In this document: in pieces, positions 1 to 53,126 of the stretch
Layout of the letters: the number at the start of each line of letters is the position of its first letter
Numbering within the stretch: the stretch's first letter is position 1
IMG/VR virus record: IMGVR_UViG_3300046542_000116
Location: 1 to 53,126 of that record
DNA length: 53,126 nucleotides
Origin: a virus
Reading direction: 5' to 3' (one strand)
The notes under the pieces: model-generated
Databases searched by the model: none
What the model was told of the DNA's origin: nothing
What the model saw: only the letters and a program-made list of their open reading frames with translations
Made by a program: the position numbers and the translations under genes

Positions 1-127
1 TGGGCATGGGAAACGGTGCCCTGCCGGTGGCCGGGCGATGAGGGGCTGAGAGTCGAGAATATCAAGCTGCCAGGTGTAGGGGATCGGGATCGCGCATATC
101 AATTCGGCATGCGCCGTCGCGGACACC
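1..127. repeat. Terminal direct repeat, copy 1 (circular overlap)
   Basis: Bases 1-127 are identical to 53000-53126. The repeat lies inside one continuous reading frame (the tail-tip gene), and joining the two copies restores that frame exactly. A length of 127 is a common assembler k-mer size, so this is most likely the overlap left on a circular assembly graph rather than a biological terminal repeat. The true genome would be 52,999 bp. Confidence 0.95.
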
Positions 128-597
128 AACTGTTTCGACAGGACATCTACAACTGGGAAACCGAACTGGCCGGCATGAACAGCGGCTACCTAAGCTTTTG
201 CGCGGTGGCCAGCGATACGCCCGGCCTGTGCCAAAGCGCTCAGCTGCTCAGCGTCACAGAAGTTGTGGGCGGCTTCCTGCTGGAATCAACCGAGCCTATC
301 GACTGGTCAGCGCCCGAGACCTACAAAGTCGGGATCAGTCGTCCGGATGGCTCTCTCTCTGGTCCCTTCCAAGCGACCAAAGTAGACGAGTACCACATGC
401 GGATCGCCGAACTGGACTTCGAGCCCGACACCAGCATGAACCTGCAGCTGCCTCAGCTCCTGGTCGGCCCGTCGAGCAAGTGGGCCTACCCGGTCCTGGT
501 CACCAGTTCCAACCCATCAAACGGAAACGTCGCGCTCAAGGGAATGCCCTATGACGCCCGCGTTTACACCTACGACAACGCAACGGCTCCGGCATAG
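1..597 (+). CDS. Tail tip / host-specificity protein (TipJ-like), C-terminal part
   Basis: This is the end of the gene that starts at 50531 and runs off the right edge. The frame is open from base 1, and the apparent GTG start at 16 is internal. Joined across the circular overlap, the protein is about 1021 residues. This part carries the last ~198 residues, which look beta-rich. Its place after the NlpC/P60-like gene and before the tail fibre is that of the lambda J-type central fibre/tail-tip protein, which forms the distal hub and contacts the host surface. The function is inferred from position and family resemblance. Confidence 0.85.
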   Translation, partial: WAWETVPCRWPGDEGLRVENIKLPGVGDRDRAYQFGMRRRGHQLFRQDIYNWETELAGMNSGYLSFCAVASDTPGLCQSAQLLSVTEVVGGFLLESTEPIDWSAPETYKVGISRPDGSLSGPFQATKVDEYHMRIAELDFEPDTSMNLQLPQLLVGPSSKWAYPVLVTSSNPSNGNVALKGMPYDARVYTYDNATAPA

Positions 598-605
598 GAC
601 GGCAC

Positions 606-1064
606 ATGGCGATTGCATACCCAGAAGGGCTTCCGTACCCGCTGCGCGATGCCGGCTACGGATTAGAGCCGGTCAGCCCGCTTGTGAGCACCCAGCTGCA
701 AAGCGGCCAGTCCATCAGCCGGCGCGGATTCAAGAACACCCCGACCGATGCCTCGGTTACGTGGGAAATGGACGACAGCCAGGCGCGACTCTTCGAGAAC
801 TGGTTCGAAAACGCCCTGGTGTCGGGAAGCCTCCCGTTCGATTGCCCGCTGAAGACACCGATGGGGATCGACACCTATCTGGGCAAGTTCGACGGCATGT
901 ACCAGGGCCCGGTTTTGGTCGGGATCAGCCGCTGGAGGTTCCAGGCAAAGGTCCGGCTCTTCCGTCGCCCGATCCTGAATAAGGACTGGTACCTGGCCCC
1001 CGAGTACGTCCTGCACTCGAACGACTTGGATGTCGCCCTTAACCGGAATTGGCCTGCCGCCTAA
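606..1064 (+). CDS. Conserved phage tail-associated protein, unknown function
   Basis: A 152-residue protein beginning 8 bp after the tail-tip stop, so probably co-translated with it. It is soluble-looking, rich in aromatic residues (many Trp, Phe and Tyr), with no signal peptide or membrane segment. Genes of this size often sit between a TipJ-type protein and the fibre in Pseudomonas siphophages, so a minor tail-tip or fibre-attachment role is likely but unproven. The ATG at 606 follows a weak ribosome site, and no better start is visible. Confidence 0.7.
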   Translation: MAIAYPEGLPYPLRDAGYGLEPVSPLVSTQLQSGQSISRRGFKNTPTDASVTWEMDDSQARLFENWFENALVSGSLPFDCPLKTPMGIDTYLGKFDGMYQGPVLVGISRWRFQAKVRLFRRPILNKDWYLAPEYVLHSNDLDVALNRNWPAA

Positions 1065-1119
1065 CGCCTTTCTGCGCCTAATTTCCCGAGTATTCGGGCT
1101 GCTTTAAATGGAGATTTAC

Positions 1120-3042
1120 ATGCCTCAAAACAACACAGGAAACCCGATCGGCGAGTACGGCTCGGACGACCCAAAGGACCTGGTCGATAACACTGAGAAC
1201 TTCGATTTCGCTATGAATAGCGACGAGGACACCTGGGAGACCCGGTTAGGGAAGCTCAACAAAACCTGGAATGGCCTGCAGCAGCAAGTCACCGACTACC
1301 TGATTGCTCAGGGCTACGAGTCTGTTTATCTGACTTACGGGGTCGGCGTGATCGTGCAGCGCCAGACGCAGCTCGTCCAGCGCAGCGGCGAACTGTACCG
1401 GGTCATGAGCGCCTCAGACATCCCGCTCACGCTCACCGGCACCTGGGCGACTGACGCGCCGAAGCTCCAGGCCGTTGGCGATGCCGCGTTGCGCGTGCTT
1501 CTTGCGTCGACCGCTGGCTCTGGTCGTGTTGGCCATAGCCCGACATCTACCTACGACCCCGGCACAGTCGGCGCCGAGCTGCTGCGCATAAATAGCAACA
1601 TGGGCGTTCCAATCCAAGGCAATCTCTCGGCGTTGTTTGCTCAAGGCATTCTGCCGTGCACGACTCTTTGGTGTGCTGACTCAAATGGTGCAGGGGCGGG
1701 CCAGCCAAACGGTTACGACGGCGGATACCTTGGGCGCCTGATCCGATCGCTGATGAATACCTTCGATGAAGGGTTCGGATCGACGGATCGTGGCTACATG
1801 TATGAATCCGTAATGGATCCGTACCTGATGCTCAATAGCGAGCCTGGCTGGGGCATAGACGGCCCTGTCGAGTGGCTGCCGAACGGTGTGGCTGGCGGCG
1901 TAACCGGAACACTGCTCAAGGTTCCTGTGGGCTCGGCCATCACCAGAACCGGCCAAGAGGTGGCGCAGTGCAAGCTGTTCTATAAATACGCTGCGGCAGG
2001 CACCGTGCGGATCACTGTGAATGGAGTGATCGCGTCCGATCACGTCCTTACATCTGCTGGTCGCTCATCTGACATCGGCTTGGCGCCGGGCGGCGCATAC
2101 ATCAAGCCGACTGACACCATCCGGATTGAGCCTATTTCTGGCGAACTTCTATTCCAGGGCTTCCGCGTCCTGCGCAAGAGTGGCAGCCGTGGGCCGATCA
2201 CCTTTGTCGCGCCGCAGGGAAGTCAGGGCTGGGATGACTTCTTCGATGATGAGCGATGCGTCCCCCTGACCAACTGGGTCAAGGATGATAACGCAAACGG
2301 CTACGTCCTGCTGGGTATGCCTCTTGGCACAAATAACATCGTCACCACCGTGGGCAAACAGAAGTCACCGACTGCCTACGTAACGTCGATGGATGCGTGC
2401 ATTCAGAAGTATCGCGGCAAGCTGTCCGGCAATAACGTAGCCGTCATGATTTGGGTTCCTCCGCGCCCGAATCAGGCGACTTACGCGCCATACGAGGATT
2501 ACGTTTCCGCTATCGTTGAGTACGCCCGAACTCGCGACTACATCATCCTTGTGCGCATGGATCTGTCGGGGATCTATGGCGCCAAGTTCATGACTACCAA
2601 CGTGTCAGACCCTGCGCCAGATCTGCACTACAGCGATTATGGGCACGCGGCGATCGCGAGCGTATTTGCCGCGACTCTCGGCATCACGATGCAGACGCGC
2701 TACCCGACGTTTCCCGCGCCGGCCTCTTCGGTTCCGAAGCTGGCGGCAACCGCCAAGAACACATGGACCACGTCCACGGCGGGTTCATACCTTGGCGATG
2801 ATGGTTTCGTCGACATGGTTGGGTATTTCGCCCGAAACGGCTCGACCAACTACATCTTCGGCAACGTGGCCGCTGCACTCATCCCGGCAGACGACGTGCT
2901 GACATTCATGGTCGACGACCAGGGCGTGTCACACACGGTCGTCATTCGTCCGGTCACCGGTCAGCTCGAACTGGCAAACCAGACCGTAACCGGGATCACC
3001 AATCTATTCACGACCGGCGCATGCCGATACAAGCTGGCGTAA
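1120..3042 (+). CDS. Tail fibre / receptor-binding protein with SGNH-hydrolase domain
   Basis: A 640-residue protein. The ATG at 1120 is preferred to 1108 because a GGAG ribosome site sits about 7 bases upstream of it. The N-terminal ~60 residues resemble a fibre attachment region. The central and C-terminal part carries the SGNH esterase signature: block I WCADSN with Ser188, GTNN with Asn405, and DYGH with Asp506/His509. Such fibres usually deacetylate or de-esterify surface polysaccharide. A further domain (~540-640) follows the catalytic part. The gene lies last in the tail operon, just before a strong terminator and the endolysin. The fibre role comes from position; catalysis is inferred from motifs. 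Confidence 0.75.
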   Translation: MPQNNTGNPIGEYGSDDPKDLVDNTENFDFAMNSDEDTWETRLGKLNKTWNGLQQQVTDYLIAQGYESVYLTYGVGVIVQRQTQLVQRSGELYRVMSASDIPLTLTGTWATDAPKLQAVGDAALRVLLASTAGSGRVGHSPTSTYDPGTVGAELLRINSNMGVPIQGNLSALFAQGILPCTTLWCADSNGAGAGQPNGYDGGYLGRLIRSLMNTFDEGFGSTDRGYMYESVMDPYLMLNSEPGWGIDGPVEWLPNGVAGGVTGTLLKVPVGSAITRTGQEVAQCKLFYKYAAAGTVRITVNGVIASDHVLTSAGRSSDIGLAPGGAYIKPTDTIRIEPISGELLFQGFRVLRKSGSRGPITFVAPQGSQGWDDFFDDERCVPLTNWVKDDNANGYVLLGMPLGTNNIVTTVGKQKSPTAYVTSMDACIQKYRGKLSGNNVAVMIWVPPRPNQATYAPYEDYVSAIVEYARTRDYIILVRMDLSGIYGAKFMTTNVSDPAPDLHYSDYGHAAIASVFAATLGITMQTRYPTFPAPASSVPKLAATAKNTWTTSTAGSYLGDDGFVDMVGYFARNGSTNYIFGNVAAALIPADDVLTFMVDDQGVSHTVVIRPVTGQLELANQTVTGITNLFTTGACRYKLA

Positions 3043-3064
3043 GTCCCGCGCCGCAAAGCAAGAC

Positions 3065-3094
3065 CCCCGCCTCTCGAAAGGGCGGGGTTTTTTT
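3065..3094 (+). terminator. Rho-independent terminator after tail fibre gene
   Basis: A 7-bp GC stem (CCCCGCC/GGCGGGG, 3065-3071 with 3081-3087) with a 9-base loop is followed by seven T. It ends the tail operon. The endolysin starts 18 bp after it, so either read-through or its own promoter must express the endolysin. Confidence 0.9.
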
Positions 3095-3111
3095 ATTGAC
3101 TGGAGAAACGT

Positions 3112-3663
3112 ATGCCGATCACTCAGCAGCAGCTGCTGCAGATCCTTCCGAACGCCGGCAAGCAGGCTGGCGTGTTTGCCTCGGCGCTCACGTTGGCCAT
3201 GGAAAAATACCAGATCAACACTCGGCTGCGCATTGCCGCCTTCGTCGCCCAGGTTGGTCATGAATCCGGCCAGTTCCGCTACGTGCGCGAGTTGGGCGGC
3301 GACCAGTACCTGAGCAAGTACGACACCGGGTCGCTGGCTGCGCGCCTGGGTAACACGCCCGAGGCGGACGGTGACGGCCAGAAGTACCGCGGGCGCGGCC
3401 TGATCCAGATTACCGGACGCGATAACTACCTGGCATGCAGCAAGGCGCTGTTCGGTGATGATCGTCTGCTGCGCACGCCTGAACTGTTAGAGCAGGCCGA
3501 GTGGGCTTGCAAGTCGGCGGCCTGGTTCTGGAACTCTCGCAACCTGAATGCATTGGCTGACGCAAAGGATTTCAACGGCATCACTCGGCGCATTAATGGC
3601 GGATTGAATGGCCTGGCCGAGCGTTTGGCGTTCTACGAGACGGCGCTTCGAGTGCTGGCCTGA
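3112..3663 (+). CDS. Endolysin, GH19 chitinase/lysozyme family
   Basis: A 183-residue protein resembling phage GH19 endolysins, which cut the glycan strand of peptidoglycan. The first catalytic Glu is seen as HESGQF (Glu51) with a second acidic residue at Glu60. The conserved block YRGRGLIQITGRDNY lies near residues 92-106. There is no signal peptide or transmembrane anchor, so it should need a holin, and holin candidates are at 32918-33543, in another part of the late region. The start is the ATG at 3112, after GGAGAAACGT. It sits between the tail operon terminator and an opposing acyltransferase gene. Confidence 0.93.
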   Translation: MPITQQQLLQILPNAGKQAGVFASALTLAMEKYQINTRLRIAAFVAQVGHESGQFRYVRELGGDQYLSKYDTGSLAARLGNTPEADGDGQKYRGRGLIQITGRDNYLACSKALFGDDRLLRTPELLEQAEWACKSAAWFWNSRNLNALADAKDFNGITRRINGGLNGLAERLAFYETALRVLA

Positions 3664-3711
3664 CAGGATCTATATAAAGGAAGGGATTCGCCGGCAGAAC
3701 GCCGTAGATGT

Positions 3712-3731
3712 GGGGCGCCAGAAGGCGCCCC
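3712..3731. terminator. Perfect hairpin between convergent genes
   Basis: GGGGCGCC (3712-3719) and GGCGCCCC (3724-3731) form a perfect 8-bp stem with a 4-base loop. It lies between the convergent endolysin and acyltransferase genes. There is no T-tract on either strand, so it is at best a weak or factor-assisted bidirectional terminator. Confidence 0.5.
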
Positions 3732-3738
3732 AGGGGGA

Positions 3739-4788
3739 TCAGTTGGCGCAGAGCTTGGCGTCGGCCTTCTGCGATGCGCGATACGTGAATCGATCTTTCA
3801 GCTTCAGGATTGGCAGCTCGAACAGATGGAAGGACGCGGCTGCAATCGCAAAGGTCAGCAGCAAGCGGATGCCATCCATGACCGGGGCGCCGTAGTCGGG
3901 CATCCAGTGGTTGTACAGGGCTGCGCTTATAGCCATGTAGGTGAAGGCGTGCCAGATATACAGGCCGTAGCTGATCCGTCCGATGTAAGAGAGTGTTTTC
4001 CATTCCGGCACCGGCAGGCGGCCTGCTGCCGTCAGCCCGATGATTCCGGCGAAGAACAGGGCCAGACCAAGCATGAAGGCGCTGTCGCTTCCGTTCATGG
4101 ATGCGCCCGGCAGGAAGTACGCCAGCACCGTCACGGCCACGCCGGCGAACAGCACTGAGTAAGACAAGTTGATCAGCTTTTCTTCTGATTCGCGATAAGC
4201 CAATGCCAGCAAAGAGCCGAGGCAAAGTGTGTCGAAGTTGGAAGTGAGAGGCGCAAACGAAACATAGGAAATATTGTGCGCAATCCAGTATCGCGATATT
4301 ACGCTGACCGCAATAAGGATAATTGCCAACGCCTTTAGTTGCTGCTTGCTGACAAAGAACACAACAAGAGGCCAGAGCATATAAAATTGCTCTTCAACTG
4401 CCAGTGACCAGGTGTGACCCAGCGCCATGCCCGGTGGAAGCGCCAGATTGTTTGCGCCCAGGAAGTAGTTTTGAAGGTAGAAAATAAAGTAGGACCAGCC
4501 TTCATACTTCGCGCCAAACCACGCGCACCACAGCGCAACAACGGCAATATACAGATAGTAGAGCGGGAAGATTCGCAGGCATCGGCGGGTATAGAAGGTG
4601 ATGAAATAGCTGGCGGTGCCGCTTTCTCGGTTGTCGAGCAGGATGCCGGTGATAAGGAATCCCGACAGAACAAAGAAGAAGGGGACGCCAAGCCATCCAT
4701 AACTGAACGGCGCCCATCCAAGGTGGTAGAACATTACGCCCAGAACGGCGAACGACCGCAATACATCAAACCCGCGAATATGCTTCAT
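3739..4788 (-). CDS. Membrane acyltransferase, OafA/YrhL family (acyltransferase 3)
   Basis: A 349-residue polytopic membrane protein of about ten hydrophobic segments. It shows acyltransferase-3 features: Arg11 and His22 in the first segment (LRSFAVLGVMFYHLGW), FFVLSGFLI at 38-46, YTRRCLRIFPLYY at 66-78 and WSLAVEEQFYMLWP at 127-140. Family members transfer acetyl or other acyl groups to O-antigen or other glycans. The gene opposes the late operon, looks more AT-rich than its neighbours and lies between endolysin and early genes, the usual signs of a lysogenic-conversion gene. The likely effect is O-antigen acetylation that changes serotype or blocks superinfection. The acceptor is unknown. 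Confidence 0.88.
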   Translation of the reverse strand: MKHIRGFDVLRSFAVLGVMFYHLGWAPFSYGWLGVPFFFVLSGFLITGILLDNRESGTASYFITFYTRRCLRIFPLYYLYIAVVALWCAWFGAKYEGWSYFIFYLQNYFLGANNLALPPGMALGHTWSLAVEEQFYMLWPLVVFFVSKQQLKALAIILIAVSVISRYWIAHNISYVSFAPLTSNFDTLCLGSLLALAYRESEEKLINLSYSVLFAGVAVTVLAYFLPGASMNGSDSAFMLGLALFFAGIIGLTAAGRLPVPEWKTLSYIGRISYGLYIWHAFTYMAISAALYNHWMPDYGAPVMDGIRLLLTFAIAAASFHLFELPILKLKDRFTYRASQKADAKLCAN

Positions 4789-4873
4789 GCTTTCAATCCA
4801 TTTTTGAGGGTCGGGAATTTACTACAAATGCCCAGTCACTTCTATCAAGGTGTCGACGGCTCTGATCGGCGGG

Positions 4874-5281
4874 TTACTCGGCTCTATACTGTCCGAAAAA
4901 GCCAGAGGCCTGGCCAGCGCCTTCAGTGCTTACCGATATCCCGAATTCGTCGACAGTTGTCACCGTCTGAAGAGCGGTTTTTACGGTTTGCACAGGTCGA
5001 TGCTCAGGATTTACCGCGCCAATCACGCCGTGGTCACCGGAAATCAGTTTGATTAGATTTCCGCGCTCATCGCACTGGCATGGGATTTCTACAGTTGCTA
5101 CACCGTTTTCGTCGATTTTAGATGGGAGCGCCGTACGGGCGATGGTGTCTGCGTACACCTTTCGGACTTCAGCGATCTTTTCATCGACTTCCGCCTGGCT
5201 AATAGGGGTCGCAGAATACTGGATGTCGTTTGTTCCCAGCCTGATCACAATAATCTTCGGCTTTCGCTTTGCATTCCTCAT
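4874..5281 (-). CDS. Hypothetical protein, 135 aa
   Basis: This is not a family I recognise. It is a soluble-looking protein with a basic N-terminus (MRNAKRKPKIIV), a charged middle and a Gly/Ser-rich tail. The ATG at 5281 has a GAGG ribosome site (GAGGCGACAAAA before ATG), which supports it as a real gene. It lies upstream of the acyltransferase on the same strand with an 85-bp gap, so the two may share a transcript expressed from the prophage. Confidence 0.6.
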   Translation of the reverse strand: MRNAKRKPKIIVIRLGTNDIQYSATPISQAEVDEKIAEVRKVYADTIARTALPSKIDENGVATVEIPCQCDERGNLIKLISGDHGVIGAVNPEHRPVQTVKTALQTVTTVDEFGISVSTEGAGQASGFFGQYRAE

Positions 5282-5327
5282 TTTTGTCGCCTCAGCAGTT
5301 ATTGGTTGTCGAGCATCTTGTTCACGT

Positions 5328-5348
5328 CCGGGGGATTTAAACCCCCGG
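5328..5348. promoter_or_regulatory. Perfect 7-bp inverted repeat upstream of the 5281 gene
   Basis: CCGGGGG (5328-5334) and CCCCCGG (5342-5348) flank ATTTAAA. It lies in the 152-bp intergenic space 5282-5433, between the end of the leftward early operon and the conversion genes, in the leader of the 5281 gene. There is no T-tract directly after it in either direction. It could be a leftward stop that depends on factors, or a binding site. Confidence 0.45.
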
Positions 5349-5424
5349 TCGGTCGTTGTGTTCCGTGGCCTGTAGCGGTGTGGTAGCTGAAAAGCTGCTG
5401 AAACCGCATTTAGCCGTGACTGAT

Positions 5425-5442
5425 AGTCCCTTTCTAGTCACC
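5425..5442. promoter_or_regulatory. Degenerate copy (A) of the 18-bp operator repeat
   Basis: AGTCCCT-TTCT-AGTCACC. The left half matches the repeat consensus exactly, but the right half (AGTCACC rather than AGGGACC) does not. It overlaps the stop codon of the leftward gene ending at 5434. It lies at the far end of the leftward operon, a position where stoperator-type sites could block transcription. Confidence 0.5.
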
Positions 5443-6060
5443 CGTTTTTTTCATGGGAGATTCGGACAGCTTTCTTGCTTGATACATGGCCCTGTACGCT
5501 TCCCATGCAGGGAGGTCGCCCTGGGTTGACAGCCGAATAGTGTCCTCTCCCATCCTCCAATACGCCACGCCTTCAGCGCCGGGAAACTTAAAGGTTGCAG
5601 ACCGGTCCTTGTCGTGGTCATTCGCCCATAACACCTCAGCCTCCGGCCACTCCTTCAAAACGGAATCAATGACCTCCTGCTTGAGCGCTGCGCGGTTTGC
5701 GATTCCGGCAACCTCGGCCTCTTTGCAGGACGGCGTGCAGTACAGGCTTCGACCTTCGAAAACTGGATCATGCGGAAGGTCGTCGCCGTCCGTTGAGTCG
5801 TCGGATACTTGGCAGCCGCAATGGTTGCAAGTCTGCCACCATCCGGCGTCAATGAAGGCTTTCGCGGGCACCCATCCCTGAGCCGAGAATTCATCGGCCC
5901 AGTGAGCGCGAACACAGGATTGAACGCCTTCCCACTCGCACCCAATCTCATTTCCGCCATGGCGCCGAGCTTCTGCGCTATTGGTCGCGAACACAATCAC
6001 GCCAGATTCATCATCCTGAACTGCGTAGGCTTTAGTAGTCTTCACTTTGTCGACGGTCAT
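5434..6060 (-). CDS. Hypothetical protein with Cys-rich (zinc-ribbon-like) motif
   Basis: A 208-residue last gene of the leftward early operon. A CNHCGC cluster and a later YCTPSC pair, near the middle of the protein, could bind one zinc ion. No catalytic family is recognised. It overlaps the upstream gene by an ATGA junction, implying coupled translation. Such proteins are common, poorly characterised members of early accessory operons. Degenerate operator copy A covers its stop codon. Confidence 0.75.
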   Translation of the reverse strand: MTVDKVKTTKAYAVQDDESGVIVFATNSAEARRHGGNEIGCEWEGVQSCVRAHWADEFSAQGWVPAKAFIDAGWWQTCNHCGCQVSDDSTDGDDLPHDPVFEGRSLYCTPSCKEAEVAGIANRAALKQEVIDSVLKEWPEAEVLWANDHDKDRSATFKFPGAEGVAYWRMGEDTIRLSTQGDLPAWEAYRAMYQARKLSESPMKKTGD

Positions 6061-6584
6061 TGCGCGCCCTCCTTGTTGGTCGGCTCAATCTTGATGCCCA
6101 TGGCTATGGCTTGATTGCGCCGCACCTCTTCAGGACTTGGTCCCTTGCTCAGTTCAAGGGCAAGCGCTGCCATCTCGGCGGGGATTGCTCTGACCTTTGC
6201 CGGCTCCGCGCCGGCGGATAGCACAACCCGGGCAACCCTGGCCCGGCTGTTTGCATATCCCCGGATCTGGGTCATGTCCTTCATGAATTCGTCGCGCCCG
6301 GCCTGAAGGCTGATTGTCTCCAGCGATTGGGCGGCGTCGGCCAGCTGGGCGCGGAAGCCATCGCAAAGCGCCTTCAGCCCGTCGATCTCGATCTGGTCCC
6401 CTTGGCGCGCAAGGCGTGTCAGCTCCAGGTCGATGCCCAGCCGCTCAGCCGCCTCGGCGCTGGCGTAGCAGATCATCGTTTCGAATAGCTTGTGCTGCGA
6501 CAGCTCAACATAGCGAGCCCTGTCGCAAGTTGCGTAATCGCTCAGGCCCTTTCGGCGGTAGAGGTAGATCTGTTCGTTGCTCAT
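6057..6584 (-). CDS. Hypothetical protein, 175 aa, helical
   Basis: The start is placed at the ATG at 6584 (MSNEQIYLYRRKG), which overlaps the stop of the upstream gene by ATGA. The longer frame reaching 6686 is an out-of-frame extension into the neighbour. The protein is mostly alpha-helical, rich in Ala, Leu, Glu and Arg, and has no membrane segment. Function is unknown. It belongs to the translationally coupled leftward operon. Confidence 0.75.
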   Translation of the reverse strand: MSNEQIYLYRRKGLSDYATCDRARYVELSQHKLFETMICYASAEAAERLGIDLELTRLARQGDQIEIDGLKALCDGFRAQLADAAQSLETISLQAGRDEFMKDMTQIRGYANSRARVARVVLSAGAEPAKVRAIPAEMAALALELSKGPSPEEVRRNQAIAMGIKIEPTNKEGAQ

Positions 6585-7216
6585 GCGCTTGCTCCCGACT
6601 TTGCGGCGTCGATAACGACCTTGGCGTGCTCGCGCATCGAGGCTCTGCCTTGCTCGGGCATGTGCTCCCACGGGTAATTCATGCACGCGGCCAGCTTCTG
6701 GGCGGCGGCCTCTAAATCTAGATGCTCTTCTTGCACGGCAGCATCAATGCTGTACGCGTCCCGAAGCTCAGCCCTCAGCGAGGCGATGAGGCTCTTCTGC
6801 TGCTCGACGACTGTGTTCAGGCGGTCGACCTCGCCGGCATCGGATCGGGTGAAGAGCGGAGCCAAATCCTTTACCTCGACCGCCTCAACATCAGGCGCTT
6901 CAGGCTCGATCTTGTCGCGCCAAACAAGGCCAATCCCGGCGGCGTGCACGCGCACCTTGTAACTCCATGCTACCGGCTCACCCATGCACTGGGCCGTGGC
7001 CTGGATGATCCCGAGTAGGTGGTCCGTGCCGATTTCTTCGGTTTCGCCAAGGCACATGCTGTCACCTTCAATACGGGTGCACTGCGCGTCTTCGGTTAGT
7101 TCGCCAGAGCTGCCAATCCAGCCGCAGCGCTGACATTCCGAGGCGTAGTAGCTGCCGTCGAGCGGCTCTTTCCCGATGAAGCGTGGCACGTTTGCCATCT
7201 CTTCCTTGCTCATCAC
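6581..7216 (-). CDS. Hypothetical protein with N-terminal Cys pairs and C-terminal coiled coil
   Basis: A 211-residue protein. Cys-x2-Cys (CQRC, ~28-31) with further cysteines around 46 and 55 may form a zinc site. Residues ~128-175 (VDRLNTVVEQQKSLIASLRAEL onward) look like a coiled coil. Similar composite phage proteins carry an Ead/Ea22-like C-terminal region, but I cannot assign a function. It overlaps the next gene by four bases. Confidence 0.72.
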   Translation of the reverse strand: MMSKEEMANVPRFIGKEPLDGSYYASECQRCGWIGSSGELTEDAQCTRIEGDSMCLGETEEIGTDHLLGIIQATAQCMGEPVAWSYKVRVHAAGIGLVWRDKIEPEAPDVEAVEVKDLAPLFTRSDAGEVDRLNTVVEQQKSLIASLRAELRDAYSIDAAVQEEHLDLEAAAQKLAACMNYPWEHMPEQGRASMREHAKVVIDAAKSGASA

Positions 7217-7270
7217 TCACCCCTTCGTTTATTTGTCGCCGGACTGCCCGGCCTTCATGCTATTCGATAT

Positions 7271-7648
7271 TTACAGCGGGTCAGAGAATTCAGGGTTCTT
7301 GCCCAGCTCTTTGAAGAGGGTCAGCAGCGCATCAAGTCCGCCTTCGGCAGCCGACAGGACGGCGGATCGGTGATCGCCGCGCAGGACATAAACCTCTTCC
7401 TCGTCAATATCGAAAAGCGATGTCTCTGGCTCGTTGGAGTCAGTTGGCCGCTCAAGATACTTTGCGACCCAGCCAACGCCGCAGATGGTCGGCAGCATCT
7501 TGGCGCCGGTTGGGTGCCATTCGAGATTCACCTGACAGCAGCGAGCCAGCTCCTCATAAAGCTCTCGCTGAGCCGGAGACATGGCGACCAGTGAATTCAT
7601 CTCATCAAAGAGAGCTATGGCTGTCGACGTCGAAATATTGAGCTTCAT
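7271..7648 (-). CDS. Hypothetical protein, 125 aa
   Basis: An acidic, soluble-looking protein with no recognised motif. Its ATG (7648) overlaps the stop of the upstream HTH gene by four bases, so it is likely co-translated with it. No signal peptide or membrane segment was seen. Confidence 0.7.
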   Translation of the reverse strand: MKLNISTSTAIALFDEMNSLVAMSPAQRELYEELARCCQVNLEWHPTGAKMLPTICGVGWVAKYLERPTDSNEPETSLFDIDEEEVYVLRGDHRSAVLSAAEGGLDALLTLFKELGKNPEFSDPL

Positions 7649-7872
7649 GGTTGTTGCTCCTCATGGTCTGCCGCCAGCGCCTCAAGTGCGAACTGCACGG
7701 TGTACGGTGCCTTGCGGTAAGTTTCGTGGTCGGTGGCCGCCAGGTAGTAGCGCAGCGCCCGGTCACTCATGCCGAGGGCGGCGGCTGCCTTTCGCTGGCT
7801 GATGCCGGCCTTATCCAGCAACCCGCGCAAATACGCCGGGTCTGGGTTGTAGGTTGTTGCGTCTGGCTTCAT
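7645..7872 (-). CDS. Small helix-turn-helix protein (Cro/XRE-like)
   Basis: A 75-residue protein. The start at 7872 (MKPDATTYNPD) is preferred over the longer frame to 7920, which would read through a hairpin. Residues ~14-40 (LRGLLDKAGISQRKAAAALGMSDRALRYYL) form a classic HTH. It is similar in length and pattern to the plus-strand protein at 24865-25071, so the phage has two paralogous small HTH proteins. There is no oligomerisation or peptidase domain, so it does not look like a CI repressor. A role as a local regulator is inferred. Confidence 0.75.
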   Translation of the reverse strand: MKPDATTYNPDPAYLRGLLDKAGISQRKAAAALGMSDRALRYYLAATDHETYRKAPYTVQFALEALAADHEEQQP

Positions 7873-7898
7873 TGCGACTGACTCGCTGTGATTGGTAA

Positions 7899-7916
7899 AG
7901 CCCCGGCTAAGGGGCT
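7899..7916 (-). terminator. Short hairpin between two leftward genes
   Basis: AGCCCC (7899-7904) and GGGGCT (7911-7916) form a 6-bp stem with a 6-base loop between the gene ending at 7930 and the HTH gene starting at 7872. On the minus strand only a short TTT follows, so it is a weak attenuator at most. Confidence 0.4.
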
Positions 7917-7929
7917 CCACTGCGGGCGA

Positions 7930-8109
7930 TCATGGAAGAGAAGGCTTTGCCAGCGACCTGGCTGCTTCGAGGTGGTAGCGAACATCACGGACCTGGCCGG
8001 CAACATAGCCGCCGATAAACCCTTGGCCATCTACTTTTGCTGCCAGGTGGCAATTCAGTGCGCCCTTCAGCCACTGCATTGCTTCGTTCAGGTGGTAGGC
8101 CTTGGTCAT
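7930..8109 (-). CDS. Small protein beside the integrase, unknown (excisionase position)
   Basis: A 59-residue protein if translation starts at the ATG at 8109, which has a GGAG ribosome site. The frame also allows an upstream ATG at 8151 (73 residues). No HTH is obvious. It lies directly downstream of int on the same strand, where excisionases or other recombination-directionality factors are often found, but the sequence does not show an Xis fold. A 19-bp perfect palindrome sits just upstream. Confidence 0.6.
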   Translation of the reverse strand: MTKAYHLNEAMQWLKGALNCHLAAKVDGQGFIGGYVAGQVRDVRYHLEAARSLAKPSLP

Positions 8110-8160
8110 ACGATGATGCTCCGCTATTCGCCGCGCCGTTGTGGCTGGCATGGGCTTACT

Positions 8161-8179
8161 ATAGGAACTATGTTCCTAT
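8161..8179. promoter_or_regulatory. Perfect palindrome overlapping the int stop codon
   Basis: ATAGGAAC-TAT-GTTCCTAT is an 8-bp perfect inverted repeat with a 3-base centre. It overlaps the integrase stop codon (8176-8178) and lies just upstream of the small gene ending at 7930. It is unrelated in sequence to the 18-bp operator family. Possible roles are an operator for a local regulator or a binding site in the recombination region. Confidence 0.6.
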
Positions 8180-9348
8180 CTTGCAAGAGTCTGAGCAGGA
8201 TATTTTTCAGCGCTGCCAAACATCGCCGCCGCCTTATCCCCCGACGAGTCGCCATCGGTTGGAATCCAGCGCCCGTATACCCGCGCAATCATGAGCCAAG
8301 ATGCGTGCCCCATCTGCTTGGCCACCCACATAGGATGCTCGCCCGCGCTCAGCATCATCGAGGCGTAGGTGTGCCGGGTCTGGTACGGGTTCCGGTAGCG
8401 CACGCCTGCCCGGCGAATGGTCGGCGTCCAGAGTGATTTGCGCAGCTCCTGGTCGCCGTTGAATGCCCGGTTGTGCCTCGGGTCGTGGAAAACGGCCTTC
8501 CCTTCTATATAGGTGTGCTCGCGCTGGGCCTTCAGTGCCTCGAATGACATGGGAAGCAGGCGCACGCTACGCACCCCGGCCGCCGTCTTCGGCGTCTCTG
8601 CCTCGCTGGCCGCCGCCGTCAGCCCCCGCGACACCCTCACTTCCCCGCGATGCCAGTCAATGTCGCCCCACTCCAGCGCGACCAGCTCCGACGTGCGCAG
8701 GCCGGTCCAGAAGGCGAACTGCAACAGGTTCCGATACTGCCCGGTCGCTGCCGCCAGAATGGCCCGCTGCTCGTCCGGGCTGAATGGGTCGATCTCGTCC
8801 TCGGTGCGCGGCTTGCCCTTCACTGAATACGTCCAGCCGGCCAGCGGGTTCGATTCGATCAGCTCGTCGTCCACGGCATCGCTCAGGGCCGAGCGCAGGC
8901 AGCTTTGCACGTTGGCCAGCCTTTTGTTGGTCGCCGACATCTTGGCCATGGCCGCCTTGACCTCTTTGCGCGTGACCGATGCCAGCGCCAGGCTGCCCAG
9001 CGCCGGGGCCAGCACCCCCGCAACGATCTTGCGGTAACCGTCCAGTGTTGACGCCTTCAGGATGCCGGCCTTGCGCTCAAGCCATTCGTCCAGGTACTGA
9101 CCCAGCGGAACCTGCCCGGACTGGCCGACAGCCGACGCCGCCCGCTTCGACCGGGGAAACGCCTCGGCATAGTCAAACTCGCCCCGGTGAATCGCCAGAT
9201 CAATCGACGCCTTCTGCTGCTGCGCCCGCTTCAGGTTGGCCGGCGTAGGCTCCAGCGGCAGGCGCTCCCGGCACTGCTTGCCCTCGACCATAAAGCTGAT
9301 CTCGATACTGCTTTTCGATGCCGCACGCACCCCGCGCTTCGCAGCCAT
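8176..9348 (-). CDS. int: Tyrosine recombinase / phage integrase
   Basis: A 390-residue site-specific recombinase. Residues 1-60 resemble the arm-binding N-terminal domain of DUF3596-type integrases. Residues ~80-165 form the SAM-like core-binding domain and ~188-365 the catalytic domain. Catalytic residues visible are Arg218 (FWTGLRTSELVAL), Lys254, Arg325 with Tyr322 in the usual His place (PYQTRHTYAS), His348 (MGHASW) and nucleophile Tyr358 (VYGRW). It should integrate the phage by recombining attP and attB. No tRNA-derived attP core was recognised beside it. It lies well inside the leftward operon. Confidence 0.95.
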   Translation of the reverse strand: MAAKRGVRAASKSSIEISFMVEGKQCRERLPLEPTPANLKRAQQQKASIDLAIHRGEFDYAEAFPRSKRAASAVGQSGQVPLGQYLDEWLERKAGILKASTLDGYRKIVAGVLAPALGSLALASVTRKEVKAAMAKMSATNKRLANVQSCLRSALSDAVDDELIESNPLAGWTYSVKGKPRTEDEIDPFSPDEQRAILAAATGQYRNLLQFAFWTGLRTSELVALEWGDIDWHRGEVRVSRGLTAAASEAETPKTAAGVRSVRLLPMSFEALKAQREHTYIEGKAVFHDPRHNRAFNGDQELRKSLWTPTIRRAGVRYRNPYQTRHTYASMMLSAGEHPMWVAKQMGHASWLMIARVYGRWIPTDGDSSGDKAAAMFGSAEKYPAQTLAR

Positions 9349-9426
9349 ACGCCACCCCTGACGATTCGTTTAGTTGGCCGACAGTTTAGACCTGTGCCGC
9401 GCTGGGCGGCACCGGGCGACTATTGG

Positions 9427-9846
9427 TTAGGCCAGATCGGCTAGCGCGAAGACGATGCCGCGGCAGTAGCTGTCCTCGCCTTCCATCACGTCGAAGGTCG
9501 AATGCGGGATGTCCGTCTCATAGATCCAGCTGAACCCGCCCTTATCCCACACGGCATTGATCTTTTTGGCGATCGGCTCACGCTTGAAGAACGACTTCAG
9601 CTCGTCGTCGTCCTCGATGTTTTCCCGATCAGGCAGCAGTCCTTCAGCGTCCACCAGCGCGGTTCCGCCGTTGTAGCAGCCGAACTCGTCACGGATGGCG
9701 CCCTCGAACTCCATCAGGTCATCGCTCGCGCCGAACACGATCACAAGACCGGAAGCCTTCGCCTGCTCGATCAAATCCTTCGGAATGGTCCGGTGCGCTG
9801 GGTATTGGATGCCGTCCAGCAGTGACGCCAAGTATTCCTTGATCAT
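9427..9846 (-). CDS. Conserved phage hypothetical protein, 139 aa
   Basis: The start at 9846 (MIKEYLASLLDG) is chosen because this N-terminus recurs in a phage protein family of the same length, and the upstream extension is short and atypical. The protein is acidic and soluble, with a GAIRDEFGCYNGGTA segment near the middle. The function of the family is unknown to me. Confidence 0.75.
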   Translation of the reverse strand: MIKEYLASLLDGIQYPAHRTIPKDLIEQAKASGLVIVFGASDDLMEFEGAIRDEFGCYNGGTALVDAEGLLPDRENIEDDDELKSFFKREPIAKKINAVWDKGGFSWIYETDIPHSTFDVMEGEDSYCRGIVFALADLA

Positions 9847-9896
9847 GATGATTCCTCGCCCGCCGGTCACCGGCAGGCTCTTGTGTGGGGAGGGGG

Positions 9897-10073
9897 TTAA
9901 GCCAGGAAATGGTGGCCAATGGCGACAGATGCCGCTTCGGCCTCGGTGCTAAACATCAGTTCGCTGGTGCTGGGCGACCCCCAGCTTTCGTATCGGACCT
10001 TTCGCCACCATTTGCCGTAGGCTTCGTATGGCTCGCCGATTATCTCTGTGACGTAGCAGTCGACGAGGTTCAT
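9897..10073 (-). CDS. Small hypothetical protein, 58 aa
   Basis: The frame runs from the ATG at 10073 (MNLVDCYVTEIIGEPYEAYG) to TAA at 9897. The start overlaps the stop of the upstream gene by ATGA, matching the other junctions of this operon and supporting a real gene. It is aromatic-rich (KWWRKVRYESW), with no recognised family. Confidence 0.7.
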   Translation of the reverse strand: MNLVDCYVTEIIGEPYEAYGKWWRKVRYESWGSPSTSELMFSTEAEAASVAIGHHFLA

Positions 10074-10399
10074 ATCTCGAATTCCTCCCCGTCACAGCTC
10101 GGCGTTCCAGCCTTGGCCAGTGCGATCACCTCTTCGGCCTGCTTGACCAGTTCCGGATATTGATCGTTCCAGTTCTGCTTGTAGGCCTTGGCCAGCATGT
10201 CTTCGAGCGCCTTCAGCAGCTGCGGAGCCGTGCGCATCAGGTAGGCATTGGCCCAGGACTCGTCGCCGATGCAATACTTGATGCCGTTGTGATCCATGGC
10301 GCCGAGGTTCGCAACGGTCAGATAATCACCGTCACGCATCACATCAATGCTGTAGTCCTCGCGACATACCAGCCAGTCTTCCTTCGTGTGGTTGCTCAT
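10070..10399 (-). CDS. Hypothetical protein, 109 aa
   Basis: A soluble phage protein. The N-terminal half looks beta-rich, and the C-terminal half (APQLLKALEDMLAKAYKQN) is helical. This pattern, with a MRTAPQLLKALE segment, recurs in many uncharacterised phage early proteins. It overlaps both neighbours by four bases. Confidence 0.75.
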   Translation of the reverse strand: MSNHTKEDWLVCREDYSIDVMRDGDYLTVANLGAMDHNGIKYCIGDESWANAYLMRTAPQLLKALEDMLAKAYKQNWNDQYPELVKQAEEVIALAKAGTPSCDGEEFEI

Positions 10400-10686
10400 G
10401 GCTTCAGTTTCTCAATGGTGAATTTGAAGGTGCTGATGTCGTAGCCGCGCTCGATCAGTTCATCCTTGAGCGTTCGCCCGAACATCCCGGTCAATTTCTC
10501 GAAGTGCTCCATCAGGATTGGCGTATCGCGGCGGCAGCTCGACGATCCAGCATCGTTATGAGCCTCGCTGTTGCGCCAGAAGTAAGTCAGCTCGTTGCTG
10601 TCGCCCGGCTCATGCGCCCAAACGACAGTTACCGCGCTCTTCGTGCCGTCATTCTTTGGCGCGCGTCGGCCCTTTGGATATCTCAT
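10396..10686 (-). CDS. Hypothetical protein, 96 aa
   Basis: The start at 10686 (MRYPKGRRAPKND) overlaps the upstream stop by ATGA, so it is chosen over the ATG at 10701. The N-terminus is basic and the rest mixed. Family unknown. Confidence 0.7.
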   Translation of the reverse strand: MRYPKGRRAPKNDGTKSAVTVVWAHEPGDSNELTYFWRNSEAHNDAGSSSCRRDTPILMEHFEKLTGMFGRTLKDELIERGYDISTFKFTIEKLKP

Positions 10687-10838
10687 GCCTTCACACTCCA
10701 AACGCTGCCGTCTACCAGGTCACCGCGGCGAACAAACTTCGCCCCGCCCGTCAGGTGATGCAGGATCGCGAACTCCGCAGAAGTGCGAGCCAGCGAGTAG
10801 GTGCGCCCGGTCGGGCGGTGGGTGTAGATCGTTTCCAT
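10683..10838 (-). CDS. Small hypothetical protein, 51 aa
   Basis: Starts at the ATG at 10838 (METIYTHRPTGRTYSL), a few bases after the stop of the upstream gene at 10844, with a GGAG-like site overlapping that stop. No family is recognised. The ATGA overlap with the downstream gene supports it as a translated operon member. Confidence 0.65.
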   Translation of the reverse strand: METIYTHRPTGRTYSLARTSAEFAILHHLTGGAKFVRRGDLVDGSVWSVKA

Positions 10839-10843
10839 GCGGG

Positions 10844-11236
10844 TTACTCCTGGCTGAGGATGTCGAGTTGGGCTTTGGCGCATTCGTCCGGGCCGTGCGG
10901 CAGGCGGTTCGGTTCGATTACTTCGTACTCACCGTCATCACTGTGATGACCGGCTTCACGTCGAGACTCGTTGTCGAACTTGTCGCGCAACGATTTGCTG
11001 ATCGTGATTTCGTGGCGCGTCTTTAGCGCTTCGATTGCGCCATCACGCCCGAGCGAGTGCAGATGGCGAATGCATCCATCCATCACCGATGCTTGCTCGG
11101 AATCCTCGGTCCAGGTCATCAGGTCTTCCAGCATGTTTCGAGTGCCGAGCCTGACCCGGTGCCTAAGCTCCTTTTCGTCGTACTGCTCGCGCTTCTTCGC
11201 GGCCTTCGCTGACCGCTCCTTCGTCGTCTTCGCCAT
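10844..11236 (-). CDS. Hypothetical protein, 130 aa, charged
   Basis: The start is placed at the ATG at 11236 (MAKTTKERSAKAAKKREQYDEKEL), because the longer frame to 11461 overlaps the next gene entirely. The N-terminus is lysine-rich and coiled-coil-like. The segment LGTRNMLEDLMTW and what follows is helical. The basic N-terminus suggests nucleic-acid contact, but there is no clear domain. Confidence 0.68.
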   Translation of the reverse strand: MAKTTKERSAKAAKKREQYDEKELRHRVRLGTRNMLEDLMTWTEDSEQASVMDGCIRHLHSLGRDGAIEALKTRHEITISKSLRDKFDNESRREAGHHSDDGEYEVIEPNRLPHGPDECAKAQLDILSQE

Positions 11237-11247
11237 ATCCCTATCCC

Positions 11248-11451
11248 TTATCCTGCAAAGCGCGTGCGGTATTGCACGATGTCGCGGACTGTCGAGGTTC
11301 CGCACTTGAAAACATCGGCCAGAAAGCCGTAGCCCTTTCCGCCGGTTTCGTAGATGGCTCGCATTTCGGCCACCTGCTCGCTGGTCAGCTTCGACCGGTG
11401 ATGCGATGCGCCGACCCGGCAGCCGCTGGGCGCCCTTGCGATCTGGCTCAT
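11248..11451 (-). CDS. Small HTH-like DNA-binding protein, 67 aa
   Basis: The central region (RSKLTSEQVAEMRAIYETGGKGYGFLADVFKCGTSTVRDIV) looks like the HTH found at the C-terminus of phage HNH endonucleases and in small phage regulators. There is no nuclease domain, so the protein is either a stand-alone DNA-binding factor or a remnant. It overlaps the upstream gene by four bases. Confidence 0.68.
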   Translation of the reverse strand: MSQIARAPSGCRVGASHHRSKLTSEQVAEMRAIYETGGKGYGFLADVFKCGTSTVRDIVQYRTRFAG

Positions 11452-11669
11452 AATTCGTCATCCCGGCAGATGGCCTCTGCCCACTTGCTCGGCGACGAAC
11501 AGCGGATAACCTGGTTGATGATCGGCCTGCAGGCGATCCGGACCTTATCGCGCACTGAGTAGGCTGAAGCCCTGATGGCTGAGTCGGTCCCGTGAATCCG
11601 GTAGGCGAGCAACAAGATCAGGATCGCGTCCAACATCGTTAACTGGTGGCTGGTATTTGGCATGGTCAT
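11448..11669 (-). CDS. Hypothetical protein with one hydrophobic segment, 73 aa
   Basis: Residues ~11-23 (LTMLDAILILLLAY) form a short hydrophobic stretch, possibly a membrane segment or the core of a small helical domain. Two in-frame ATGs (11669, 11663) are possible, and neither has a strong ribosome site. Function unknown. Confidence 0.55.
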   Translation of the reverse strand: MTMPNTSHQLTMLDAILILLLAYRIHGTDSAIRASAYSVRDKVRIACRPIINQVIRCSSPSKWAEAICRDDEL

Positions 11670-11735
11670 GGGTGATACCGCTTGCTGGCAGGTTGTGTTG
11701 TGGTTGGCGCGCCCGCTGGCGCACCCTTGATCGGA

Positions 11736-12227
11736 TCATTCGGACTGGCTCGGGCCGGGGAAGGTGATTCGGTAGGTGTTCACCAGCCGGTCCATCTTGT
11801 GCCAGCCGATGCCGACCTGCTTCTGCGCCTGCTTCTTGCTCAGGCCAATCTGTGCCAGAGCCTTGATCCGCTCGACCAGGACCTTGTCCTCGATCGGGTT
11901 TGCCTGCCTGCTGCCCGGGTGATGCCCGGCACCATTGCGCAGCTGAATTCCTGATTGCTTGCATATCTTCGTTATCCGGTCCTGAGAAATGCCCATGTGC
12001 TTGGCCATTTCCGTTTTGGTCATCGTTTCGCTCAGCGTTCGGATTTGATCGGCCAGCTGTCGTAGCTCGATCTCTTCCTGCGTCAGCTGAGGCTCGATGC
12101 GCGGGGGGAGCGGTTTGAATTCGAAGGTTTGCAGCACGTCTATTTTGCCGCCCGATCGCAGGAACGCTTCTTGCGCCGCGGCCAGGTTCGATCGCTCAAT
12201 CACTCGGAGGTCGTTGTATTGGTTCAT
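11736..12227 (-). CDS. DNA-binding protein with two predicted HTH motifs, 163 aa
   Basis: Two helix-turn-helix-like segments are visible: MTKTEMAKHMGISQDRITKICKQ around residues 69-91, and LSKKQAQKQVGIGWHKMDRLVN around residues 128-149. It is an early gene just after a leftward terminator. Because no CI-type repressor is present in the phage, this tandem-HTH protein is one candidate regulator, but it has no visible dimerisation or autocleavage domain. The assignment is inferred from motifs only. Confidence 0.7.
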   Translation of the reverse strand: MNQYNDLRVIERSNLAAAQEAFLRSGGKIDVLQTFEFKPLPPRIEPQLTQEEIELRQLADQIRTLSETMTKTEMAKHMGISQDRITKICKQSGIQLRNGAGHHPGSRQANPIEDKVLVERIKALAQIGLSKKQAQKQVGIGWHKMDRLVNTYRITFPGPSQSE

Positions 12228-12235
12228 TTGGCACC

Positions 12236-12264
12236 CAAAGAAAAGGGCGCTCAGCGGCGCCCTT
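12236..12264 (-). terminator. Leftward rho-independent terminator after ssb
   Basis: AAGGGCGC/GCGCCCTT (12243-12250 with 12257-12264) forms a perfect 8-bp stem with a 6-base loop. On the minus strand it is followed by TTTTCTTT. It divides the recombination genes from the rest of the leftward operon and may be overcome by antitermination. Confidence 0.85.
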
Positions 12265-12289
12265 GTAGTCGGTTAAGTCGGTTTGATGG

Positions 12290-12796
12290 TCAAGCGCCGA
12301 TCAGGTTGTGGAGTGGCGCGAACGGGATGTCGTCATCGAAGCTGTCAGGCGGCGCTGCCTGCTGGTTTTGCTGCGGGCGCTGACTCTGCTGTTGTTGCGG
12401 GCGTTGCTGGGGCGGCTGGCGCGCAGCCGATTGCTGCTGACTGCCTTCCTGCGGCTTGCCGCCGAGCAGCTGCATAGTGCCTTGCATATCCACGATGATT
12501 TCCGTGGTGTAGCGCTTGACGCCATCCTTCTCCCATTCGCGGGTCTGCAGCTTGCCCTCGATGTAGACCTGAGAGCCCTTGCGCAGGTACTCCCCGGCGA
12601 TCTCGGCGACCTTGCCGAACATGGACACGCGGTGCCATTCCGTTCTTTCGACCTTCTGACCGGTCTGCTTGTCGGTCCATTGCTCGCTGGTCGCGAGGCT
12701 CAGGTTCGTTACTGCATTGCCGTTTGGCAGGTAACGGACATCCGGGTCTTGCCCGCATGTACCGACCAAAATCACTTTATTGACGCCGCGTGCCAT
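12290..12796 (-). CDS. ssb: Single-stranded DNA-binding protein
   Basis: A 168-residue protein. Residues 1-110 are an OB-fold SSB domain ([22 protein letters not shown], then [30 protein letters not shown]). A Gln/Pro-rich linker leads to an acidic tip DDDIPF. The tip is not terminal as in bacterial SSB: nine residues follow it, which may alter docking to host partners. It coats ssDNA in recombination and replication. Its neighbours are the YqaJ exonuclease and Bet annealase, with which it forms a recombination module. Confidence 0.95.
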
Positions 12797-12845
12797 ATTT
12801 CTCTACCTCGATGGGATACCCCGGCGTCTGCCAGGGCTTAATTGG

Positions 12846-14534
12846 TTATGCCGCTACTTTTTCCAGTCTTACGCCGGCCATGCTGAACGCCGAGCCTTGA
12901 TCAGCGACCAGAGCGTCGATCGCCTCCCAGTTGACCGACAACACCGACAGCGGGGCCTCGCCGGCGGCCACGGCCTTGACCAGAGCTTCCAGGTCGTAAA
13001 CATTGGCCTGCATTGGTGTTGCCTGATTGGTTTGCGTAACTGCCGGCTTGGCGGCCTGCTGAGCGACCGGGGCAGTCGCCTGCTGAGCTACTGGGGCGGT
13101 CTTCACCGGCGTCGGAGTTGAAACCGGGGCAGGCGTTGCGACTGGCGCTGGATCCGGAGCCGCCTCGGCCGCTTTCTTCGCCTTGGCTTCGTCCTCGATG
13201 CGCTGCAATTCTTCTTTGCGGATCTGCTCGCGCTGGGCCTCGGCCTTCTTCTCTTCCGCCTGAAGGTGCTCGCCGATGCGAACCTTGATCAGGGCGACCA
13301 GATCGTCATTGGCTTTCATGACCAGCTGCTGAGCGTCGACAAACAGGAACTCGAAGCCGACCGACAGCTCGCGCAGGCTGTTGAGGTTGATGCTGATCGC
13401 GTCGCCGATGGCGTTGGCCTGGATCTTTGCGCGAGCCAGTTCGGTGTCGACGGCATCCTGAAGGGAGGCGATGGTGCGTTTGTTCTTGATCGCTGAGGCG
13501 AAGTCCGTCGGCACCGATGGAAGTTGGATTTTCCCGAGGCGCTTGTTTATCGAGGCGACGTGGTCCGTAAAGGCTTTTTCGGCGCGCTGCTTGATCTCGA
13601 GCTTGACCGACTCCTTCTTGGCAGCGAGGAGCTTTTCCGCCATCAAGCGGTTGTCGCGCGCCATCTTCGACAGCATTTCCTTCTGGCGCTTGATCGTGTC
13701 GACTGATTCGACCTGAGCGATCATCTGTGCCTCGGCGCTGTCCAGGGCGGCCTCGGCCTTCTTCAGCGCCTTGATCTGTAGATCAAGATCGGCAAAGTCC
13801 TGATCGGTCTTAGGCTCGCGAACCAGTCGGTTGTCGATAAAGTCGCGCAGGGCGGTCTCGAACACCTTGAAGTTGTCCTTGATCGCGATTTGGCCGCTGA
13901 CTTGGACGTTTACCGATGGCAAGTCGGTGACTGTGGTGCCGACCACTTCGACCGCGGCCTCGGTCGGTACGAAAGCTTCGAGATCCGCGCCGAACTGTTT
14001 CCAGCCAGCGATAAGCGCTTCGGCGCGACCAGGGGCGGGGAAGTATTCCATCCAGACCAGGTTGTCGCGAGTGCCGTCAGAGACGACGAAAATAACCTTC
14101 TCAGCTCCGCTGACCAGGAGCTGCTGCTCAAGCTGCCAGTAATAGTGAGGATCGAGGTCTTTGTCGCGAACGGACTGAGCTAGCGCCTCGTTCCACATTT
14201 TATGCTCGAAAATGATGTTGCCGAGCATAGTCAGGCCGTCGAACGACGCCAGAAGCTCGCCGTCAGTTCCGACCACGGGATACAGTTCTTCACCGATAAT
14301 GCCCTCGACAATTGGGCGGGCCAGCGCTTCATATTCGTGGCCGCGGTCGAACAGATATTTCTGGACCCACCAGTTAATGTCGCGGTCGAGGCCGGTCTTT
14401 TTGGCGAACAGAAGCTCGTTGCGCTTAATCTGTTTCGATGTGCCCATCATGGCTGGCGCTTCAGAAGCAGTACGGTAGTCGGCGCGCAGCGCGTGCCACT
14501 CGGCGGAGCCTTGAGCTACGTTATGAATTTTCAT
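12846..14534 (-). CDS. YqaJ-type viral exonuclease with long C-terminal extension
   Basis: A 562-residue protein. The N-terminal ~200 residues are a PD-(D/E)XK nuclease of the lambda-exonuclease/YqaJ family: RGHEYEALARPIVE with Glu67, SFDG with Asp99, and E-x-K at Glu110/Lys112. It should resect double-stranded ends for the adjacent annealase. The remainder is unusual. Residues ~225-445 are helical and coiled-coil, ~450-510 is a Pro/Ala/Gln low-complexity linker, and a short folded tail follows. This makes it more than twice as long as the nuclease alone. Its stop overlaps nothing downstream, and its start overlaps the bet stop by four bases. Confidence 0.9.
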   Translation of the reverse strand: MKIHNVAQGSAEWHALRADYRTASEAPAMMGTSKQIKRNELLFAKKTGLDRDINWWVQKYLFDRGHEYEALARPIVEGIIGEELYPVVGTDGELLASFDGLTMLGNIIFEHKMWNEALAQSVRDKDLDPHYYWQLEQQLLVSGAEKVIFVVSDGTRDNLVWMEYFPAPGRAEALIAGWKQFGADLEAFVPTEAAVEVVGTTVTDLPSVNVQVSGQIAIKDNFKVFETALRDFIDNRLVREPKTDQDFADLDLQIKALKKAEAALDSAEAQMIAQVESVDTIKRQKEMLSKMARDNRLMAEKLLAAKKESVKLEIKQRAEKAFTDHVASINKRLGKIQLPSVPTDFASAIKNKRTIASLQDAVDTELARAKIQANAIGDAISINLNSLRELSVGFEFLFVDAQQLVMKANDDLVALIKVRIGEHLQAEEKKAEAQREQIRKEELQRIEDEAKAKKAAEAAPDPAPVATPAPVSTPTPVKTAPVAQQATAPVAQQAAKPAVTQTNQATPMQANVYDLEALVKAVAAGEAPLSVLSVNWEAIDALVADQGSAFSMAGVRLEKVAA

Positions 14535-15349
14535 GCGACATCTCCTTCGAGGGCTTTGAGGTTCTGGATTTTTTCGATTTGCGCCGGGCTCAGCGTGTAC
14601 TTGCTGCTGATCATCGAGATCAGCTTCTCGGGCGACGTGCGGCCGGAATCAATCAGCGGCTGCCACTTGTCGACGTTCTCTTCGAGTGTTTCGTCGGCAT
14701 AGGCGGGGAGCGCGTCCGGCTCGGCTTCAGCCTGCGGCTGCGGAGTCACATCCCGGGCTGGCTCTTCAAACGCCTTCCCTTCCATTTCGTCAGCCGTCGG
14801 GGCTGATCCGACCTCGGGGAAGGCCTTGCGCAGCGCCTGGGCCTCGGCGCACTTGGCGAGTTGTGCATACGCTCGCTTCAGCCACATAGCATTCGGCGCC
14901 TGGGTGTCTTTTTTGGCCGTGGCGTAGTTCTCCAGCCAGCGTTCGTTGGCGGTGAACTCGGCGACCAGACCGTTACCCATCTGGCGCTTTACCGTCACCC
15001 GGCACCACTCTGGGAAGGTGACCTCTAGGCCGGAAAGCTTCATGGTGATCTCAGGCCCATAGACCGGCTCGCTGATCCCGGCATACTGGCCGGTGCGCGC
15101 TGCCTGGATACGGTACAGACCAACACCCGGCATCACGGTGTCAACCATGCGGCCGGCAGACTTGCTCCAGATAGGTACGATGTGGACCGGCTTCAGCATC
15201 GGATCAAGCTGGGCAGCCTTGCAGTAGGCCAAGACCATGACCACTGAGTTATGAGCGGCGCCTGGGTAAAGGCTGCTGCTTAACACTTCAACAAGGGCTG
15301 ACTCGGACATGGCCGGAACATGCTCGGCCTGCTTCATAACTGCGCTCAT
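14531..15349 (-). CDS. bet: Phage recombination protein Bet (RecT/Red-beta family annealase)
   Basis: A 272-residue single-strand annealing protein. The core (residues ~15-190) carries features of the Bet family: LVEVLSSSLYPGAAH, LDPMLKPVHIVPIW, VMPGVGLYRIQAARTGQYAG and WLKRAYAQLAKCAEAQALR. The C-terminal third is acidic and disordered-looking, as in other family members. It works with the exonuclease and SSB beside it. Operator copy B lies 15 bp upstream of the start on promoter-like sequence, so this cassette may have its own repressible promoter inside the leftward operon. Confidence 0.93.
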   Translation of the reverse strand: MSAVMKQAEHVPAMSESALVEVLSSSLYPGAAHNSVVMVLAYCKAAQLDPMLKPVHIVPIWSKSAGRMVDTVMPGVGLYRIQAARTGQYAGISEPVYGPEITMKLSGLEVTFPEWCRVTVKRQMGNGLVAEFTANERWLENYATAKKDTQAPNAMWLKRAYAQLAKCAEAQALRKAFPEVGSAPTADEMEGKAFEEPARDVTPQPQAEAEPDALPAYADETLEENVDKWQPLIDSGRTSPEKLISMISSKYTLSPAQIEKIQNLKALEGDVA

Positions 15350-15363
15350 GAATGATACCCCTT

Positions 15364-15381
15364 GGTCCTTTGGAAGGGACC
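15364..15381. promoter_or_regulatory. 18-bp operator copy B, upstream of bet
   Basis: GGTCCTT-TGGA-AGGGACC, a near-perfect inverted repeat. On the minus strand it is preceded directly by TACTATAT, a -10-like element, so bound protein would cover the start of a transcript for bet-exo-ssb. The string TACTATAKGGTCCCT is shared with copy I in front of the gene at 49673. Confidence 0.75.
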
Positions 15382-15390
15382 ATATAGTAG

Positions 15391-15510
15391 TTAAATCGGC
15401 GCGACCAGATCAGCCAGCGCGATGATTGTGAGAAGGAAAAGCCACGGCGACACGCCGATTAGCGATCCGGTCCAGATCAGCCGACGGCGCTTTGATTGGC
15501 GGGCGGTCAT
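15391..15510 (-). CDS. Very small membrane protein, 39 aa
   Basis: The ATG at 15510 overlaps the stop of the upstream gene (ATGA). The protein has a basic N-terminus (MTARQSKRRRLIW) and one hydrophobic segment (SLIGVSPWLFLLTIIALADL), giving a probable cytoplasm-in single-span protein. The tight coupling and clear topology argue that it is real. Function unknown; it ends just upstream of operator B. Confidence 0.65.
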   Translation of the reverse strand: MTARQSKRRRLIWTGSLIGVSPWLFLLTIIALADLVAPI

Positions 15511-15743
15511 GTCTTCACCTCGTTGTATCCGAAGAAGTCGCCGATCTGCTCGACTGCCGAATTGATCCGCATCTGGGCGGCCTTGCGTTCGGCCAGCCGG
15601 ATCGCTTCCCGCTCACTGCTCCGGGCCTCACTGGCCTCGTAGTCGTGAAAGATGTCGGTCGGCGCAACCTTGGGCCTGCCGTATGCGTCGTATCGCCGAT
15701 CCCATTCCCGGGCCTGGGCGCTGTCTGCGTAGCTGGTGCTCAT
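15507..15743 (-). CDS. Hypothetical protein, 78 aa, helical and charged
   Basis: The C-terminal half (EREAIRLAERKAAQMRINSAVEQIGDFF) is a long amphipathic helix. It overlaps both neighbours by four bases. No family is recognised. Confidence 0.7.
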   Translation of the reverse strand: MSTSYADSAQAREWDRRYDAYGRPKVAPTDIFHDYEASEARSSEREAIRLAERKAAQMRINSAVEQIGDFFGYNEVKT

Positions 15744-16117
15744 GGCTCAGCCCTCAGCAACTGGTCGCCGATGATGCGCAGGCGGTTGCGGATGCGGGCG
15801 CCTTGAGCGTTGATCTCTTTGCGCTCGTCGAGCAGGATCGCCATCGATCGATAGATGTCGTCCTCGTCCAATTCCTTGCCGTCCCATGCGTGGCACTCGT
15901 CAACCGCATGGAGCCAGCCGCGCCAAACGATGCTGCAATCAGGATCGTCGGTCACCTCGCCGCTCATGTAGCGGTTGCGGAATGGCTTCAGGTCAACGAA
16001 TGTTTCGGCCTCGATATGCTGACTGCGGATTGCCTGGGCGTTCTTCCGCCATGCTTCCCGATGACGGGAATAGGCCTTGGCCAGCTCGCGCAACTTGTCA
16101 TCGGTCGTCTGCGTCAT
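15740..16117 (-). CDS. Hypothetical protein, 125 aa
   Basis: A charged helical protein with a central segment containing two Trp and several acidic residues (VWRGWLHAVDECHAWDGKELDEDD). It overlaps its neighbours by four bases. Function unknown. Confidence 0.7.
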   Translation of the reverse strand: MTQTTDDKLRELAKAYSRHREAWRKNAQAIRSQHIEAETFVDLKPFRNRYMSGEVTDDPDCSIVWRGWLHAVDECHAWDGKELDEDDIYRSMAILLDERKEINAQGARIRNRLRIIGDQLLRAEP

Positions 16118-16308
16118 GGCCGTGCTCTCACGGCAATCCTGTTGCCTTTCTGCGTGGTGGACAGCTGAACCTTGAGGTCGCAGACCCTGAAGTCCGGCGA
16201 CTTGCCGATCACCTGATAAAACGGGATGCCGTGCGCAATGATGGCCAGGCCGCGCTCGATCTCTTCGAGCTGTTCGTCGATCAGCGATTTAACGATTGGC
16301 GTGGTCAT
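16114..16308 (-). CDS. Hypothetical protein, 64 aa
   Basis: The start at 16308 (MTTPIVKSLIDEQLEE) gives an ATGA overlap with the upstream gene and is preferred over 16335. A short helix is followed by a beta-rich half. Family unknown. Confidence 0.65.
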   Translation of the reverse strand: MTTPIVKSLIDEQLEEIERGLAIIAHGIPFYQVIGKSPDFRVCDLKVQLSTTQKGNRIAVRARP

Positions 16309-16547
16309 GCGTGCATCCTCGCGGCAGACTGGCAAAGGCGCGACACTCGCAATGCGCGGGCGGCATTGATGCAGTTGTGCAACTGGGTCGACTCTTCGTG
16401 CTCGATATCGCCAACGAAAAGCGCGTAGGAGACAAGTCCTGCGAGGTAATTCATTTCCGCCTCGCTGCCTACCACGTCGCCGGCTGGCATTGCGTGGATC
16501 CGTTTCAATCGTTCATCGAAAACCGCTCTCGCTGTTGAGTTGAACAT
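16305..16547 (-). CDS. Hypothetical protein, 80 aa
   Basis: A mostly helical small protein (MFNSTARAVFDERLKRIHAMPAGD start). Its stop overlaps the downstream start. No recognised motif, and no signal or membrane segment beyond a moderately hydrophobic stretch (MNYLAGLVSYALFVGD). Confidence 0.65.
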   Translation of the reverse strand: MFNSTARAVFDERLKRIHAMPAGDVVGSEAEMNYLAGLVSYALFVGDIEHEESTQLHNCINAARALRVSRLCQSAARMHA

Positions 16548-16592
16548 TTCAGTTTCCCTCGGTGACGTGGAAGAGACCGCTAATTGCGTGCT

Positions 16593-16787
16593 TTAAAGGC
16601 GGCTGTGATGGCGGATGGTGCGAGCCTGGCCGCTGCCTGGAATCCGCTGGCGCGCCTGGCGTGCAACTCGCTCGCTCGGGTAGGTGGCAGACCCGCCCAT
16701 CTTCCCGGTGACGAACAGCCCGCGAAGGCTGATCACGTTCATTTCAAAGTCCTCGCCCTGTAGGGCCATCCCTGTTTCATTGTTCAT
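16593..16787 (-). CDS. Hypothetical protein, 64 aa
   Basis: The start is set at the ATG at 16787 (MNNETGMALQGEDFEMNV), with a GGGG-rich ribosome site upstream. The C-terminus is very basic (RVARQARQRIPGSGQARTIRHH), suggesting nucleic-acid binding. Function unknown. Confidence 0.6.
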   Translation of the reverse strand: MNNETGMALQGEDFEMNVISLRGLFVTGKMGGSATYPSERVARQARQRIPGSGQARTIRHHSRL

Positions 16788-16887
16788 GTGCTTGCACCCC
16801 TGCTTGCGTTGGTAGTTAGTTTCCCGCTGCCGACTCATCGAATCGGCACTGGTGAATCCGGTCAGTAGTCAACTACAAGTTGACTAC

Positions 16888-17109
16888 TCATCCCGTTGAT
16901 TTCATTAGCTCAAGCACCGTAATTGCTGAGTTATAGCCTCGAGCCCACTCAGCAGGCTTGCCTCGCATTTCATCTTTCAGCCTAATGATTGCCTCATCGA
17001 TCACCAGGCTTCTTTCAGCTTCGTATTTTTTACGCCAGTTGATCGGCGCCTTTGTCGGCGTCGCGTGTCGCTTCTTGAAGCCCGCCATGAATTCTTCAGC
17101 TGTAGCCAT
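16888..17109 (-). CDS. First gene of the leftward operon, unknown, 73 aa
   Basis: Starts at the ATG at 17109 (MATAEEFMAGFKKRHATP) behind a good GAGGGGCGAAA site. It is a basic, helical small protein. It occupies the place where lambda-like phages put cI or N, but resembles neither: it has no HTH and no S24 peptidase. An arginine-rich N-like antiterminator role cannot be excluded but is not supported. A ~200-base structured leader precedes it. Confidence 0.68.
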   Translation of the reverse strand: MATAEEFMAGFKKRHATPTKAPINWRKKYEAERSLVIDEAIIRLKDEMRGKPAEWARGYNSAITVLELMKSTG

Positions 17110-17155
17110 TTTCGCCCCTCGAACGGTCAAGTTTTACTTGTCAGTTGATTTCCCA

Positions 17156-17270
17156 ATGCCACCTCATCGAAGTGGCATCAGTGAAATTCTCTCCGGCAAA
17201 CCTTGCGCGCCGATCTCTCGGTCACGGAAGCATGCCGTGTTGCGTACTGTTCCCAGGAACTCGTCCTGGG
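17156..17270 (-). promoter_or_regulatory. Structured leader of the leftward operon (three hairpins)
   Basis: Reading leftward from operator C, three hairpins are visible before the first ATG: CCCAGGA/TCCTGGG (17252-17258 with 17264-17270), CACGG/CCGTG (17223-17227 with 17235-17239) and ATGCCAC/GTGGCAT (17156-17162 with 17172-17178). None has a T-tract. The 382-bp gap 17110-17491 has no convincing gene. The leader could hold nut- or put-like antitermination elements, since no N protein is recognised. Confidence 0.5.
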
Positions 17271-17305
17271 TCTGTCTTCAGCCATGTTAAAGAGCGGTCG
17301 ACTCA

Positions 17306-17323
17306 AGTCTCTTGCAAGGGACT
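17306..17323. promoter_or_regulatory. 18-bp operator copy C, leftward control region
   Basis: AGTCTCT-TGCA-AGGGACT, an inverted repeat with one mismatch. It stands between the structured leftward leader and the cro promoter, where lambda-like phages place OL/OR. The centre forms TTGCAA, similar to a -35 element on either strand. It is the strongest candidate for control of the leftward operon. Confidence 0.75.
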
Positions 17324-17340
17324 GAATCGATGGATTGAAA

Positions 17341-17461
17341 GGTAACTCAAGGTTGCGGACCTGTAAAGTCCTCGCTGTGAAATAATTTTTAATTTGCCGG
17401 GGACTTTAAAGGGACTAGACTTGTCGTAATACCGTTGAAGACTCCGCAACCGTTAGTTACC
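17341..17461. repeat. 19-bp inverted repeat bracketing the cro operator region
   Basis: The left arm 17341-17359 (GGTAACTCAAGGTTGCGGA) matches the reverse complement of the right arm 17443-17461 at 17 of 19 positions. The 83 bp between contain an AT-rich stretch and two GGGACT half-sites 11 bp apart. The right arm covers the spacer of the predicted cro promoter. A binding pair for looping, a cruciform or a recombination site are all possible. Confidence 0.75.
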
Positions 17462-17463
17462 AT
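17400..17463 (+). promoter_or_regulatory. Predicted cro promoter with tandem GGGACT half-sites
   Basis: The -35-like TTGAAG (17435-17440) and -10-like TACCAT (17458-17463) are 17 bp apart. Transcription would start about 20 bases before the cro ATG. Upstream, GGGACT occurs at 17400-17405 and 17411-17416, one helical turn apart, as a degenerate copy (D) of the 18-bp operator. Confidence 0.55.
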
Positions 17464-17491
17464 AGCGTATCAGCCGGCGGGGGAGTAATTC

Positions 17492-17695
17492 ATGCAAGGT
17501 GTTCCGCTAAAGCAGTTGGTCGCAGATCTTGGCCCGGTGAAAGTCGGAAAGATGCTCGGAGTGAGCCACCAGGGAATAACGAAGGCGGTAGAGGCTGGGC
17601 GAGAAATCTTCGTCACCGTGCTACCGGACGGGAAGGCAGAGGGTAAGGAGCTGAGCGACTTCCCGATCGTAAAGAAGAAAGCAGCACCAGACTGA
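17492..17695 (+). CDS. cro: Cro-family repressor
   Basis: A 67-residue homologue of lambda Cro, recognisable along the full length: LKQLVADLGPVKVGKMLGVSHQGITKAVEAGR matches the lambda Cro helix 1, HTH and recognition helix layout, followed by beta strands (IFVTVLPDGKAEGKEL) and a basic tail (KKKAAPD). The ATG at 17492 has a GGGGGAG ribosome site. Cro normally dimerises on operators to shut down early transcription. Here it is the only clear lambda-type repressor in the genome, because the usual divergent cI gene is missing. The 18-bp palindromes are its most likely targets, by inference. Confidence 0.9.
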   Translation: MQGVPLKQLVADLGPVKVGKMLGVSHQGITKAVEAGREIFVTVLPDGKAEGKELSDFPIVKKKAAPD

Positions 17696-17719
17696 TAATC
17701 GTAAAACCAAGGGGTTGAT

Positions 17720-17923
17720 ATGGCATACGTACCAGATGAACTGATGCACGAAAAACAGATAAAAGTCCGACTCGTTGACAAAGAGTATGACGAGTGGAAA
17801 GAAATGGCTCACAAGGAAGGACAGCTGCACAGCGTTATGGCTAGAATTGCCATGCGGGCCATTCTCGAAGAGTACCGCAGGACCGGCGAGCTACCTGAGT
17901 TCATCGCCAAGCAGCGCGCATAA
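17720..17923 (+). CDS. Small ribbon-helix-helix-like protein, 67 aa
   Basis: The segment KQIKVRLVDKEYDEWKEMAHKEGQLHSVMARIAMRAILEEY has the strand-helix-helix rhythm of Arc/CopG or MobC-like proteins. It lies 24 bp after cro in the same transcript, where lambda places cII. It shows no CII similarity. It may be a DNA-binding partner in the lysis-lysogeny decision, but this is inference. Confidence 0.6.
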   Translation: MAYVPDELMHEKQIKVRLVDKEYDEWKEMAHKEGQLHSVMARIAMRAILEEYRRTGELPEFIAKQRA

Positions 17924-17942
17924 CATTCACTTAATTTTTGGG

Positions 17943-18104
17943 GTGACCGCTTTGACCAAGGATGAATTTGTAGAGTTTGCCGGCGACAACCTCGCCGTCG
18001 TTGTAGTAGCCGCTGCAGTCCATGGCTTTACCAGGCTTTGCCAGGTCGAGGCGGTTATGCCTTCGGTGCGTGCTTGCATGATCAGCAAGGGAGTCAATCC
18101 ATGA
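17943..18104 (+). CDS. Small hypothetical protein, 53 aa
   Basis: The frame opens at GTG 17943 (or TTG 17952, in the same frame) and reads LTKDEFVEFAGDNLAVVVVAAAVHGFTRL to the stop at 18104. The valine-rich stretch could be a membrane segment. The stop overlaps the next start (ATGA), which supports translation. The start codon is uncertain. Confidence 0.5.
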   Translation: MTALTKDEFVEFAGDNLAVVVVAAAVHGFTRLCQVEAVMPSVRACMISKGVNP

Positions 18105-18496
18105 CCAGGGAAGAATATTTCCAATGGACTGGCGCCGAACGCGCCGAAATAGAAGCGGCTGCAGCTTCCAGGAATATGACCGGCCAAGAGCTGGTCGAGC
18201 TCCTGATGGGCTGCAGCGTTCAGAAACTTGCAGAGATCGGCCGTCAGCCGGTGGGCGCCCCGCGCAATGCGGTCGTTTCCCAGGTCAGCGGGAATGTAAT
18301 TCAGGTCAACTTCAGCGCCAGAGCGGCAGCTTCCTGGAATGGCCGGAAGGCGTATCAAGCGCCATCAAAACGCCGTCATTTCGCCAATCGCGTCAGCCTC
18401 ATGCCCCTCCGAGTCCCTTCCACGGCACCAACTTCTAATTCTGCGCCGGTCCCTTCCACGTCACCTGATACTGTTATTCCATACAGTAGTTGTTAA
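18101..18496 (+). CDS. Hypothetical protein, 131 aa, with repetitive C-terminus
   Basis: The start at 18101 (MTREEYFQWTGAERAEIEAAAASRNM) has an ATGA overlap. The first ~80 residues look folded, with a helical N-terminus. The last ~30 are Pro/Ser/Thr-rich with a repeat (VPSTAP and VPSTSP) encoded by two degenerate copies of the 18-bp operator. The tail may therefore be read-through of a regulatory stretch rather than a selected domain. Function unknown. Confidence 0.6.
   Translation: MTREEYFQWTGAERAEIEAAAASRNMTGQELVELLMGCSVQKLAEIGRQPVGAPRNAVVSQVSGNVIQVNFSARAAASWNGRKAYQAPSKRRHFANRVSLMPLRVPSTAPTSNSAPVPSTSPDTVIPYSSC
18412..18465. repeat. Two degenerate operator-like repeats in a gene 3' end
   Basis: AGTCCCTTCCACGGCACC (18412-18429) and GGTCCCTTCCACGTCACC (18448-18465) are 16/18 identical to each other and start 36 bp apart. 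Their left halves match the operator consensus. The right halves end in (G/T)CACC, as in copy A at 5425. Confidence 0.55.
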
Positions 18497-18536
18497 CTTA
18501 CCAGACAGAACGTGCCCGCGCCACGTTTTGAACATC

Positions 18537-18564
18537 TTGGTTTCGTAGCGCGGGATCATATAGA
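18537..18564 (+). promoter_or_regulatory. Predicted promoter upstream of ninX
   Basis: TTGGTT (18537-18542) and TATAGA (18559-18564) are 16 bp apart, about 20 bp before the ninX start. This would let ninX and downstream genes be expressed apart from the cro transcript. Confidence 0.45.
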
Positions 18565-18582
18565 CACTACATAGGGGTTGCG

Positions 18583-18996
18583 ATGATGGCGCCAGAAAAT
18601 TGTCAGACAATCCGTCGAGCGGTTGACGTGCAGGTTTCGGGCCTTGCTGGGGCGGCTCTGGATTGGGCGGTCGCGAAGGTCGAAGGCGTGTTTGTTCATG
18701 TCGGCGATCCAGAGCTCGCCGATGACCTCCGTATCTTTTTCGTCAGGGACGGATGCATGCCAACCATTGTTAGATACCAGCCATCTACCGACTGGAGGCA
18801 GGGCGGCCCACTGATCCAGGCGCAGCAGATCGAGCTGGAGTGGGATGGCGTCGACGGCAAAGCCCTATGGTGGAAGGCCACGCACCAGGACATCGCTCAG
18901 TTTCAGATGGGTGAAACCCCGCTTATCGCCGCCTGCCGAGCCATTGTCGCCGCGCACCTGGGCGAGGTCGTGAGCGTGCCGGCCGAACTCATCTAA
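18583..18996 (+). CDS. ninX: NinX-like protein (DUF2591)
   Basis: A 137-residue protein. The family hallmarks are LAGAALDWAVAKVEG near residues 20-34 and a YQPSTDWRQGGPLI motif around 64-77. NinX proteins are common in lambdoid phages; their biochemical role is not established. Starting at the ATG at 18583 is consistent with the AGGGG site 6 bp upstream. It lies in the rightward early operon between cro and the replication genes. Confidence 0.88.
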   Translation: MMAPENCQTIRRAVDVQVSGLAGAALDWAVAKVEGVFVHVGDPELADDLRIFFVRDGCMPTIVRYQPSTDWRQGGPLIQAQQIELEWDGVDGKALWWKATHQDIAQFQMGETPLIAACRAIVAAHLGEVVSVPAELI

Positions 18997-19016
18997 ACCG
19001 AAATAAGCTAATCGTG

Positions 19017-19045
19017 TTGACGACTAGCCTATGCTGGTTTAGTGT
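19017..19045 (+). promoter_or_regulatory. Predicted promoter of the KorA/TrfB-like gene
   Basis: TTGACG (19017-19022) and TAGTGT (19040-19045) are 17 bp apart, 26 bp before the ATG at 19071. AGCTAA upstream and TTTAG on the -10 resemble halves of the KorA operator (GTTTAGCTAAAC), which would allow autoregulation. Confidence 0.5.
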
Positions 19046-19070
19046 GAAGGAATCCAGAGAGGGGTAAATC

Positions 19071-19283
19071 ATGGTCACCATGTCAAACGAACAATTCGAC
19101 ACGCTTGCGGTGCTGATCAACGCATCAGGCGGCGTGAGCGACCAAGGCGCGAAAATAGTCCTGGTTGATGGCAAGCCAGTCAAAGAGGCCGCCGAAGAGC
19201 TTGGATGCACGATCCAGACGATTTACAAGTCTGTGAAGCGCTTCAAGTCCGCCTTGGAATTGGCCAAGGCTGTCGCTCGGTAA
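19071..19283 (+). CDS. KorA/TrfB-like transcriptional repressor, 70 aa
   Basis: The whole protein matches the DNA-binding domain pattern of KorA (TrfB) of broad-host-range plasmids: an N-terminal helix (SNEQFDTLAVLINASGGVSD), KIVLVDGKPVKEAAEELGCTIQTIYKSVKRF as HTH, and a C-terminal helix. KorA represses plasmid replication, partition and transfer promoters. Here it lacks the C-terminal dimerisation strands of RK2 KorA. The start at 19071 follows GAGAGGGG. Its place before the replication genes and near parFG-like genes suggests control of replication or maintenance, by inference. Confidence 0.75.
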   Translation: MVTMSNEQFDTLAVLINASGGVSDQGAKIVLVDGKPVKEAAEELGCTIQTIYKSVKRFKSALELAKAVAR

Positions 19284-19321
19284 GCTGGATTTCCTATTCA
19301 AGGCGGTATACCGTGCAATCC

Positions 19322-19339
19322 AGTCTCTAACGAGGGACC
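19322..19339. promoter_or_regulatory. 18-bp operator copy E, before the replication genes
   Basis: AGTCTCT-AACG-AGGGACC. It lies between the KorA-like gene and the replication initiator, about 12 bp after a TATACC sequence. Binding here could block entry into the replication genes. Confidence 0.7.
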
Positions 19340-19348
19340 GGAGCACAC

Positions 19349-19379
19349 AAAAAAATGCCCCGGCGGGCTAGGTCGGGGC
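19349..19379 (-). terminator. Leftward-facing terminator before the replication gene
   Basis: GCCCCG/CGGGGC (19357-19362 with 19374-19379) form a stem. Seven A precede it on the plus strand, so a T-tract follows it on the minus strand. It would stop antisense transcription from the replication region, not the forward operon. No leftward gene uses it, so it may end an antisense RNA. Confidence 0.55.
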
Positions 19380-19487
19380 TGGATGTTTCTTTATACGCGA
19401 GGGAAGTATGACATACGCAATTGAGTGCGCAAGTGGCTGCGTGATTTATCGGCCGCTGAATTTTGTCGGATTTGTTCGGGGGGAATC

Positions 19488-20444
19488 ATGAATCTTGTGA
19501 CCCTATCCGAAATACTGGATCGCCCTATCGCCTTCCAGCGCCCATTCGTGAAGCTTGGCGTTGGGATCAAGGGTGCTCTGATGCTCTCTCAGGCCGTTTA
19601 CTGGTCAAAGCGCACACGCGATGCTGACGGGTGGTTTTACAAGACCCAGGAGGAGTGGGAAGAGGAAACCGGGCTGGTCAGAAGTGAGCAGGAAACAGCT
19701 CGAAAAAAGCTGATCAAGTCTGGTGTCATGCAAGAGGTGAAAAAGGGCGTTCCCTGCAAGCTTTACTACCGCGTCGACCTCGAAAAGATTCTCTCAATCT
19801 TGTCTGCGACTTTCTCGCAATCCAGTATGCAAGAAAGTCCCAAACTGGACAGTGAGAAAGTCCCGAACAAGCGAGAGAGAAAGTCTCCGGCTATTACAGA
19901 GACTACTGCAGAGACTACGCAGGAGACTACGCAGGAGACTAAAACAGAGACTACGGCAGATACTTTGCCAGAGGGTTCGGCTGCGCCAAACGCCTCGGGC
20001 CTGATGGTCGTTTCTAGCTCGTCTCAATCTCGGGTTGAAATCCCCTCCGACATGCCAGGCCCTAAAGACCCTGAATGCAAAACCTTCAAGGCCTGGGCCA
20101 ATTACGCCTTCGCCTACCGAAAGCGCTATCAGGCGTGGCCGGTGTGGAACGCCAAGGTCGCTGGCCAAGTCGGGCAACTGGTTAACCGCCTGGGCGCCGA
20201 CATCGCCCACCACGTTGCGGCCTACTACGTCTCGATCAACGATGCCCGCCTGATCAACGACTGCCACTCGCTGAACAACCTGCTGGCCAAGGCTGAGGCC
20301 TACCACACGCAATGGGCGACCAATCGCCAAATGAACGGCACCACTGCCCGCCAGCTGGAGCAGACCCAGGCCAACATCAACGCAGCGCACACAGCGGCCG
20401 AATCAATCAGGAGCAAAGAGGGGAAGCGAAATGCTTTCCTCTGA
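19488..20444 (+). CDS. Replication initiator (lambda O-like), with internal repeats
   Basis: A 318-residue protein. The start at 19488 (MNLVTLSEILDRPIAF) has a GGGGGGAATC ribosome site. Residues ~10-105 look like a winged-helix initiator domain (ALMLSQAVYWSKRTRDADGW, then an HTH with ETARKKLIKSG). Residues ~137-160 are a Thr/Glu/Gln repeat region encoded by tandem 12-bp repeats. Residues ~195-300 form a second helical domain (FKAWANYAFAYRKRYQAWPVWNAKVAGQ). As in lambda O, origin iterons inside the initiator gene are likely. It overlaps the P-like gene by 14 bp. Confidence 0.78.
   Translation: MNLVTLSEILDRPIAFQRPFVKLGVGIKGALMLSQAVYWSKRTRDADGWFYKTQEEWEEETGLVRSEQETARKKLIKSGVMQEVKKGVPCKLYYRVDLEKILSILSATFSQSSMQESPKLDSEKVPNKRERKSPAITETTAETTQETTQETKTETTADTLPEGSAAPNASGLMVVSSSSQSRVEIPSDMPGPKDPECKTFKAWANYAFAYRKRYQAWPVWNAKVAGQVGQLVNRLGADIAHHVAAYYVSINDARLINDCHSLNNLLAKAEAYHTQWATNRQMNGTTARQLEQTQANINAAHTAAESIRSKEGKRNAFL
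19833..19887. repeat. Three GAAAGTCCC/CTC repeats spaced 23 bp
   Basis: GAAAGTCCC at 19833-19841 and 19856-19864, and GAAAGTCTC at 19879-19887, are regularly spaced 23 bp apart, just before the 12-bp repeats. An inverted GACTTTCTC lies at 19809-19817. They contain the AGTCCC core of the operator family, so initiator or repressor binding is possible. Confidence 0.55.
19897..19968. repeat. Six tandem 12-bp repeats, candidate origin iterons
   Basis: Consecutive units: CAGAGACTACTG, CAGAGACTACGC, AGGAGACTACGC, AGGAGACTAAAA, CAGAGACTACGG, CAGATACTTTGC. They encode a Thr/Glu-rich stretch of the initiator. The position in the middle of an O-like gene, between DNA-binding and C-terminal domains, matches lambda ori. 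The origin function is inferred. Confidence 0.75.
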
Positions 20445-21282
20445 TGAGGTAGCCGAACTGTCCATGGCCTTGTGCGCGACAGCGGAGATCCTGGGGCAAG
20501 CCCTGAGCGCTTCAGCCGCTGAGCTGATGGCTGACGACCTGGCCGAGTATGAGCTTGACGATGTCGCGCGCGCTTTGCGTGCCTGCCGTCGCGAGCTGAC
20601 CGGCAAGCTGACACTCGCCGCCATCCTCCAGCGCATCCAGGCGGCAGACGGGCGCCCCGGCAAGGACGAGGCCTGGGGCATAGCCATGTCGCTCAGTGAC
20701 GAGTCCGACACCGTCGTGACCACTGACGAGATATCGCTCGCCTTGGTTGCAGCCAGGCCAATTCTCGACGCTGGCGACAAGATCGGCGCCCGCATGGCGT
20801 TCATCAGCGCTTACGAGCGAATCGTCCATGACGCACGCCGCGAGGCCAAGTCGGTCAAGTGGGAGCTGTCGCTAGGGTTCGACCCGAAACGCCGCGCCGT
20901 GGCCGTGGAGAAAGCCGTGAAGATGCAGCGCATCACCCAGGAGCGCGCTCAGCTGTACCTGGCCGACCTGTCGATAGCGCCGATCAAAGCTGACGGCCTG
21001 GCGCTCGCCGGGCTTATCAGCGGAAACGTCTACAGGCCGACCGAGAAAAATCGCGAGCGGTTCGATCAGCTGCGCGCCAACTTGAAGAAATTCAGGAAGG
21101 CCAGCGCCGAAGAGAAGCTGCAGATCAAGGTCGCGTCTGCAAACGACCTGGCCGACCGGCGCCGGGCGCTCATGGAGCAATCCGGCCTCGAGGTTGAAGT
21201 CGAAGTTGTGACCGAGATCGAAAGCGAGGATCAGCTGCTGGCGAGACTTAACGGAAAGCGCGAGAGGGGAGTGACGGCATGA
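20431..21282 (+). CDS. Second replication protein (P-like helicase-loader position)
   Basis: A 283-residue helical, soluble protein that overlaps the initiator gene by 14 bp, as lambda P follows O. The N-terminal ~70 residues (ADDLAEYELDDVARALRACRRELTGKLTLAAILQRI) are the kind of repeat seen in phage replication proteins that contact DnaB. The middle contains WELSLGFDPKRRAVAVEKAV. No ATPase motif is seen, so it is not a DnaC-like AAA+ loader or a helicase. The loader role is inferred from position. Confidence 0.65.
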   Translation: MLSSDEVAELSMALCATAEILGQALSASAAELMADDLAEYELDDVARALRACRRELTGKLTLAAILQRIQAADGRPGKDEAWGIAMSLSDESDTVVTTDEISLALVAARPILDAGDKIGARMAFISAYERIVHDARREAKSVKWELSLGFDPKRRAVAVEKAVKMQRITQERAQLYLADLSIAPIKADGLALAGLISGNVYRPTEKNRERFDQLRANLKKFRKASAEEKLQIKVASANDLADRRRALMEQSGLEVEVEVVTEIESEDQLLARLNGKRERGVTA

Positions 21283-21557
21283 GCACGGACAAGATGCGTG
21301 AAAGCTACGAACTGACCTACGCCATCTCCTGGCAGGGTGAAGACGAGGATTGCAAGGCATGGGAGCTGGCTTGGAATGCTTCCCGCGCCGCGCTGGTGAT
21401 TGAGCTGCCGCCTGTGCGGCCCGAGCCGACCTCAAGTGGTGACGAGCTCAAAGCCGATGGAGAGGCTGCGGCGTGGAATATCTGGGTCGGTGAAAAGCTT
21501 GCGAAAGCCGATTGCCGAGAAGCCATCGAGGCTCAAGGCCTGAAGGTGAAGCCATGA
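21279..21557 (+). CDS. Hypothetical phage protein, 92 aa
   Basis: Contains a YELTYAISWQGEDEDCKAWE start and a WELAWNASRAALVIELP segment that recurs in many uncharacterised phage early proteins. It overlaps both neighbours by four bases. No enzymatic motif. Confidence 0.72.
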   Translation: MSTDKMRESYELTYAISWQGEDEDCKAWELAWNASRAALVIELPPVRPEPTSSGDELKADGEAAAWNIWVGEKLAKADCREAIEAQGLKVKP

Positions 21558-21736
21558 TGCGTGCATCCCCCGTATCAATGCGCCGAGCCCTTGAGGCTGC
21601 TCGCACCTATGCCGAGCATGGAATTCTGTTCGTGCCGATGCCGGTGTTCAACGAGGCTGATCAGGCCGACCTGGTTCGGCAAGTGGATGAGCGTCTGGAG
21701 AAAATGGCGCAGGACGTCGAGGGGGCTCAGCCATGA
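21554..21736 (+). CDS. DUF1382 family protein, 60 aa
   Basis: MMRASPVSMRRALEAARTYAEHGILFVPMPVFNEAD fits the DUF1382 pattern (RASPVELR.ALE.A, then FVPIPV.N). The family is found in lambdoid phages between replication and nin genes; its function is unknown. The ATGA overlaps on both sides support the start at 21554. Confidence 0.8.
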   Translation: MMRASPVSMRRALEAARTYAEHGILFVPMPVFNEADQADLVRQVDERLEKMAQDVEGAQP

Positions 21737-21900
21737 CCCCTACCCAGCGCGCCACCGTGAACCAGCTCGTCGCTGACGGCTTCAAGGTCGTCGAGACCTG
21801 CCGCGACATCGTCCGGATGACCAAGGGCGCAGATGCTCGCCTTGTTCGTCAGGATGGCAGCCAGAAGCGGGCGAACCACGTCGAGCACAGGCGCGCCTAA
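21733..21900 (+). CDS. Small hypothetical protein, 55 aa
   Basis: The ATG at 21733 overlaps the DUF1382 stop (ATGA). The protein (MTPTQRATVNQLVADGFKVV, then a basic C-terminus QDGSQKRANHVEHRRA) is helical and then basic, and may bind nucleic acid. No family recognised. Confidence 0.65.
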   Translation: MTPTQRATVNQLVADGFKVVETCRDIVRMTKGADARLVRQDGSQKRANHVEHRRA

Positions 21901-22000
21901 TCCCGTGTGGATAAACAAGCGCGGGGATTGCTCGCAAAACGGGATAGAACCTGCCTGGCGCGATGTCAGGCAGGATCAACGGGATATAGGGGTGGAAGGG

Positions 22001-22672
22001 ATGAACGATCTGGATCAAGTGAATGTCGAGTTGCCGTATGACTTGGCAATGGGTGACGAGGCTGCGCGCCTTGAGTTTTATAAGTCGGCCCAGGCCATTC
22101 TGAAAAGTCGCCTGCAGGTCGGCGAGGATCACAAAAACCTCTGGTTTCGTACCCTTGGGGTCGAGACGGAGCGCGACCAGCTAAAAAATCAGGCGATTGA
22201 GCTGAGGGCCGCCCTAAGCCTGCCTGCCGAAGCTGATCATGATCAGTGCGTCGCCGCGATATATGGGCTTTTCCGGTCTATCGGCAAGACAGTGGTCCAG
22301 TCCGCCGGCCAGGATCTGGAAGTGCGTGAAATAATCGCTCAGCTCAAAGCCGAGGTCGAGCGCCTGCGGACTGCCGAAGGCGATGCGATGACCTACAAGG
22401 CCGGAATGGAGAACGTCGCTCAGCAGCGCGATCAGCTCAAGACCGAACTGGAAAAGGTCAAAGCTGACCGCAAGGCATGCTGGGAGGAATTCAAGGTCCA
22501 GGGTCGCCAGCTAGACCGGATCAAGGCCGAGAACGAGGCGCTACAAAAGCTTGCCGTAGAGCTTCGTGGCGCGGCCAAATGCTACAACCTTCACCACTGC
22601 AAGGCCGAGCAGCACGCGATCAGCGAGCCTTGCAAGGTGCTGGCTCGAATCGACGCCGCCATGACCAAGTGA
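22001..22672 (+). CDS. Hypothetical coiled-coil protein, 223 aa
   Basis: The start at 22001 (MNDLDQVNVELPYD) is chosen for its GGAAGGG ribosome site; the longer frame overlaps the upstream gene. Residues ~105-190 form a long coiled coil (VREIIAQLKAEVERLR onward), and several cysteines lie near the end. It is the last gene of this rightward operon and converges on the par module. The coiled-coil region resembles Ea22-type accessory proteins. Function unknown. Confidence 0.68.
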   Translation: MNDLDQVNVELPYDLAMGDEAARLEFYKSAQAILKSRLQVGEDHKNLWFRTLGVETERDQLKNQAIELRAALSLPAEADHDQCVAAIYGLFRSIGKTVVQSAGQDLEVREIIAQLKAEVERLRTAEGDAMTYKAGMENVAQQRDQLKTELEKVKADRKACWEEFKVQGRQLDRIKAENEALQKLAVELRGAAKCYNLHHCKAEQHAISEPCKVLARIDAAMTK

Positions 22673-22678
22673 GTACAA

Positions 22679-22711
22679 GGCGCACAGTGAGTCACATACT
22701 CACTGTGCGCC
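22679..22711. repeat. Perfect 14-bp inverted repeat between convergent genes
   Basis: GGCGCACAGTGAGT (22679-22692) and ACTCACTGTGCGCC (22698-22711) flank CACAT. No T-tract follows. The inner part CACAGTGAGT is repeated at 24022-24031 upstream of parA. It could terminate both converging operons, but the shared sequence also makes it a candidate binding site for the RHH protein of the par module (a centromere site). Confidence 0.7.
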
Positions 22712-22720
22712 CAACCTTCC

Positions 22721-23137
22721 TCAGTCGTCCCGGTCAATCAGGTATCGCGCCTTGTCGAGTTCGTAGCGCTTTTCGCGCTGCTCGATGAGGTAGTAAAGAT
22801 CTGACGGGGTGCCGTCGAAGTCCTTCGGGTCGGTCGCCCGTAGTTTCTCCAGTTCGCCCAGGTTGTAGGCCGCATGCTCGCGGCGCTCGGCGATCATTTC
22901 CCGGCACGTCGACATGAACACCGGGCAGTTCTCGGTGTTGCGGTTATACCAGCGCGCCATCTGGCAGAAGGCTTCAAGGTGCTCGCCATCGAAGTTGCTC
23001 AGGCTGTCCCCGCGAAATTTCCAGGTTTCGCCGTTGTACAGAGACAGGACGAACGACTGAAGGCTCAGGGCGGCCGAGTAGTCGGCTCCGATCAGCTTGT
23101 GGCGGTGAACGGTGAACGGGTTTTCAGTGGTGCTCAT
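22721..23137 (-). CDS. Hypothetical third gene of the par operon, 138 aa
   Basis: A soluble helical protein with no recognised family. It contains a Cys residue cluster (NCPVFMSTCREMIAERREH) and an acidic C-terminus. It follows the RHH gene on the same strand with a 43-bp gap that carries a GTGAGTAT box. It may be an accessory partition gene or an unrelated passenger. Confidence 0.65.
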   Translation of the reverse strand: MSTTENPFTVHRHKLIGADYSAALSLQSFVLSLYNGETWKFRGDSLSNFDGEHLEAFCQMARWYNRNTENCPVFMSTCREMIAERREHAAYNLGELEKLRATDPKDFDGTPSDLYYLIEQREKRYELDKARYLIDRDD

Positions 23138-23180
23138 GGCGTGACCCCCTTTCTGTTTGTGAGTATGGTGAACCCAGTAA

Positions 23181-23399
23181 TCACCGTGAGTATTTGGCGA
23201 TGTACTGGTCGATAAAGTCCTGAATCACCGTCGTCATGTCCGACTCGTTGCGCATGCAGGCCCGGCGGAATTTTTCGTGCTTGGTTGCATCGAGGCGCAC
23301 GTTCAGGCGCTTTTCATCGGTATTCACTTTGGTGGCCTGGGCCATAAGCTTCGGCGCGCGGGTGGCCACGTCGCTGCGTGCGGTGGTGAGAAGTGTCAT
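23181..23399 (-). CDS. ParG-like ribbon-helix-helix partition protein, 72 aa
   Basis: A 72-residue protein with a disordered, basic N-terminus (~1-30) and a C-terminal RHH: KRLNVRLDATKHEKFRRACMRNESDMTTVIQDFIDQYIAKY. This layout and length match ParG of plasmid TP228 (76 aa), which binds ACTC-type boxes, represses its operon and stimulates the ParF ATPase through its flexible N-terminus. It starts one base after the ParA stop, the same order as parF-parG. Its stop lies inside a CACCGTGAGTATTTG box. Confidence in the partition role rests on the pair. Confidence 0.82.
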   Translation of the reverse strand: MTLLTTARSDVATRAPKLMAQATKVNTDEKRLNVRLDATKHEKFRRACMRNESDMTTVIQDFIDQYIAKYSR

Positions 23400-23400
23400 A

Positions 23401-24009
23401 TCAGGCCTCCAGTATTTTCTTCACTGCTTCTGCAAAGCGTAGCGATTCCAGTCTGATCTCGCTGTCGCCGCTTTCTGTCGGGGTTTTGCCTCGGGCAATG
23501 GCGGTCGGGTAGCCGATCCGGTCGCGCAGTGGCACCGGGACAACCGGCAGGCCGTATCCGTTCAGGGCCTCGGTGATCTCCCGGCCAAGGATCGTGTTCA
23601 CGTCCAGGCAGTTCACATACAGCGCGATCCGGAACTCTGGCCGGATCGCCTGGTGCGCCTTCATCAGCTCGATGGAGTCGGCAGCCGACCAGATGTCGAA
23701 CAGGCTTGGCGGGCATGGCAGCAGCGCCAGGTCGAGCGCCGGCAGTGCGTCGGCTGACAGCTCGCCCTTCGTGTCGATCACGCAGTAGTCGAAGCCTTCC
23801 AGCGCCTTCAGGTCCGACACCCGGTCGGCCGCGAATATCTCCAGCGACTTCGGTAGCTTGGCGACCTCGATCCAGCGCGCAATGCTCCCTTGTGGGTCCA
23901 GGTCTACCAGGGCGACCCGGTGCTTTCGTGCCAGCGCCCCGGCCAGCGTGACCGCGCTTGTCGACTTTCCCGCCCCGCCTTTCTGCGTCACAAAACCGAT
24001 CTTTTTCAT
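23401..24009 (-). CDS. parA: ParA-family (ParF-type) partition ATPase
   Basis: A 202-residue small ParA without an N-terminal HTH, like type Ib ParF (206 aa). Walker A is KGGAGKST (10-17), the A' region is VDLDPQGS (35-42), and YCVIDTKGELSADAL carries the Walker B-type Asp. The start at 24009 (MKKIGFVTQKGG) is chosen because the upstream extension to 24042 runs through operator-like boxes. It should move or anchor the replicated genome on the nucleoid with the RHH partner. Presence in an integrase-bearing phage is unusual. Confidence 0.88.
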   Translation of the reverse strand: MKKIGFVTQKGGAGKSTSAVTLAGALARKHRVALVDLDPQGSIARWIEVAKLPKSLEIFAADRVSDLKALEGFDYCVIDTKGELSADALPALDLALLPCPPSLFDIWSAADSIELMKAHQAIRPEFRIALYVNCLDVNTILGREITEALNGYGLPVVPVPLRDRIGYPTAIARGKTPTESGDSEIRLESLRFAEAVKKILEA

Positions 24010-24048
24010 GAGTACATGGCTCACAGTGAGTATTTGACTCACAGATTA
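24005..24048. promoter_or_regulatory. Candidate par operator/centromere boxes upstream of parA
   Basis: Directly upstream of the parA ATG are repeated GAGT/ACTC tetramers in mixed orientation: GAGTACAT, CTCACAGTGAGTATTTGACTCACAG. The sequence CAC(A/C)GTGAGTATTTG is shared with 23182-23196, and CACAGTGAGT with the inverted repeat at 22679. ParG of TP228 binds ACTC boxes spaced by AT-rich DNA, so autorepression and centromere function are likely. Confidence 0.65.
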
Positions 24049-24068
24049 CACGAATGTGCGGAAATCGC

Positions 24069-24123
24069 TTTGCATATTCGCGAGCATCGCATATAGTCCC
24101 TACAGAGGGACCAGAAAGGGACC
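24069..24123 (+). promoter_or_regulatory. Promoter with 18-bp operator copy F
   Basis: TTTGCA (24069-24074) and TATAGT (24092-24097) are 17 bp apart. The operator AGTCCCT-ACAG-AGGGACC (24095-24112) begins on the -10 and covers the expected start site. An extra half-site AAAGGGACC follows at 24115-24123. This is the clearest example of the operator lying on a promoter, here for the 24143-32048 operon. Confidence 0.75.
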
Positions 24124-24142
24124 AGCAGCAGGGGTTGGTGAA

Positions 24143-24868
24143 ATGGCAAAAATTCTGATTGGGTACTCGGCATGCGAGCTGACCCGGAAAGCCTTTGAAC
24201 AACATGGGCACGACGTCTGGACCTGCGACAAGCTTCCTGCTCGCGGCGAGCAGAGCAAGCACTTGCAGTGCGACATCTGGGTAGCGCTGAAGCTTGGATG
24301 GGATTTCGCCGTGCTGCATCCGATGTGCACCTACCTGACAACGTCGGGCGCATGGGCCTTGATGGATGCAAACTTTGAAAAATACCCGGGCGTTGGCTAC
24401 CACCAAAAGCCGAACCCGGAAAAGCTCTATGGCGCCGAGCGCCGAGCCGCGCAAGCCATCGAGCTGGACAACTTCCGCATGCTGCTTGATCTGCCGTTTC
24501 CGGTCGCGATCGAGAACCCCGGGACGTCGGCCATCAATACCGCAATTCGCGGACCTGATCAGGTCGTTCACCCGTACCACTTCGGTGACGACGCGAGCAA
24601 GGGGACGGGCTTCTGGCTGACCAAGGGCACGCCGAAACTGGTGATCGATCCTGCCGCCTATGTCCAGCCGCGCTGGTGCCTACAGCCGAGCGGTAAGACC
24701 CTGCCGCGCTGGTCCAACCAGACCGACGCCGGCCAAAACAAATTGCCACCGCGCCCTGACCGCTGGCTGGAGCGCTCCGAGACCTACCCGGGCATCGCTG
24801 CCGCCATGGGCGACCAGTGGGGGCGGTTCATCGCCGAACTCATGAAAGCACAAGAGAAAGCCGCATGA
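24143..24868 (+). CDS. DNA cytosine-methyltransferase-like protein (degenerate)
   Basis: A 241-residue protein. The start at 24143 (MAKILIGYSACELTRKAF) is set by alignment of the family N-terminus. The pattern is a Rossmann-type SAM-binding fold: an N-terminal strand and helix, HGHDVWTCDKLPARG, then DFAVLHPMCTYLTTSG where C5 methyltransferases have PPC and the catalytic Cys. It has MCT instead of PPC, and the length is short for a full methyltransferase. Phages carry many such proteins, and activity has not been shown for them to my knowledge. It starts the operon after operator F and overlaps the HTH gene by four bases. Confidence 0.7.
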   Translation: MAKILIGYSACELTRKAFEQHGHDVWTCDKLPARGEQSKHLQCDIWVALKLGWDFAVLHPMCTYLTTSGAWALMDANFEKYPGVGYHQKPNPEKLYGAERRAAQAIELDNFRMLLDLPFPVAIENPGTSAINTAIRGPDQVVHPYHFGDDASKGTGFWLTKGTPKLVIDPAAYVQPRWCLQPSGKTLPRWSNQTDAGQNKLPPRPDRWLERSETYPGIAAAMGDQWGRFIAELMKAQEKAA

Positions 24869-25071
24869 AGCTGGAACCAAGCAAGTTAAGCAGTGACCCG
24901 GCACACATCAGGAAGCTGATCGCATCGACCGGGATGACGCAGAAGGAAGCAGCCGCGGCACTGGGCGTCGGTCACCGAACGATCGGCGACTGGCTCGGCG
25001 GCAAGATCAAATGGTCCTACCCGGCGCAGTACGCGCTGGAGTGTCTTGTTCAATACGGGGTGGTGAAATGA
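24865..25071 (+). CDS. Small HTH protein (Cro/XRE-like), 68 aa
   Basis: Starts at 24865 (MKLEPSKLSSDPAHIRKL). The HTH spans ~15-45: LIASTGMTQKEAAAALGVGHRTIGDWL. It is similar in length and pattern to the leftward protein at 7645-7872, and both are followed by QYALE/QFALE near the end, so they are paralogues. It overlaps both neighbours by four bases. The likely role is a small regulator or structural DNA-binder. Confidence 0.75.
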   Translation: MKLEPSKLSSDPAHIRKLIASTGMTQKEAAAALGVGHRTIGDWLGGKIKWSYPAQYALECLVQYGVVK

Positions 25072-26288
25072 ATATTCCTGAAGGGTTTGTGCTGGTTCCG
25101 AAATCCATGCTGCTGGACAAAGAGGTAATCGGCGCCATCAATTTTCACTGCGGCGACGGTGCCGACGGGCAGTTCGGCGAATATTCTGACGGTCACCTTT
25201 GGGTCGGGACCGTAACCGATGACGACGGGAAAGGGGTTCACGGCCTGCATCTGGCTACATCCGAGTACCCGGAGGAAGGCAGCACTACCCTGGTTGAGTT
25301 TCCTGCCGTCATTGTCGATCAGTCCGCCGCCCACCTGACCATCCCCGGCGCACTGGAGTGGGATGGTGATAATGGTACTCACGGTGCGGACGGTGAGTCG
25401 CGTGCTCATGGTGAGTCTCGCGTGCCTGTGCGTGATGCAATCGCTGAGGCCCTTGGCGATGCTTACGACTGCACTCGCGTGTGGTCTGCGTGGCAGGTCG
25501 GCACGATGGATCAAAACGACTTCAGCCTGATTGTCGAGGATGACAGCCGGCTTGATGAGCTCGCCGAGGCGGCCATCCAGGCATACGACAACTCTGAAGT
25601 AACTCGACTGCGCGCCCAACTCGCCAGCACCGAACAATCGCGCCGCTCGTTCTTCGACTTGAGCAAGGATCTGGAGAAGAGGCTGGCCGAATTTCAGCGC
25701 GTCCTCAGCGGGATGCTGTTTGCCTACGATGACGGCGTGGGTCGTGACTGGTCGGCGCCTCTGCTCGATCACGCGCGAACTCTTTGCCCGGCGGTCGAGT
25801 TCGTTCCGGCTTCCACCAAATGCGAATCCTGTGGCGACTGGGGCCATATCGAAACCGAAGACAGCGCCCATGACTGCCCTGAGTGCGGGCCGAGCGTTGT
25901 CGAGCGGGCTGTCGAGGCTGGAGTGATGAATGCGCCGAAGCCATACGTGGCCATGACCGAAGCGGAGGTTGACGAATTCCTATCGTCGTTCGGCGGTGGC
26001 AGCGGCAACAAGGCCAAGCGCCGGATCGCGGCAATCGAAGCGGCCAAAACTGAATCCGCCCCATGCTGGAGCTGCAGCAAGCCGGTGACCATGGAAGATC
26101 GAGCGGCCGCTGATGGTTACTGCCCGCACTGCGTGGCCGAGCTTGAGCTCGAAGGCTGGCCGATGGCCAAGCCCGCCAAGCCCAAGACATGCATCGAATG
26201 CGATCAGCCCCACTGCCCTGGCGTATGCGTTGAGCGCGGCGATCAGGACTATGACCGGGACCAGGCTGCGAAGGGTGGCGACCAATGA
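25068..26288 (+). CDS. Multi-segment hypothetical protein with zinc-ribbon-like motifs, 406 aa
   Basis: The start at 25068 (MNIPEGFVLVPKSMLLDKE) overlaps the HTH stop. The N-terminal ~85 residues form one phage-type segment. A repetitive HGADGESRAHGESRVPVRDAI stretch follows, then a coiled coil near 185-225, and three Cys-rich regions: CESCGDWGHIE...CPEC, CWSCSKPVT...CPHC and CIECDQPHCPGVC. It seems to be a modular protein built from common phage accessory parts. GTGAGT-type boxes at 25376-25425 lie inside the gene. No enzyme activity is assigned. Confidence 0.7.
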   Translation: MNIPEGFVLVPKSMLLDKEVIGAINFHCGDGADGQFGEYSDGHLWVGTVTDDDGKGVHGLHLATSEYPEEGSTTLVEFPAVIVDQSAAHLTIPGALEWDGDNGTHGADGESRAHGESRVPVRDAIAEALGDAYDCTRVWSAWQVGTMDQNDFSLIVEDDSRLDELAEAAIQAYDNSEVTRLRAQLASTEQSRRSFFDLSKDLEKRLAEFQRVLSGMLFAYDDGVGRDWSAPLLDHARTLCPAVEFVPASTKCESCGDWGHIETEDSAHDCPECGPSVVERAVEAGVMNAPKPYVAMTEAEVDEFLSSFGGGSGNKAKRRIAAIEAAKTESAPCWSCSKPVTMEDRAAADGYCPHCVAELELEGWPMAKPAKPKTCIECDQPHCPGVCVERGDQDYDRDQAAKGGDQ

Positions 26289-26641
26289 AGGCCCGTATCG
26301 AGAAGAAGCTGAGCAAGCGCCTCGTTCAATTGTTCCCGTCGCTCTACGGGCGGTCCTGGATCGATGAAGACCATTCTGAGCTCGCATACGAGCAGCGGAC
26401 GCGAGTTAGCCACGTTCCGTCCGTTGGCGGTGAGTACTGCTCATATTCGGGTGATTGCAATGATACCTACAGCGCTTGGGATGACTGGTGCCGCATGTGG
26501 CCTTGGCACGGGTTGTTCGAGGAATACCCGGAAGGGCATGAGCACGAGTACTTCCCCAACACGGAAGGCTTCAGGCCGACCACCCGGAATCTGCTGAAGC
26601 TGGCCGCACAGAGCGAGCTGGCCGAGAGGGCTCGGAAATGA
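26285..26641 (+). CDS. Hypothetical protein, 118 aa
   Basis: A basic start (MKARIEKKLSKRLVQLFP) is followed by an aromatic, acidic middle (WDDWCRMWPWHGLFEEYPEGHEHEYFP) and a helical tail. It overlaps its neighbours by a few bases. No family is recognised. Confidence 0.7.
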   Translation: MKARIEKKLSKRLVQLFPSLYGRSWIDEDHSELAYEQRTRVSHVPSVGGEYCSYSGDCNDTYSAWDDWCRMWPWHGLFEEYPEGHEHEYFPNTEGFRPTTRNLLKLAAQSELAERARK

Positions 26642-26748
26642 TGACCTCCCTCGCCATCTGGCTGGCAATCCAGCTCCCGCTTGGCCATTTGATCGGACGG
26701 GTTCAGCGCCAAAAGCGCAAGTTTGACGAGGCGTTCAGGCATGGCTAG
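26638..26748 (+). CDS. Very small membrane protein, 36 aa
   Basis: MMTSLAIWLAIQLPLGHLIG, then a basic tail (RVQRQKRKFDEAFRHG): one membrane segment with a positive cytoplasmic end. ATG overlaps at both ends (upstream stop, downstream start) support it. Function unknown. Confidence 0.6.
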   Translation: MMTSLAIWLAIQLPLGHLIGRVQRQKRKFDEAFRHG

Positions 26749-27268
26749 CGCTCCGAAGTCAGCGCCAAAGCCGAAGCCAATGCCGGTCTACCTGATGCTC
26801 AGGAAGATGATCGACCCGGCGACGGGCAACCAGGTCGCGGCGTTCGTGCCGGCCTCGGATGCCGACAAGTCGATCCTGGGCGAGAAGGGCTACAAGTGGA
26901 ACGCCAAGGTTCGGGCCGACCTGAAACAGCCGCGCAACGAGCGGTTTAACAAGCTGGTGCACGGCCTGGGCAAGATCCTGGCGCAGAACATCGACCGATT
27001 CAGCGGCAAGCAGTCGCACGCAGCCATCAAGGCGCTGCAAACCGAGTCGGGCATCTACTGCGAGGAAGACAGCCTGGAGGTTCCTGGCATCGGCTCGCTG
27101 ATCATCAAGCGCCCGCAAAGCCTTTCCTACGACTCGATGGGTGAGGAAGTGTTCCAGGACTTCTGGGCGAAGGTCTGCGGTTACCTGGTGCTGAAGGACT
27201 GGCCGACGCTCACAGAAGAGCGGTTGACCGAAATGGCGGAATTTGAAGGGTTCAGGGAGGCGGTATGA
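26741..27268 (+). CDS. DUF1367-like phage protein
   Basis: A 175-residue protein; the start is at 26741 (MASAPKSAPKPKPMPVYLMLRK). The features VAAFVPASDADKSIL, KVRADLKQPRNERFNKLVHGLG and KRPQSLSYDSMGEEVFQDFWAKV fit the DUF1367 family found in the nin region of lambdoid phages. The function of the family is unproven; an association with recombination has been guessed from position. Confidence 0.75.
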   Translation: MASAPKSAPKPKPMPVYLMLRKMIDPATGNQVAAFVPASDADKSILGEKGYKWNAKVRADLKQPRNERFNKLVHGLGKILAQNIDRFSGKQSHAAIKALQTESGIYCEEDSLEVPGIGSLIIKRPQSLSYDSMGEEVFQDFWAKVCGYLVLKDWPTLTEERLTEMAEFEGFREAV

Positions 27269-27600
27269 GCGAGATTGATTGGTTTGTTTGGTGGGTTGTT
27301 GGCTGCGGCATTGTCTTTAACGCCTGGCTCGTCTGGGGTTTGGCCAAGGTATCCGCTGGCCTGATCTACACGGCCATCGCTGCGGCATCGTTTACGCGGT
27401 TCTGCTGGGCCTGCGGGAGGGTTCACGGCTTCAAGGGTCAGAAATTCCCGTCATGGGTCTATGCGCCGCGGGTCTGGTGGGGGTTCTTCGCGGTGTCGCT
27501 GGGCGCTCGCCCTGGATCGATAAATCATATGGGCGGTGCCGGCGTCTGGAATGGCATCGGCAACTGGACGGTATTCCCTCGCAAGGAGGCCGAATCATGA
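27265..27600 (+). CDS. Membrane protein, unknown, 111 aa
   Basis: Hydrophobic segments at ~5-30 (WFVWWVVGCGIVFNAWLVWGLAKV) and ~32-50, possibly a third near 68-80. Trp-rich. It overlaps both neighbours by four bases. No holin-like features such as a charged tail are clear, so the function is unknown. Confidence 0.68.
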   Translation: MSEIDWFVWWVVGCGIVFNAWLVWGLAKVSAGLIYTAIAAASFTRFCWACGRVHGFKGQKFPSWVYAPRVWWGFFAVSLGARPGSINHMGGAGVWNGIGNWTVFPRKEAES

Positions 27601-27896
27601 GCAAGCAGGACAAGATCACCAAGGCCGCCCGGGGCCGGGATTGCCAGGTTCGTTTGCCGGGCTGCCCGAACAACACCGAAACAACCGTGCTCGCCCATTA
27701 CCGGCTGGCGGGTACGTGTGGGATGGGTATCAAGCCAAACAACCTGCAGGCGGCGTTTTGCTGCGCCTGGTGTCACGATCGCATCGACGGCCGCGCCCGT
27801 TACGACATGCCCCGCGACGAGATCCGGCTGTACCACGCCGAGGGTGTTTTCCGCACCGTGGACATTCTGGTCGCTGAAGGGAAGGTAGCTGCATGA
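27597..27896 (+). CDS. DUF1364 nuclease-domain protein
   Basis: A 99-residue protein with the DUF1364 pattern: ITKAARGRDCQVRLPGCPNNTETTVLAHYRLAGTCGMGIKPNNL and CAWCHDRIDGR. The paired Cys (CQV, GCP, CAWC) and His (AHYR, CHD) suggest a small HNH-like metal site. It is found in the same nin-type position in lambdoid phages. Whether it cleaves DNA is not established here. Confidence 0.82.
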   Translation: MSKQDKITKAARGRDCQVRLPGCPNNTETTVLAHYRLAGTCGMGIKPNNLQAAFCCAWCHDRIDGRARYDMPRDEIRLYHAEGVFRTVDILVAEGKVAA

Positions 27897-28051
27897 TCCG
27901 CCGCCCATCCATGTTTCAGCAGCCAGCGCCATCGCCCTGGTACGTCAACAAAACCAAATGCACCGAGTGCGGCAAGTCTCGCGCCACTGGCAGTCATGCG
28001 AAGTGCAGCCGGGCGCGGCAGATGCGCTTTGCGGGGGAGAACAAGGCATGA
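27893..28051 (+). CDS. Small zinc-finger-like protein, 52 aa
   Basis: CTECGKSRATGSHAKC forms a likely one-zinc knuckle in a basic protein. Its ATG overlaps the DUF1364 stop, and its stop overlaps the phosphatase start. It is typical of small nin-region proteins that bind nucleic acid. Confidence 0.7.
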   Translation: MIRRPSMFQQPAPSPWYVNKTKCTECGKSRATGSHAKCSRARQMRFAGENKA

Positions 28052-28752
28052 GTCTGATCAAGCGATTTGAACGAAACACCGCCGGGCGTGACTTTGCAGT
28101 CGGCGACATTCACGGGCACTTCACCCGGCTACAGGTTGCGCTTGACGCCATCGGCTTCGATCCGGCCATTGACCGGCTATTCAGCGTTGGCGATCTGGTC
28201 GACCGCGGGCCTGAATGCCGTGACGTGCTGACCTGGCTGGATAAGCCATGGTTCAACGCGGTGCGCGGCAACCATGACGATTACGTCGTGCGCTTCGACA
28301 CTTGCGACGTGGAAAACTGGGTCTACAACGGCGGCTCCTGGTTCGCTGGGTTGAATCGCGACGAGCAGGAAGAGTTCCGCGCACAGTTCGCCGAGCTGCC
28401 GATCGCCATCGAGGTCGAGACGGATGGCGGGCTGGTTGGCCTGGTGCACGCTGACTGCCCGTTCCCTTCCTGGCATGAGCTCCAGTTCGAGCTGGAATGC
28501 GCGACGACACCGAAACGCCTGAAGCTAGTGCAGAACAGCTGTATGTGGTCGCGTTCCAGGATTGAGCATGGCGACGTGTCGGGCGTGCTGGATATTCGTG
28601 CGCTGGTGGTTGGCCATTCGCCGCTGAGCGAGGTCGCCATCCTCGGCAACGTCTACCACATCGACACCGCGGGATGGATTCCGGATTTCGGGCACTTCAC
28701 GCTGCTGAATCTGGAAACTCTGGAGCCGGCCAAAATGGAGAGCAAGGCATGA
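28048..28752 (+). CDS. Serine/threonine protein phosphatase (PPP family, NinI-like)
   Basis: A 234-residue phosphatase with all PPP motifs: GDIHGH (19-24), GDLVDRG (48-54), GNHDD (74-78), a VHADCPF block and VGHSPL. It is close in size and architecture to lambda NinI phosphatase (221 aa). These bind two metal ions and remove phosphate from Ser/Thr (or His/Tyr) residues. It sits in the nin-like segment between the zinc knuckle and the papain-like gene. Confidence 0.93.
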   Translation: MSLIKRFERNTAGRDFAVGDIHGHFTRLQVALDAIGFDPAIDRLFSVGDLVDRGPECRDVLTWLDKPWFNAVRGNHDDYVVRFDTCDVENWVYNGGSWFAGLNRDEQEEFRAQFAELPIAIEVETDGGLVGLVHADCPFPSWHELQFELECATTPKRLKLVQNSCMWSRSRIEHGDVSGVLDIRALVVGHSPLSEVAILGNVYHIDTAGWIPDFGHFTLLNLETLEPAKMESKA

Positions 28753-29213
28753 GCTATCTGATTTCGCACCAAATGCAGCAAACCTATAACACCTGCTTCT
28801 CGACGTGCATGGCCATGCTCAAGTGCGATCCGGTCGGTTACGTTGTTTCGCAGCTGCACGACTGGTACTTCGCCGGCGGCGTGAGCACAAGGCAGGCACT
28901 GGAAAGGCTGGAAATCCCATTCGAGTCGTTCGATACAGCGGACCTTCCAGAAATGACCCAGGACGGGGCTTATCTCGTTGCGGTGCCGTCATTGAACATG
29001 CCCGGGGGAATGCACCAGATTATCTGCGAGTGCTTCGATGGCTACCACGTCGTTCATGACCCGGCCATGGGGCGACCGGGCAGCAAACACTATGTCGCCG
29101 CCTTGACGGAAGGAATCCCGAACGAGGTGAAGCTCTACGGATATGTCATCGACGCATTCATCCCGCGCAGCTATCTGGCGGACCGGTACCGGTTCAAGCT
29201 CGATAAAAAGTGA
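28749..29213 (+). CDS. Papain/C39-like cysteine protease fold protein
   Basis: A 154-residue protein starting at the ATG at 28749, which overlaps the phosphatase stop. It has the residue order of C39-like peptidases: Gln11 and Cys16 (QQTYNTCFSTCMAML), His89 (GGMHQIICECFDGYH) and Asp104 (VVHDPAMG). Families with this fold act as peptidases, deamidases or transglutaminases. There is no secretion signal. A host- or phage-protein-modifying role is possible but speculative. Confidence 0.65.
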   Translation: MSYLISHQMQQTYNTCFSTCMAMLKCDPVGYVVSQLHDWYFAGGVSTRQALERLEIPFESFDTADLPEMTQDGAYLVAVPSLNMPGGMHQIICECFDGYHVVHDPAMGRPGSKHYVAALTEGIPNEVKLYGYVIDAFIPRSYLADRYRFKLDKK

Positions 29214-29231
29214 TGGCATTCTGATTATTAC

Positions 29232-29262
29232 GGTCCCTGCAGAGGGACTGTATCGGATATGA
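29232..29262 (+). promoter_or_regulatory. 18-bp operator copy G upstream of the dNMP kinase
   Basis: GGTCCCT-GCAG-AGGGACT (29232-29249), a perfect inverted repeat apart from the central GCAG (itself near-palindromic) and the outermost base pair. TATGAT, a -10-like element, follows at 29257-29262. It lies in the only sizeable gap of the 24143-32048 operon. Confidence 0.75.
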
Positions 29263-29297
29263 TAGCGCGCGTAGGCAAACAATCAGGGAGTGACCGA

Positions 29298-29840
29298 ATG
29301 AGCAGATTGATAGGTATCGCTGGCCGGGCCGGCAGCGGAAAGGATACGGCAGGCGCGCACCTGGTCGAGCGTTACGGGTTCCAGCAGTACGCCTTCGCCG
29401 ATCCGATCCGGGCAATGCTCGGCGCGCTCGGCGCATTCCCTGCGAGCGACCTGATCGACCGCGGCGCCAAGGAAGCGACCATCGACTGGCTGGGCAAGAG
29501 CCCGCGGCAGATGGCGCAGACCCTCGGCACCGAGTGGGGGCGCGAACTCGTTCACCCTCAACTGTGGATTCTGATGGCGCAGCGCCGACTGGATGCTGCC
29601 AAAGCCGCCGGGCATGACCTGGTTATCACCGACGTTCGTTTTGAGAACGAAGTGGAGTGGATTCAGGCGCAAGGTGGCCAGGTGATCTTCCTGAAGCGGC
29701 CGGGCGTGGAGGCGGTCAGCGCGCATGCGAGCGAGCAGTTCGACCCGGCTGACTTCGCCGACTGGTTCATTCGCAACGACAACACGATCGACATTCTGCT
29801 GCATCGCGTCGATGAAGCCTTGACGGAGCTGTTCCCATGA
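29298..29840 (+). CDS. Deoxynucleoside monophosphate kinase-like protein
   Basis: A 180-residue P-loop kinase: GRAGSGKDTAG (9-19) is the Walker A motif, FADPIRAML the substrate region, and VITDVRFENEVE a Walker B-like segment. The YAFADPIR...GTEWGR pattern is that of phage dNMP kinases such as T4 gp1-like or adenylate-kinase-related enzymes. It would supply dNTP precursors. The start at 29298 has a GGGAG site. Its stop overlaps the metallophosphoesterase start. Confidence 0.85.
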   Translation: MSRLIGIAGRAGSGKDTAGAHLVERYGFQQYAFADPIRAMLGALGAFPASDLIDRGAKEATIDWLGKSPRQMAQTLGTEWGRELVHPQLWILMAQRRLDAAKAAGHDLVITDVRFENEVEWIQAQGGQVIFLKRPGVEAVSAHASEQFDPADFADWFIRNDNTIDILLHRVDEALTELFP

Positions 29841-30970
29841 AGGCGAAGGCGACCCCCGAGCAATTCCGAGAAGCTCTCGCCACCATGACCGTGGAGCAGG
29901 CCGCCGACCACTTCGGCATGCACATACGCACGGCGTTTGCGCATAAAGCCAAGCTGGCCCGACAAGGCTGGAGCCCCGAGCACGACATGACCAAGACTGT
30001 CCCGGACGGATTTCACCTGAAGGGCACGTCGACGCTGTACGACGAAGGCGGAAAGGCCAAACTGCAATGGGTCAAGACCTCGATCGACCATGAGCGCCAG
30101 GCCGAAATGATGCGCGAGGCGGTGTCGGCGCTGTCCGCCGAGATCGTTCCTGAGATCGCGGTGAAGGCCCCGGCCCATACCCTGGATCAGCTGCTGAATT
30201 GCTACGTCATCACCGACTACCACCTGGGCATGAACAGCTGGGGCGAAGAGACCGGCGGCGACTGGGACATGAAGATCGCCGAGGACTTGCTTGTAAGCTG
30301 GTTCGGCGCGGCCATCGCCCAGGCCCCAGACTCCCGATCCGCCGTATTCTCCCAGCTCGGCGACTTCCTGCACTGGGACGGCATCAGCGCGGTAACCCCG
30401 ACATCCGGCCACATCGTTGACGCTGATACCCGGTTCCAGAAGGTTGTTCGGGTCGCCATTGGCGTGATCCGCCGTATCACCTCGATGCTGCTGGCCAAGC
30501 ATGAGCGCGTCGTTCTGCTGATGGCCGAGGGCAATCATGATCTGGCCTCGAGCATGTGGCTGCGCGAGCTGTTCGCCGCCCTGTACGAGAACGAGCCGCG
30601 AATCGAGGTCATCACCCGGCCAGATCCGTACTACTGCCTCGAGCACGGCCTGACCTCCCTGTTCTTCCATCACGGCCACAAGAAGCGCATCGACTCCCTG
30701 GAAACCGTGTTCATTGCCAAATTCCGCGAGGTCTTCGGCCGCACCAGGTTCAGCTACGCGCACACCGGCCACCTGCACCACAACGTATTGCGCGAAACCA
30801 ACACCATGCAGCTGGAGCAGCACCGGACGCTGGCGGCGCCAGATAGTCACGCGAGCCGCGGCGGCTGGATGTCCGGTCGTGACGCCAAGGTGATCACCTA
30901 TCACAGCCAGTTCGGCGAGGTAGGCCGGACCACGATCAGTTACGAAATGCTCGGGGGAGGTGCGGCATGA
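29837..30970 (+). CDS. Metallophosphoesterase with N-terminal winged-helix-like segment
   Basis: A 377-residue protein. Residues ~5-45 look like an HTH (MTVEQAADHFGMHIRTAFAHKAKLAR). The rest is a calcineurin-like phosphoesterase with the metal motifs DYHLG (127-131), GDF (175-177), EGNHDL (231-236), HHGHKK (278-283) and HTGHLHH (309-315). Related phage proteins are common between nucleotide-metabolism genes and rusA. A nuclease or phosphodiesterase role on nucleic acid is plausible. It overlaps both neighbours. Confidence 0.85.
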   Translation: MKAKATPEQFREALATMTVEQAADHFGMHIRTAFAHKAKLARQGWSPEHDMTKTVPDGFHLKGTSTLYDEGGKAKLQWVKTSIDHERQAEMMREAVSALSAEIVPEIAVKAPAHTLDQLLNCYVITDYHLGMNSWGEETGGDWDMKIAEDLLVSWFGAAIAQAPDSRSAVFSQLGDFLHWDGISAVTPTSGHIVDADTRFQKVVRVAIGVIRRITSMLLAKHERVVLLMAEGNHDLASSMWLRELFAALYENEPRIEVITRPDPYYCLEHGLTSLFFHHGHKKRIDSLETVFIAKFREVFGRTRFSYAHTGHLHHNVLRETNTMQLEQHRTLAAPDSHASRGGWMSGRDAKVITYHSQFGEVGRTTISYEMLGGGAA

Positions 30971-31356
30971 CCCAGGCGCCTGAACTGATCCCGGCGCCGG
31001 AAGGATTCACTATCGATCTGCCGTGGCCGCCGAAAGAGCTGAGCCCAAACGCCCGCGTCCACTGGCGGAAGCGCCACAAGCACGCCAAGGCGTATCGGCT
31101 GGCATGCGGGCTCATCACCAAGGCGGCGCGCAACGAGGCACCGGACGGGAAACTCTATTTTTGGGTGACGTTCTTCCCGCCCAATCGCAGGAAGCTGGAC
31201 GACGACAACCTCATCGGCCGATTCAAGGCGGGCCGCGATGGCGTGGCTGACGGCCTGGGCATCGACGACGCTCGCTTCATGACAACAGTAAACATTGGCG
31301 ATCCGGTCCCGGGAGGGGCGGTTCGGGTTCATATACGCGGTCAAATTCAGGGGTGA
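30967..31356 (+). CDS. rusA: RusA-family Holliday-junction resolvase
   Basis: A 129-residue protein. The acidic cluster RKLDDDN (Asp78, 79, 80) and GLGIDDARF (Asp100, 101) match the catalytic Asp residues of RusA. The N-terminal PWPPKELSPNARVHWR is the family signature. It cuts four-way junctions made by phage recombination, consistent with the Bet/exonuclease module on the other side of the genome. It lies just before the antiterminator, as in many lambdoid phages. Confidence 0.92.
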   Translation: MTQAPELIPAPEGFTIDLPWPPKELSPNARVHWRKRHKHAKAYRLACGLITKAARNEAPDGKLYFWVTFFPPNRRKLDDDNLIGRFKAGRDGVADGLGIDDARFMTTVNIGDPVPGGAVRVHIRGQIQG

Positions 31357-31704
31357 ATGATGAGAACTTTGGGCGAAATTATCGAGGCGGCAAAATCAGG
31401 CGAGAAGCCCGATTACGACGAGCTCCGTTATGCGGTCTGCGCAATGGATGCGCTGATGACGTTCGACCGCCAGGCGATCTGGAAGCTGGCCAAGGCCGAG
31501 CAGGAAGGCAAGAAGCCGGTGCTCGTTTACAGCGGGCTTTGGCAGAGAGACGAAAACTTCGGTCGAATCAAGCGAGCCATGGCAACAACCCCGAGGGAGT
31601 ACGTCGGCGCAAATAATGACCCTGACAGCCCGGCAGTCCAAGAGCGTCGACGCAAGTCCATTGCGCTGATGGATCGGCTCCTTGCTGGCGAGGTAAAGCC
31701 ATGA
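31357..31704 (+). CDS. Hypothetical phage protein, 115 aa
   Basis: Directly follows rusA and overlaps the antiterminator start. The protein is charged and helical (TLGEIIEAAKSGEKPDYDELRYAV). It is common in this position in Pseudomonas phages but unassigned. Confidence 0.72.
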   Translation: MMRTLGEIIEAAKSGEKPDYDELRYAVCAMDALMTFDRQAIWKLAKAEQEGKKPVLVYSGLWQRDENFGRIKRAMATTPREYVGANNDPDSPAVQERRRKSIALMDRLLAGEVKP

Positions 31705-32048
31705 TTTACGAAGGGGTGACGACTGACCGGGAGGCAGAAGACTTGCTGACCCACTGGGGACGCTGGACTGTTCAGGGGGCGGGGGTTCCAGGCTGCTTCG
31801 CTCCAGGAGAGGCGCCGGTGACGATCATTACCGACGACGAGGCGCTGCTGATTGACCGCTTGGTGGGTCGACTGAAGTTGCGGTACCCGGAGTGCGGCAG
31901 GGTGATCAAGCGCTACTACACCAGCGACCTGACAATCGCCCAGCTGGCCACCAAACTGGAAATGAGCAAGGAGTCGACGCGGCAGCTATGGAAGGCTGGC
32001 GTTGCCTGGGTAGATGGGGCTTTAGAATCTCGTCGCTCAGTCCCTTGA
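31701..32048 (+). CDS. Late antiterminator, Q-like
   Basis: A 115-residue protein. LTHWGRWTVQGAGVPG (~16-31), ISD-type TDDEALLIDRLVGRLKLRYPECGRVIKRYYTSDLTIAQLATKLEMSKESTRQLWKAGVAWVDG fit the phage antitermination Q / DUF1133 group, in which an HTH-like segment binds near the late promoter. Downstream are promoter, leader and terminator elements as expected for Q control. Its stop codon (32046-32048) is inside operator copy H, so this operator and the late promoter overlap the gene end. Confidence 0.82.
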   Translation: MIYEGVTTDREAEDLLTHWGRWTVQGAGVPGCFAPGEAPVTIITDDEALLIDRLVGRLKLRYPECGRVIKRYYTSDLTIAQLATKLEMSKESTRQLWKAGVAWVDGALESRRSVP

Positions 32049-32074
32049 CAGGGACCGGTCAGGAATTGTACATT
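32039..32074 (+). promoter_or_regulatory. Predicted late promoter with 18-bp operator copy H
   Basis: The operator AGTCCCT-TGAC-AGGGACC (32039-32056) contains a consensus -35 TTGACA (32045-32050) in its centre. An 18-bp spacer leads to TACATT (32069-32074). A protein on the operator would directly block this promoter. The likely role is the lambda pR'-equivalent start of the late transcript. Confidence 0.7.
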
Positions 32075-32168
32075 TCCTTCATAGTGCGGTTTTACCGTCA
32101 GTAAAAAGATCAACCAACGCCACCGACGCGGATAAAACCGCCAGCCCGCACACGCGGAAACGTCTTTA

Positions 32169-32237
32169 TTGGAATGCCAGCTCGATCGACAGGAAGCGCT
32201 CACCCCTCGCGGAATGTTGATTGAGCTGGCACTCCAA
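32169..32237 (+). ncRNA. Long stem-loop in the late leader RNA
   Basis: Arms 32169-32191 and 32215-32237 are 23 bases each, 20 identical as inverted repeats and 22 paired if two G-U pairs are allowed; the loop is 23 bases. No gene of credible coding quality covers 32049-32417 (369 bp). It sits between the Q-like gene and a terminator, analogous to the lambda 6S leader. Whether it is a stable RNA is unknown. Confidence 0.6.
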
Positions 32238-32353
32238 TGCAGATGAAAAGCGCAGGCTGATGCGCCAAGGCCCGGTTGGATTCGGGCTCAATCCTGAAGC
32301 GGCAACTCCAACAAGCCGGAGATCAGCACCGGCCATCTGCATAGCCACAACAG

Positions 32354-32379
32354 AGCCTCGCCATCGTGCGGGGCTTTTT
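32354..32379 (+). terminator. Terminator of the late leader (tR'-like)
   Basis: AGCCTCGC/GCGGGGCT (32354-32361 with 32368-32375, one G-U pair) with a 6-base loop, followed by five T. It lies about 300 bp after the late promoter and directly before the lysis/late genes, as expected for a Q-controlled terminator. Confidence 0.88.
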
Positions 32380-32417
32380 GTTTCCTGTGACAACCAACCC
32401 TGAGAGGGATATCGAAG

Positions 32418-32720
32418 ATGATGAAGCGTTTATCGACTTACCTGGGGTTCGCGATCGCCGCGTGTCTGTTCTGTTTCTCGGTCCCCTCGATGGCCGAGCC
32501 ATTGCGAACCTTCGGCTACCAGCTGGCCGCGCTCGCAGAGCCGCAGGGTGTCGCCATGCAGCGGCTGGAACTGACCCTCGCTATGTGGCGAACGGGAAGC
32601 GAGCCCGGTGATGAAAGCCTGAAAAGCAACCTGCGCGCATCCAGCAATCATTTCGTGATGACATCGGCCAGCGCTGACTCTGAAGGTGTCGGCTTTGGTG
32701 AAAGTCTCGCGCCCTGCTGA
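32418..32720 (+). CDS. Secreted small protein, unknown, 100 aa
   Basis: Residues 1-26 are a signal peptide (MMKRLSTYLGFAIAACLFCFSVPSMA, cleaved after Ala). The mature part is ~74 residues with no known domain. As the first gene after the late terminator it may act in the periplasm in lysis, superinfection exclusion or as a moron. A spanin role is not supported, since there is no lipobox and no transmembrane tail. Confidence 0.6.
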   Translation: MMKRLSTYLGFAIAACLFCFSVPSMAEPLRTFGYQLAALAEPQGVAMQRLELTLAMWRTGSEPGDESLKSNLRASSNHFVMTSASADSEGVGFGESLAPC

Positions 32721-32743
32721 ACACGCCTGATCGAAAGTGAAAA

Positions 32744-32769
32744 AGCCCGTACACGCTGCGGGCTTTTTT
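32744..32769 (+). terminator. Terminator after the secreted small protein
   Basis: AGCCCG/CGGGCT (32744-32749 with 32759-32764), loop of nine, then a run of T. With terminators at 32354 and 32744 flanking it, the secreted-protein gene is a separate transcription unit, typical of a moron. Confidence 0.9.
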
Positions 32770-32917
32770 GTGCCTCCGAGGAAAGCCTCTACCCAAGTGG
32801 ATGCTTTCCCGGACGTATCAAGTCCAACCACTTCGGCACCCGCGCAACAGTCCTTGCTCCGAGCGGACGCGATATGCGCGGAGTGCCGAACCTATTACAC
32901 CGCCGAGACTGAGGCGT

Positions 32918-33337
32918 ATGAGATCAACCCTTATGTCCGAACCCGGCCCACTGACTGCCGCTGGCGGTATCGCGCTGTACAAGCTGGGGGCCTTCGGCTT
33001 CGTAGCTGTACTGGCGGCCGTCGTCGTAATGGCTATGACCCTGCCCAAGACCGTGCGCGAGTTCACCGTCGCCATGATCAGCACGTCGGTGTCGAGCATC
33101 TGCGGTGGGGCATTCGTTGTCCGCTGGCTTGGCATTGCCCACTGGGTGAACGACGACGCGGGAATGATCGCCATTGGCGGAATCATCTTTGTGTGCGGCC
33201 TGCCTGCATGGGTATTGGTTCGCGCCTGGTTCAAGTGGGCCGAGAAGCGCCGCGACAACGATCTGACCGAGATCGTCAATGACCTGGCCGAGCTGCGCAA
33301 AGCGGTGACCGGCGCCAATCAACAGCAGAACCCATAA
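32918..33337 (+). CDS. Phage holin (three-segment membrane protein)
   Basis: A 139-residue protein starting at 32918 (MRSTLMSEPGPLTA; 32933 is possible). Hydrophobic segments are at ~20-40 (ALYKLGAFGFVAVLAAVVVMAM), ~50-70 and ~78-100, followed by a charged tail (KWAEKRRDNDLTEIVNDLAELRKAV). This matches a common Pseudomonas-phage holin pattern (PKTVREF...AMISTSVSSICGGAFVVRW). It should form membrane holes for endolysin release. Confidence 0.85.
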   Translation: MRSTLMSEPGPLTAAGGIALYKLGAFGFVAVLAAVVVMAMTLPKTVREFTVAMISTSVSSICGGAFVVRWLGIAHWVNDDAGMIAIGGIIFVCGLPAWVLVRAWFKWAEKRRDNDLTEIVNDLAELRKAVTGANQQQNP

Positions 33338-33348
33338 GGGAGCATCCC

Positions 33349-33543
33349 ATGCAACTGATCGACAACTGGAAAGACGCCTGGAAGCTGAGCAGCGTTCAAG
33401 CGGGCGCGGCCATCACTGCGCTGGGCGTGGCTGAGCAGGTATTGCCGGCACTGCAAGCGGCACTGCCGACCGGTATCTACGCGATCCTGGGCGCGCTGGT
33501 CATGGTTGCTCGCATCGTTCTTCAGCCGAACGTGAGCAAGTGA
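33349..33543 (+). CDS. Small holin-like protein (DUF7940-type), 64 aa
   Basis: MQLIDNWKDAWKLSSVQAG, then two hydrophobic segments (AAITALGVAEQVLPALQAALP and GIYAILGALVMVARIV). The start LI.NWK.AWK..SVQ is that of the DUF7940 family, usually found beside holins. It lies 11 bp after the holin. Confidence 0.8.
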   Translation: MQLIDNWKDAWKLSSVQAGAAITALGVAEQVLPALQAALPTGIYAILGALVMVARIVLQPNVSK

Positions 33544-33544
33544 C

Positions 33545-33664
33545 ATGGACGCCGACATCCTGACCAGCTTGTGGCTGGGCTTCATGGTCGCGATGTTCGC
33601 CGTGGTCCTGTACGGGATACGGCGGCTGTCTCGCCGGCAGCGGATGGCGAAGGGCGAGATCTGA
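33545..33664 (+). CDS. Very small membrane protein, 39 aa
   Basis: MDADILTSLWLGFMVAMFAVVLYGIRRLSRRQRMAKGEI: one transmembrane segment and a basic cytoplasmic tail. It starts one base after the previous stop. It may be a lysis regulator, such as an antiholin-like protein, which is inference. Confidence 0.65.
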   Translation: MDADILTSLWLGFMVAMFAVVLYGIRRLSRRQRMAKGEI

Positions 33665-33724
33665 TCGTCTCGCGCTACGAAAAAGACAATGCGCTAATCG
33701 TGGCGCGAACAAAGGGGAAAGGAC

Positions 33725-33823
33725 ATGTCAGCGAATACCAATTCATCGAAAGTCGTTACAACCCTCGGCTGGTCGGCTATCGGCATCATTGTGCTGATCC
33801 TTGCTGCGTTCAGTTTCGTATGA
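33725..33823 (+). CDS. Very small membrane protein, 32 aa
   Basis: MSANTNSSKVVTTLGWSAIG, then a hydrophobic end (IIVLILAAFSFV). The ATG has a strong GGGGAAAGGAC ribosome site, and the stop overlaps the HslV-like start (ATGA). It is a single-span protein of unknown role in the lysis cassette. Confidence 0.65.
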   Translation: MSANTNSSKVVTTLGWSAIGIIVLILAAFSFV

Positions 33824-34248
33824 CGACCATCGCCTACAAGGACGGGATCATCGCCTACGACTCGCAGATCACGCGAGGCGACACCATCACCTATGACGAC
33901 TACGAGAAGTGTCACGACGTAAATGGCGTGAAGTTCTTCTGCTCTGGCGCCGTGCCTGACTATCAGGCGCTGTTCGATGCCTACTTCGGTGGCAAGCCGT
34001 CCGCACCGATCGACGCCATGGCCATCGTCCTGGATGGCGAGCAACTGCTACTGGTCGCAGTCGACAACGATACCGGCCTATGGAAGAGCCCGATCATCAT
34101 GGATCGCCCTTACGCCATCGGCAGCGGATCGCCGTATGCGTTCGCCGCAATGGATATGGGCGGCACTGCCTACCAGGCGGTAGAGGCAGCCAAGAAGCGC
34201 GACACCTCAACCGGCGGCCTGATCCGCACGCTGACCATCAAGGCATGA
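33820..34248 (+). CDS. HslV/proteasome-like Ntn-hydrolase protein
   Basis: A 142-residue protein starting MTTIAYKDGIIAYDSQITRGD. Thr2 would be the N-terminal nucleophile after Met removal, followed by the DG.I.AYDSQ.T pattern of HslV/proteasome beta subunits. PYAIGSGSPYAFAAMDMG and YQAVEAAKKRDTSTGG complete the family pattern. Phage members are of unknown function. It is placed between lysis genes and terminase and may process a virion or host protein. No ATPase partner is encoded. Confidence 0.8.
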   Translation: MTTIAYKDGIIAYDSQITRGDTITYDDYEKCHDVNGVKFFCSGAVPDYQALFDAYFGGKPSAPIDAMAIVLDGEQLLLVAVDNDTGLWKSPIIMDRPYAIGSGSPYAFAAMDMGGTAYQAVEAAKKRDTSTGGLIRTLTIKA

Positions 34249-34308
34249 CGTATCCCCTGAGCGCATTCGCTGAGTGCGCTGACGAGATACCAACACCAAG
34301 GAATTCAC

Positions 34309-34836
34309 ATGGCAGACAAGCAGCCCGACTGGGAGGCGATCGAGCGCGCGTTCCGGGCTGGTTCGCTTTCAGTGCGTGGGATCGCCGATAAGTATGACAC
34401 CAGCGAAGGCACGATACGCAGCCGCGCGAAGAAGTACGGATGGCAGCGCGACCTAACCCAGCAGGTCCGCACGGCGACCAGCGAGAAGCTGTCACGCAGT
34501 CCGTCACGCACTGCCGTCACGCATCACGCAGATGTGCGTGAAGATGCAGAGATCGTAGAAGAGGCCGCTACAGAGGCGGCTTCAGTCGTTCTGGCCCACC
34601 GCACCGATCTTGCCCAGTGGCGCAGCATTGCGAACAAGCTGGGCGATGCACTGTCGGAAATGACCGTGAACGAAGCCAACCTGAGCGACTTCTCCCGCGC
34701 ACTGAATGCCGGCGTCGACGCCCAACTGAAAGTCATCAAGGGCGAGCGCCAGGCCTACAACCTCGACACCGACGAAGGCAGCAAGACTGTCAACGACCTG
34801 TCCGACCTGATGGACGAGCTATCGAAGGAAGCGTGA
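34309..34836 (+). CDS. Terminase small subunit
   Basis: A 175-residue protein with an N-terminal HTH (WEAIERAFRAGSLSVRGIADKYDTSEGTIRSRAKKYGW, ~8-45) that recognises the packaging site. A helical oligomerisation region follows. It lies 3 bp before the large subunit. A small inverted repeat (AGCGCA/TGCGCT, 34260-34280) lies in the 60-bp gap upstream and might belong to the pac/cos region. Confidence 0.85.
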   Translation: MADKQPDWEAIERAFRAGSLSVRGIADKYDTSEGTIRSRAKKYGWQRDLTQQVRTATSEKLSRSPSRTAVTHHADVREDAEIVEEAATEAASVVLAHRTDLAQWRSIANKLGDALSEMTVNEANLSDFSRALNAGVDAQLKVIKGERQAYNLDTDEGSKTVNDLSDLMDELSKEA

Positions 34837-34839
34837 CCG

Positions 34840-36327
34840 ATGAAGCCCGAGCACAAAGCGCTGCTCCGGGATCGATTTTGGCGGTTGAATTCGCTGTACT
34901 GGATCACCGACAAGAACGGGAAGAAAGTCCGCTTCCGCATGACGCAGGAGCAGATCGACTACTTCCAGGGCATGCACACCCGGAACATCATCCTCAAGGC
35001 GAGGCAGCTCGGGTTCACGACCCTGGTTTGTATCGTCCAGCTGGATGCTGCGCTGTTCGAGGCTGCCAAGTGCGCGCTGATCGCTCACACCCTGACGGAC
35101 GCCAAGCGCCTGTTCCGGGAAAAGATCAAGTACGCCTACGACAACCTGCCGGCTGAGATCAAGGCGGCCAACCCGGCACGCAATGACGCGGCGGGGGAGC
35201 TGGTATTCAGCAAAGGTGGATCGCTCTACGTCAGTACGTCCTTCCGGGGCGGCACGCTGCGTTATCTGCACGTCTCCGAGTTCGGGAAGATCTGCGCCAA
35301 GTATCCGCACAAGGCGCGGGAGATCGTCACTGGCGCCTTCGAGGCTGTGGCGGCAGATTGCTTTGTCACCATCGAATCGACGGCAGAGGGCCGGGCCGGC
35401 TACTTCTTCGACTACTCGCAGAGCGCCGAGAAGCAGCAGCTGTCCGGCACGCCGCTCGGCCTGCTCGACTGGAAGTTCTTCTTCTTCAGCTGGTGGCGTA
35501 ACCCGCTGTACTGGCTGGACCCGGCGACGGCGGTTATCCCGCAGCGCCTGACCGACTATTTCAACGACCTGGAGGCCAAGCACGGCATCCAGACGAACCC
35601 AGGGCAGCGCGCCTGGTACACCGCCAAGGAGAAGACCCTCGGCGATGACATGAAGCGCGAGTATCCGTCGATCCCTGCCGAGGCGTTCCAGCAGTCGGTA
35701 GAGGGCGCCTACTACGCCCAGCAGTTCACCAAGCTTTACGCGGCAGGTCGCATCGGCAAGCTGCCGGACAACTCGCATCTGCCGGTCATGACGATCTGGG
35801 ACATCGGCGTCGGCGACTCTACGGCCATCTGGTTCGTGCGTCAGGTCGGCACCGAATACCACGTCATCGACTACTACGAGAACAGCGGCGAAGGCCTGCG
35901 GCATTACATGAAGGTGCTCAAGGACAAGGGTTACACCTATTCCGAGCACTGGGGGCCGCACGACATCGAAAACCGCGAGTTCGGTAGCGATGCCAAGAGC
36001 CGCAAGGACATCGCCAAAGAGGGCTATGAGATCGACGGAGCGCGGTACTCGATCAAGTTCCAGGTCGTGCCAAAAACCGGCGTGGACACTGGCATCGAGG
36101 CGACTCGGGAGATTCTGCCGCGCTGCGCGTTCGACGAAGAGAAATGCGAAGAAGGCATCGCCCACCTTGAGAGCTATCGCAAGGAATGGGATGACAAACG
36201 CGGCTGCTGGAAAGACAAGCCGCTGCACGACAAGGCATCCCACGGCGCTGACAGCTTCCGCTACTTCTCTGTAGCCATGACCAAGCGCAAGCCTGCTCCA
36301 ACCCAAACCCAAGACCTGAGAATTTAA
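34840..36327 (+). CDS. terL: Terminase large subunit
   Basis: A 495-residue DNA-packaging motor. The N-terminal ATPase has a terminase-type Walker A (KARQLGFTT, 53-61) and Walker B with catalytic Glu (LHVSE, Glu148). The C-terminal nuclease has acidic residues at WDIGVGDST (Asp322, Asp327), Asp345 and HGADSF near 472. It cuts concatemers and pumps DNA through the portal encoded next. Headful or cos packaging cannot be decided from the sequence. Confidence 0.95.
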   Translation: MKPEHKALLRDRFWRLNSLYWITDKNGKKVRFRMTQEQIDYFQGMHTRNIILKARQLGFTTLVCIVQLDAALFEAAKCALIAHTLTDAKRLFREKIKYAYDNLPAEIKAANPARNDAAGELVFSKGGSLYVSTSFRGGTLRYLHVSEFGKICAKYPHKAREIVTGAFEAVAADCFVTIESTAEGRAGYFFDYSQSAEKQQLSGTPLGLLDWKFFFFSWWRNPLYWLDPATAVIPQRLTDYFNDLEAKHGIQTNPGQRAWYTAKEKTLGDDMKREYPSIPAEAFQQSVEGAYYAQQFTKLYAAGRIGKLPDNSHLPVMTIWDIGVGDSTAIWFVRQVGTEYHVIDYYENSGEGLRHYMKVLKDKGYTYSEHWGPHDIENREFGSDAKSRKDIAKEGYEIDGARYSIKFQVVPKTGVDTGIEATREILPRCAFDEEKCEEGIAHLESYRKEWDDKRGCWKDKPLHDKASHGADSFRYFSVAMTKRKPAPTQTQDLRI

Positions 36328-36329
36328 CC

Positions 36330-37703
36330 ATGAGCAACGACGACCCGAGCATCGCACTCCCTGCGGTTGTCCGCATGCGCGAGTATTGGGCCATTGTCGA
36401 TCCGCTGATGGGCGGCACTCAGGCCATGCGAGCGGCCGGCAAGGCCTTGCTGCCTCAGTACCCGGCAGAGAAAGACGACACCTATGCTGAGCGCCTGAAG
36501 CTTTCCACCTTGCTCCCGGCCTACGCCGAGACGGTGGCCAGCAGCACTTCCCGCGTTTTCGCCGAGCCTCTACAGCTTGGCGAGGACGTGCCTGAGCCGA
36601 TCAAGCTGCTCTCCGCTGATGTCGACCTGGGTGGCAATGACCTCAATTCGTGGTCGGTCGAGTGGTTCCGCGAGGCGCTGGCCAAAGGCTTGTGTCACGC
36701 CATGATCGAGCATCAGCCGACCCGTGACGCCGAAGGCAACAAGCTGTACAAGACCGTCGCCGAGGAACAGGCGGCAGGGGTTCGCCCTTACGCCGTCATC
36801 ATCAAGCCCGGCCAGGTGCTCGGCTGGCGCTTTGCCGGCGGCAAGCTGATGCAGATGCGCTACATGGAGTCGGTCGAGGTCGAAGATGGTGACTTCGGCG
36901 TCAAGTGCGTGGATCAAGTCCGCGTGCTGGAGCCTGGCAGCTGGCGCACCTACCGCAAGGCCGATAAGGGCGGCGCCTGGGAGCAGAACGACCAGGGCCT
37001 GACCAGCCTCAACTACATCCCATGGGTGACGTTCTACACGGGCCGCACCGGGCCGATGACGGCTAAGCCGCCACTGCTCGAGCTGGCTCACCTGAACGTC
37101 AAGCACTGGCAGTCGCAGAGCGACCAGGACAACTTGCTGCACGTTGCCCGCGTCCCTCTGCTGTTCGTGTTCACCGACAACGAAGAATTCCAGCTGACTA
37201 TCAGTTCGGCCAGCGCGACCCGCATGCCGAAGGACGGCGACGCCAAGTACGTCGAGCACACCGGGGCGGCAATCACCGCCGGGCGCGACTCGCTGAACGA
37301 TCTGGTCGACGATATGCGCATGGCCGGGGCCAAGCTGCTCCAGAAGGACAAGCAGGCAGTGAAGACGGCGGCACAGGCCAACGAGGAAGCAGCTCAGGAA
37401 TTGTCCCCGCTGGCTCGCCTTGCTGGTCAGTTCGCCGACTGCATCGCGCAGCTGCTCCAGATCCTGGCCGACTACGGCAGCCTGGGCGACGGTGGCCACG
37501 TCGAAATGCGCGGCAACTTCGACAGCGACTTCGCGCCTGAAGTGTCCCTGCCCAACCTGATCAGCATGGCCAACTCCGGCAAGCTCAGCGACGAAACGCT
37601 CTACTCCGAAATGCAGCGCCGCGGCGTCATCAGCGACGAGCTCGACTGGGAGGAAGAAAAGGCGCGCATCGAGGAACAAGGGCCGGCACTAGGGGCGATC
37701 TGA
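36330..37703 (+). CDS. Portal protein (DUF4055 family)
   Basis: A 457-residue protein two bases after terL. It resembles DUF4055 portal proteins: YWAIVDPLMGGTQAMRAAG, YAETVASSTSRVFAEPL and NVKHWQSQSDQDNLLHVARVPLLFV. The portal is the dodecameric channel at the capsid vertex that docks the terminase. A Gln/Ala-rich helix (QKDKQAVKTAAQANEEAAQELSPL) would line the stem region. Confidence 0.9.
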   Translation: MSNDDPSIALPAVVRMREYWAIVDPLMGGTQAMRAAGKALLPQYPAEKDDTYAERLKLSTLLPAYAETVASSTSRVFAEPLQLGEDVPEPIKLLSADVDLGGNDLNSWSVEWFREALAKGLCHAMIEHQPTRDAEGNKLYKTVAEEQAAGVRPYAVIIKPGQVLGWRFAGGKLMQMRYMESVEVEDGDFGVKCVDQVRVLEPGSWRTYRKADKGGAWEQNDQGLTSLNYIPWVTFYTGRTGPMTAKPPLLELAHLNVKHWQSQSDQDNLLHVARVPLLFVFTDNEEFQLTISSASATRMPKDGDAKYVEHTGAAITAGRDSLNDLVDDMRMAGAKLLQKDKQAVKTAAQANEEAAQELSPLARLAGQFADCIAQLLQILADYGSLGDGGHVEMRGNFDSDFAPEVSLPNLISMANSGKLSDETLYSEMQRRGVISDELDWEEEKARIEEQGPALGAI

Positions 37704-37704
37704 C

Positions 37705-38820
37705 ATGGCAACGGTCAATGAGCAGTTGCAATCGGCATCGATCGGCCATGCGGTTGACCTGCAGCACCTCAGCAATGCCGAGGTACGAAAGATCATCAAG
37801 CTGCTGAATAGCGTGGACGCTGAGCTTCGCGTGAAGCTGGTAGAGGCGATTGATCGGCTTGGGCCTGACTCGTACACGGCGCGGCGACTAAATACCGTCC
37901 TGGCGTCCGTGTATGAGCTGAACAAGTCGATTTATGCCTCGATTGGCGAGGTCATGGCTGAGTCGGTCGTCGATATCGGCCAGTACGAGGTCGAGTATCA
38001 GGGCGCGCTGTTCACGCGGGTCATTCCCGGCCAGGTGCTGGTCGAGGTCCAGCTGAGCACGGTCAACCTGGCGCAGGTGCGAGAAATTGCGCTCAGCCGG
38101 CCATTCCAGGGGCGATTGCTCAAGGAGTGGATGGGCGACCTTGAAGCGGGACGGGCGGCGAAGATCCGCGACGGCATACGCATCGGCATGACCGAAGGCC
38201 AAACCACTGACCAGATCGTTCGCCGCATCATGGGCACGCGGGCCGAGGGATACGCTGACGGCCTGATCGAGCGCAGTCGCCGCGACGTCGATTCAGTGGT
38301 GCGGACAGCGATCAGTCACACCGCCCAAGGCGCCCGCGAGGCCTACTACCAGCAAAACGACGACCTTGTCGACGAGGTTCGCTGGCTCAGCACCCTCGAT
38401 AACAAGACATCCGCCCCATGCAGGCTGCGTGACCGTCTCGTCTACACCAACGACAGCAGGCATTTGCCAGTCGGGCATAAAGTCCCTTGGCTGAGCGGGC
38501 CGGGCAAGCTGCATTGGTGCTGCCGGTCGACCTCGATGCCGATCATCAAGAGTTACGAGGCGCTGAGGCTGTCCAAGGGCCTGCCAGAAGGCACGCGGGC
38601 GAGCATGGATGGTCAGGTGCCGCAGTCCACGAATTACGGCGACTGGATCAAGTCGCAGAGCGCAGCAAGACAGGATCAGGTGTTAGGCCCGGCGCGCGGC
38701 AAGCTGCTGCGTGATGGCGGCCTCGACATGGATCAGTTCTATAACGACAAGGGCAAGCTGCTCACCCTTGACCAGCTACGCGAACAGGACGCCGCGGCAT
38801 TCGCCAGAGCCGGCCTGTAG
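37705..38820 (+). CDS. Minor head protein (Mu gpF / SPP1 gp7-like)
   Basis: A 371-residue protein. The C-terminal half has the Mu F-like motif: VVRTAISHTAQGAREAYY, WLSTLDNKTSAPCRLRD and GPGKLHWCCRSTSMP, in which His and Cys residues are conserved. It starts one base after the portal stop and probably joins the capsid interior with the portal. A strong terminator follows it. Confidence 0.88.
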   Translation: MATVNEQLQSASIGHAVDLQHLSNAEVRKIIKLLNSVDAELRVKLVEAIDRLGPDSYTARRLNTVLASVYELNKSIYASIGEVMAESVVDIGQYEVEYQGALFTRVIPGQVLVEVQLSTVNLAQVREIALSRPFQGRLLKEWMGDLEAGRAAKIRDGIRIGMTEGQTTDQIVRRIMGTRAEGYADGLIERSRRDVDSVVRTAISHTAQGAREAYYQQNDDLVDEVRWLSTLDNKTSAPCRLRDRLVYTNDSRHLPVGHKVPWLSGPGKLHWCCRSTSMPIIKSYEALRLSKGLPEGTRASMDGQVPQSTNYGDWIKSQSAARQDQVLGPARGKLLRDGGLDMDQFYNDKGKLLTLDQLREQDAAAFARAGL

Positions 38821-38838
38821 CCATAAACCAAATCATTC

Positions 38839-38865
38839 AGCCCTGGCACGCGCCGGGGCTTTTTA
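38839..38865 (+). terminator. Terminator between packaging genes and capsid genes
   Basis: AGCCCTGGC/GCCGGGGCT (38839-38847 with 38852-38860) is a 9-bp stem with one G-U pair and a 4-base loop, then TTTTT (38860-38864). It would reduce read-through between the minor head gene and the scaffold/capsid operon, perhaps under antitermination. Confidence 0.9.
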
Positions 38866-38924
38866 TTGCCTGTCTGTTCGGATGAGCGGGGCGCACTGGG
38901 CCGGATGGCCTGCTAGGAGAAACA

Positions 38925-39671
38925 ATGAAGCTCAAGATCGTTGAAGTGGATGGCAAGCAATACGCGGAAGTCCTGGATGGGAAGCCCGTATTTACCGGTG
39001 ACGACGGCAAAGACATCGCTTTCGATGCCGTAGGCACCCGCGACACCATCACCCGGCTGAACGCTGAGGCCAAGTCGCACCGAACCCGCGCCGAGACTGC
39101 CGAGGGCCTGGTAAAGGCTTTCGAAGGTATCGACGACCCGGCTGCAGCCCGCAAGGCGATGGAAACCGTCGCGAATCTCGATGCTAAAAAGCTGGTGGAT
39201 GCCGGCGAGATCGATCGCGTGAAGGCCGAAATCAGCAAGGGCTATCAGGCTCAGCTTGACGAGGCCAACGGCAAGTCGCAGACCTTGGAGCAGCAACTGT
39301 ATGCCGAGAAGATCGGCGGCAGTTTCTCCCGCTCCAAGTACATCGCCGACAAGCTGGCTGTGCCGGTAGACATGGTTCAGGCCACTTTCGGCCAGAACCT
39401 GAAGGTCGAGGAAGGCAAGGTCGTCGCTTATGACTCCCAGGGCCAGAAGATTTTCAGCCGATCCCGCCCAGGCGAACTGGCCGACTTCGACGAAGCCATC
39501 GAGACACTTGTTTCGCAGTACCCCCACCGCGACCACATCCTGAAGAGTTCCGACGCCAATGGTGGCGGCGCTCCGAACGGTGGTGGCGGCAATTCCGGCG
39601 CCAAGGGCAACTTTGGCGGCAGCAAAGCAGATCGCGTAGCAGCCATTAAGGCCATGACCGCAGCAAGTTAA
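38925..39671 (+). CDS. Scaffold-like protein (DUF6651-type)
   Basis: A 248-residue protein. The N-terminal region (MKLKIVEVDGKQYAEVLDGKPVF) is beta-rich. A long helical/coiled region (~45-115) follows, then a Gly/Asn-rich stretch (GGGAPNGGGGNSG) and a basic C-terminal helix (KADRVAAIKAMTAAS), the arrangement of capsid scaffolds. It precedes the major capsid gene by 9 bp. Confidence 0.8.
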   Translation: MKLKIVEVDGKQYAEVLDGKPVFTGDDGKDIAFDAVGTRDTITRLNAEAKSHRTRAETAEGLVKAFEGIDDPAAARKAMETVANLDAKKLVDAGEIDRVKAEISKGYQAQLDEANGKSQTLEQQLYAEKIGGSFSRSKYIADKLAVPVDMVQATFGQNLKVEEGKVVAYDSQGQKIFSRSRPGELADFDEAIETLVSQYPHRDHILKSSDANGGGAPNGGGGNSGAKGNFGGSKADRVAAIKAMTAAS

Positions 39672-39680
39672 GGAGCAACT

Positions 39681-40649
39681 ATGTCCCTGTCGAACATGAA
39701 GGTATTTAACGAATACCTCAAGAAAACCACCATCGAAACCCTGGCGCAGGACGTTGAGAAGTTCAACGCCGCCTCCGCTGGTTCCATCCGCCTGACCACT
39801 CAAGGCATCGACGGCGACTTCCTGCAGGAGTCGTTCTGGGCTGGCCTGCACAGCGCCCAGCGTCGTGTTGACCGCTACGCTGCCAACGGCACGCAGGCTG
39901 CAACCCCGCTGACCCAGAAGCAATACGACTCGGTGAAGATCGCCGGCGGCTTCGGTCCGATCCTGTGGGAGCCTTCGCAGCTGTCGTGGGTTCAGAAAAA
40001 CCCGGAAGAAGCGCTGGAAGTGATCAGCCGCAACCTGTCCGAAGCCATCATGTCGGACCAGCTGAACACCGCCATCGCTGCCCTGGTCGCCGCCATTGGC
40101 AACCAGCCGACTGCCACCAACGACGTGTCGGCCACTCTCGGCGTGGACTACGTCGCCATCAACAACGCTCACGCGCTGTTCGGTGACGCCTCTCAGCGCC
40201 TGATTGCCCAGGTCATGACCGGCGCCATGTACCACAAGCTGATCGGCAAGAACCTGGTCAACGCCGAGAAGCTGTTCACCTTCAGCGGTGTCCAGGTGGT
40301 CGATATCTTGGGCAAGGCCGTGATCATCACCGATGCCGCCGCCCTGTACGAAGCCGGCACCCCGAACAAGCAGAAGGTGTTGAGCCTGGCTGACGGCGCC
40401 GCGATGGTGATGGATGGTTCCGACCTGATCACCAACATCCAGACCTCGAACGGCAAGGAGCGCATCGAGACCACCATGCAGGCCGACTACACCTTCGGCA
40501 TGGGCCTCAAGGGCTACACCTGGGACACCGCCAACGGCGGCAAGTCGCCAACCAGCGCCGAGCTGGCCACTGGCACCAACTGGGACCTGGTTGCGAACAG
40601 CATCAAGGCCTCGGCTGGCGTTATCACCATCGGTGACGCTACCAAGTAA
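39681..40649 (+). CDS. Major capsid protein
   Basis: A 322-residue protein. The order and pattern fit an HK97-fold capsid: N-terminal arm helix, FWAGLHSAQRRVDRYAANG, MSDQLNTAIAALVAAIGN, ALFGDASQRLIAQVMTGAMYHKLIGKN and GKAVIITDAA. The gene is long for a small protein and lies after the scaffold. A GC-rich UUCG hairpin follows its stop. It is likely the most abundant virion protein. Confidence 0.92.
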   Translation: MSLSNMKVFNEYLKKTTIETLAQDVEKFNAASAGSIRLTTQGIDGDFLQESFWAGLHSAQRRVDRYAANGTQAATPLTQKQYDSVKIAGGFGPILWEPSQLSWVQKNPEEALEVISRNLSEAIMSDQLNTAIAALVAAIGNQPTATNDVSATLGVDYVAINNAHALFGDASQRLIAQVMTGAMYHKLIGKNLVNAEKLFTFSGVQVVDILGKAVIITDAAALYEAGTPNKQKVLSLADGAAMVMDGSDLITNIQTSNGKERIETTMQADYTFGMGLKGYTWDTANGGKSPTSAELATGTNWDLVANSIKASAGVITIGDATK

Positions 40650-40656
40650 TCGAGAC

Positions 40657-40674
40657 GGCGGCCTTCGGGTCGCC
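40657..40674 (+). promoter_or_regulatory. UUCG-tetraloop hairpin after the capsid gene
   Basis: GGCGGCC-TTCG-GGTCGCC: a 7-bp stem with one G-U pair and an exceptionally stable UUCG loop, 8 bases after the capsid stop. There is no T-tract, so it looks like an mRNA-stabilising or partial-pausing element to set high capsid expression. Confidence 0.55.
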
Positions 40675-40698
40675 TGATCCACCTGTCAGGAGTCCGCC

Positions 40699-40962
40699 AT
40701 GAGCGAAAAAGTTGTTTACGAGAAGCACCCGGTTACCGCTGAGCGCAAAGCTGAGCTGCGCCAGAAGGGCTACAAGATCATCGACGCCCAGTTCGCGCCG
40801 GATGACTACGAGCACCCTGAGCCGATTCAGAAATCTGGCGGCGACCGGCCATCGAAGGGCCTGAATGTCGATCAAATCAAGGTTGCGCTGACCGAGAAAG
40901 GCATCGATTTTGACGCTTCGGCCACCAAGCCAGTTCTCGCTGAATTGCTCGATAAGGCCTAA
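40699..40962 (+). CDS. Small head protein with HeH/LEM-like C-terminus
   Basis: An 87-residue protein. The C-terminal LNVDQIKVALTEKGIDFDASATKPVLAELLDKA has the helix-extended-loop-helix (HeH/LEM) pattern found in phage head proteins beside the capsid gene. Its role is not certain; decoration or head completion is likely. Confidence 0.7.
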   Translation: MSEKVVYEKHPVTAERKAELRQKGYKIIDAQFAPDDYEHPEPIQKSGGDRPSKGLNVDQIKVALTEKGIDFDASATKPVLAELLDKA

Positions 40963-40965
40963 AAA

Positions 40966-41250
40966 ATGACCCAATCTACAGTGATGCCAGCGGGGAACAC
41001 TGCTGCTGCTTCATCTGACATCGTCGTTGCTGCTGGTGCCACTGTCATCGTCGGGATCTTTTCGGCGGCAGCTGACTCAGTGCCTGCCGGCCTGGTGTTT
41101 GGCATTGATCAGGACACCCCTGGCGCAGACAACACCATCGGAACGCTGGACGGCATGCGTCGACAGGTTGCTCTGTCAGGGCCTGGGACTTTCCGCGTAA
41201 AGCGCCCGGCCTACACCGGCACGCCCTTCGGCGTATTTCTGGAAGCATAA
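40966..41250 (+). CDS. Possible capsid decoration protein, 94 aa
   Basis: A small Ala/Gly/Val-rich, beta-type protein (SDIVVAAGATVIVGIF; GPGTFRVKRPAYTGTPFGVFLEA) directly after the HeH protein and before the SGNH protein. Its size and position match decoration or head-stabilising proteins. No homology was verified. Confidence 0.65.
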   Translation: MTQSTVMPAGNTAAASSDIVVAAGATVIVGIFSAAADSVPAGLVFGIDQDTPGADNTIGTLDGMRRQVALSGPGTFRVKRPAYTGTPFGVFLEA

Positions 41251-41251
41251 A

Positions 41252-42649
41252 ATGATCCTTCAATCGATCGTTCAATCCTTGGTTCAACCGGTTGTTCGGT
41301 CGATTGTTGATCGACATCGATTCGGTTCATCCGCTCCCGCGCTGCCTGCTCCGTCGACGGTTAATTTTACGTCGGCCCAGTTCGCGCCCGGGTTCAGCGG
41401 GTCAATCAGCACGACCAAGAATGCCGCCCGCATTTACGCTCGCGGGGGGCTGACCTTATGGGCCGGCTACATTACCGGCACCGAGGCGAAGCTGACCAGT
41501 CCGTCCGACTTCGGCGACAACGCGGGCTCGATGCAGGTCGCCATTGATGGCGGCCCGTTCGCTGCAGCGCCTAACACTGGGTCGGTTTACACGCTGTTCA
41601 CCGGCCTGGCTCACGCCATGCGGTTCGTCGAGGTGCGCTGGGTCGTCCAGATGGGTGACGCCCCATACATCGCATCCAGCGGCAACGTGCTCGCCGTGAC
41701 CGGCCAGCCTCCGGCGCTCAACCCGATGGCGAACTGGATTCAGGCGGGTGTCAGCTCGTCGACCGGTGCCTACATGGCCGCGACGGTGCCGAACACTGCC
41801 GGATTCACCCCGCAGCTTCAGGCGCAGAGCGGTACCACCTACGGTTCCAACGTCGGGTCGGTCAAGCTGCGCGGCGCGTTCACCAGGATAGTGGCCACGG
41901 CTCACCGGATTGGCGTTTGCAAGAATGGCGGCGCCCCCGTGTACTACTCGGCCACCCCAGAGGCGGACGGCGTGCCGCGGGCCATCGAGGTTCCGTGTGA
42001 CGGTTCGGTGGCGACGTACAACGTCTGGGACGACGGAAACAGTAACTCGCTCGGCGGCCACTTTGCGGTAGCAGGCAACTCGACGCGGCTGGACTTCGGC
42101 GCCGTCAAGGGGATGCACCAGTACGGTGACTCGGGCACCTACGGCTCAGGCCCTGGCGCCACGTCGGTTAACGTCGAGACCATGAGCGTAGCGGCAGCAC
42201 TCGACTACATCGGGACCACGAACGGCATTAGCGGGCTGACCATCGAGGGGATGAAAACGCTACTGGACACCGTGATACCGCTGCGGACCATCACCGCAAA
42301 CGATGTCGGGGTGCTGGCCATTGGCGGGAACGTCGCCGCGGACGGGATAAGCCAAACCGAAAAAGACGACTACGGCCTATGCCTCGACAAGATGCTGGCC
42401 ACGTCGTACGGGAAGATTATCTGCCGGGCAATCCTTCCGGTTGCGTCCGCCCAGACGGTTATCGACGCTGCAAACGCCGCGCTGAAGTCGGTAGTTGACG
42501 CCAAGAATAACCCCCGCCTGGTGTGGGTCGATACAAAGCTGTGGACCCCGTACCGCACAGAGGACGGCGTGCACCCTACTTTGCTCGGCTATTACCCAGA
42601 CCTCGCAACCTTTGCGGCGCCTGACTATCAGGCGGCTCTAAACCTTTAA
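41252..42649 (+). CDS. SGNH-hydrolase-domain protein within the head gene cluster
   Basis: A 465-residue protein one base after the previous stop. The N-terminal hydrophobic/amphipathic start (SIVQSLVQPVVRSIVDRHRF) resembles a virion-anchoring peptide. Residues ~35-280 are beta-rich. The SGNH signature comes late: QYGDSG (Ser294), IGGN (Asn360), DGVH (Asp438, His441), in correct order and spacing for a hydrolase domain of ~200 residues. A polysaccharide or lipid esterase carried on the head would be unusual. Its function is inferred from motifs. Confidence 0.72.
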   Translation: MILQSIVQSLVQPVVRSIVDRHRFGSSAPALPAPSTVNFTSAQFAPGFSGSISTTKNAARIYARGGLTLWAGYITGTEAKLTSPSDFGDNAGSMQVAIDGGPFAAAPNTGSVYTLFTGLAHAMRFVEVRWVVQMGDAPYIASSGNVLAVTGQPPALNPMANWIQAGVSSSTGAYMAATVPNTAGFTPQLQAQSGTTYGSNVGSVKLRGAFTRIVATAHRIGVCKNGGAPVYYSATPEADGVPRAIEVPCDGSVATYNVWDDGNSNSLGGHFAVAGNSTRLDFGAVKGMHQYGDSGTYGSGPGATSVNVETMSVAAALDYIGTTNGISGLTIEGMKTLLDTVIPLRTITANDVGVLAIGGNVAADGISQTEKDDYGLCLDKMLATSYGKIICRAILPVASAQTVIDAANAALKSVVDAKNNPRLVWVDTKLWTPYRTEDGVHPTLLGYYPDLATFAAPDYQAALNL

Positions 42650-42666
42650 CTCGACTGGATCCACTC

Positions 42667-43044
42667 ATGACCGACTTCATCACTGTTGCCGACGTTGACG
42701 CATTGCTGGGGTCGGGCTGGGCCGGGACTGGTGACCCGGACCTGTCTGTGATGCAGGCCAATGCCTGGCTGACCAGCAAGATAAAGCGACCAGTACCAGA
42801 TCCGGTGCCAGCCGAGATTAAACAGGCCGGCGCTCAAGTGGCAAAAGTCGCTTCGACGGGCTCCCTGTACAAGTCCACGGACCGCGAGACGGTCAGCGAG
42901 ACGGTGTCGGCAACCTCGGGTACGTCCGTCAGCGAAACCTACGTTCAGGGATCTGTCGCGCTGTCTGCAGGGGAAAACTTCGCTCTTGCGCTGATCTATC
43001 CCTGGACTACCGGCACCAATTCCATCCCCATGGTGAGGGGCTAA
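42667..43044 (+). CDS. Head-tail connector / adaptor protein
   Basis: A 125-residue protein in the first-adaptor position: MTDFITVADVDALLGSGWAGTG and MQANAWLTSKI resemble phage adaptor proteins that are often labelled DnaT-like. It probably sits under the portal. The start has only a weak ribosome site. Confidence 0.75.
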   Translation: MTDFITVADVDALLGSGWAGTGDPDLSVMQANAWLTSKIKRPVPDPVPAEIKQAGAQVAKVASTGSLYKSTDRETVSETVSATSGTSVSETYVQGSVALSAGENFALALIYPWTTGTNSIPMVRG

Positions 43045-43046
43045 GC

Positions 43047-43433
43047 ATGGGCCTACAGGACAAGCTCCAGACAAAACTGGCCAAGGCCTTCGACGGGAAG
43101 CTGGCCGATGCCGTATCGGCTTTCACCGGATCCTATCAAGGCCCCGGCGTGTGGGACCCGGTCGAGGAAACGACAACAGCCGTCCCTGTGACCTACACCG
43201 GTCGTGGCGTGATGGCCAAGTACGAAACAAAGCGCATCGACAATATCAACATTTTGTCGGGCGACCTGAAGCTGATCGCGCTAACCAATGAGGTTACTGA
43301 TCGGCCAGCCGAGGGCCACACGATCACGGCACCGGACCTTGCCGACCAGGCCAAGAGCGTCAGATACGTGGTCAAGGGCGTTCAAGTTGATCCGGCGTCA
43401 GCTACCTACCAGATACAACTGAGGGCGCCATAA
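43047..43433 (+). CDS. Head-closure-type connector protein
   Basis: A 128-residue, beta-rich protein (MGLQDKLQTKLAKAFDGKLADAV start) starting two bases after the adaptor. Its position and size match head-completion (gp16-like) proteins, but homology is not certain. Confidence 0.68.
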   Translation: MGLQDKLQTKLAKAFDGKLADAVSAFTGSYQGPGVWDPVEETTTAVPVTYTGRGVMAKYETKRIDNINILSGDLKLIALTNEVTDRPAEGHTITAPDLADQAKSVRYVVKGVQVDPASATYQIQLRAP

Positions 43434-44009
43434 ATGAACGCCAAGGCCGGATGGAGCCATAGCCTGCGCGACTTTGCCGACCAGATCGACGAGGACGTGA
43501 CCCAGCATGTTCAGTCCATTGCCTTGGCGATGCTTAGCGAGGTCATTCAGCGGTCTCCAGTCGGAAACCCGGACTTGTGGAAGGCCAACACCGAGTTGAG
43601 ATCGAAGAACACGGCCCTGGCCGATGCCTACGACGCCAACGTCGACGCCCGCAACGCGGCCAGCACCGGCAAGAAGAAGTTCAAGAAGCTGACCCAGCGT
43701 GAGCGCAAGGAAAACTTCTTTGTCGATGCGAAGGCGGCAGGGCAGGGCTATGTCGGCGGTCGCTTCCGCGGCAGTCATACCGTGTCCATCGGAACGCCCG
43801 ACTTTACCGTGACGGAAAATATCGACCCATCAGGCAGCGAAACCCTGTCCAGGGGGTCAATGCTGATCAAGGCATCAGGAAACTACCCGGTGATCTACAT
43901 CCAGACAAACTTGCCGTATGCGGAAATGCTCGAGCTCGGGCATTCGACCCAGGCCCCGGGCGGCGTCTACGACCTGGCCTGGATTGGCGTATCAGAGGCC
44001 TACCGATGA
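43434..44009 (+). CDS. Neck protein, HK97 gp10-like
   Basis: A 191-residue protein. SHSLRDFADQIDEDVTQHVQSIALAMLSEVIQRSPVGNP is an N-terminal helix typical of gp10-like neck proteins, with a C-terminal LPYAEMLELGHSTQAPGGVY. It starts directly after the closure gene and overlaps the tail-terminator gene by four bases. Confidence 0.8.
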   Translation: MNAKAGWSHSLRDFADQIDEDVTQHVQSIALAMLSEVIQRSPVGNPDLWKANTELRSKNTALADAYDANVDARNAASTGKKKFKKLTQRERKENFFVDAKAAGQGYVGGRFRGSHTVSIGTPDFTVTENIDPSGSETLSRGSMLIKASGNYPVIYIQTNLPYAEMLELGHSTQAPGGVYDLAWIGVSEAYR

Positions 44010-44398
44010 CCTATGAAGATATCCGCAAGCTGATCACAGCGCGCATGGTCGCCTTTGCCGGCTTGCCGCAGGAAAGCATCGACTACCCGAACGCGCAGAC
44101 CTTTACGCCGCCGGCTGAAGGCCTCTGGTGCCGCCTGAACATCCAGCACGCAACGGCCTTCATGGCCGGCATGGCTGACAAGCCGTACACCCGCAAGCCC
44201 GGTCAGATCAGCATCCAATGCTTCGCCAGGCTCGGTACCGGAATGAAAGCGCTCAACGTCCTGTCGGATCAGCTCGAAGAACACTTCGCCTACTGGCAAT
44301 CGGGTGACCTCGAATGCCTGGAGGCGAGCCAGATCCCGGCCGGCGAGTTCGAAGGCTTCTATCAGGTCAACGTGAATATCCGCTTCCGCGCCGGCTGA
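44006..44398 (+). CDS. Tail terminator (DUF4128)
   Basis: A 130-residue protein of the DUF4128 group (TYEDIRKLITARMVAFAGLP start, NVNIRFRAG end). It should cap the tail tube and set the joint with the head. It overlaps the neck gene (ATGA). A terminator follows. Confidence 0.82.
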   Translation: MTYEDIRKLITARMVAFAGLPQESIDYPNAQTFTPPAEGLWCRLNIQHATAFMAGMADKPYTRKPGQISIQCFARLGTGMKALNVLSDQLEEHFAYWQSGDLECLEASQIPAGEFEGFYQVNVNIRFRAG

Positions 44399-44421
44399 CC
44401 CCAGCGCAACGCACCAACTAC

Positions 44422-44444
44422 AGCCCGCCATGCGCGGGCTTTTT
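44422..44444 (+). terminator. Terminator before the tail tube gene
   Basis: AGCCCGC/GCGGGCT (44422-44428 with 44434-44440) with a 5-base loop and a TTTTT tail. It separates the neck genes from the highly expressed tube gene. Confidence 0.9.
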
Positions 44445-44469
44445 CATGTCCGCAATCTGGAGACTCACT

Positions 44470-45630
44470 ATGTCGAGCGGCGCCAAAATTACGAGCTACA
44501 TCATCCCCGAGGTGACGCCCGGCGTTACTCCCGACTCCGGCACCTGGGACACGCTACGGCTGACCGGTAATGCCATGACCCCGACCGTCAACACGGCGAC
44601 CAGCGACGAGATCACCGACTCGCGCATCAGCCAGGGCTCGGTCGTAACCAGCACTGATATCGGCGGCGACCTGACCGCCGAACTGTCCTATGGCAGCTTC
44701 GACAAGCTGCTGGAGGCCGCTTTCTACGGCGCGTGGACCAGCAACGTGCTGACCGTGGGCGACGTGCGCCATACCTTCAGCATTGCCAAAAACTACATGG
44801 ACGTGGGTGTCTACTCCCTGTTTAAGGGTGTGCACATCCCGACGTTCTCTCTGGACATCCCGAGCGACGGCAAGGTCACCGTAACCTTCGGCACCGCCTG
44901 CCTGGACTACACCGACAGCGACGCGCCGATCGTGCTCGCTCCGGCGGCCCCGACTTCCACGCCGTTCATGAGCAACGGCAACGTCGGGACGCTCCTGGTC
45001 GACGGCGCATCGCTGGAAGGTCAGGCCTGCGTATCGGCCATGACTATCAGCCTGGATAACGGCCTGCAGGCTCAGCGCTGCATCGGCACCGACAAGATGG
45101 GACCAGGTGCGCAGATCGCCACCGAGGCGGCCATCACCGGAACCATCACGCTGGCCTGGTCGGCGACGGCGTGGGGCATCTGGAAAAACACCTTCACCCG
45201 CAAACCGGTGTCGGTCGAGTTCCCGATCACCGACAGCGTGGGCAACCGCTACACCTTCAGTTTCCCGGCGGTGGAAGTCGACGGCGAGCTGCCGAGCGGC
45301 GGCAAAAAGGATCTGGTCGAGGTGACGCTGAATTACACCGTGGCCAAGATCGCACCGACCATCACTCGCGCGCCATACGTGGCACCGACAAGCGTCAGCG
45401 TTGCCCCAGGCACTGCGACGATTGCCGTCGCCGGCACTCAGCAGCTGACCGCGACCGTGGCACCGGCCGGCGCACCGCAAGGCGTCAACTGGACCAGCAG
45501 CGCCCCGAGCAAGGCGACCGTCAGCTCGACGGGCCTGGTCACCGGTGTTGCATCCGGCTCCGCGACCATTACCGCGACCAGCAAGTACGACGGTACGAAG
45601 CTCGGCACGGCGACCATCACCGTTTCGTAA
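44470..45630 (+). CDS. Major tail tube protein with C-terminal Ig-like (BIG2) domain
   Basis: A 386-residue protein starting at 44470 (MSSGAKITSYIIPEVTPGVTP), with a GGAG ribosome site. Residues 1-300 are a lambda V-like tube protein. Residues ~305-386 (SVSVAPGTATIAVAGTQQLTATVAP...TVSSTGLVTGVASGSATITATS) form a BIG2 Ig-like domain, as in lambda gpV, exposed on the tail surface and possibly binding host cell surfaces weakly. It is followed by a GC hairpin. Confidence 0.92.
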   Translation: MSSGAKITSYIIPEVTPGVTPDSGTWDTLRLTGNAMTPTVNTATSDEITDSRISQGSVVTSTDIGGDLTAELSYGSFDKLLEAAFYGAWTSNVLTVGDVRHTFSIAKNYMDVGVYSLFKGVHIPTFSLDIPSDGKVTVTFGTACLDYTDSDAPIVLAPAAPTSTPFMSNGNVGTLLVDGASLEGQACVSAMTISLDNGLQAQRCIGTDKMGPGAQIATEAAITGTITLAWSATAWGIWKNTFTRKPVSVEFPITDSVGNRYTFSFPAVEVDGELPSGGKKDLVEVTLNYTVAKIAPTITRAPYVAPTSVSVAPGTATIAVAGTQQLTATVAPAGAPQGVNWTSSAPSKATVSSTGLVTGVASGSATITATSKYDGTKLGTATITVS

Positions 45631-45650
45631 CACCGATTCACCCTTGACTG

Positions 45651-45684
45651 CCCCGGCACCAACGCCAGCCGGGGCGGTCCTTTT
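45651..45684 (+). terminator. GC-rich hairpin after the tail tube gene
   Basis: CCCCGGC/GCCGGGG (45651-45657 with 45668-45674) with a loop of ten, then GGTCCTTTTC. The T-run is short and offset, so a partial terminator that reduces expression of the chaperone genes is likely. Confidence 0.6.
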
Positions 45685-45706
45685 CGGCGTGGCGTGAGGA
45701 TTTACC

Positions 45707-46177
45707 ATGGCTTTGCGACTGACCAAGAAAGACCAGAACACCTCGGAAACCAAGTGGGTCGCCTATGACGACGACACCAAAGTGTTGCTGGCACGAATTG
45801 ATAACCCCGAATACGCGGTCGCCCTCGAGCGCGAACGCCGCAAGCTGCGCAACGCTGACGCCCGATTTGGCGTTGGCGAAGTGGGCGTGATCGACGGCGA
45901 GAAGACCGAGACGCAGACCCAGTACAAGCTGCTGAGCCAGTTCGTGATCAAGGACTGGGCCGGCGTGCTGGATGCTGACGAAAACCCGCTGCCGTACAGC
46001 CCTGAAGTTGGCGAGCAGATGCTCGATTCCAGCCTCGACTTCTTCATGTTCGTTCTGAACGAGGCGTCGGCGGCGGCACTGGAGGCGCAGCAGGCCCTGG
46101 TCGAGACCGTGGGAAAGCCGTTGCCCGCTTCGAGTGGGAAAAAGAGTGGGGCGGCGAGACAGAAAAGCGCCGGCTGA
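45707..46177 (+). CDS. Tail assembly chaperone, gpG-like
   Basis: A 156-residue protein. Its C-terminal end is the frameshift zone: GGGAAAG at 46111-46117, in zero frame G-GGA-AAG, the same slippery sequence as lambda G/T. A -1 shift there yields a 242-residue GT fusion. Chaperones of this type coat the tape-measure protein during tail assembly. It lies between tube and tape measure, the normal place. Confidence 0.88.
   Translation: MALRLTKKDQNTSETKWVAYDDDTKVLLARIDNPEYAVALERERRKLRNADARFGVGEVGVIDGEKTETQTQYKLLSQFVIKDWAGVLDADENPLPYSPEVGEQMLDSSLDFFMFVLNEASAAALEAQQALVETVGKPLPASSGKKSGAARQKSAG
46111..46117 (+). other. Programmed -1 ribosomal frameshift site (GGGAAAG)
   Basis: The heptamer fits X-XXY-YYZ in the zero frame of the gpG-like gene (GTG GGA AAG). 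The -1 frame then stays open to the stop at 46434 with no stop codon, passing the ATG of the downstream ORF. This is the same heptamer as in lambda. Confidence 0.85.
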
Positions 46178-46434
46178 TCTATCAGCGGCTGAATATGGCG
46201 GTCCCGGATGAGCCGGAAACGGACCCGATGACCGACTACCTCCTGAACACGTTCCGCAACATCACCCGCGGCCGCCGGTTCATCGCAACGATGACGGCGG
46301 CTGTCCCTCTGCCGCTGTCGGCCCGGGAAATATCGGATTGGCTGGAGGCGCACCCGCCGGCCATGCCTCGCGCCGAGATTGACGAAGTTGTCTTCACTCT
46401 GGACGCGCTATGTCTGGCCGAAGAGGTCGATTGA
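46117..46434 (+). CDS. gpT-like chaperone part, made by frameshift
   Basis: Residues read after the -1 shift: AVARFEWEKEWGGETEKRRLIYQRLN, then MAVPDEPETDPMTDYLLNTFRN to 46434. The EKEWGGETEKRR start fits T-like extensions. An ATG at 46195 could also give a free 79-residue product, but the frameshift route makes the 105-residue extension attached to gpG. Confidence 0.8.
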   Translation, partial: AVARFEWEKEWGGETEKRRLIYQRLNMAVPDEPETDPMTDYLLNTFRNITRGRRFIATMTAAVPLPLSAREISDWLEAHPPAMPRAEIDEVVFTLDALCLAEEVD

Positions 46435-46496
46435 AGGCTATGGAATGACCGACCCACAAGGCCCGCCAGAGCGGGTTAACCCTTGGAGAAAAGGCA

Positions 46497-49400
46497 ATGG
46501 CCCAAACATCCCGCCTCGTCATTGAGCTGGACAGCCGAGACGCCGAAGCAAAGGCCGCGGACACTCGCAAGGCGCTGGAGGCGCTGGAGAGCGCAGGGCT
46601 GAGCATTCAGCCAGCTCTGAACAAAGCCAGCGCCGGCATGGAATCGATGGGCAAGAGCGCCGAAAAGGCCTCAAAGTCGGTATCAGCCGAGACCGATGAG
46701 CTTGAGCAGCTGCTCGGGCAAATCGACCCGGTCGTTCGCCGGCTCGGAGACCTGGACAAGCAAGAGCAGGCGCTTGCTCAGCACCGGAAGGCCGGCAAGC
46801 TCGATGTCGCCACCTACAACGAGTACCAGTCGAAGATCGCCGCAACCCGCGCCGAGCTCGGTCGCTTCAATGCTGATCTGGGCAAGACCGGGATATCTGC
46901 CAAGCAGACGGCGGCGGCCCTGCGAGGTGTGCCGGCGCAATTCACCGACATCGCGGTCTCGCTTCAGGGTGGCCAGAACCCGCTGACGGTATTCCTGCAG
47001 CAGGGCGGTCAACTCAAGGATATGTTTGGCGGCGCTGGGCCGGCGGCCAAGGCTCTTGGGAACTACGTTCTCGGCCTGGTCAACCCATTCACCGTTGCGG
47101 CCGCGGCTGTCGGTACGCTGGGGCTGGCTTATTACCAAGGGTCTCAAGAGGCGGACGCATTCCGTCAGGCTCTTGTAACCACCGGCAATGGCGCTGGGAC
47201 TACGGCGCTCGCTCTTTCCGGCATGGCTACCACCATCAGCGCGACAGTCGGGACCACCGGCAAGGCTGCTGAGACGCTGGCCTTGTTGGCATCGAACGGC
47301 AAGATTGCCAGTTCCAGCTTTGAGCAGATCGCCACGGCGGCCATTGGCTTCGAAGGCGCCACAGGCAAGGCGGTATCGGCAACCGTGGCCGAATTCGCTG
47401 CGCTGGCGGAAGACCCAGTCAAGACGCTGGCCACGCTAAACGACAAATACAACTTCCTGACCGCATCGGTTTACGAGCAGGTGCGCGCCGCTCAAGAAAT
47501 GGGCGAGAAGGAAGCGGCGGCGGCAATTGCCCAGGAGGCCTACGCGCAAGCGCTGGACGCTCGAACCAAGACCATTAAAGAGAGTCTTGGCACCATCGAA
47601 ACCGCCTGGAATGCGATCGCAGGTGCCGCGAAAAAAGGCTGGGATAACATGCTTGGCGTCGGTCGCGAGCAGTCGCTCGACGAGCAGATCGCCAACACCA
47701 GGCAGCTGCTGGAGGATCGCAAGACCAGCTTCGCGGCAAAAATGTTTCCCGATACGCTCGGCGAAGGCAGTGAGTCGACCAGGTTCCTGCAGACTCGATT
47801 GAATCTGCTGGAGAAACAGAAGCTGCTGCTGACCGACCAAGGAAAGGCCGAGGGCGAAAACGCCAGGATTCAGCGCGAAGGGCAAAAGGCCTATGAGGAC
47901 TTTCAGAAGTCCATAGAGGCGAATTTCACCAAGCGCCAGAAAATGAACAAGGCGCTTGAGGACGAGGAAAAGCGAATCGCCACGGCCCGCGCGGCTGGAT
48001 ACACCATCACCGCCGAGCAAGAGGCCGCATCGCTCAAGGCCATCCGAGAAAACGACAAGTACAAGGAGGCAAAAGGACCGAAAGCCAAGGCCTACAGCGA
48101 AGACGCCGGCATGAAAATGCTCGACACGTCGCGCCAGGCTTACGCCGTGCTCGTCCAGCAGAACGCAGCGATCAGCGACCAGGGCACCAAGAACGAAAAG
48201 CTCGGCGCCCAAGCTCAGGCCCTGATCAAGTGGGAGCAGCAGCTGGCCGACCTCAAGTCGAAAGGCACACTGACCACCGATCAAAAGGCGCTACTGGCCA
48301 GCCAGGACCTGATCACCGCCCAGCTCAAGAAGAACTCGGCGCTTGAGAAAGAAGTCGAGCTTCGCAAGGCATCCAAGGAGGAAGCCGAAAAGCTGTCCGC
48401 CTTCCAGGCCAACCAGAACAGCCGACTCAGCACCGCCAAGGAAGGGCTTGACTCGCAAGTTGCCGGTATGGGGCTTGGCAGTGAAGCGCGGGATCGGCTC
48501 AAGCAGGACCTGTCGATCCAGCGCGATTACGCCCGGCAGTCGGCCGACCTTCTGGAGCAGCGCAACACCGGGAAGATCACCAATGACCTGTACGACAAGG
48601 AAAGCGCGGTAATTCAGGACGGTCTGAACAAGCGCCTGGCCATGCAGCAGAACTATTACAGCCAGATCGACACCTACCAGTCCAACTGGCTGAATGGCGT
48701 GACCGAAGGCTGGAACAGCTACGCCGAGATCTCGCGAAACACGGCGCAGCAGACCCAGGACATCGTCACCGGATCGCTCGATACGATCACAACAGGCTTC
48801 GGCAACTCGTTCTCGGCCATGGCCTTGGACGGAAAGAGCGCTGGTGACGTGCTGATCGGGACGTTCGATAGCCTTGTCCGCGGCGTACTCGATGGCCTCG
48901 GCCAGATGGCGGCGCAGTGGTTGATCAACCAGGGCATTCAGCTCGCGTTCGGGCAGACCGAAACGGCGCTGCATGCGACCAAGCTGGCGATGATCGGCAC
49001 AGAGACCGCTGCAGAGACGGCTGGCGCGGCTACGGTTGCGGCGGCCAAGGTCACCGCGGACGGCGTGGCCACTGCGTCGTCTCTGACGGCTACAGCTACC
49101 ACCACAACTGCTCAGGTCGCGGCGGCGGGAACTACGCTCGCATCGTGGCTGCCGGCGGCATTGGTGGCGTCGATCGGTTCGTTCGGTGCAGCAGCGGTTG
49201 TCGGCGGCGGCGCTCTTCTCGCAGCCTTCGCCCTGATCAAAGGGTTCTCCAATGGCGGATACACCGGCGCCGGCGGCGTCAATGAGCCAGCTGGCACCGT
49301 CCACAAGGGCGAGGTCGTCTGGAGTCAGGCGGATATCCGCAAGGCCGGCGGCGTGGCCACGGTCGAGGCGATGCGCAAGGGCAATGTCTCGGCAGGGTTG

Positions 49401-49625
49401 CCGTCGTCTGCAGGCGGCTCAAAGTCGGCAAGCAATGGCGTTCCGACACAGGAGAGGGGCCTGGTCGTCAATCTGCATGAGGATGCCGCCCGAGCCGGCC
49501 AGGTAAACCGAAGCCAGCTCAGCGAGCAGGATGTCGTCGACATTTATGTCTCCAACATCAGATCCGAAGGCCAGATTCACGATGTCAACCAATCCAAGTA
49601 CGGTTTGAAGTCCCAAGGCGTATAG
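46497..49625 (+). CDS. Tape measure protein
   Basis: A 1042-residue protein. An N-terminal helical/coiled region is followed by the lambda H-like block GISAKQTAAALRGVPAQFTDIAVSLQGGQNPLTVFLQQGGQLKDMFGG (~152-199), with hydrophobic segments at ~200-225 and ~885-915 (likely membrane-active). By the usual rule of ~0.15 nm per residue the tail would be about 150 nm. It starts after a GGAGAAAAGGC ribosome site. Confidence 0.93.
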   Translation: MAQTSRLVIELDSRDAEAKAADTRKALEALESAGLSIQPALNKASAGMESMGKSAEKASKSVSAETDELEQLLGQIDPVVRRLGDLDKQEQALAQHRKAGKLDVATYNEYQSKIAATRAELGRFNADLGKTGISAKQTAAALRGVPAQFTDIAVSLQGGQNPLTVFLQQGGQLKDMFGGAGPAAKALGNYVLGLVNPFTVAAAAVGTLGLAYYQGSQEADAFRQALVTTGNGAGTTALALSGMATTISATVGTTGKAAETLALLASNGKIASSSFEQIATAAIGFEGATGKAVSATVAEFAALAEDPVKTLATLNDKYNFLTASVYEQVRAAQEMGEKEAAAAIAQEAYAQALDARTKTIKESLGTIETAWNAIAGAAKKGWDNMLGVGREQSLDEQIANTRQLLEDRKTSFAAKMFPDTLGEGSESTRFLQTRLNLLEKQKLLLTDQGKAEGENARIQREGQKAYEDFQKSIEANFTKRQKMNKALEDEEKRIATARAAGYTITAEQEAASLKAIRENDKYKEAKGPKAKAYSEDAGMKMLDTSRQAYAVLVQQNAAISDQGTKNEKLGAQAQALIKWEQQLADLKSKGTLTTDQKALLASQDLITAQLKKNSALEKEVELRKASKEEAEKLSAFQANQNSRLSTAKEGLDSQVAGMGLGSEARDRLKQDLSIQRDYARQSADLLEQRNTGKITNDLYDKESAVIQDGLNKRLAMQQNYYSQIDTYQSNWLNGVTEGWNSYAEISRNTAQQTQDIVTGSLDTITTGFGNSFSAMALDGKSAGDVLIGTFDSLVRGVLDGLGQMAAQWLINQGIQLAFGQTETALHATKLAMIGTETAAETAGAATVAAAKVTADGVATASSLTATATTTTAQVAAAGTTLASWLPAALVASIGSFGAAAVVGGGALLAAFALIKGFSNGGYTGAGGVNEPAGTVHKGEVVWSQADIRKAGGVATVEAMRKGNVSAGLPSSAGGSKSASNGVPTQERGLVVNLHEDAARAGQVNRSQLSEQDVVDIYVSNIRSEGQIHDVNQSKYGLKSQGV

Positions 49626-49630
49626 CGCGG

Positions 49631-49659
49631 TGATACTATAGGGTCCCTACCAAGAGACT
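49631..49659 (+). promoter_or_regulatory. Extended -10 promoter with 18-bp operator copy I
   Basis: TGATACTAT (an extended -10) is followed at once by GGTCCCT-ACCA-AGAGACT (49642-49659). It lies in the 47-bp gap between the tape measure and the DUF1833 gene, an odd place for a promoter within the late operon, and carries the same TACTATA-GGTCCCT layout as copy B. Confidence 0.65.
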
Positions 49660-49672
49660 GTCGGAGGAAAAG

Positions 49673-50155
49673 ATGAGCAACCCGATCAACGTCTGCTACG
49701 CCTCGGGCGGGACGCTACCGATCAACACCATCGAGGCGACGTGTCCAATCTGGTCGGAGCCGATTCTGTTCTGCGATGGCTACGAGGATCTTGTCTGCGG
49801 CACGGAAGATGCTCGGGTTCTCACGTTCAACGCTTTAGCCCTGGAGCAGGGGTTGCCCAATCAGGACAACTCCGGCTTTCAGAGCCTCATTCTCGCCCTC
49901 GACAACACGTCCGGGGTGGTACAAACCAAGGTCGAGCAGGCCAAGGCCGCCAACGCCCGCGTGGCACTGACCTGTCGGCGCTACCTGGAAGGCGATCTGA
50001 CCTACCCGGCCGAGCGTTACCGCATGTCGCTGCTCAATCGCTTGTACGAAACGACCGTGGCCACGCTGACATGCGGCCTGTTCGACCTGCTCGGGACGAA
50101 GCACCCGCGGGAGCAGCTGACCCCGAGTCGCGCGCCTGGGCTGCTCTACATATGA
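49673..50155 (+). CDS. Minor tail protein (DUF1833-like)
   Basis: A 160-residue protein with DUF1833-like content (PINTIEATCPIWSEPILFCDGYEDLVCGTEDARVLTFN). It starts 13 bp after operator I behind a GGAGG site. It should sit at the distal tail, as the neighbours do. It overlaps the peptidase gene by four bases. Confidence 0.82.
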   Translation: MSNPINVCYASGGTLPINTIEATCPIWSEPILFCDGYEDLVCGTEDARVLTFNALALEQGLPNQDNSGFQSLILALDNTSGVVQTKVEQAKAANARVALTCRRYLEGDLTYPAERYRMSLLNRLYETTVATLTCGLFDLLGTKHPREQLTPSRAPGLLYI

Positions 50156-50538
50156 GCGATATCGGCAAGTACCTGTCAGCCCCGTACAGGGACGAGGCGC
50201 GCGGACCTCTGGCCTACGACTGCTATGGGCTGGTCATTGCCGTGCGACATGAAGTGTTCGGTCTGCCGCTGCTGCCCTCTCTGGGCGGTGTGGGGCGAGC
50301 CAAGCTGCGCGCGAACACCCTCGCTTATCACGACCTGAAGACCGGCATGGACGAGTGCCAGCCCGAGCCAGGCGCCATTGCTGCCGCCTTCAGGGGTGAT
50401 TACCTGGAGCACGTCGGCATCGTCGTGCATCTGGACGGCCAGCTGAAGGTGCTCGACACCAACCCGGGCGGCCCCCGCATTCGCCCTGTGCGCGACTTCG
50501 AGTCGTGCTATCAACGAGTGGTGTATTACCGTGATTGA
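50152..50538 (+). CDS. NlpC/P60-like tail peptidase
   Basis: A 128-residue protein. Cys24 in YDCYGLV, His87 in LEHVGIVVH and a third polar residue in DTNPGG follow the NlpC/P60 order. These domains (lambda K-type) cleave peptidoglycan peptides at tail-tip contact. The start at 50152 (MSDIGKYLSAPYRDEARGP) overlaps the DUF1833 stop, and the tail-tip gene start overlaps its own end. Confidence 0.85.
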   Translation: MSDIGKYLSAPYRDEARGPLAYDCYGLVIAVRHEVFGLPLLPSLGGVGRAKLRANTLAYHDLKTGMDECQPEPGAIAAAFRGDYLEHVGIVVHLDGQLKVLDTNPGGPRIRPVRDFESCYQRVVYYRD

Positions 50539-53126
50539 ATTTTTCCCGAACAAATTGGCCGGCTGCCAGCCGCTGGCCACCTACACCACGCGCGAGCGCA
50601 TGACGATCGAGGCGTGGCTCAAGGGCATGACGGATCGTTACCGTCGCGCACCGGTGCAGCCGATCAGCGTAGAGCTCAACGACGAACTGATCTGCCCAAC
50701 GCTATGGCACAAGGTCAAGTTCAAACCGTCTGATCACGTCCGCATCTGGCGCGAGCCGAAAGGCTCAGATCCGTTCAGCATTACAGCGCTGCTGTTCACC
50801 GGCGTGAAGGCTATTGGCAATCTTCTGATGCCGAAAATGCCAGGGATGCCCTCAGCGGGCGGCACCGCCCAGGGCAATCCAATCGACGAGGCCAGCGCCA
50901 AGGGCAACAAGGTGAAGATCGGCGACCCGGTGCGCAACATCGCCGGCCATCAAAAAGTCTTCCCGTCCTACCTGGCCGAGCCGCGCACCTATTACGCATC
51001 GCCACGCGAAAAATGGGTGGAAATGCTGCTGTATATCTCCGCCGGCGCTCTGGATGCTCAGGTGAGCAAGGCGAAGGTAGGCGAAACGCCGATGGCCGCC
51101 CTTGGCGCCGATGCGGAGGTGGCGATTTATGCGCCCGGCGAAGACCTGTCCGCCGACACCGCCTCGATGCTGTGGTTTAACGTGGATGAGGTGGGGGCAA
51201 GCTCGAGCGGAACCTCTGGTCTTGAGCTTACCGTCTCGACCACGATCACCCCGTCAGCCATCGCCTCGGCCTATCAGTTCAACGGCGACAGCATTGCCAT
51301 CCCGTCCGGCGCCGGCAGTTTCCCATCGGACTGGGGCGTAGGCTTGGTGGTTAGGGTGCTCGCGCCATATGCCTACACCGTCATCGACGGCGGCGCCGGG
51401 CGCGATATCGTCCAGGGTCCGCTGGACATGCTAAACCCGACCGTCGGAATGCTCATCGAGGTAGCTGGAGACAATTCCGGCAATTACGTCGTTCACAGCT
51501 ACACCCCGTATGCCCCAGCCGTTCCGCCGACTGCCGGGACGCCGTCGACGATCCTCGGCTCGAGTGCTCCGGCTCGCTACGACTACAACGTGACGCCGCT
51601 GACCTTTACGGTTTCGCTCGGCGGCACGCCGTACTCGGTGGCGCTGAACACGGCGACTACTGACCTGAACGGGCTGGTATCTGCAATCAATACCGCCAAG
51701 GGTGGCGCGCCGTTCGTGGCCAGCGCCTCGTCCGGCAAAGTGTTGCTGACGCAAACCGGAACCAACAACGGGCTGGCCCTGGTCTCGTCCGGCGGATCTA
51801 CCGTGCTCGGCAGCAGCCCGACCAATACGACCGGTACGGCCGTATCTGCTGGCACGCCTGAGCAGCCTGCTCAGATGACCCTTGATTACGACGGGGGATC
51901 GCCCGTGGTCGGCTTGGCGCTGGGCTCTGGACTGGCTGCCATTGGCCCGCGCGGCCTGCGCTACCAGATCACCGGGTTCAGTTCGTCGATCATGACCGTT
52001 GACCGCCTGACATCTTCGGGCCTGATCGATAGCGGCTGGCCTGGATTCAACGCTATGGAAACCGTAAACGGCGTGATCAACCTTGACCCTTCGAGCCTGG
52101 AGGGTGGTTATCGCGGGCCTTTCATTTGCGGGCCAGGGTCTGAGCCGATCACGCACATTGAATACAGCGTGACCTTCTCGAATGGCTTGATCGGCATCGG
52201 TAGCGCCGGCTTTGAATACGCCGTCACCTCGTCGCACCAGTTCGAATACCGAGACGCCGACGTGGCGGGCGCATGGATCGTTGCGCCGCAAACCGTCAGC
52301 GGGCAGTCGCGCGATGCGCAGGGATTCACTTTCCGCCACGAACTGCCCTATCCAATGAACCGACCAGAGGCGCGCATCAAGCGCATGCCAAAGATCGGCG
52401 GGCAGAGCTCGGCAGAAGTGATCGATGTCGTGGCCTGGGACGGCCTGCGCGGCCTTCGCCAGCTTCGGCCGACTTCATACCCCGGCATGACTGTCATGAC
52501 AGTGAAGATTCGAGGCGGCGATCGGCTCTCGGCGCAGTCAGAAAGCCAAGTCAACCTGGAGGCAACGCGCATCCTGCCGGTTTACACCGGCGGCGCATGG
52601 ACGGCACCGCAGCCAACGCGCGGCATCGTTCCTTGGTGCCTGCATGTCCTGAAGTCGCTCGGATACACCGACGCCGACATCGACCTGCCCGAATGGGACC
52701 GACTGCACACGGTATTCGAGGCGGCCGGCCAGTATTACGACGAGGTCATCGACGACACCAGTACGGCCAAGGACCGGCTGAACAATGCCCTGGCTTGTGG
52801 ATTTGCTGAACTGGCCATCAAGAACGGCTTGGTCAGCTTGGTGCGTGACGAGCCGCGGGCAGCGTTTGACCGAGAATACGGACCGAAAACGCAGACCTAC
52901 TCGCCGCAGAACATGACCAAGGGGCTCAAGATCGACGGCCCTATGCCATCGGTCAATGACTTCGACGGGGTCGATATCGAGTATTACTCGAATCTGACTT
53001 GGGCATGGGAAACGGTGCCCTGCCGGTGGCCGGGCGATGAGGGGCTGAGAGTCGAGAATATCAAGCTGCCAGGTGTAGGGGATCGGGATCGCGCATATCA
53101 ATTCGGCATGCGCCGTCGCGGACACC
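50531..53126 (+). CDS. Tail tip / host-specificity protein (TipJ-like), N-terminal part
   Basis: Starts with GTG at 50531, overlapping the peptidase stop by 8 bp (protein starts MIEFFPNKLAGCQPLATYTT). It is open to the window end and continues at base 1; the joined gene is ~1021 residues. Features are an N-terminal hub region, a Gly/Thr-rich central part (~225-450) with many beta strands, and the conserved block with WDGLRGLRQLRPTSYPGMTVMTV. It should form the central tail spike that recognises the host. Confidence 0.87.
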   Translation, partial: MIEFFPNKLAGCQPLATYTTRERMTIEAWLKGMTDRYRRAPVQPISVELNDELICPTLWHKVKFKPSDHVRIWREPKGSDPFSITALLFTGVKAIGNLLMPKMPGMPSAGGTAQGNPIDEASAKGNKVKIGDPVRNIAGHQKVFPSYLAEPRTYYASPREKWVEMLLYISAGALDAQVSKAKVGETPMAALGADAEVAIYAPGEDLSADTASMLWFNVDEVGASSSGTSGLELTVSTTITPSAIASAYQFNGDSIAIPSGAGSFPSDWGVGLVVRVLAPYAYTVIDGGAGRDIVQGPLDMLNPTVGMLIEVAGDNSGNYVVHSYTPYAPAVPPTAGTPSTILGSSAPARYDYNVTPLTFTVSLGGTPYSVALNTATTDLNGLVSAINTAKGGAPFVASASSGKVLLTQTGTNNGLALVSSGGSTVLGSSPTNTTGTAVSAGTPEQPAQMTLDYDGGSPVVGLALGSGLAAIGPRGLRYQITGFSSSIMTVDRLTSSGLIDSGWPGFNAMETVNGVINLDPSSLEGGYRGPFICGPGSEPITHIEYSVTFSNGLIGIGSAGFEYAVTSSHQFEYRDADVAGAWIVAPQTVSGQSRDAQGFTFRHELPYPMNRPEARIKRMPKIGGQSSAEVIDVVAWDGLRGLRQLRPTSYPGMTVMTVKIRGGDRLSAQSESQVNLEATRILPVYTGGAWTAPQPTRGIVPWCLHVLKSLGYTDADIDLPEWDRLHTVFEAAGQYYDEVIDDTSTAKDRLNNALACGFAELAIKNGLVSLVRDEPRAAFDREYGPKTQTYSPQNMTKGLKIDGPMPSVNDFDGVDIEYYSNLTWAWETVPCRWPGDEGLRVENIKLPGVGDRDRAYQFGMRRRGH
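53000..53126. repeat. Terminal direct repeat, copy 2 (circular overlap)
   Basis: Identical to 1-127. It shows that the ends of the contig join within the tail-tip gene, which is complete only across this junction. Confidence 0.95.

Follow-up and report, generated by a model that had tools for sequence, protein, structure and literature searches.

A phage genome with a lambda-type Cro, no CI repressor and a dispersed palindrome that looks like the operator set of another repressor

The stretch of DNA analysed here (the window; IMG/VR record IMGVR_UViG_3300046542_000116, 53,126 nucleotides) is a complete siphophage genome of temperate type that encodes a lambda-type Cro and lacks a cI gene. As judged by comparison of related sequences, the absence of cI is a property of the whole clade, one of lambdoid phages that probably infect Pseudomonas, and not a private loss of this phage. 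A 16-bp palindrome, denoted S, recurs over the genome in the manner of scattered operators for a different repressor; the chances seem about even that a replacement repressor acting at the S sites maintains the prophage together with Cro and a KorA-like autoregulator. Cro and CI are a textbook pair; in this clade Cro is kept along with its operators, a partition locus and an integrase, and CI is absent. If the proposed reading is true, other repressors can take over at the core of the lambda switch.

The early control region of the window includes the following features (operators are unstranded):

17492-17695, plus strand: cro, lambda Cro family (PF09048, 1cop), type 1 recognition helix (SHQGITKAV)
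17339-17367, minus strand: PL, TTTACA-17-TACCTT, leftward, a consensus match only
17435-17463, plus strand: PR, TTGAAG-17-TACCAT, rightward, a consensus match only
17342-17356: predicted Cro operator O1, GTAACTCAAGGTTGC, overlapping the -10 element and the spacer of PL (motif, Cro-type match)
17446-17460: predicted Cro operator O2, GCAACCGTTAGTTAC, overlapping the -10 element and the spacer of PR, 104 bp from O1 (motif, Cro-type match)
17394-17421, plus strand: P2, a candidate promoter between PL and PR, TTGCCG-16-TAGACT preceded by an AT-rich element, in 30 of 30 sequences
17285-17296, minus strand: boxA, CGCTCTTTAACA, nutL-like, in the leftward leader, a perfect match
17252-17270, minus strand: boxB-like hairpin beside boxA, with a 7-bp stem in the predicted fold

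By its profile and sequence matches, the product of 17492-17695 is a true member of the lambda Cro family. It scores 47.8 bits against the Pfam Cro family PF09048 (E 1.4e-12), above the curated cut-off of 32.7, and matches the sequence of the lambda Cro structure 1cop (phmmer E 6.9e-9); tblastn to lambdoid phages gives about 40% identity to Cro of lambda, HK97 and Pseudomonas phages, and the dN/dS ratio of the gene is 0.113. The initial annotation had called this gene a Cro homologue, had noted an integrase, had seen neither a protein with HTH and S24 domains nor CII, and had proposed profile searches for CI, S24 and CII. These searches, run on the window, bear it out: there is no S24 peptidase, no match to Phage_CII and no match to Phage_CI_repr over the cut-off (the best-scoring protein being that of the small XRE gene 24865-25071), and no CI-like ORF was found. 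The position of CII is occupied by the ribbon-helix-helix (RHH) gene 17720-17923. The window contains nut-like elements, namely boxA, the sole match with two or fewer mismatches, and the boxB-like hairpin, and no N protein was recognised in it by general annotation. An Rfam search of the window gave no match.

Searches of IMG/VR with Cro yielded 20 records and then 9 more (Cro 51-97% identical). In all 30 records, two 15-bp palindromes are found 5' of cro, 103-104 bp apart. Their sequence is GYAAC-N5-GTTRC in the 20 type 1 records (helix SHQGITKAV) and GTACC-N5-GGTAC in the 10 type 2 records (helix SHPPLIRAA), such that the type of the operator coincides with the type of the Cro helix in 30 out of 30 cases, at two places per record and nowhere else in 740,829 bp. 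The operator of lambda has the same 5-N5-5 geometry. This match between operator sequence and Cro type makes it very probable that both PL and PR are repressed by Cro; as the two operator and helix types amount to one evolutionary switch, the co-variation, though strong, is unreplicated. These paired types represent a natural experiment on Cro specificity. The -35 element and spacing of PL are kept, with two -10 variants (TTTACA-17-TACCTT or TACAGT), in all 30 sequences, and PR, as TTGAAG/A-17-TACNAT, in 28 of them. The spacer of P2 is occupied by a degenerate S-like site (17400-17415), and a spacer site is found in relatives as well. An early guess at the Cro operator, GGACnnnnnnnGTCC, was abandoned after alignment.

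Throughout the clade of the window, PL and PR are located back to back, with one Cro operator each and cI missing. In none of the records obtained in the Cro searches does a CI-like ORF run divergently from cro; cargo genes fill a variable slot there. The S24 domain is absent from 30 of the 31 records searched, the exception being a CI-bearing cousin, G015 (L021), which was retrieved via the protein encoded at 16888-17109 and not via Cro. In G015, a 259-aa CI with HTH and S24 domains is encoded by the sole gene between PL/OL and OR/PR, and the order of cro, an Arc-like gene and the replication genes is that of the window. This record has operator-like repeats of its own (AACCATCGGT) that flank cI. 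The CI gene also adjoins cro in the isolated Pseudomonas phages MR13, MR15, Aurca01, Medea1 and PseuP_222. With lambda and these phages, the window shares a true Cro, a rightward early operon with O/P-like genes, a leftward recombination operon, an integrase and 5-N5-5 operators; unlike all of them, in which cI lies beside cro, it has no cI, and a single operator is located at each of its back-to-back promoters PL and PR. Among the hallmarks of the immunity region of lambda, the Cro operators of both promoters are recognisable from sequence and co-variation; CI and CII are not found.

The first and last 127 bases of the window are identical (1-127 = 53000-53126), forming a terminal direct repeat that is also present in G003, G005, G006 (131 bp), G007 and G015, with a length of 127-131 bp across G003, G005, G006 and G007. 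A tail gene is split by the window ends, and its halves join in frame, as they do in the relative G008. Taken together, the repeat and the in-frame junction indicate that the genome is circular and complete. We give almost no credence to an incomplete genome with cI in the missing part: the record is listed among virus records without stated end repeats, but the repeats are present in the window and the four relatives, and the place where cI is expected is read through in 30 of 30 records. Truncation as the cause of the missing cI is ruled out by the terminal repeat and the clade-wide absence.

In the window, the S palindrome (GTCYCT-N4-AGGGAC) has 8 occurrences with at most one mismatch, compared to 0.3 expected from shuffles, and the reversed control pattern has zero matches. 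S is distributed over most transcription units, in many cases overlapping promoter-like sequence. Seven of the eight (unstranded) sites lie in or across gene gaps:

362-377: S-like site in the coding sequence of a tail gene, which may be due to chance
15365-15380: S site in the gap preceding recT, a gene of the leftward operon; on the minus strand, a -10-like TATATG immediately precedes it
17307-17322: S site, GTCTCTTGCAAGGGAC, a short distance downstream of PL; most relatives holding the region have it near cro-185
19323-19338: S site between the korA-like gene and the replication genes (class of 10)
24096-24111: S site, a perfect palindrome over a -10 (TTGCAT-16-TATAGT), between parF and gene 24143 (promoter score 11.3)
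29233-29248: S site, perfect, intergenic (class of 8)
32040-32055: S site, perfect, holding the -35 of a promoter-like sequence and overlapping the end of the upstream gene (promoter score 13.3)
49643-49658: S site in the late operon, in the gap that follows the 1042-aa tail gene (46497-49625)

Several S sites are present in every complete relative; in particular, the par-proximal site is located at parF+87 to +98 in 15 of the 15 records that cover parF. By contrast with these, zero sites were found in G015, TC7, phiAH14a, PseuP_222, AH02 and the searched stretches of Cruim01 and MR15, and the partial stretches of Aurca01 and Medea1 contain one near-match each. The S sites outside ORFs have higher promoter scores than random ORF-free positions (p 1e-8, the sites not being independent); across records, they group into some 20 homologous classes, so that cross-record S statistics are likewise not independent. 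Many copies of S coincide with the -10 or follow it, a location that fits a repressor site. The site at 362-377 is a perfect palindrome at the same place in G007 and G008. The literature searched contained nothing relevant on the S motif or on temperate lambdoid phages lacking cI.

The S sites can also fold as hairpins, and a minor variant of S is present in both orientations. The variant that is kept in the PL leader yields a C-A mismatch in the leftward RNA; since this mismatch breaks the RNA stem, a DNA site is favoured over a hairpin, and the RNA hairpin reading is disfavoured. The site at 19323-19338 was also considered as preceding a rightward terminator, and this was rejected: the neighbouring hairpin (approximately 19345-19385), a conserved element separating korA from the replication genes, carries a T-run on the minus strand and hence appears to terminate leftward transcripts. 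It recalls the OOP terminator of lambda.

Three genes bear on the lifestyle of the phage:

8176-9291, minus strand: tyrosine integrase (PHROG 1, E 8e-60; dN/dS 0.167)
23181-23399, minus strand: parG (PF09274, E 5e-8; ParG 1p94, TP228-type, E 3e-5)
23401-24009, minus strand: parF, a ParA-type ATPase (PHROG 164, E 4e-35; dN/dS 0.164)

The integrase is 69% identical to that of Pseudomonas phage MR13. The parFG genes are present in the records that cover the region and absent from G015 and the MR15 stretch, both of which bear CI. The dN/dS ratios of the integrase, parF and cro and the presence of parFG favour a temperate phage, one that may employ plasmid-like maintenance, and the purifying selection on the integrase and ParF makes a decayed virulent phage less likely. 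Short exact peptide patterns, run twice against 84,980 species genomes of bacteria and archaea, detected no relatives of Cro, a plasmid collection contained no close Cro, and no lysogen or plasmid prophage of the clade was found in either source; lysogeny is thus something that we infer. The circular contigs fit virion DNA and plasmid DNA alike. GAGT/ACTC tetramers are repeated beside parF and parG (24009-24041 and 23160-23190) and could be ParG sites. In a ParF scan for further Cro types, many new contigs are, to judge by their lengths, too short beyond parF to include cro.

The genes that might encode the S-binding protein, and the KorA-like regulator, are the following:

17720-17923, plus strand: Arc-like RHH protein, the best candidate S binder (PHROG Arc-like repressor, E 4e-5)
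11736-12227, minus strand: tandem-HTH protein with two tri-helical domains in the model, the second candidate
24865-25071, plus strand: small XRE-type HTH protein, the third candidate (best HTH_3 match, in most genomes of the clade)
19071-19283, plus strand: KorA-like HTH autoregulator (HTH_23 above the cut-off, PF16509 below)
19008-19045, plus strand: promoter of 19071 with the dyad CTAATCGTGTTGACGACTAG

A protein that binds S should be clade-specific and have constant DNA contacts. The strand of 17720 keeps Q-x-K-x-R clade-wide, even in variants that are 43% identical, and the relative in G015, only 30% identical, has E-x-K-x-R; no homologues were detected among 50,697 phages. The model of this protein resembles the PutA RHH domain (probability 0.95), and the gene follows cro after a gap of 24 nt, where it has no promoter of its own. 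The link to S is circumstantial, and we propose only tentatively that 17720 binds these sites. For 11736, the same role appears doubtful: its homologues are found also in CI-bearing phages without S sites, and a Foldseek search with its low-confidence model gave no useful match. It is somewhat more doubtful for 24865: although this gene follows the strongest par-proximal S site, the recognition helix of its product is different in G009, and phage TC7 has a homologue and no S sites. The gene at 7645-7872, near the integrase, encodes a small XRE protein paralogous to that of 24865-25071 (both PHROG 3865). The product of 19071 reaches 19.4 bits against KorA/TrfB PF16509, under the cut-off of 26.7, and is hence called KorA-like only. 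Several subtypes exist in relatives, and the operator found at the promoter of the gene differs from one subtype to another; because this operator occurs once per genome, the protein looks like a local regulator, and it was rejected as the global repressor. The 19071 subtype and the Cro type combine differently across records. Three additional contigs that encode ParF, G034, G035 and G036, each contain several S sites; none of them matches the 17720 profile and only G035 matches the tandem-HTH profile, and these contigs are probably fragments, which would account for the missing matches.

In the reading that we prefer, Cro would act at both PL and PR, between which cI is missing, and a clade-specific DNA-binding protein at the S sites would shut off PL, the recT operon and the replication operon, as well as the par-proximal promoter and several late positions. 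This protein, most likely the RHH protein encoded directly after cro, with 11736 and 24865 as alternatives, would do the job of lambda CI and, with Cro and the KorA-like autoregulator, maintain the prophage; ParFG would stabilise it in an extrachromosomal, or sometimes unintegrated, state. The fuller scenario of a multi-repressor lineage in which CI was replaced by Cro at PL and PR, the KorA-like autoregulator at the promoter for replication and the small RHH protein at palindromic operators scattered across early as well as late transcription units, along with ParFG and the integrase, is on the whole unlikely. The S motif provides a direct and cheap test of which protein carries immunity.

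The initial annotation had allowed for immunity either depending on another regulator, among the small HTH, tandem-HTH, RHH or KorA-like proteins, or having been lost. The former option is the favoured one, given the selection on the integrase and ParF, the conserved parFG genes and the S sites, which make a replacement repressor likelier than loss of immunity; the latter draws on the lack of detected lysogens and on the isolated phage AH02, a Cro-bearing lambdoid annotated without CI and integrase. Loss would mean a virulent lineage devoid of cI and lysogeny, in which Cro alone tunes lytic early transcription, the integrase and ParFG serve another purpose and S represents unrelated dispersed repeats, such as also occur in T1-like lytic phages (PMC4319613). 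Clade members were indeed not seen in the bacterial species genomes scanned, but the S sites lie on promoter-like sequence, and a purely lytic phage needs neither the integrase nor parFG, so we regard this as an unlikely though serious contender. A state like that of lambda-dv appears quite improbable: here Cro would be the immunity repressor that shuts PL and PR, the O/P-like genes would sustain low-level replication, and ParFG would partition the circle (anti-immune maintenance). The Cro operators at PL and PR and nowhere else, the two Cro specificity types and the association of parFG with the absence of cI are all compatible with such a state, but it leaves the S sites unexplained and the integrase kept, and lambda-type Cro is generally a weak repressor. 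Similarly improbable is S as an activator or promoter element of staged lytic transcription, or an RNA hairpin, unrelated to immunity. Overlap with promoter-like sequence and the capacity to fold agree with it; the many sites in a repressor position relative to the -10 and the mismatch in the PL-leader RNA do not.

One repressor serving many dispersed operators is familiar from C1 of phage P1 and KorB of plasmid RK2. No homologue of C1 or KorB/ParB was recognised among the scanned proteins of the window. RK2, with its KorB-KorA silencing (PMC11790492), also encodes KorA, to which the KorA-like protein of the window offers a parallel. The stoperators of mycobacteriophage L5 (cluster A) are asymmetric 13-bp sites, present genome-wide in more than 20 copies (PMC9283540). 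As in L5, repressor-type sites of the window are found at promoters, in short gaps and also inside the late operon (PMC9283540), in multiple copies; unlike the asymmetric, transcription-oriented sites of L5, S is a 16-bp palindrome in about 8 copies, and the host group is different. Dispersed intergenic repeats are also known in the lytic phages T1 and Stevie (PMC4319613). Pseudomonas phage AH02 (MZ501271) resembles the window in its lambdoid layout, a Cro-type gene and no annotated CI, and differs in having neither an annotated integrase nor S sites. The partition genes ParF and ParG are a feature of phage-plasmids that is present in the window. The plasmid prophages phiHAP-1, VP882 and VHML, which are telomerase phages, likewise combine a ParA-type partition gene with a temperate lifestyle, but their ParA is just 34-37% identical and the window has a tyrosine integrase.

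The gene divergent from cro does not occupy the position of a repressor gene:

16888-17109, minus strand: cargo gene in the variable slot (no Pfam match; PHROG 5305), with a homologue beyond cI in the cousin G015

Its product has 73 aa (80 aa if started at an upstream TTG) and, in line with the earlier description, no HTH; PHROG 5305, a family of unknown function, is its sole good PHROG match. The homologue in CI-bearing G015 is 85% identical and lies beyond cI, which indicates that 16888-17109 is not the gene of the repressor position. As a cargo gene without an HTH that is present in one other record only, it was rejected as the repressor. The variable cargo slot (16857-17287) extends between the leftward leader and the gene at 16593-16787, and a 48-bp repeat, 73% identical (16809-16856 and 17138-17185), is found on both sides of the cargo in the window.
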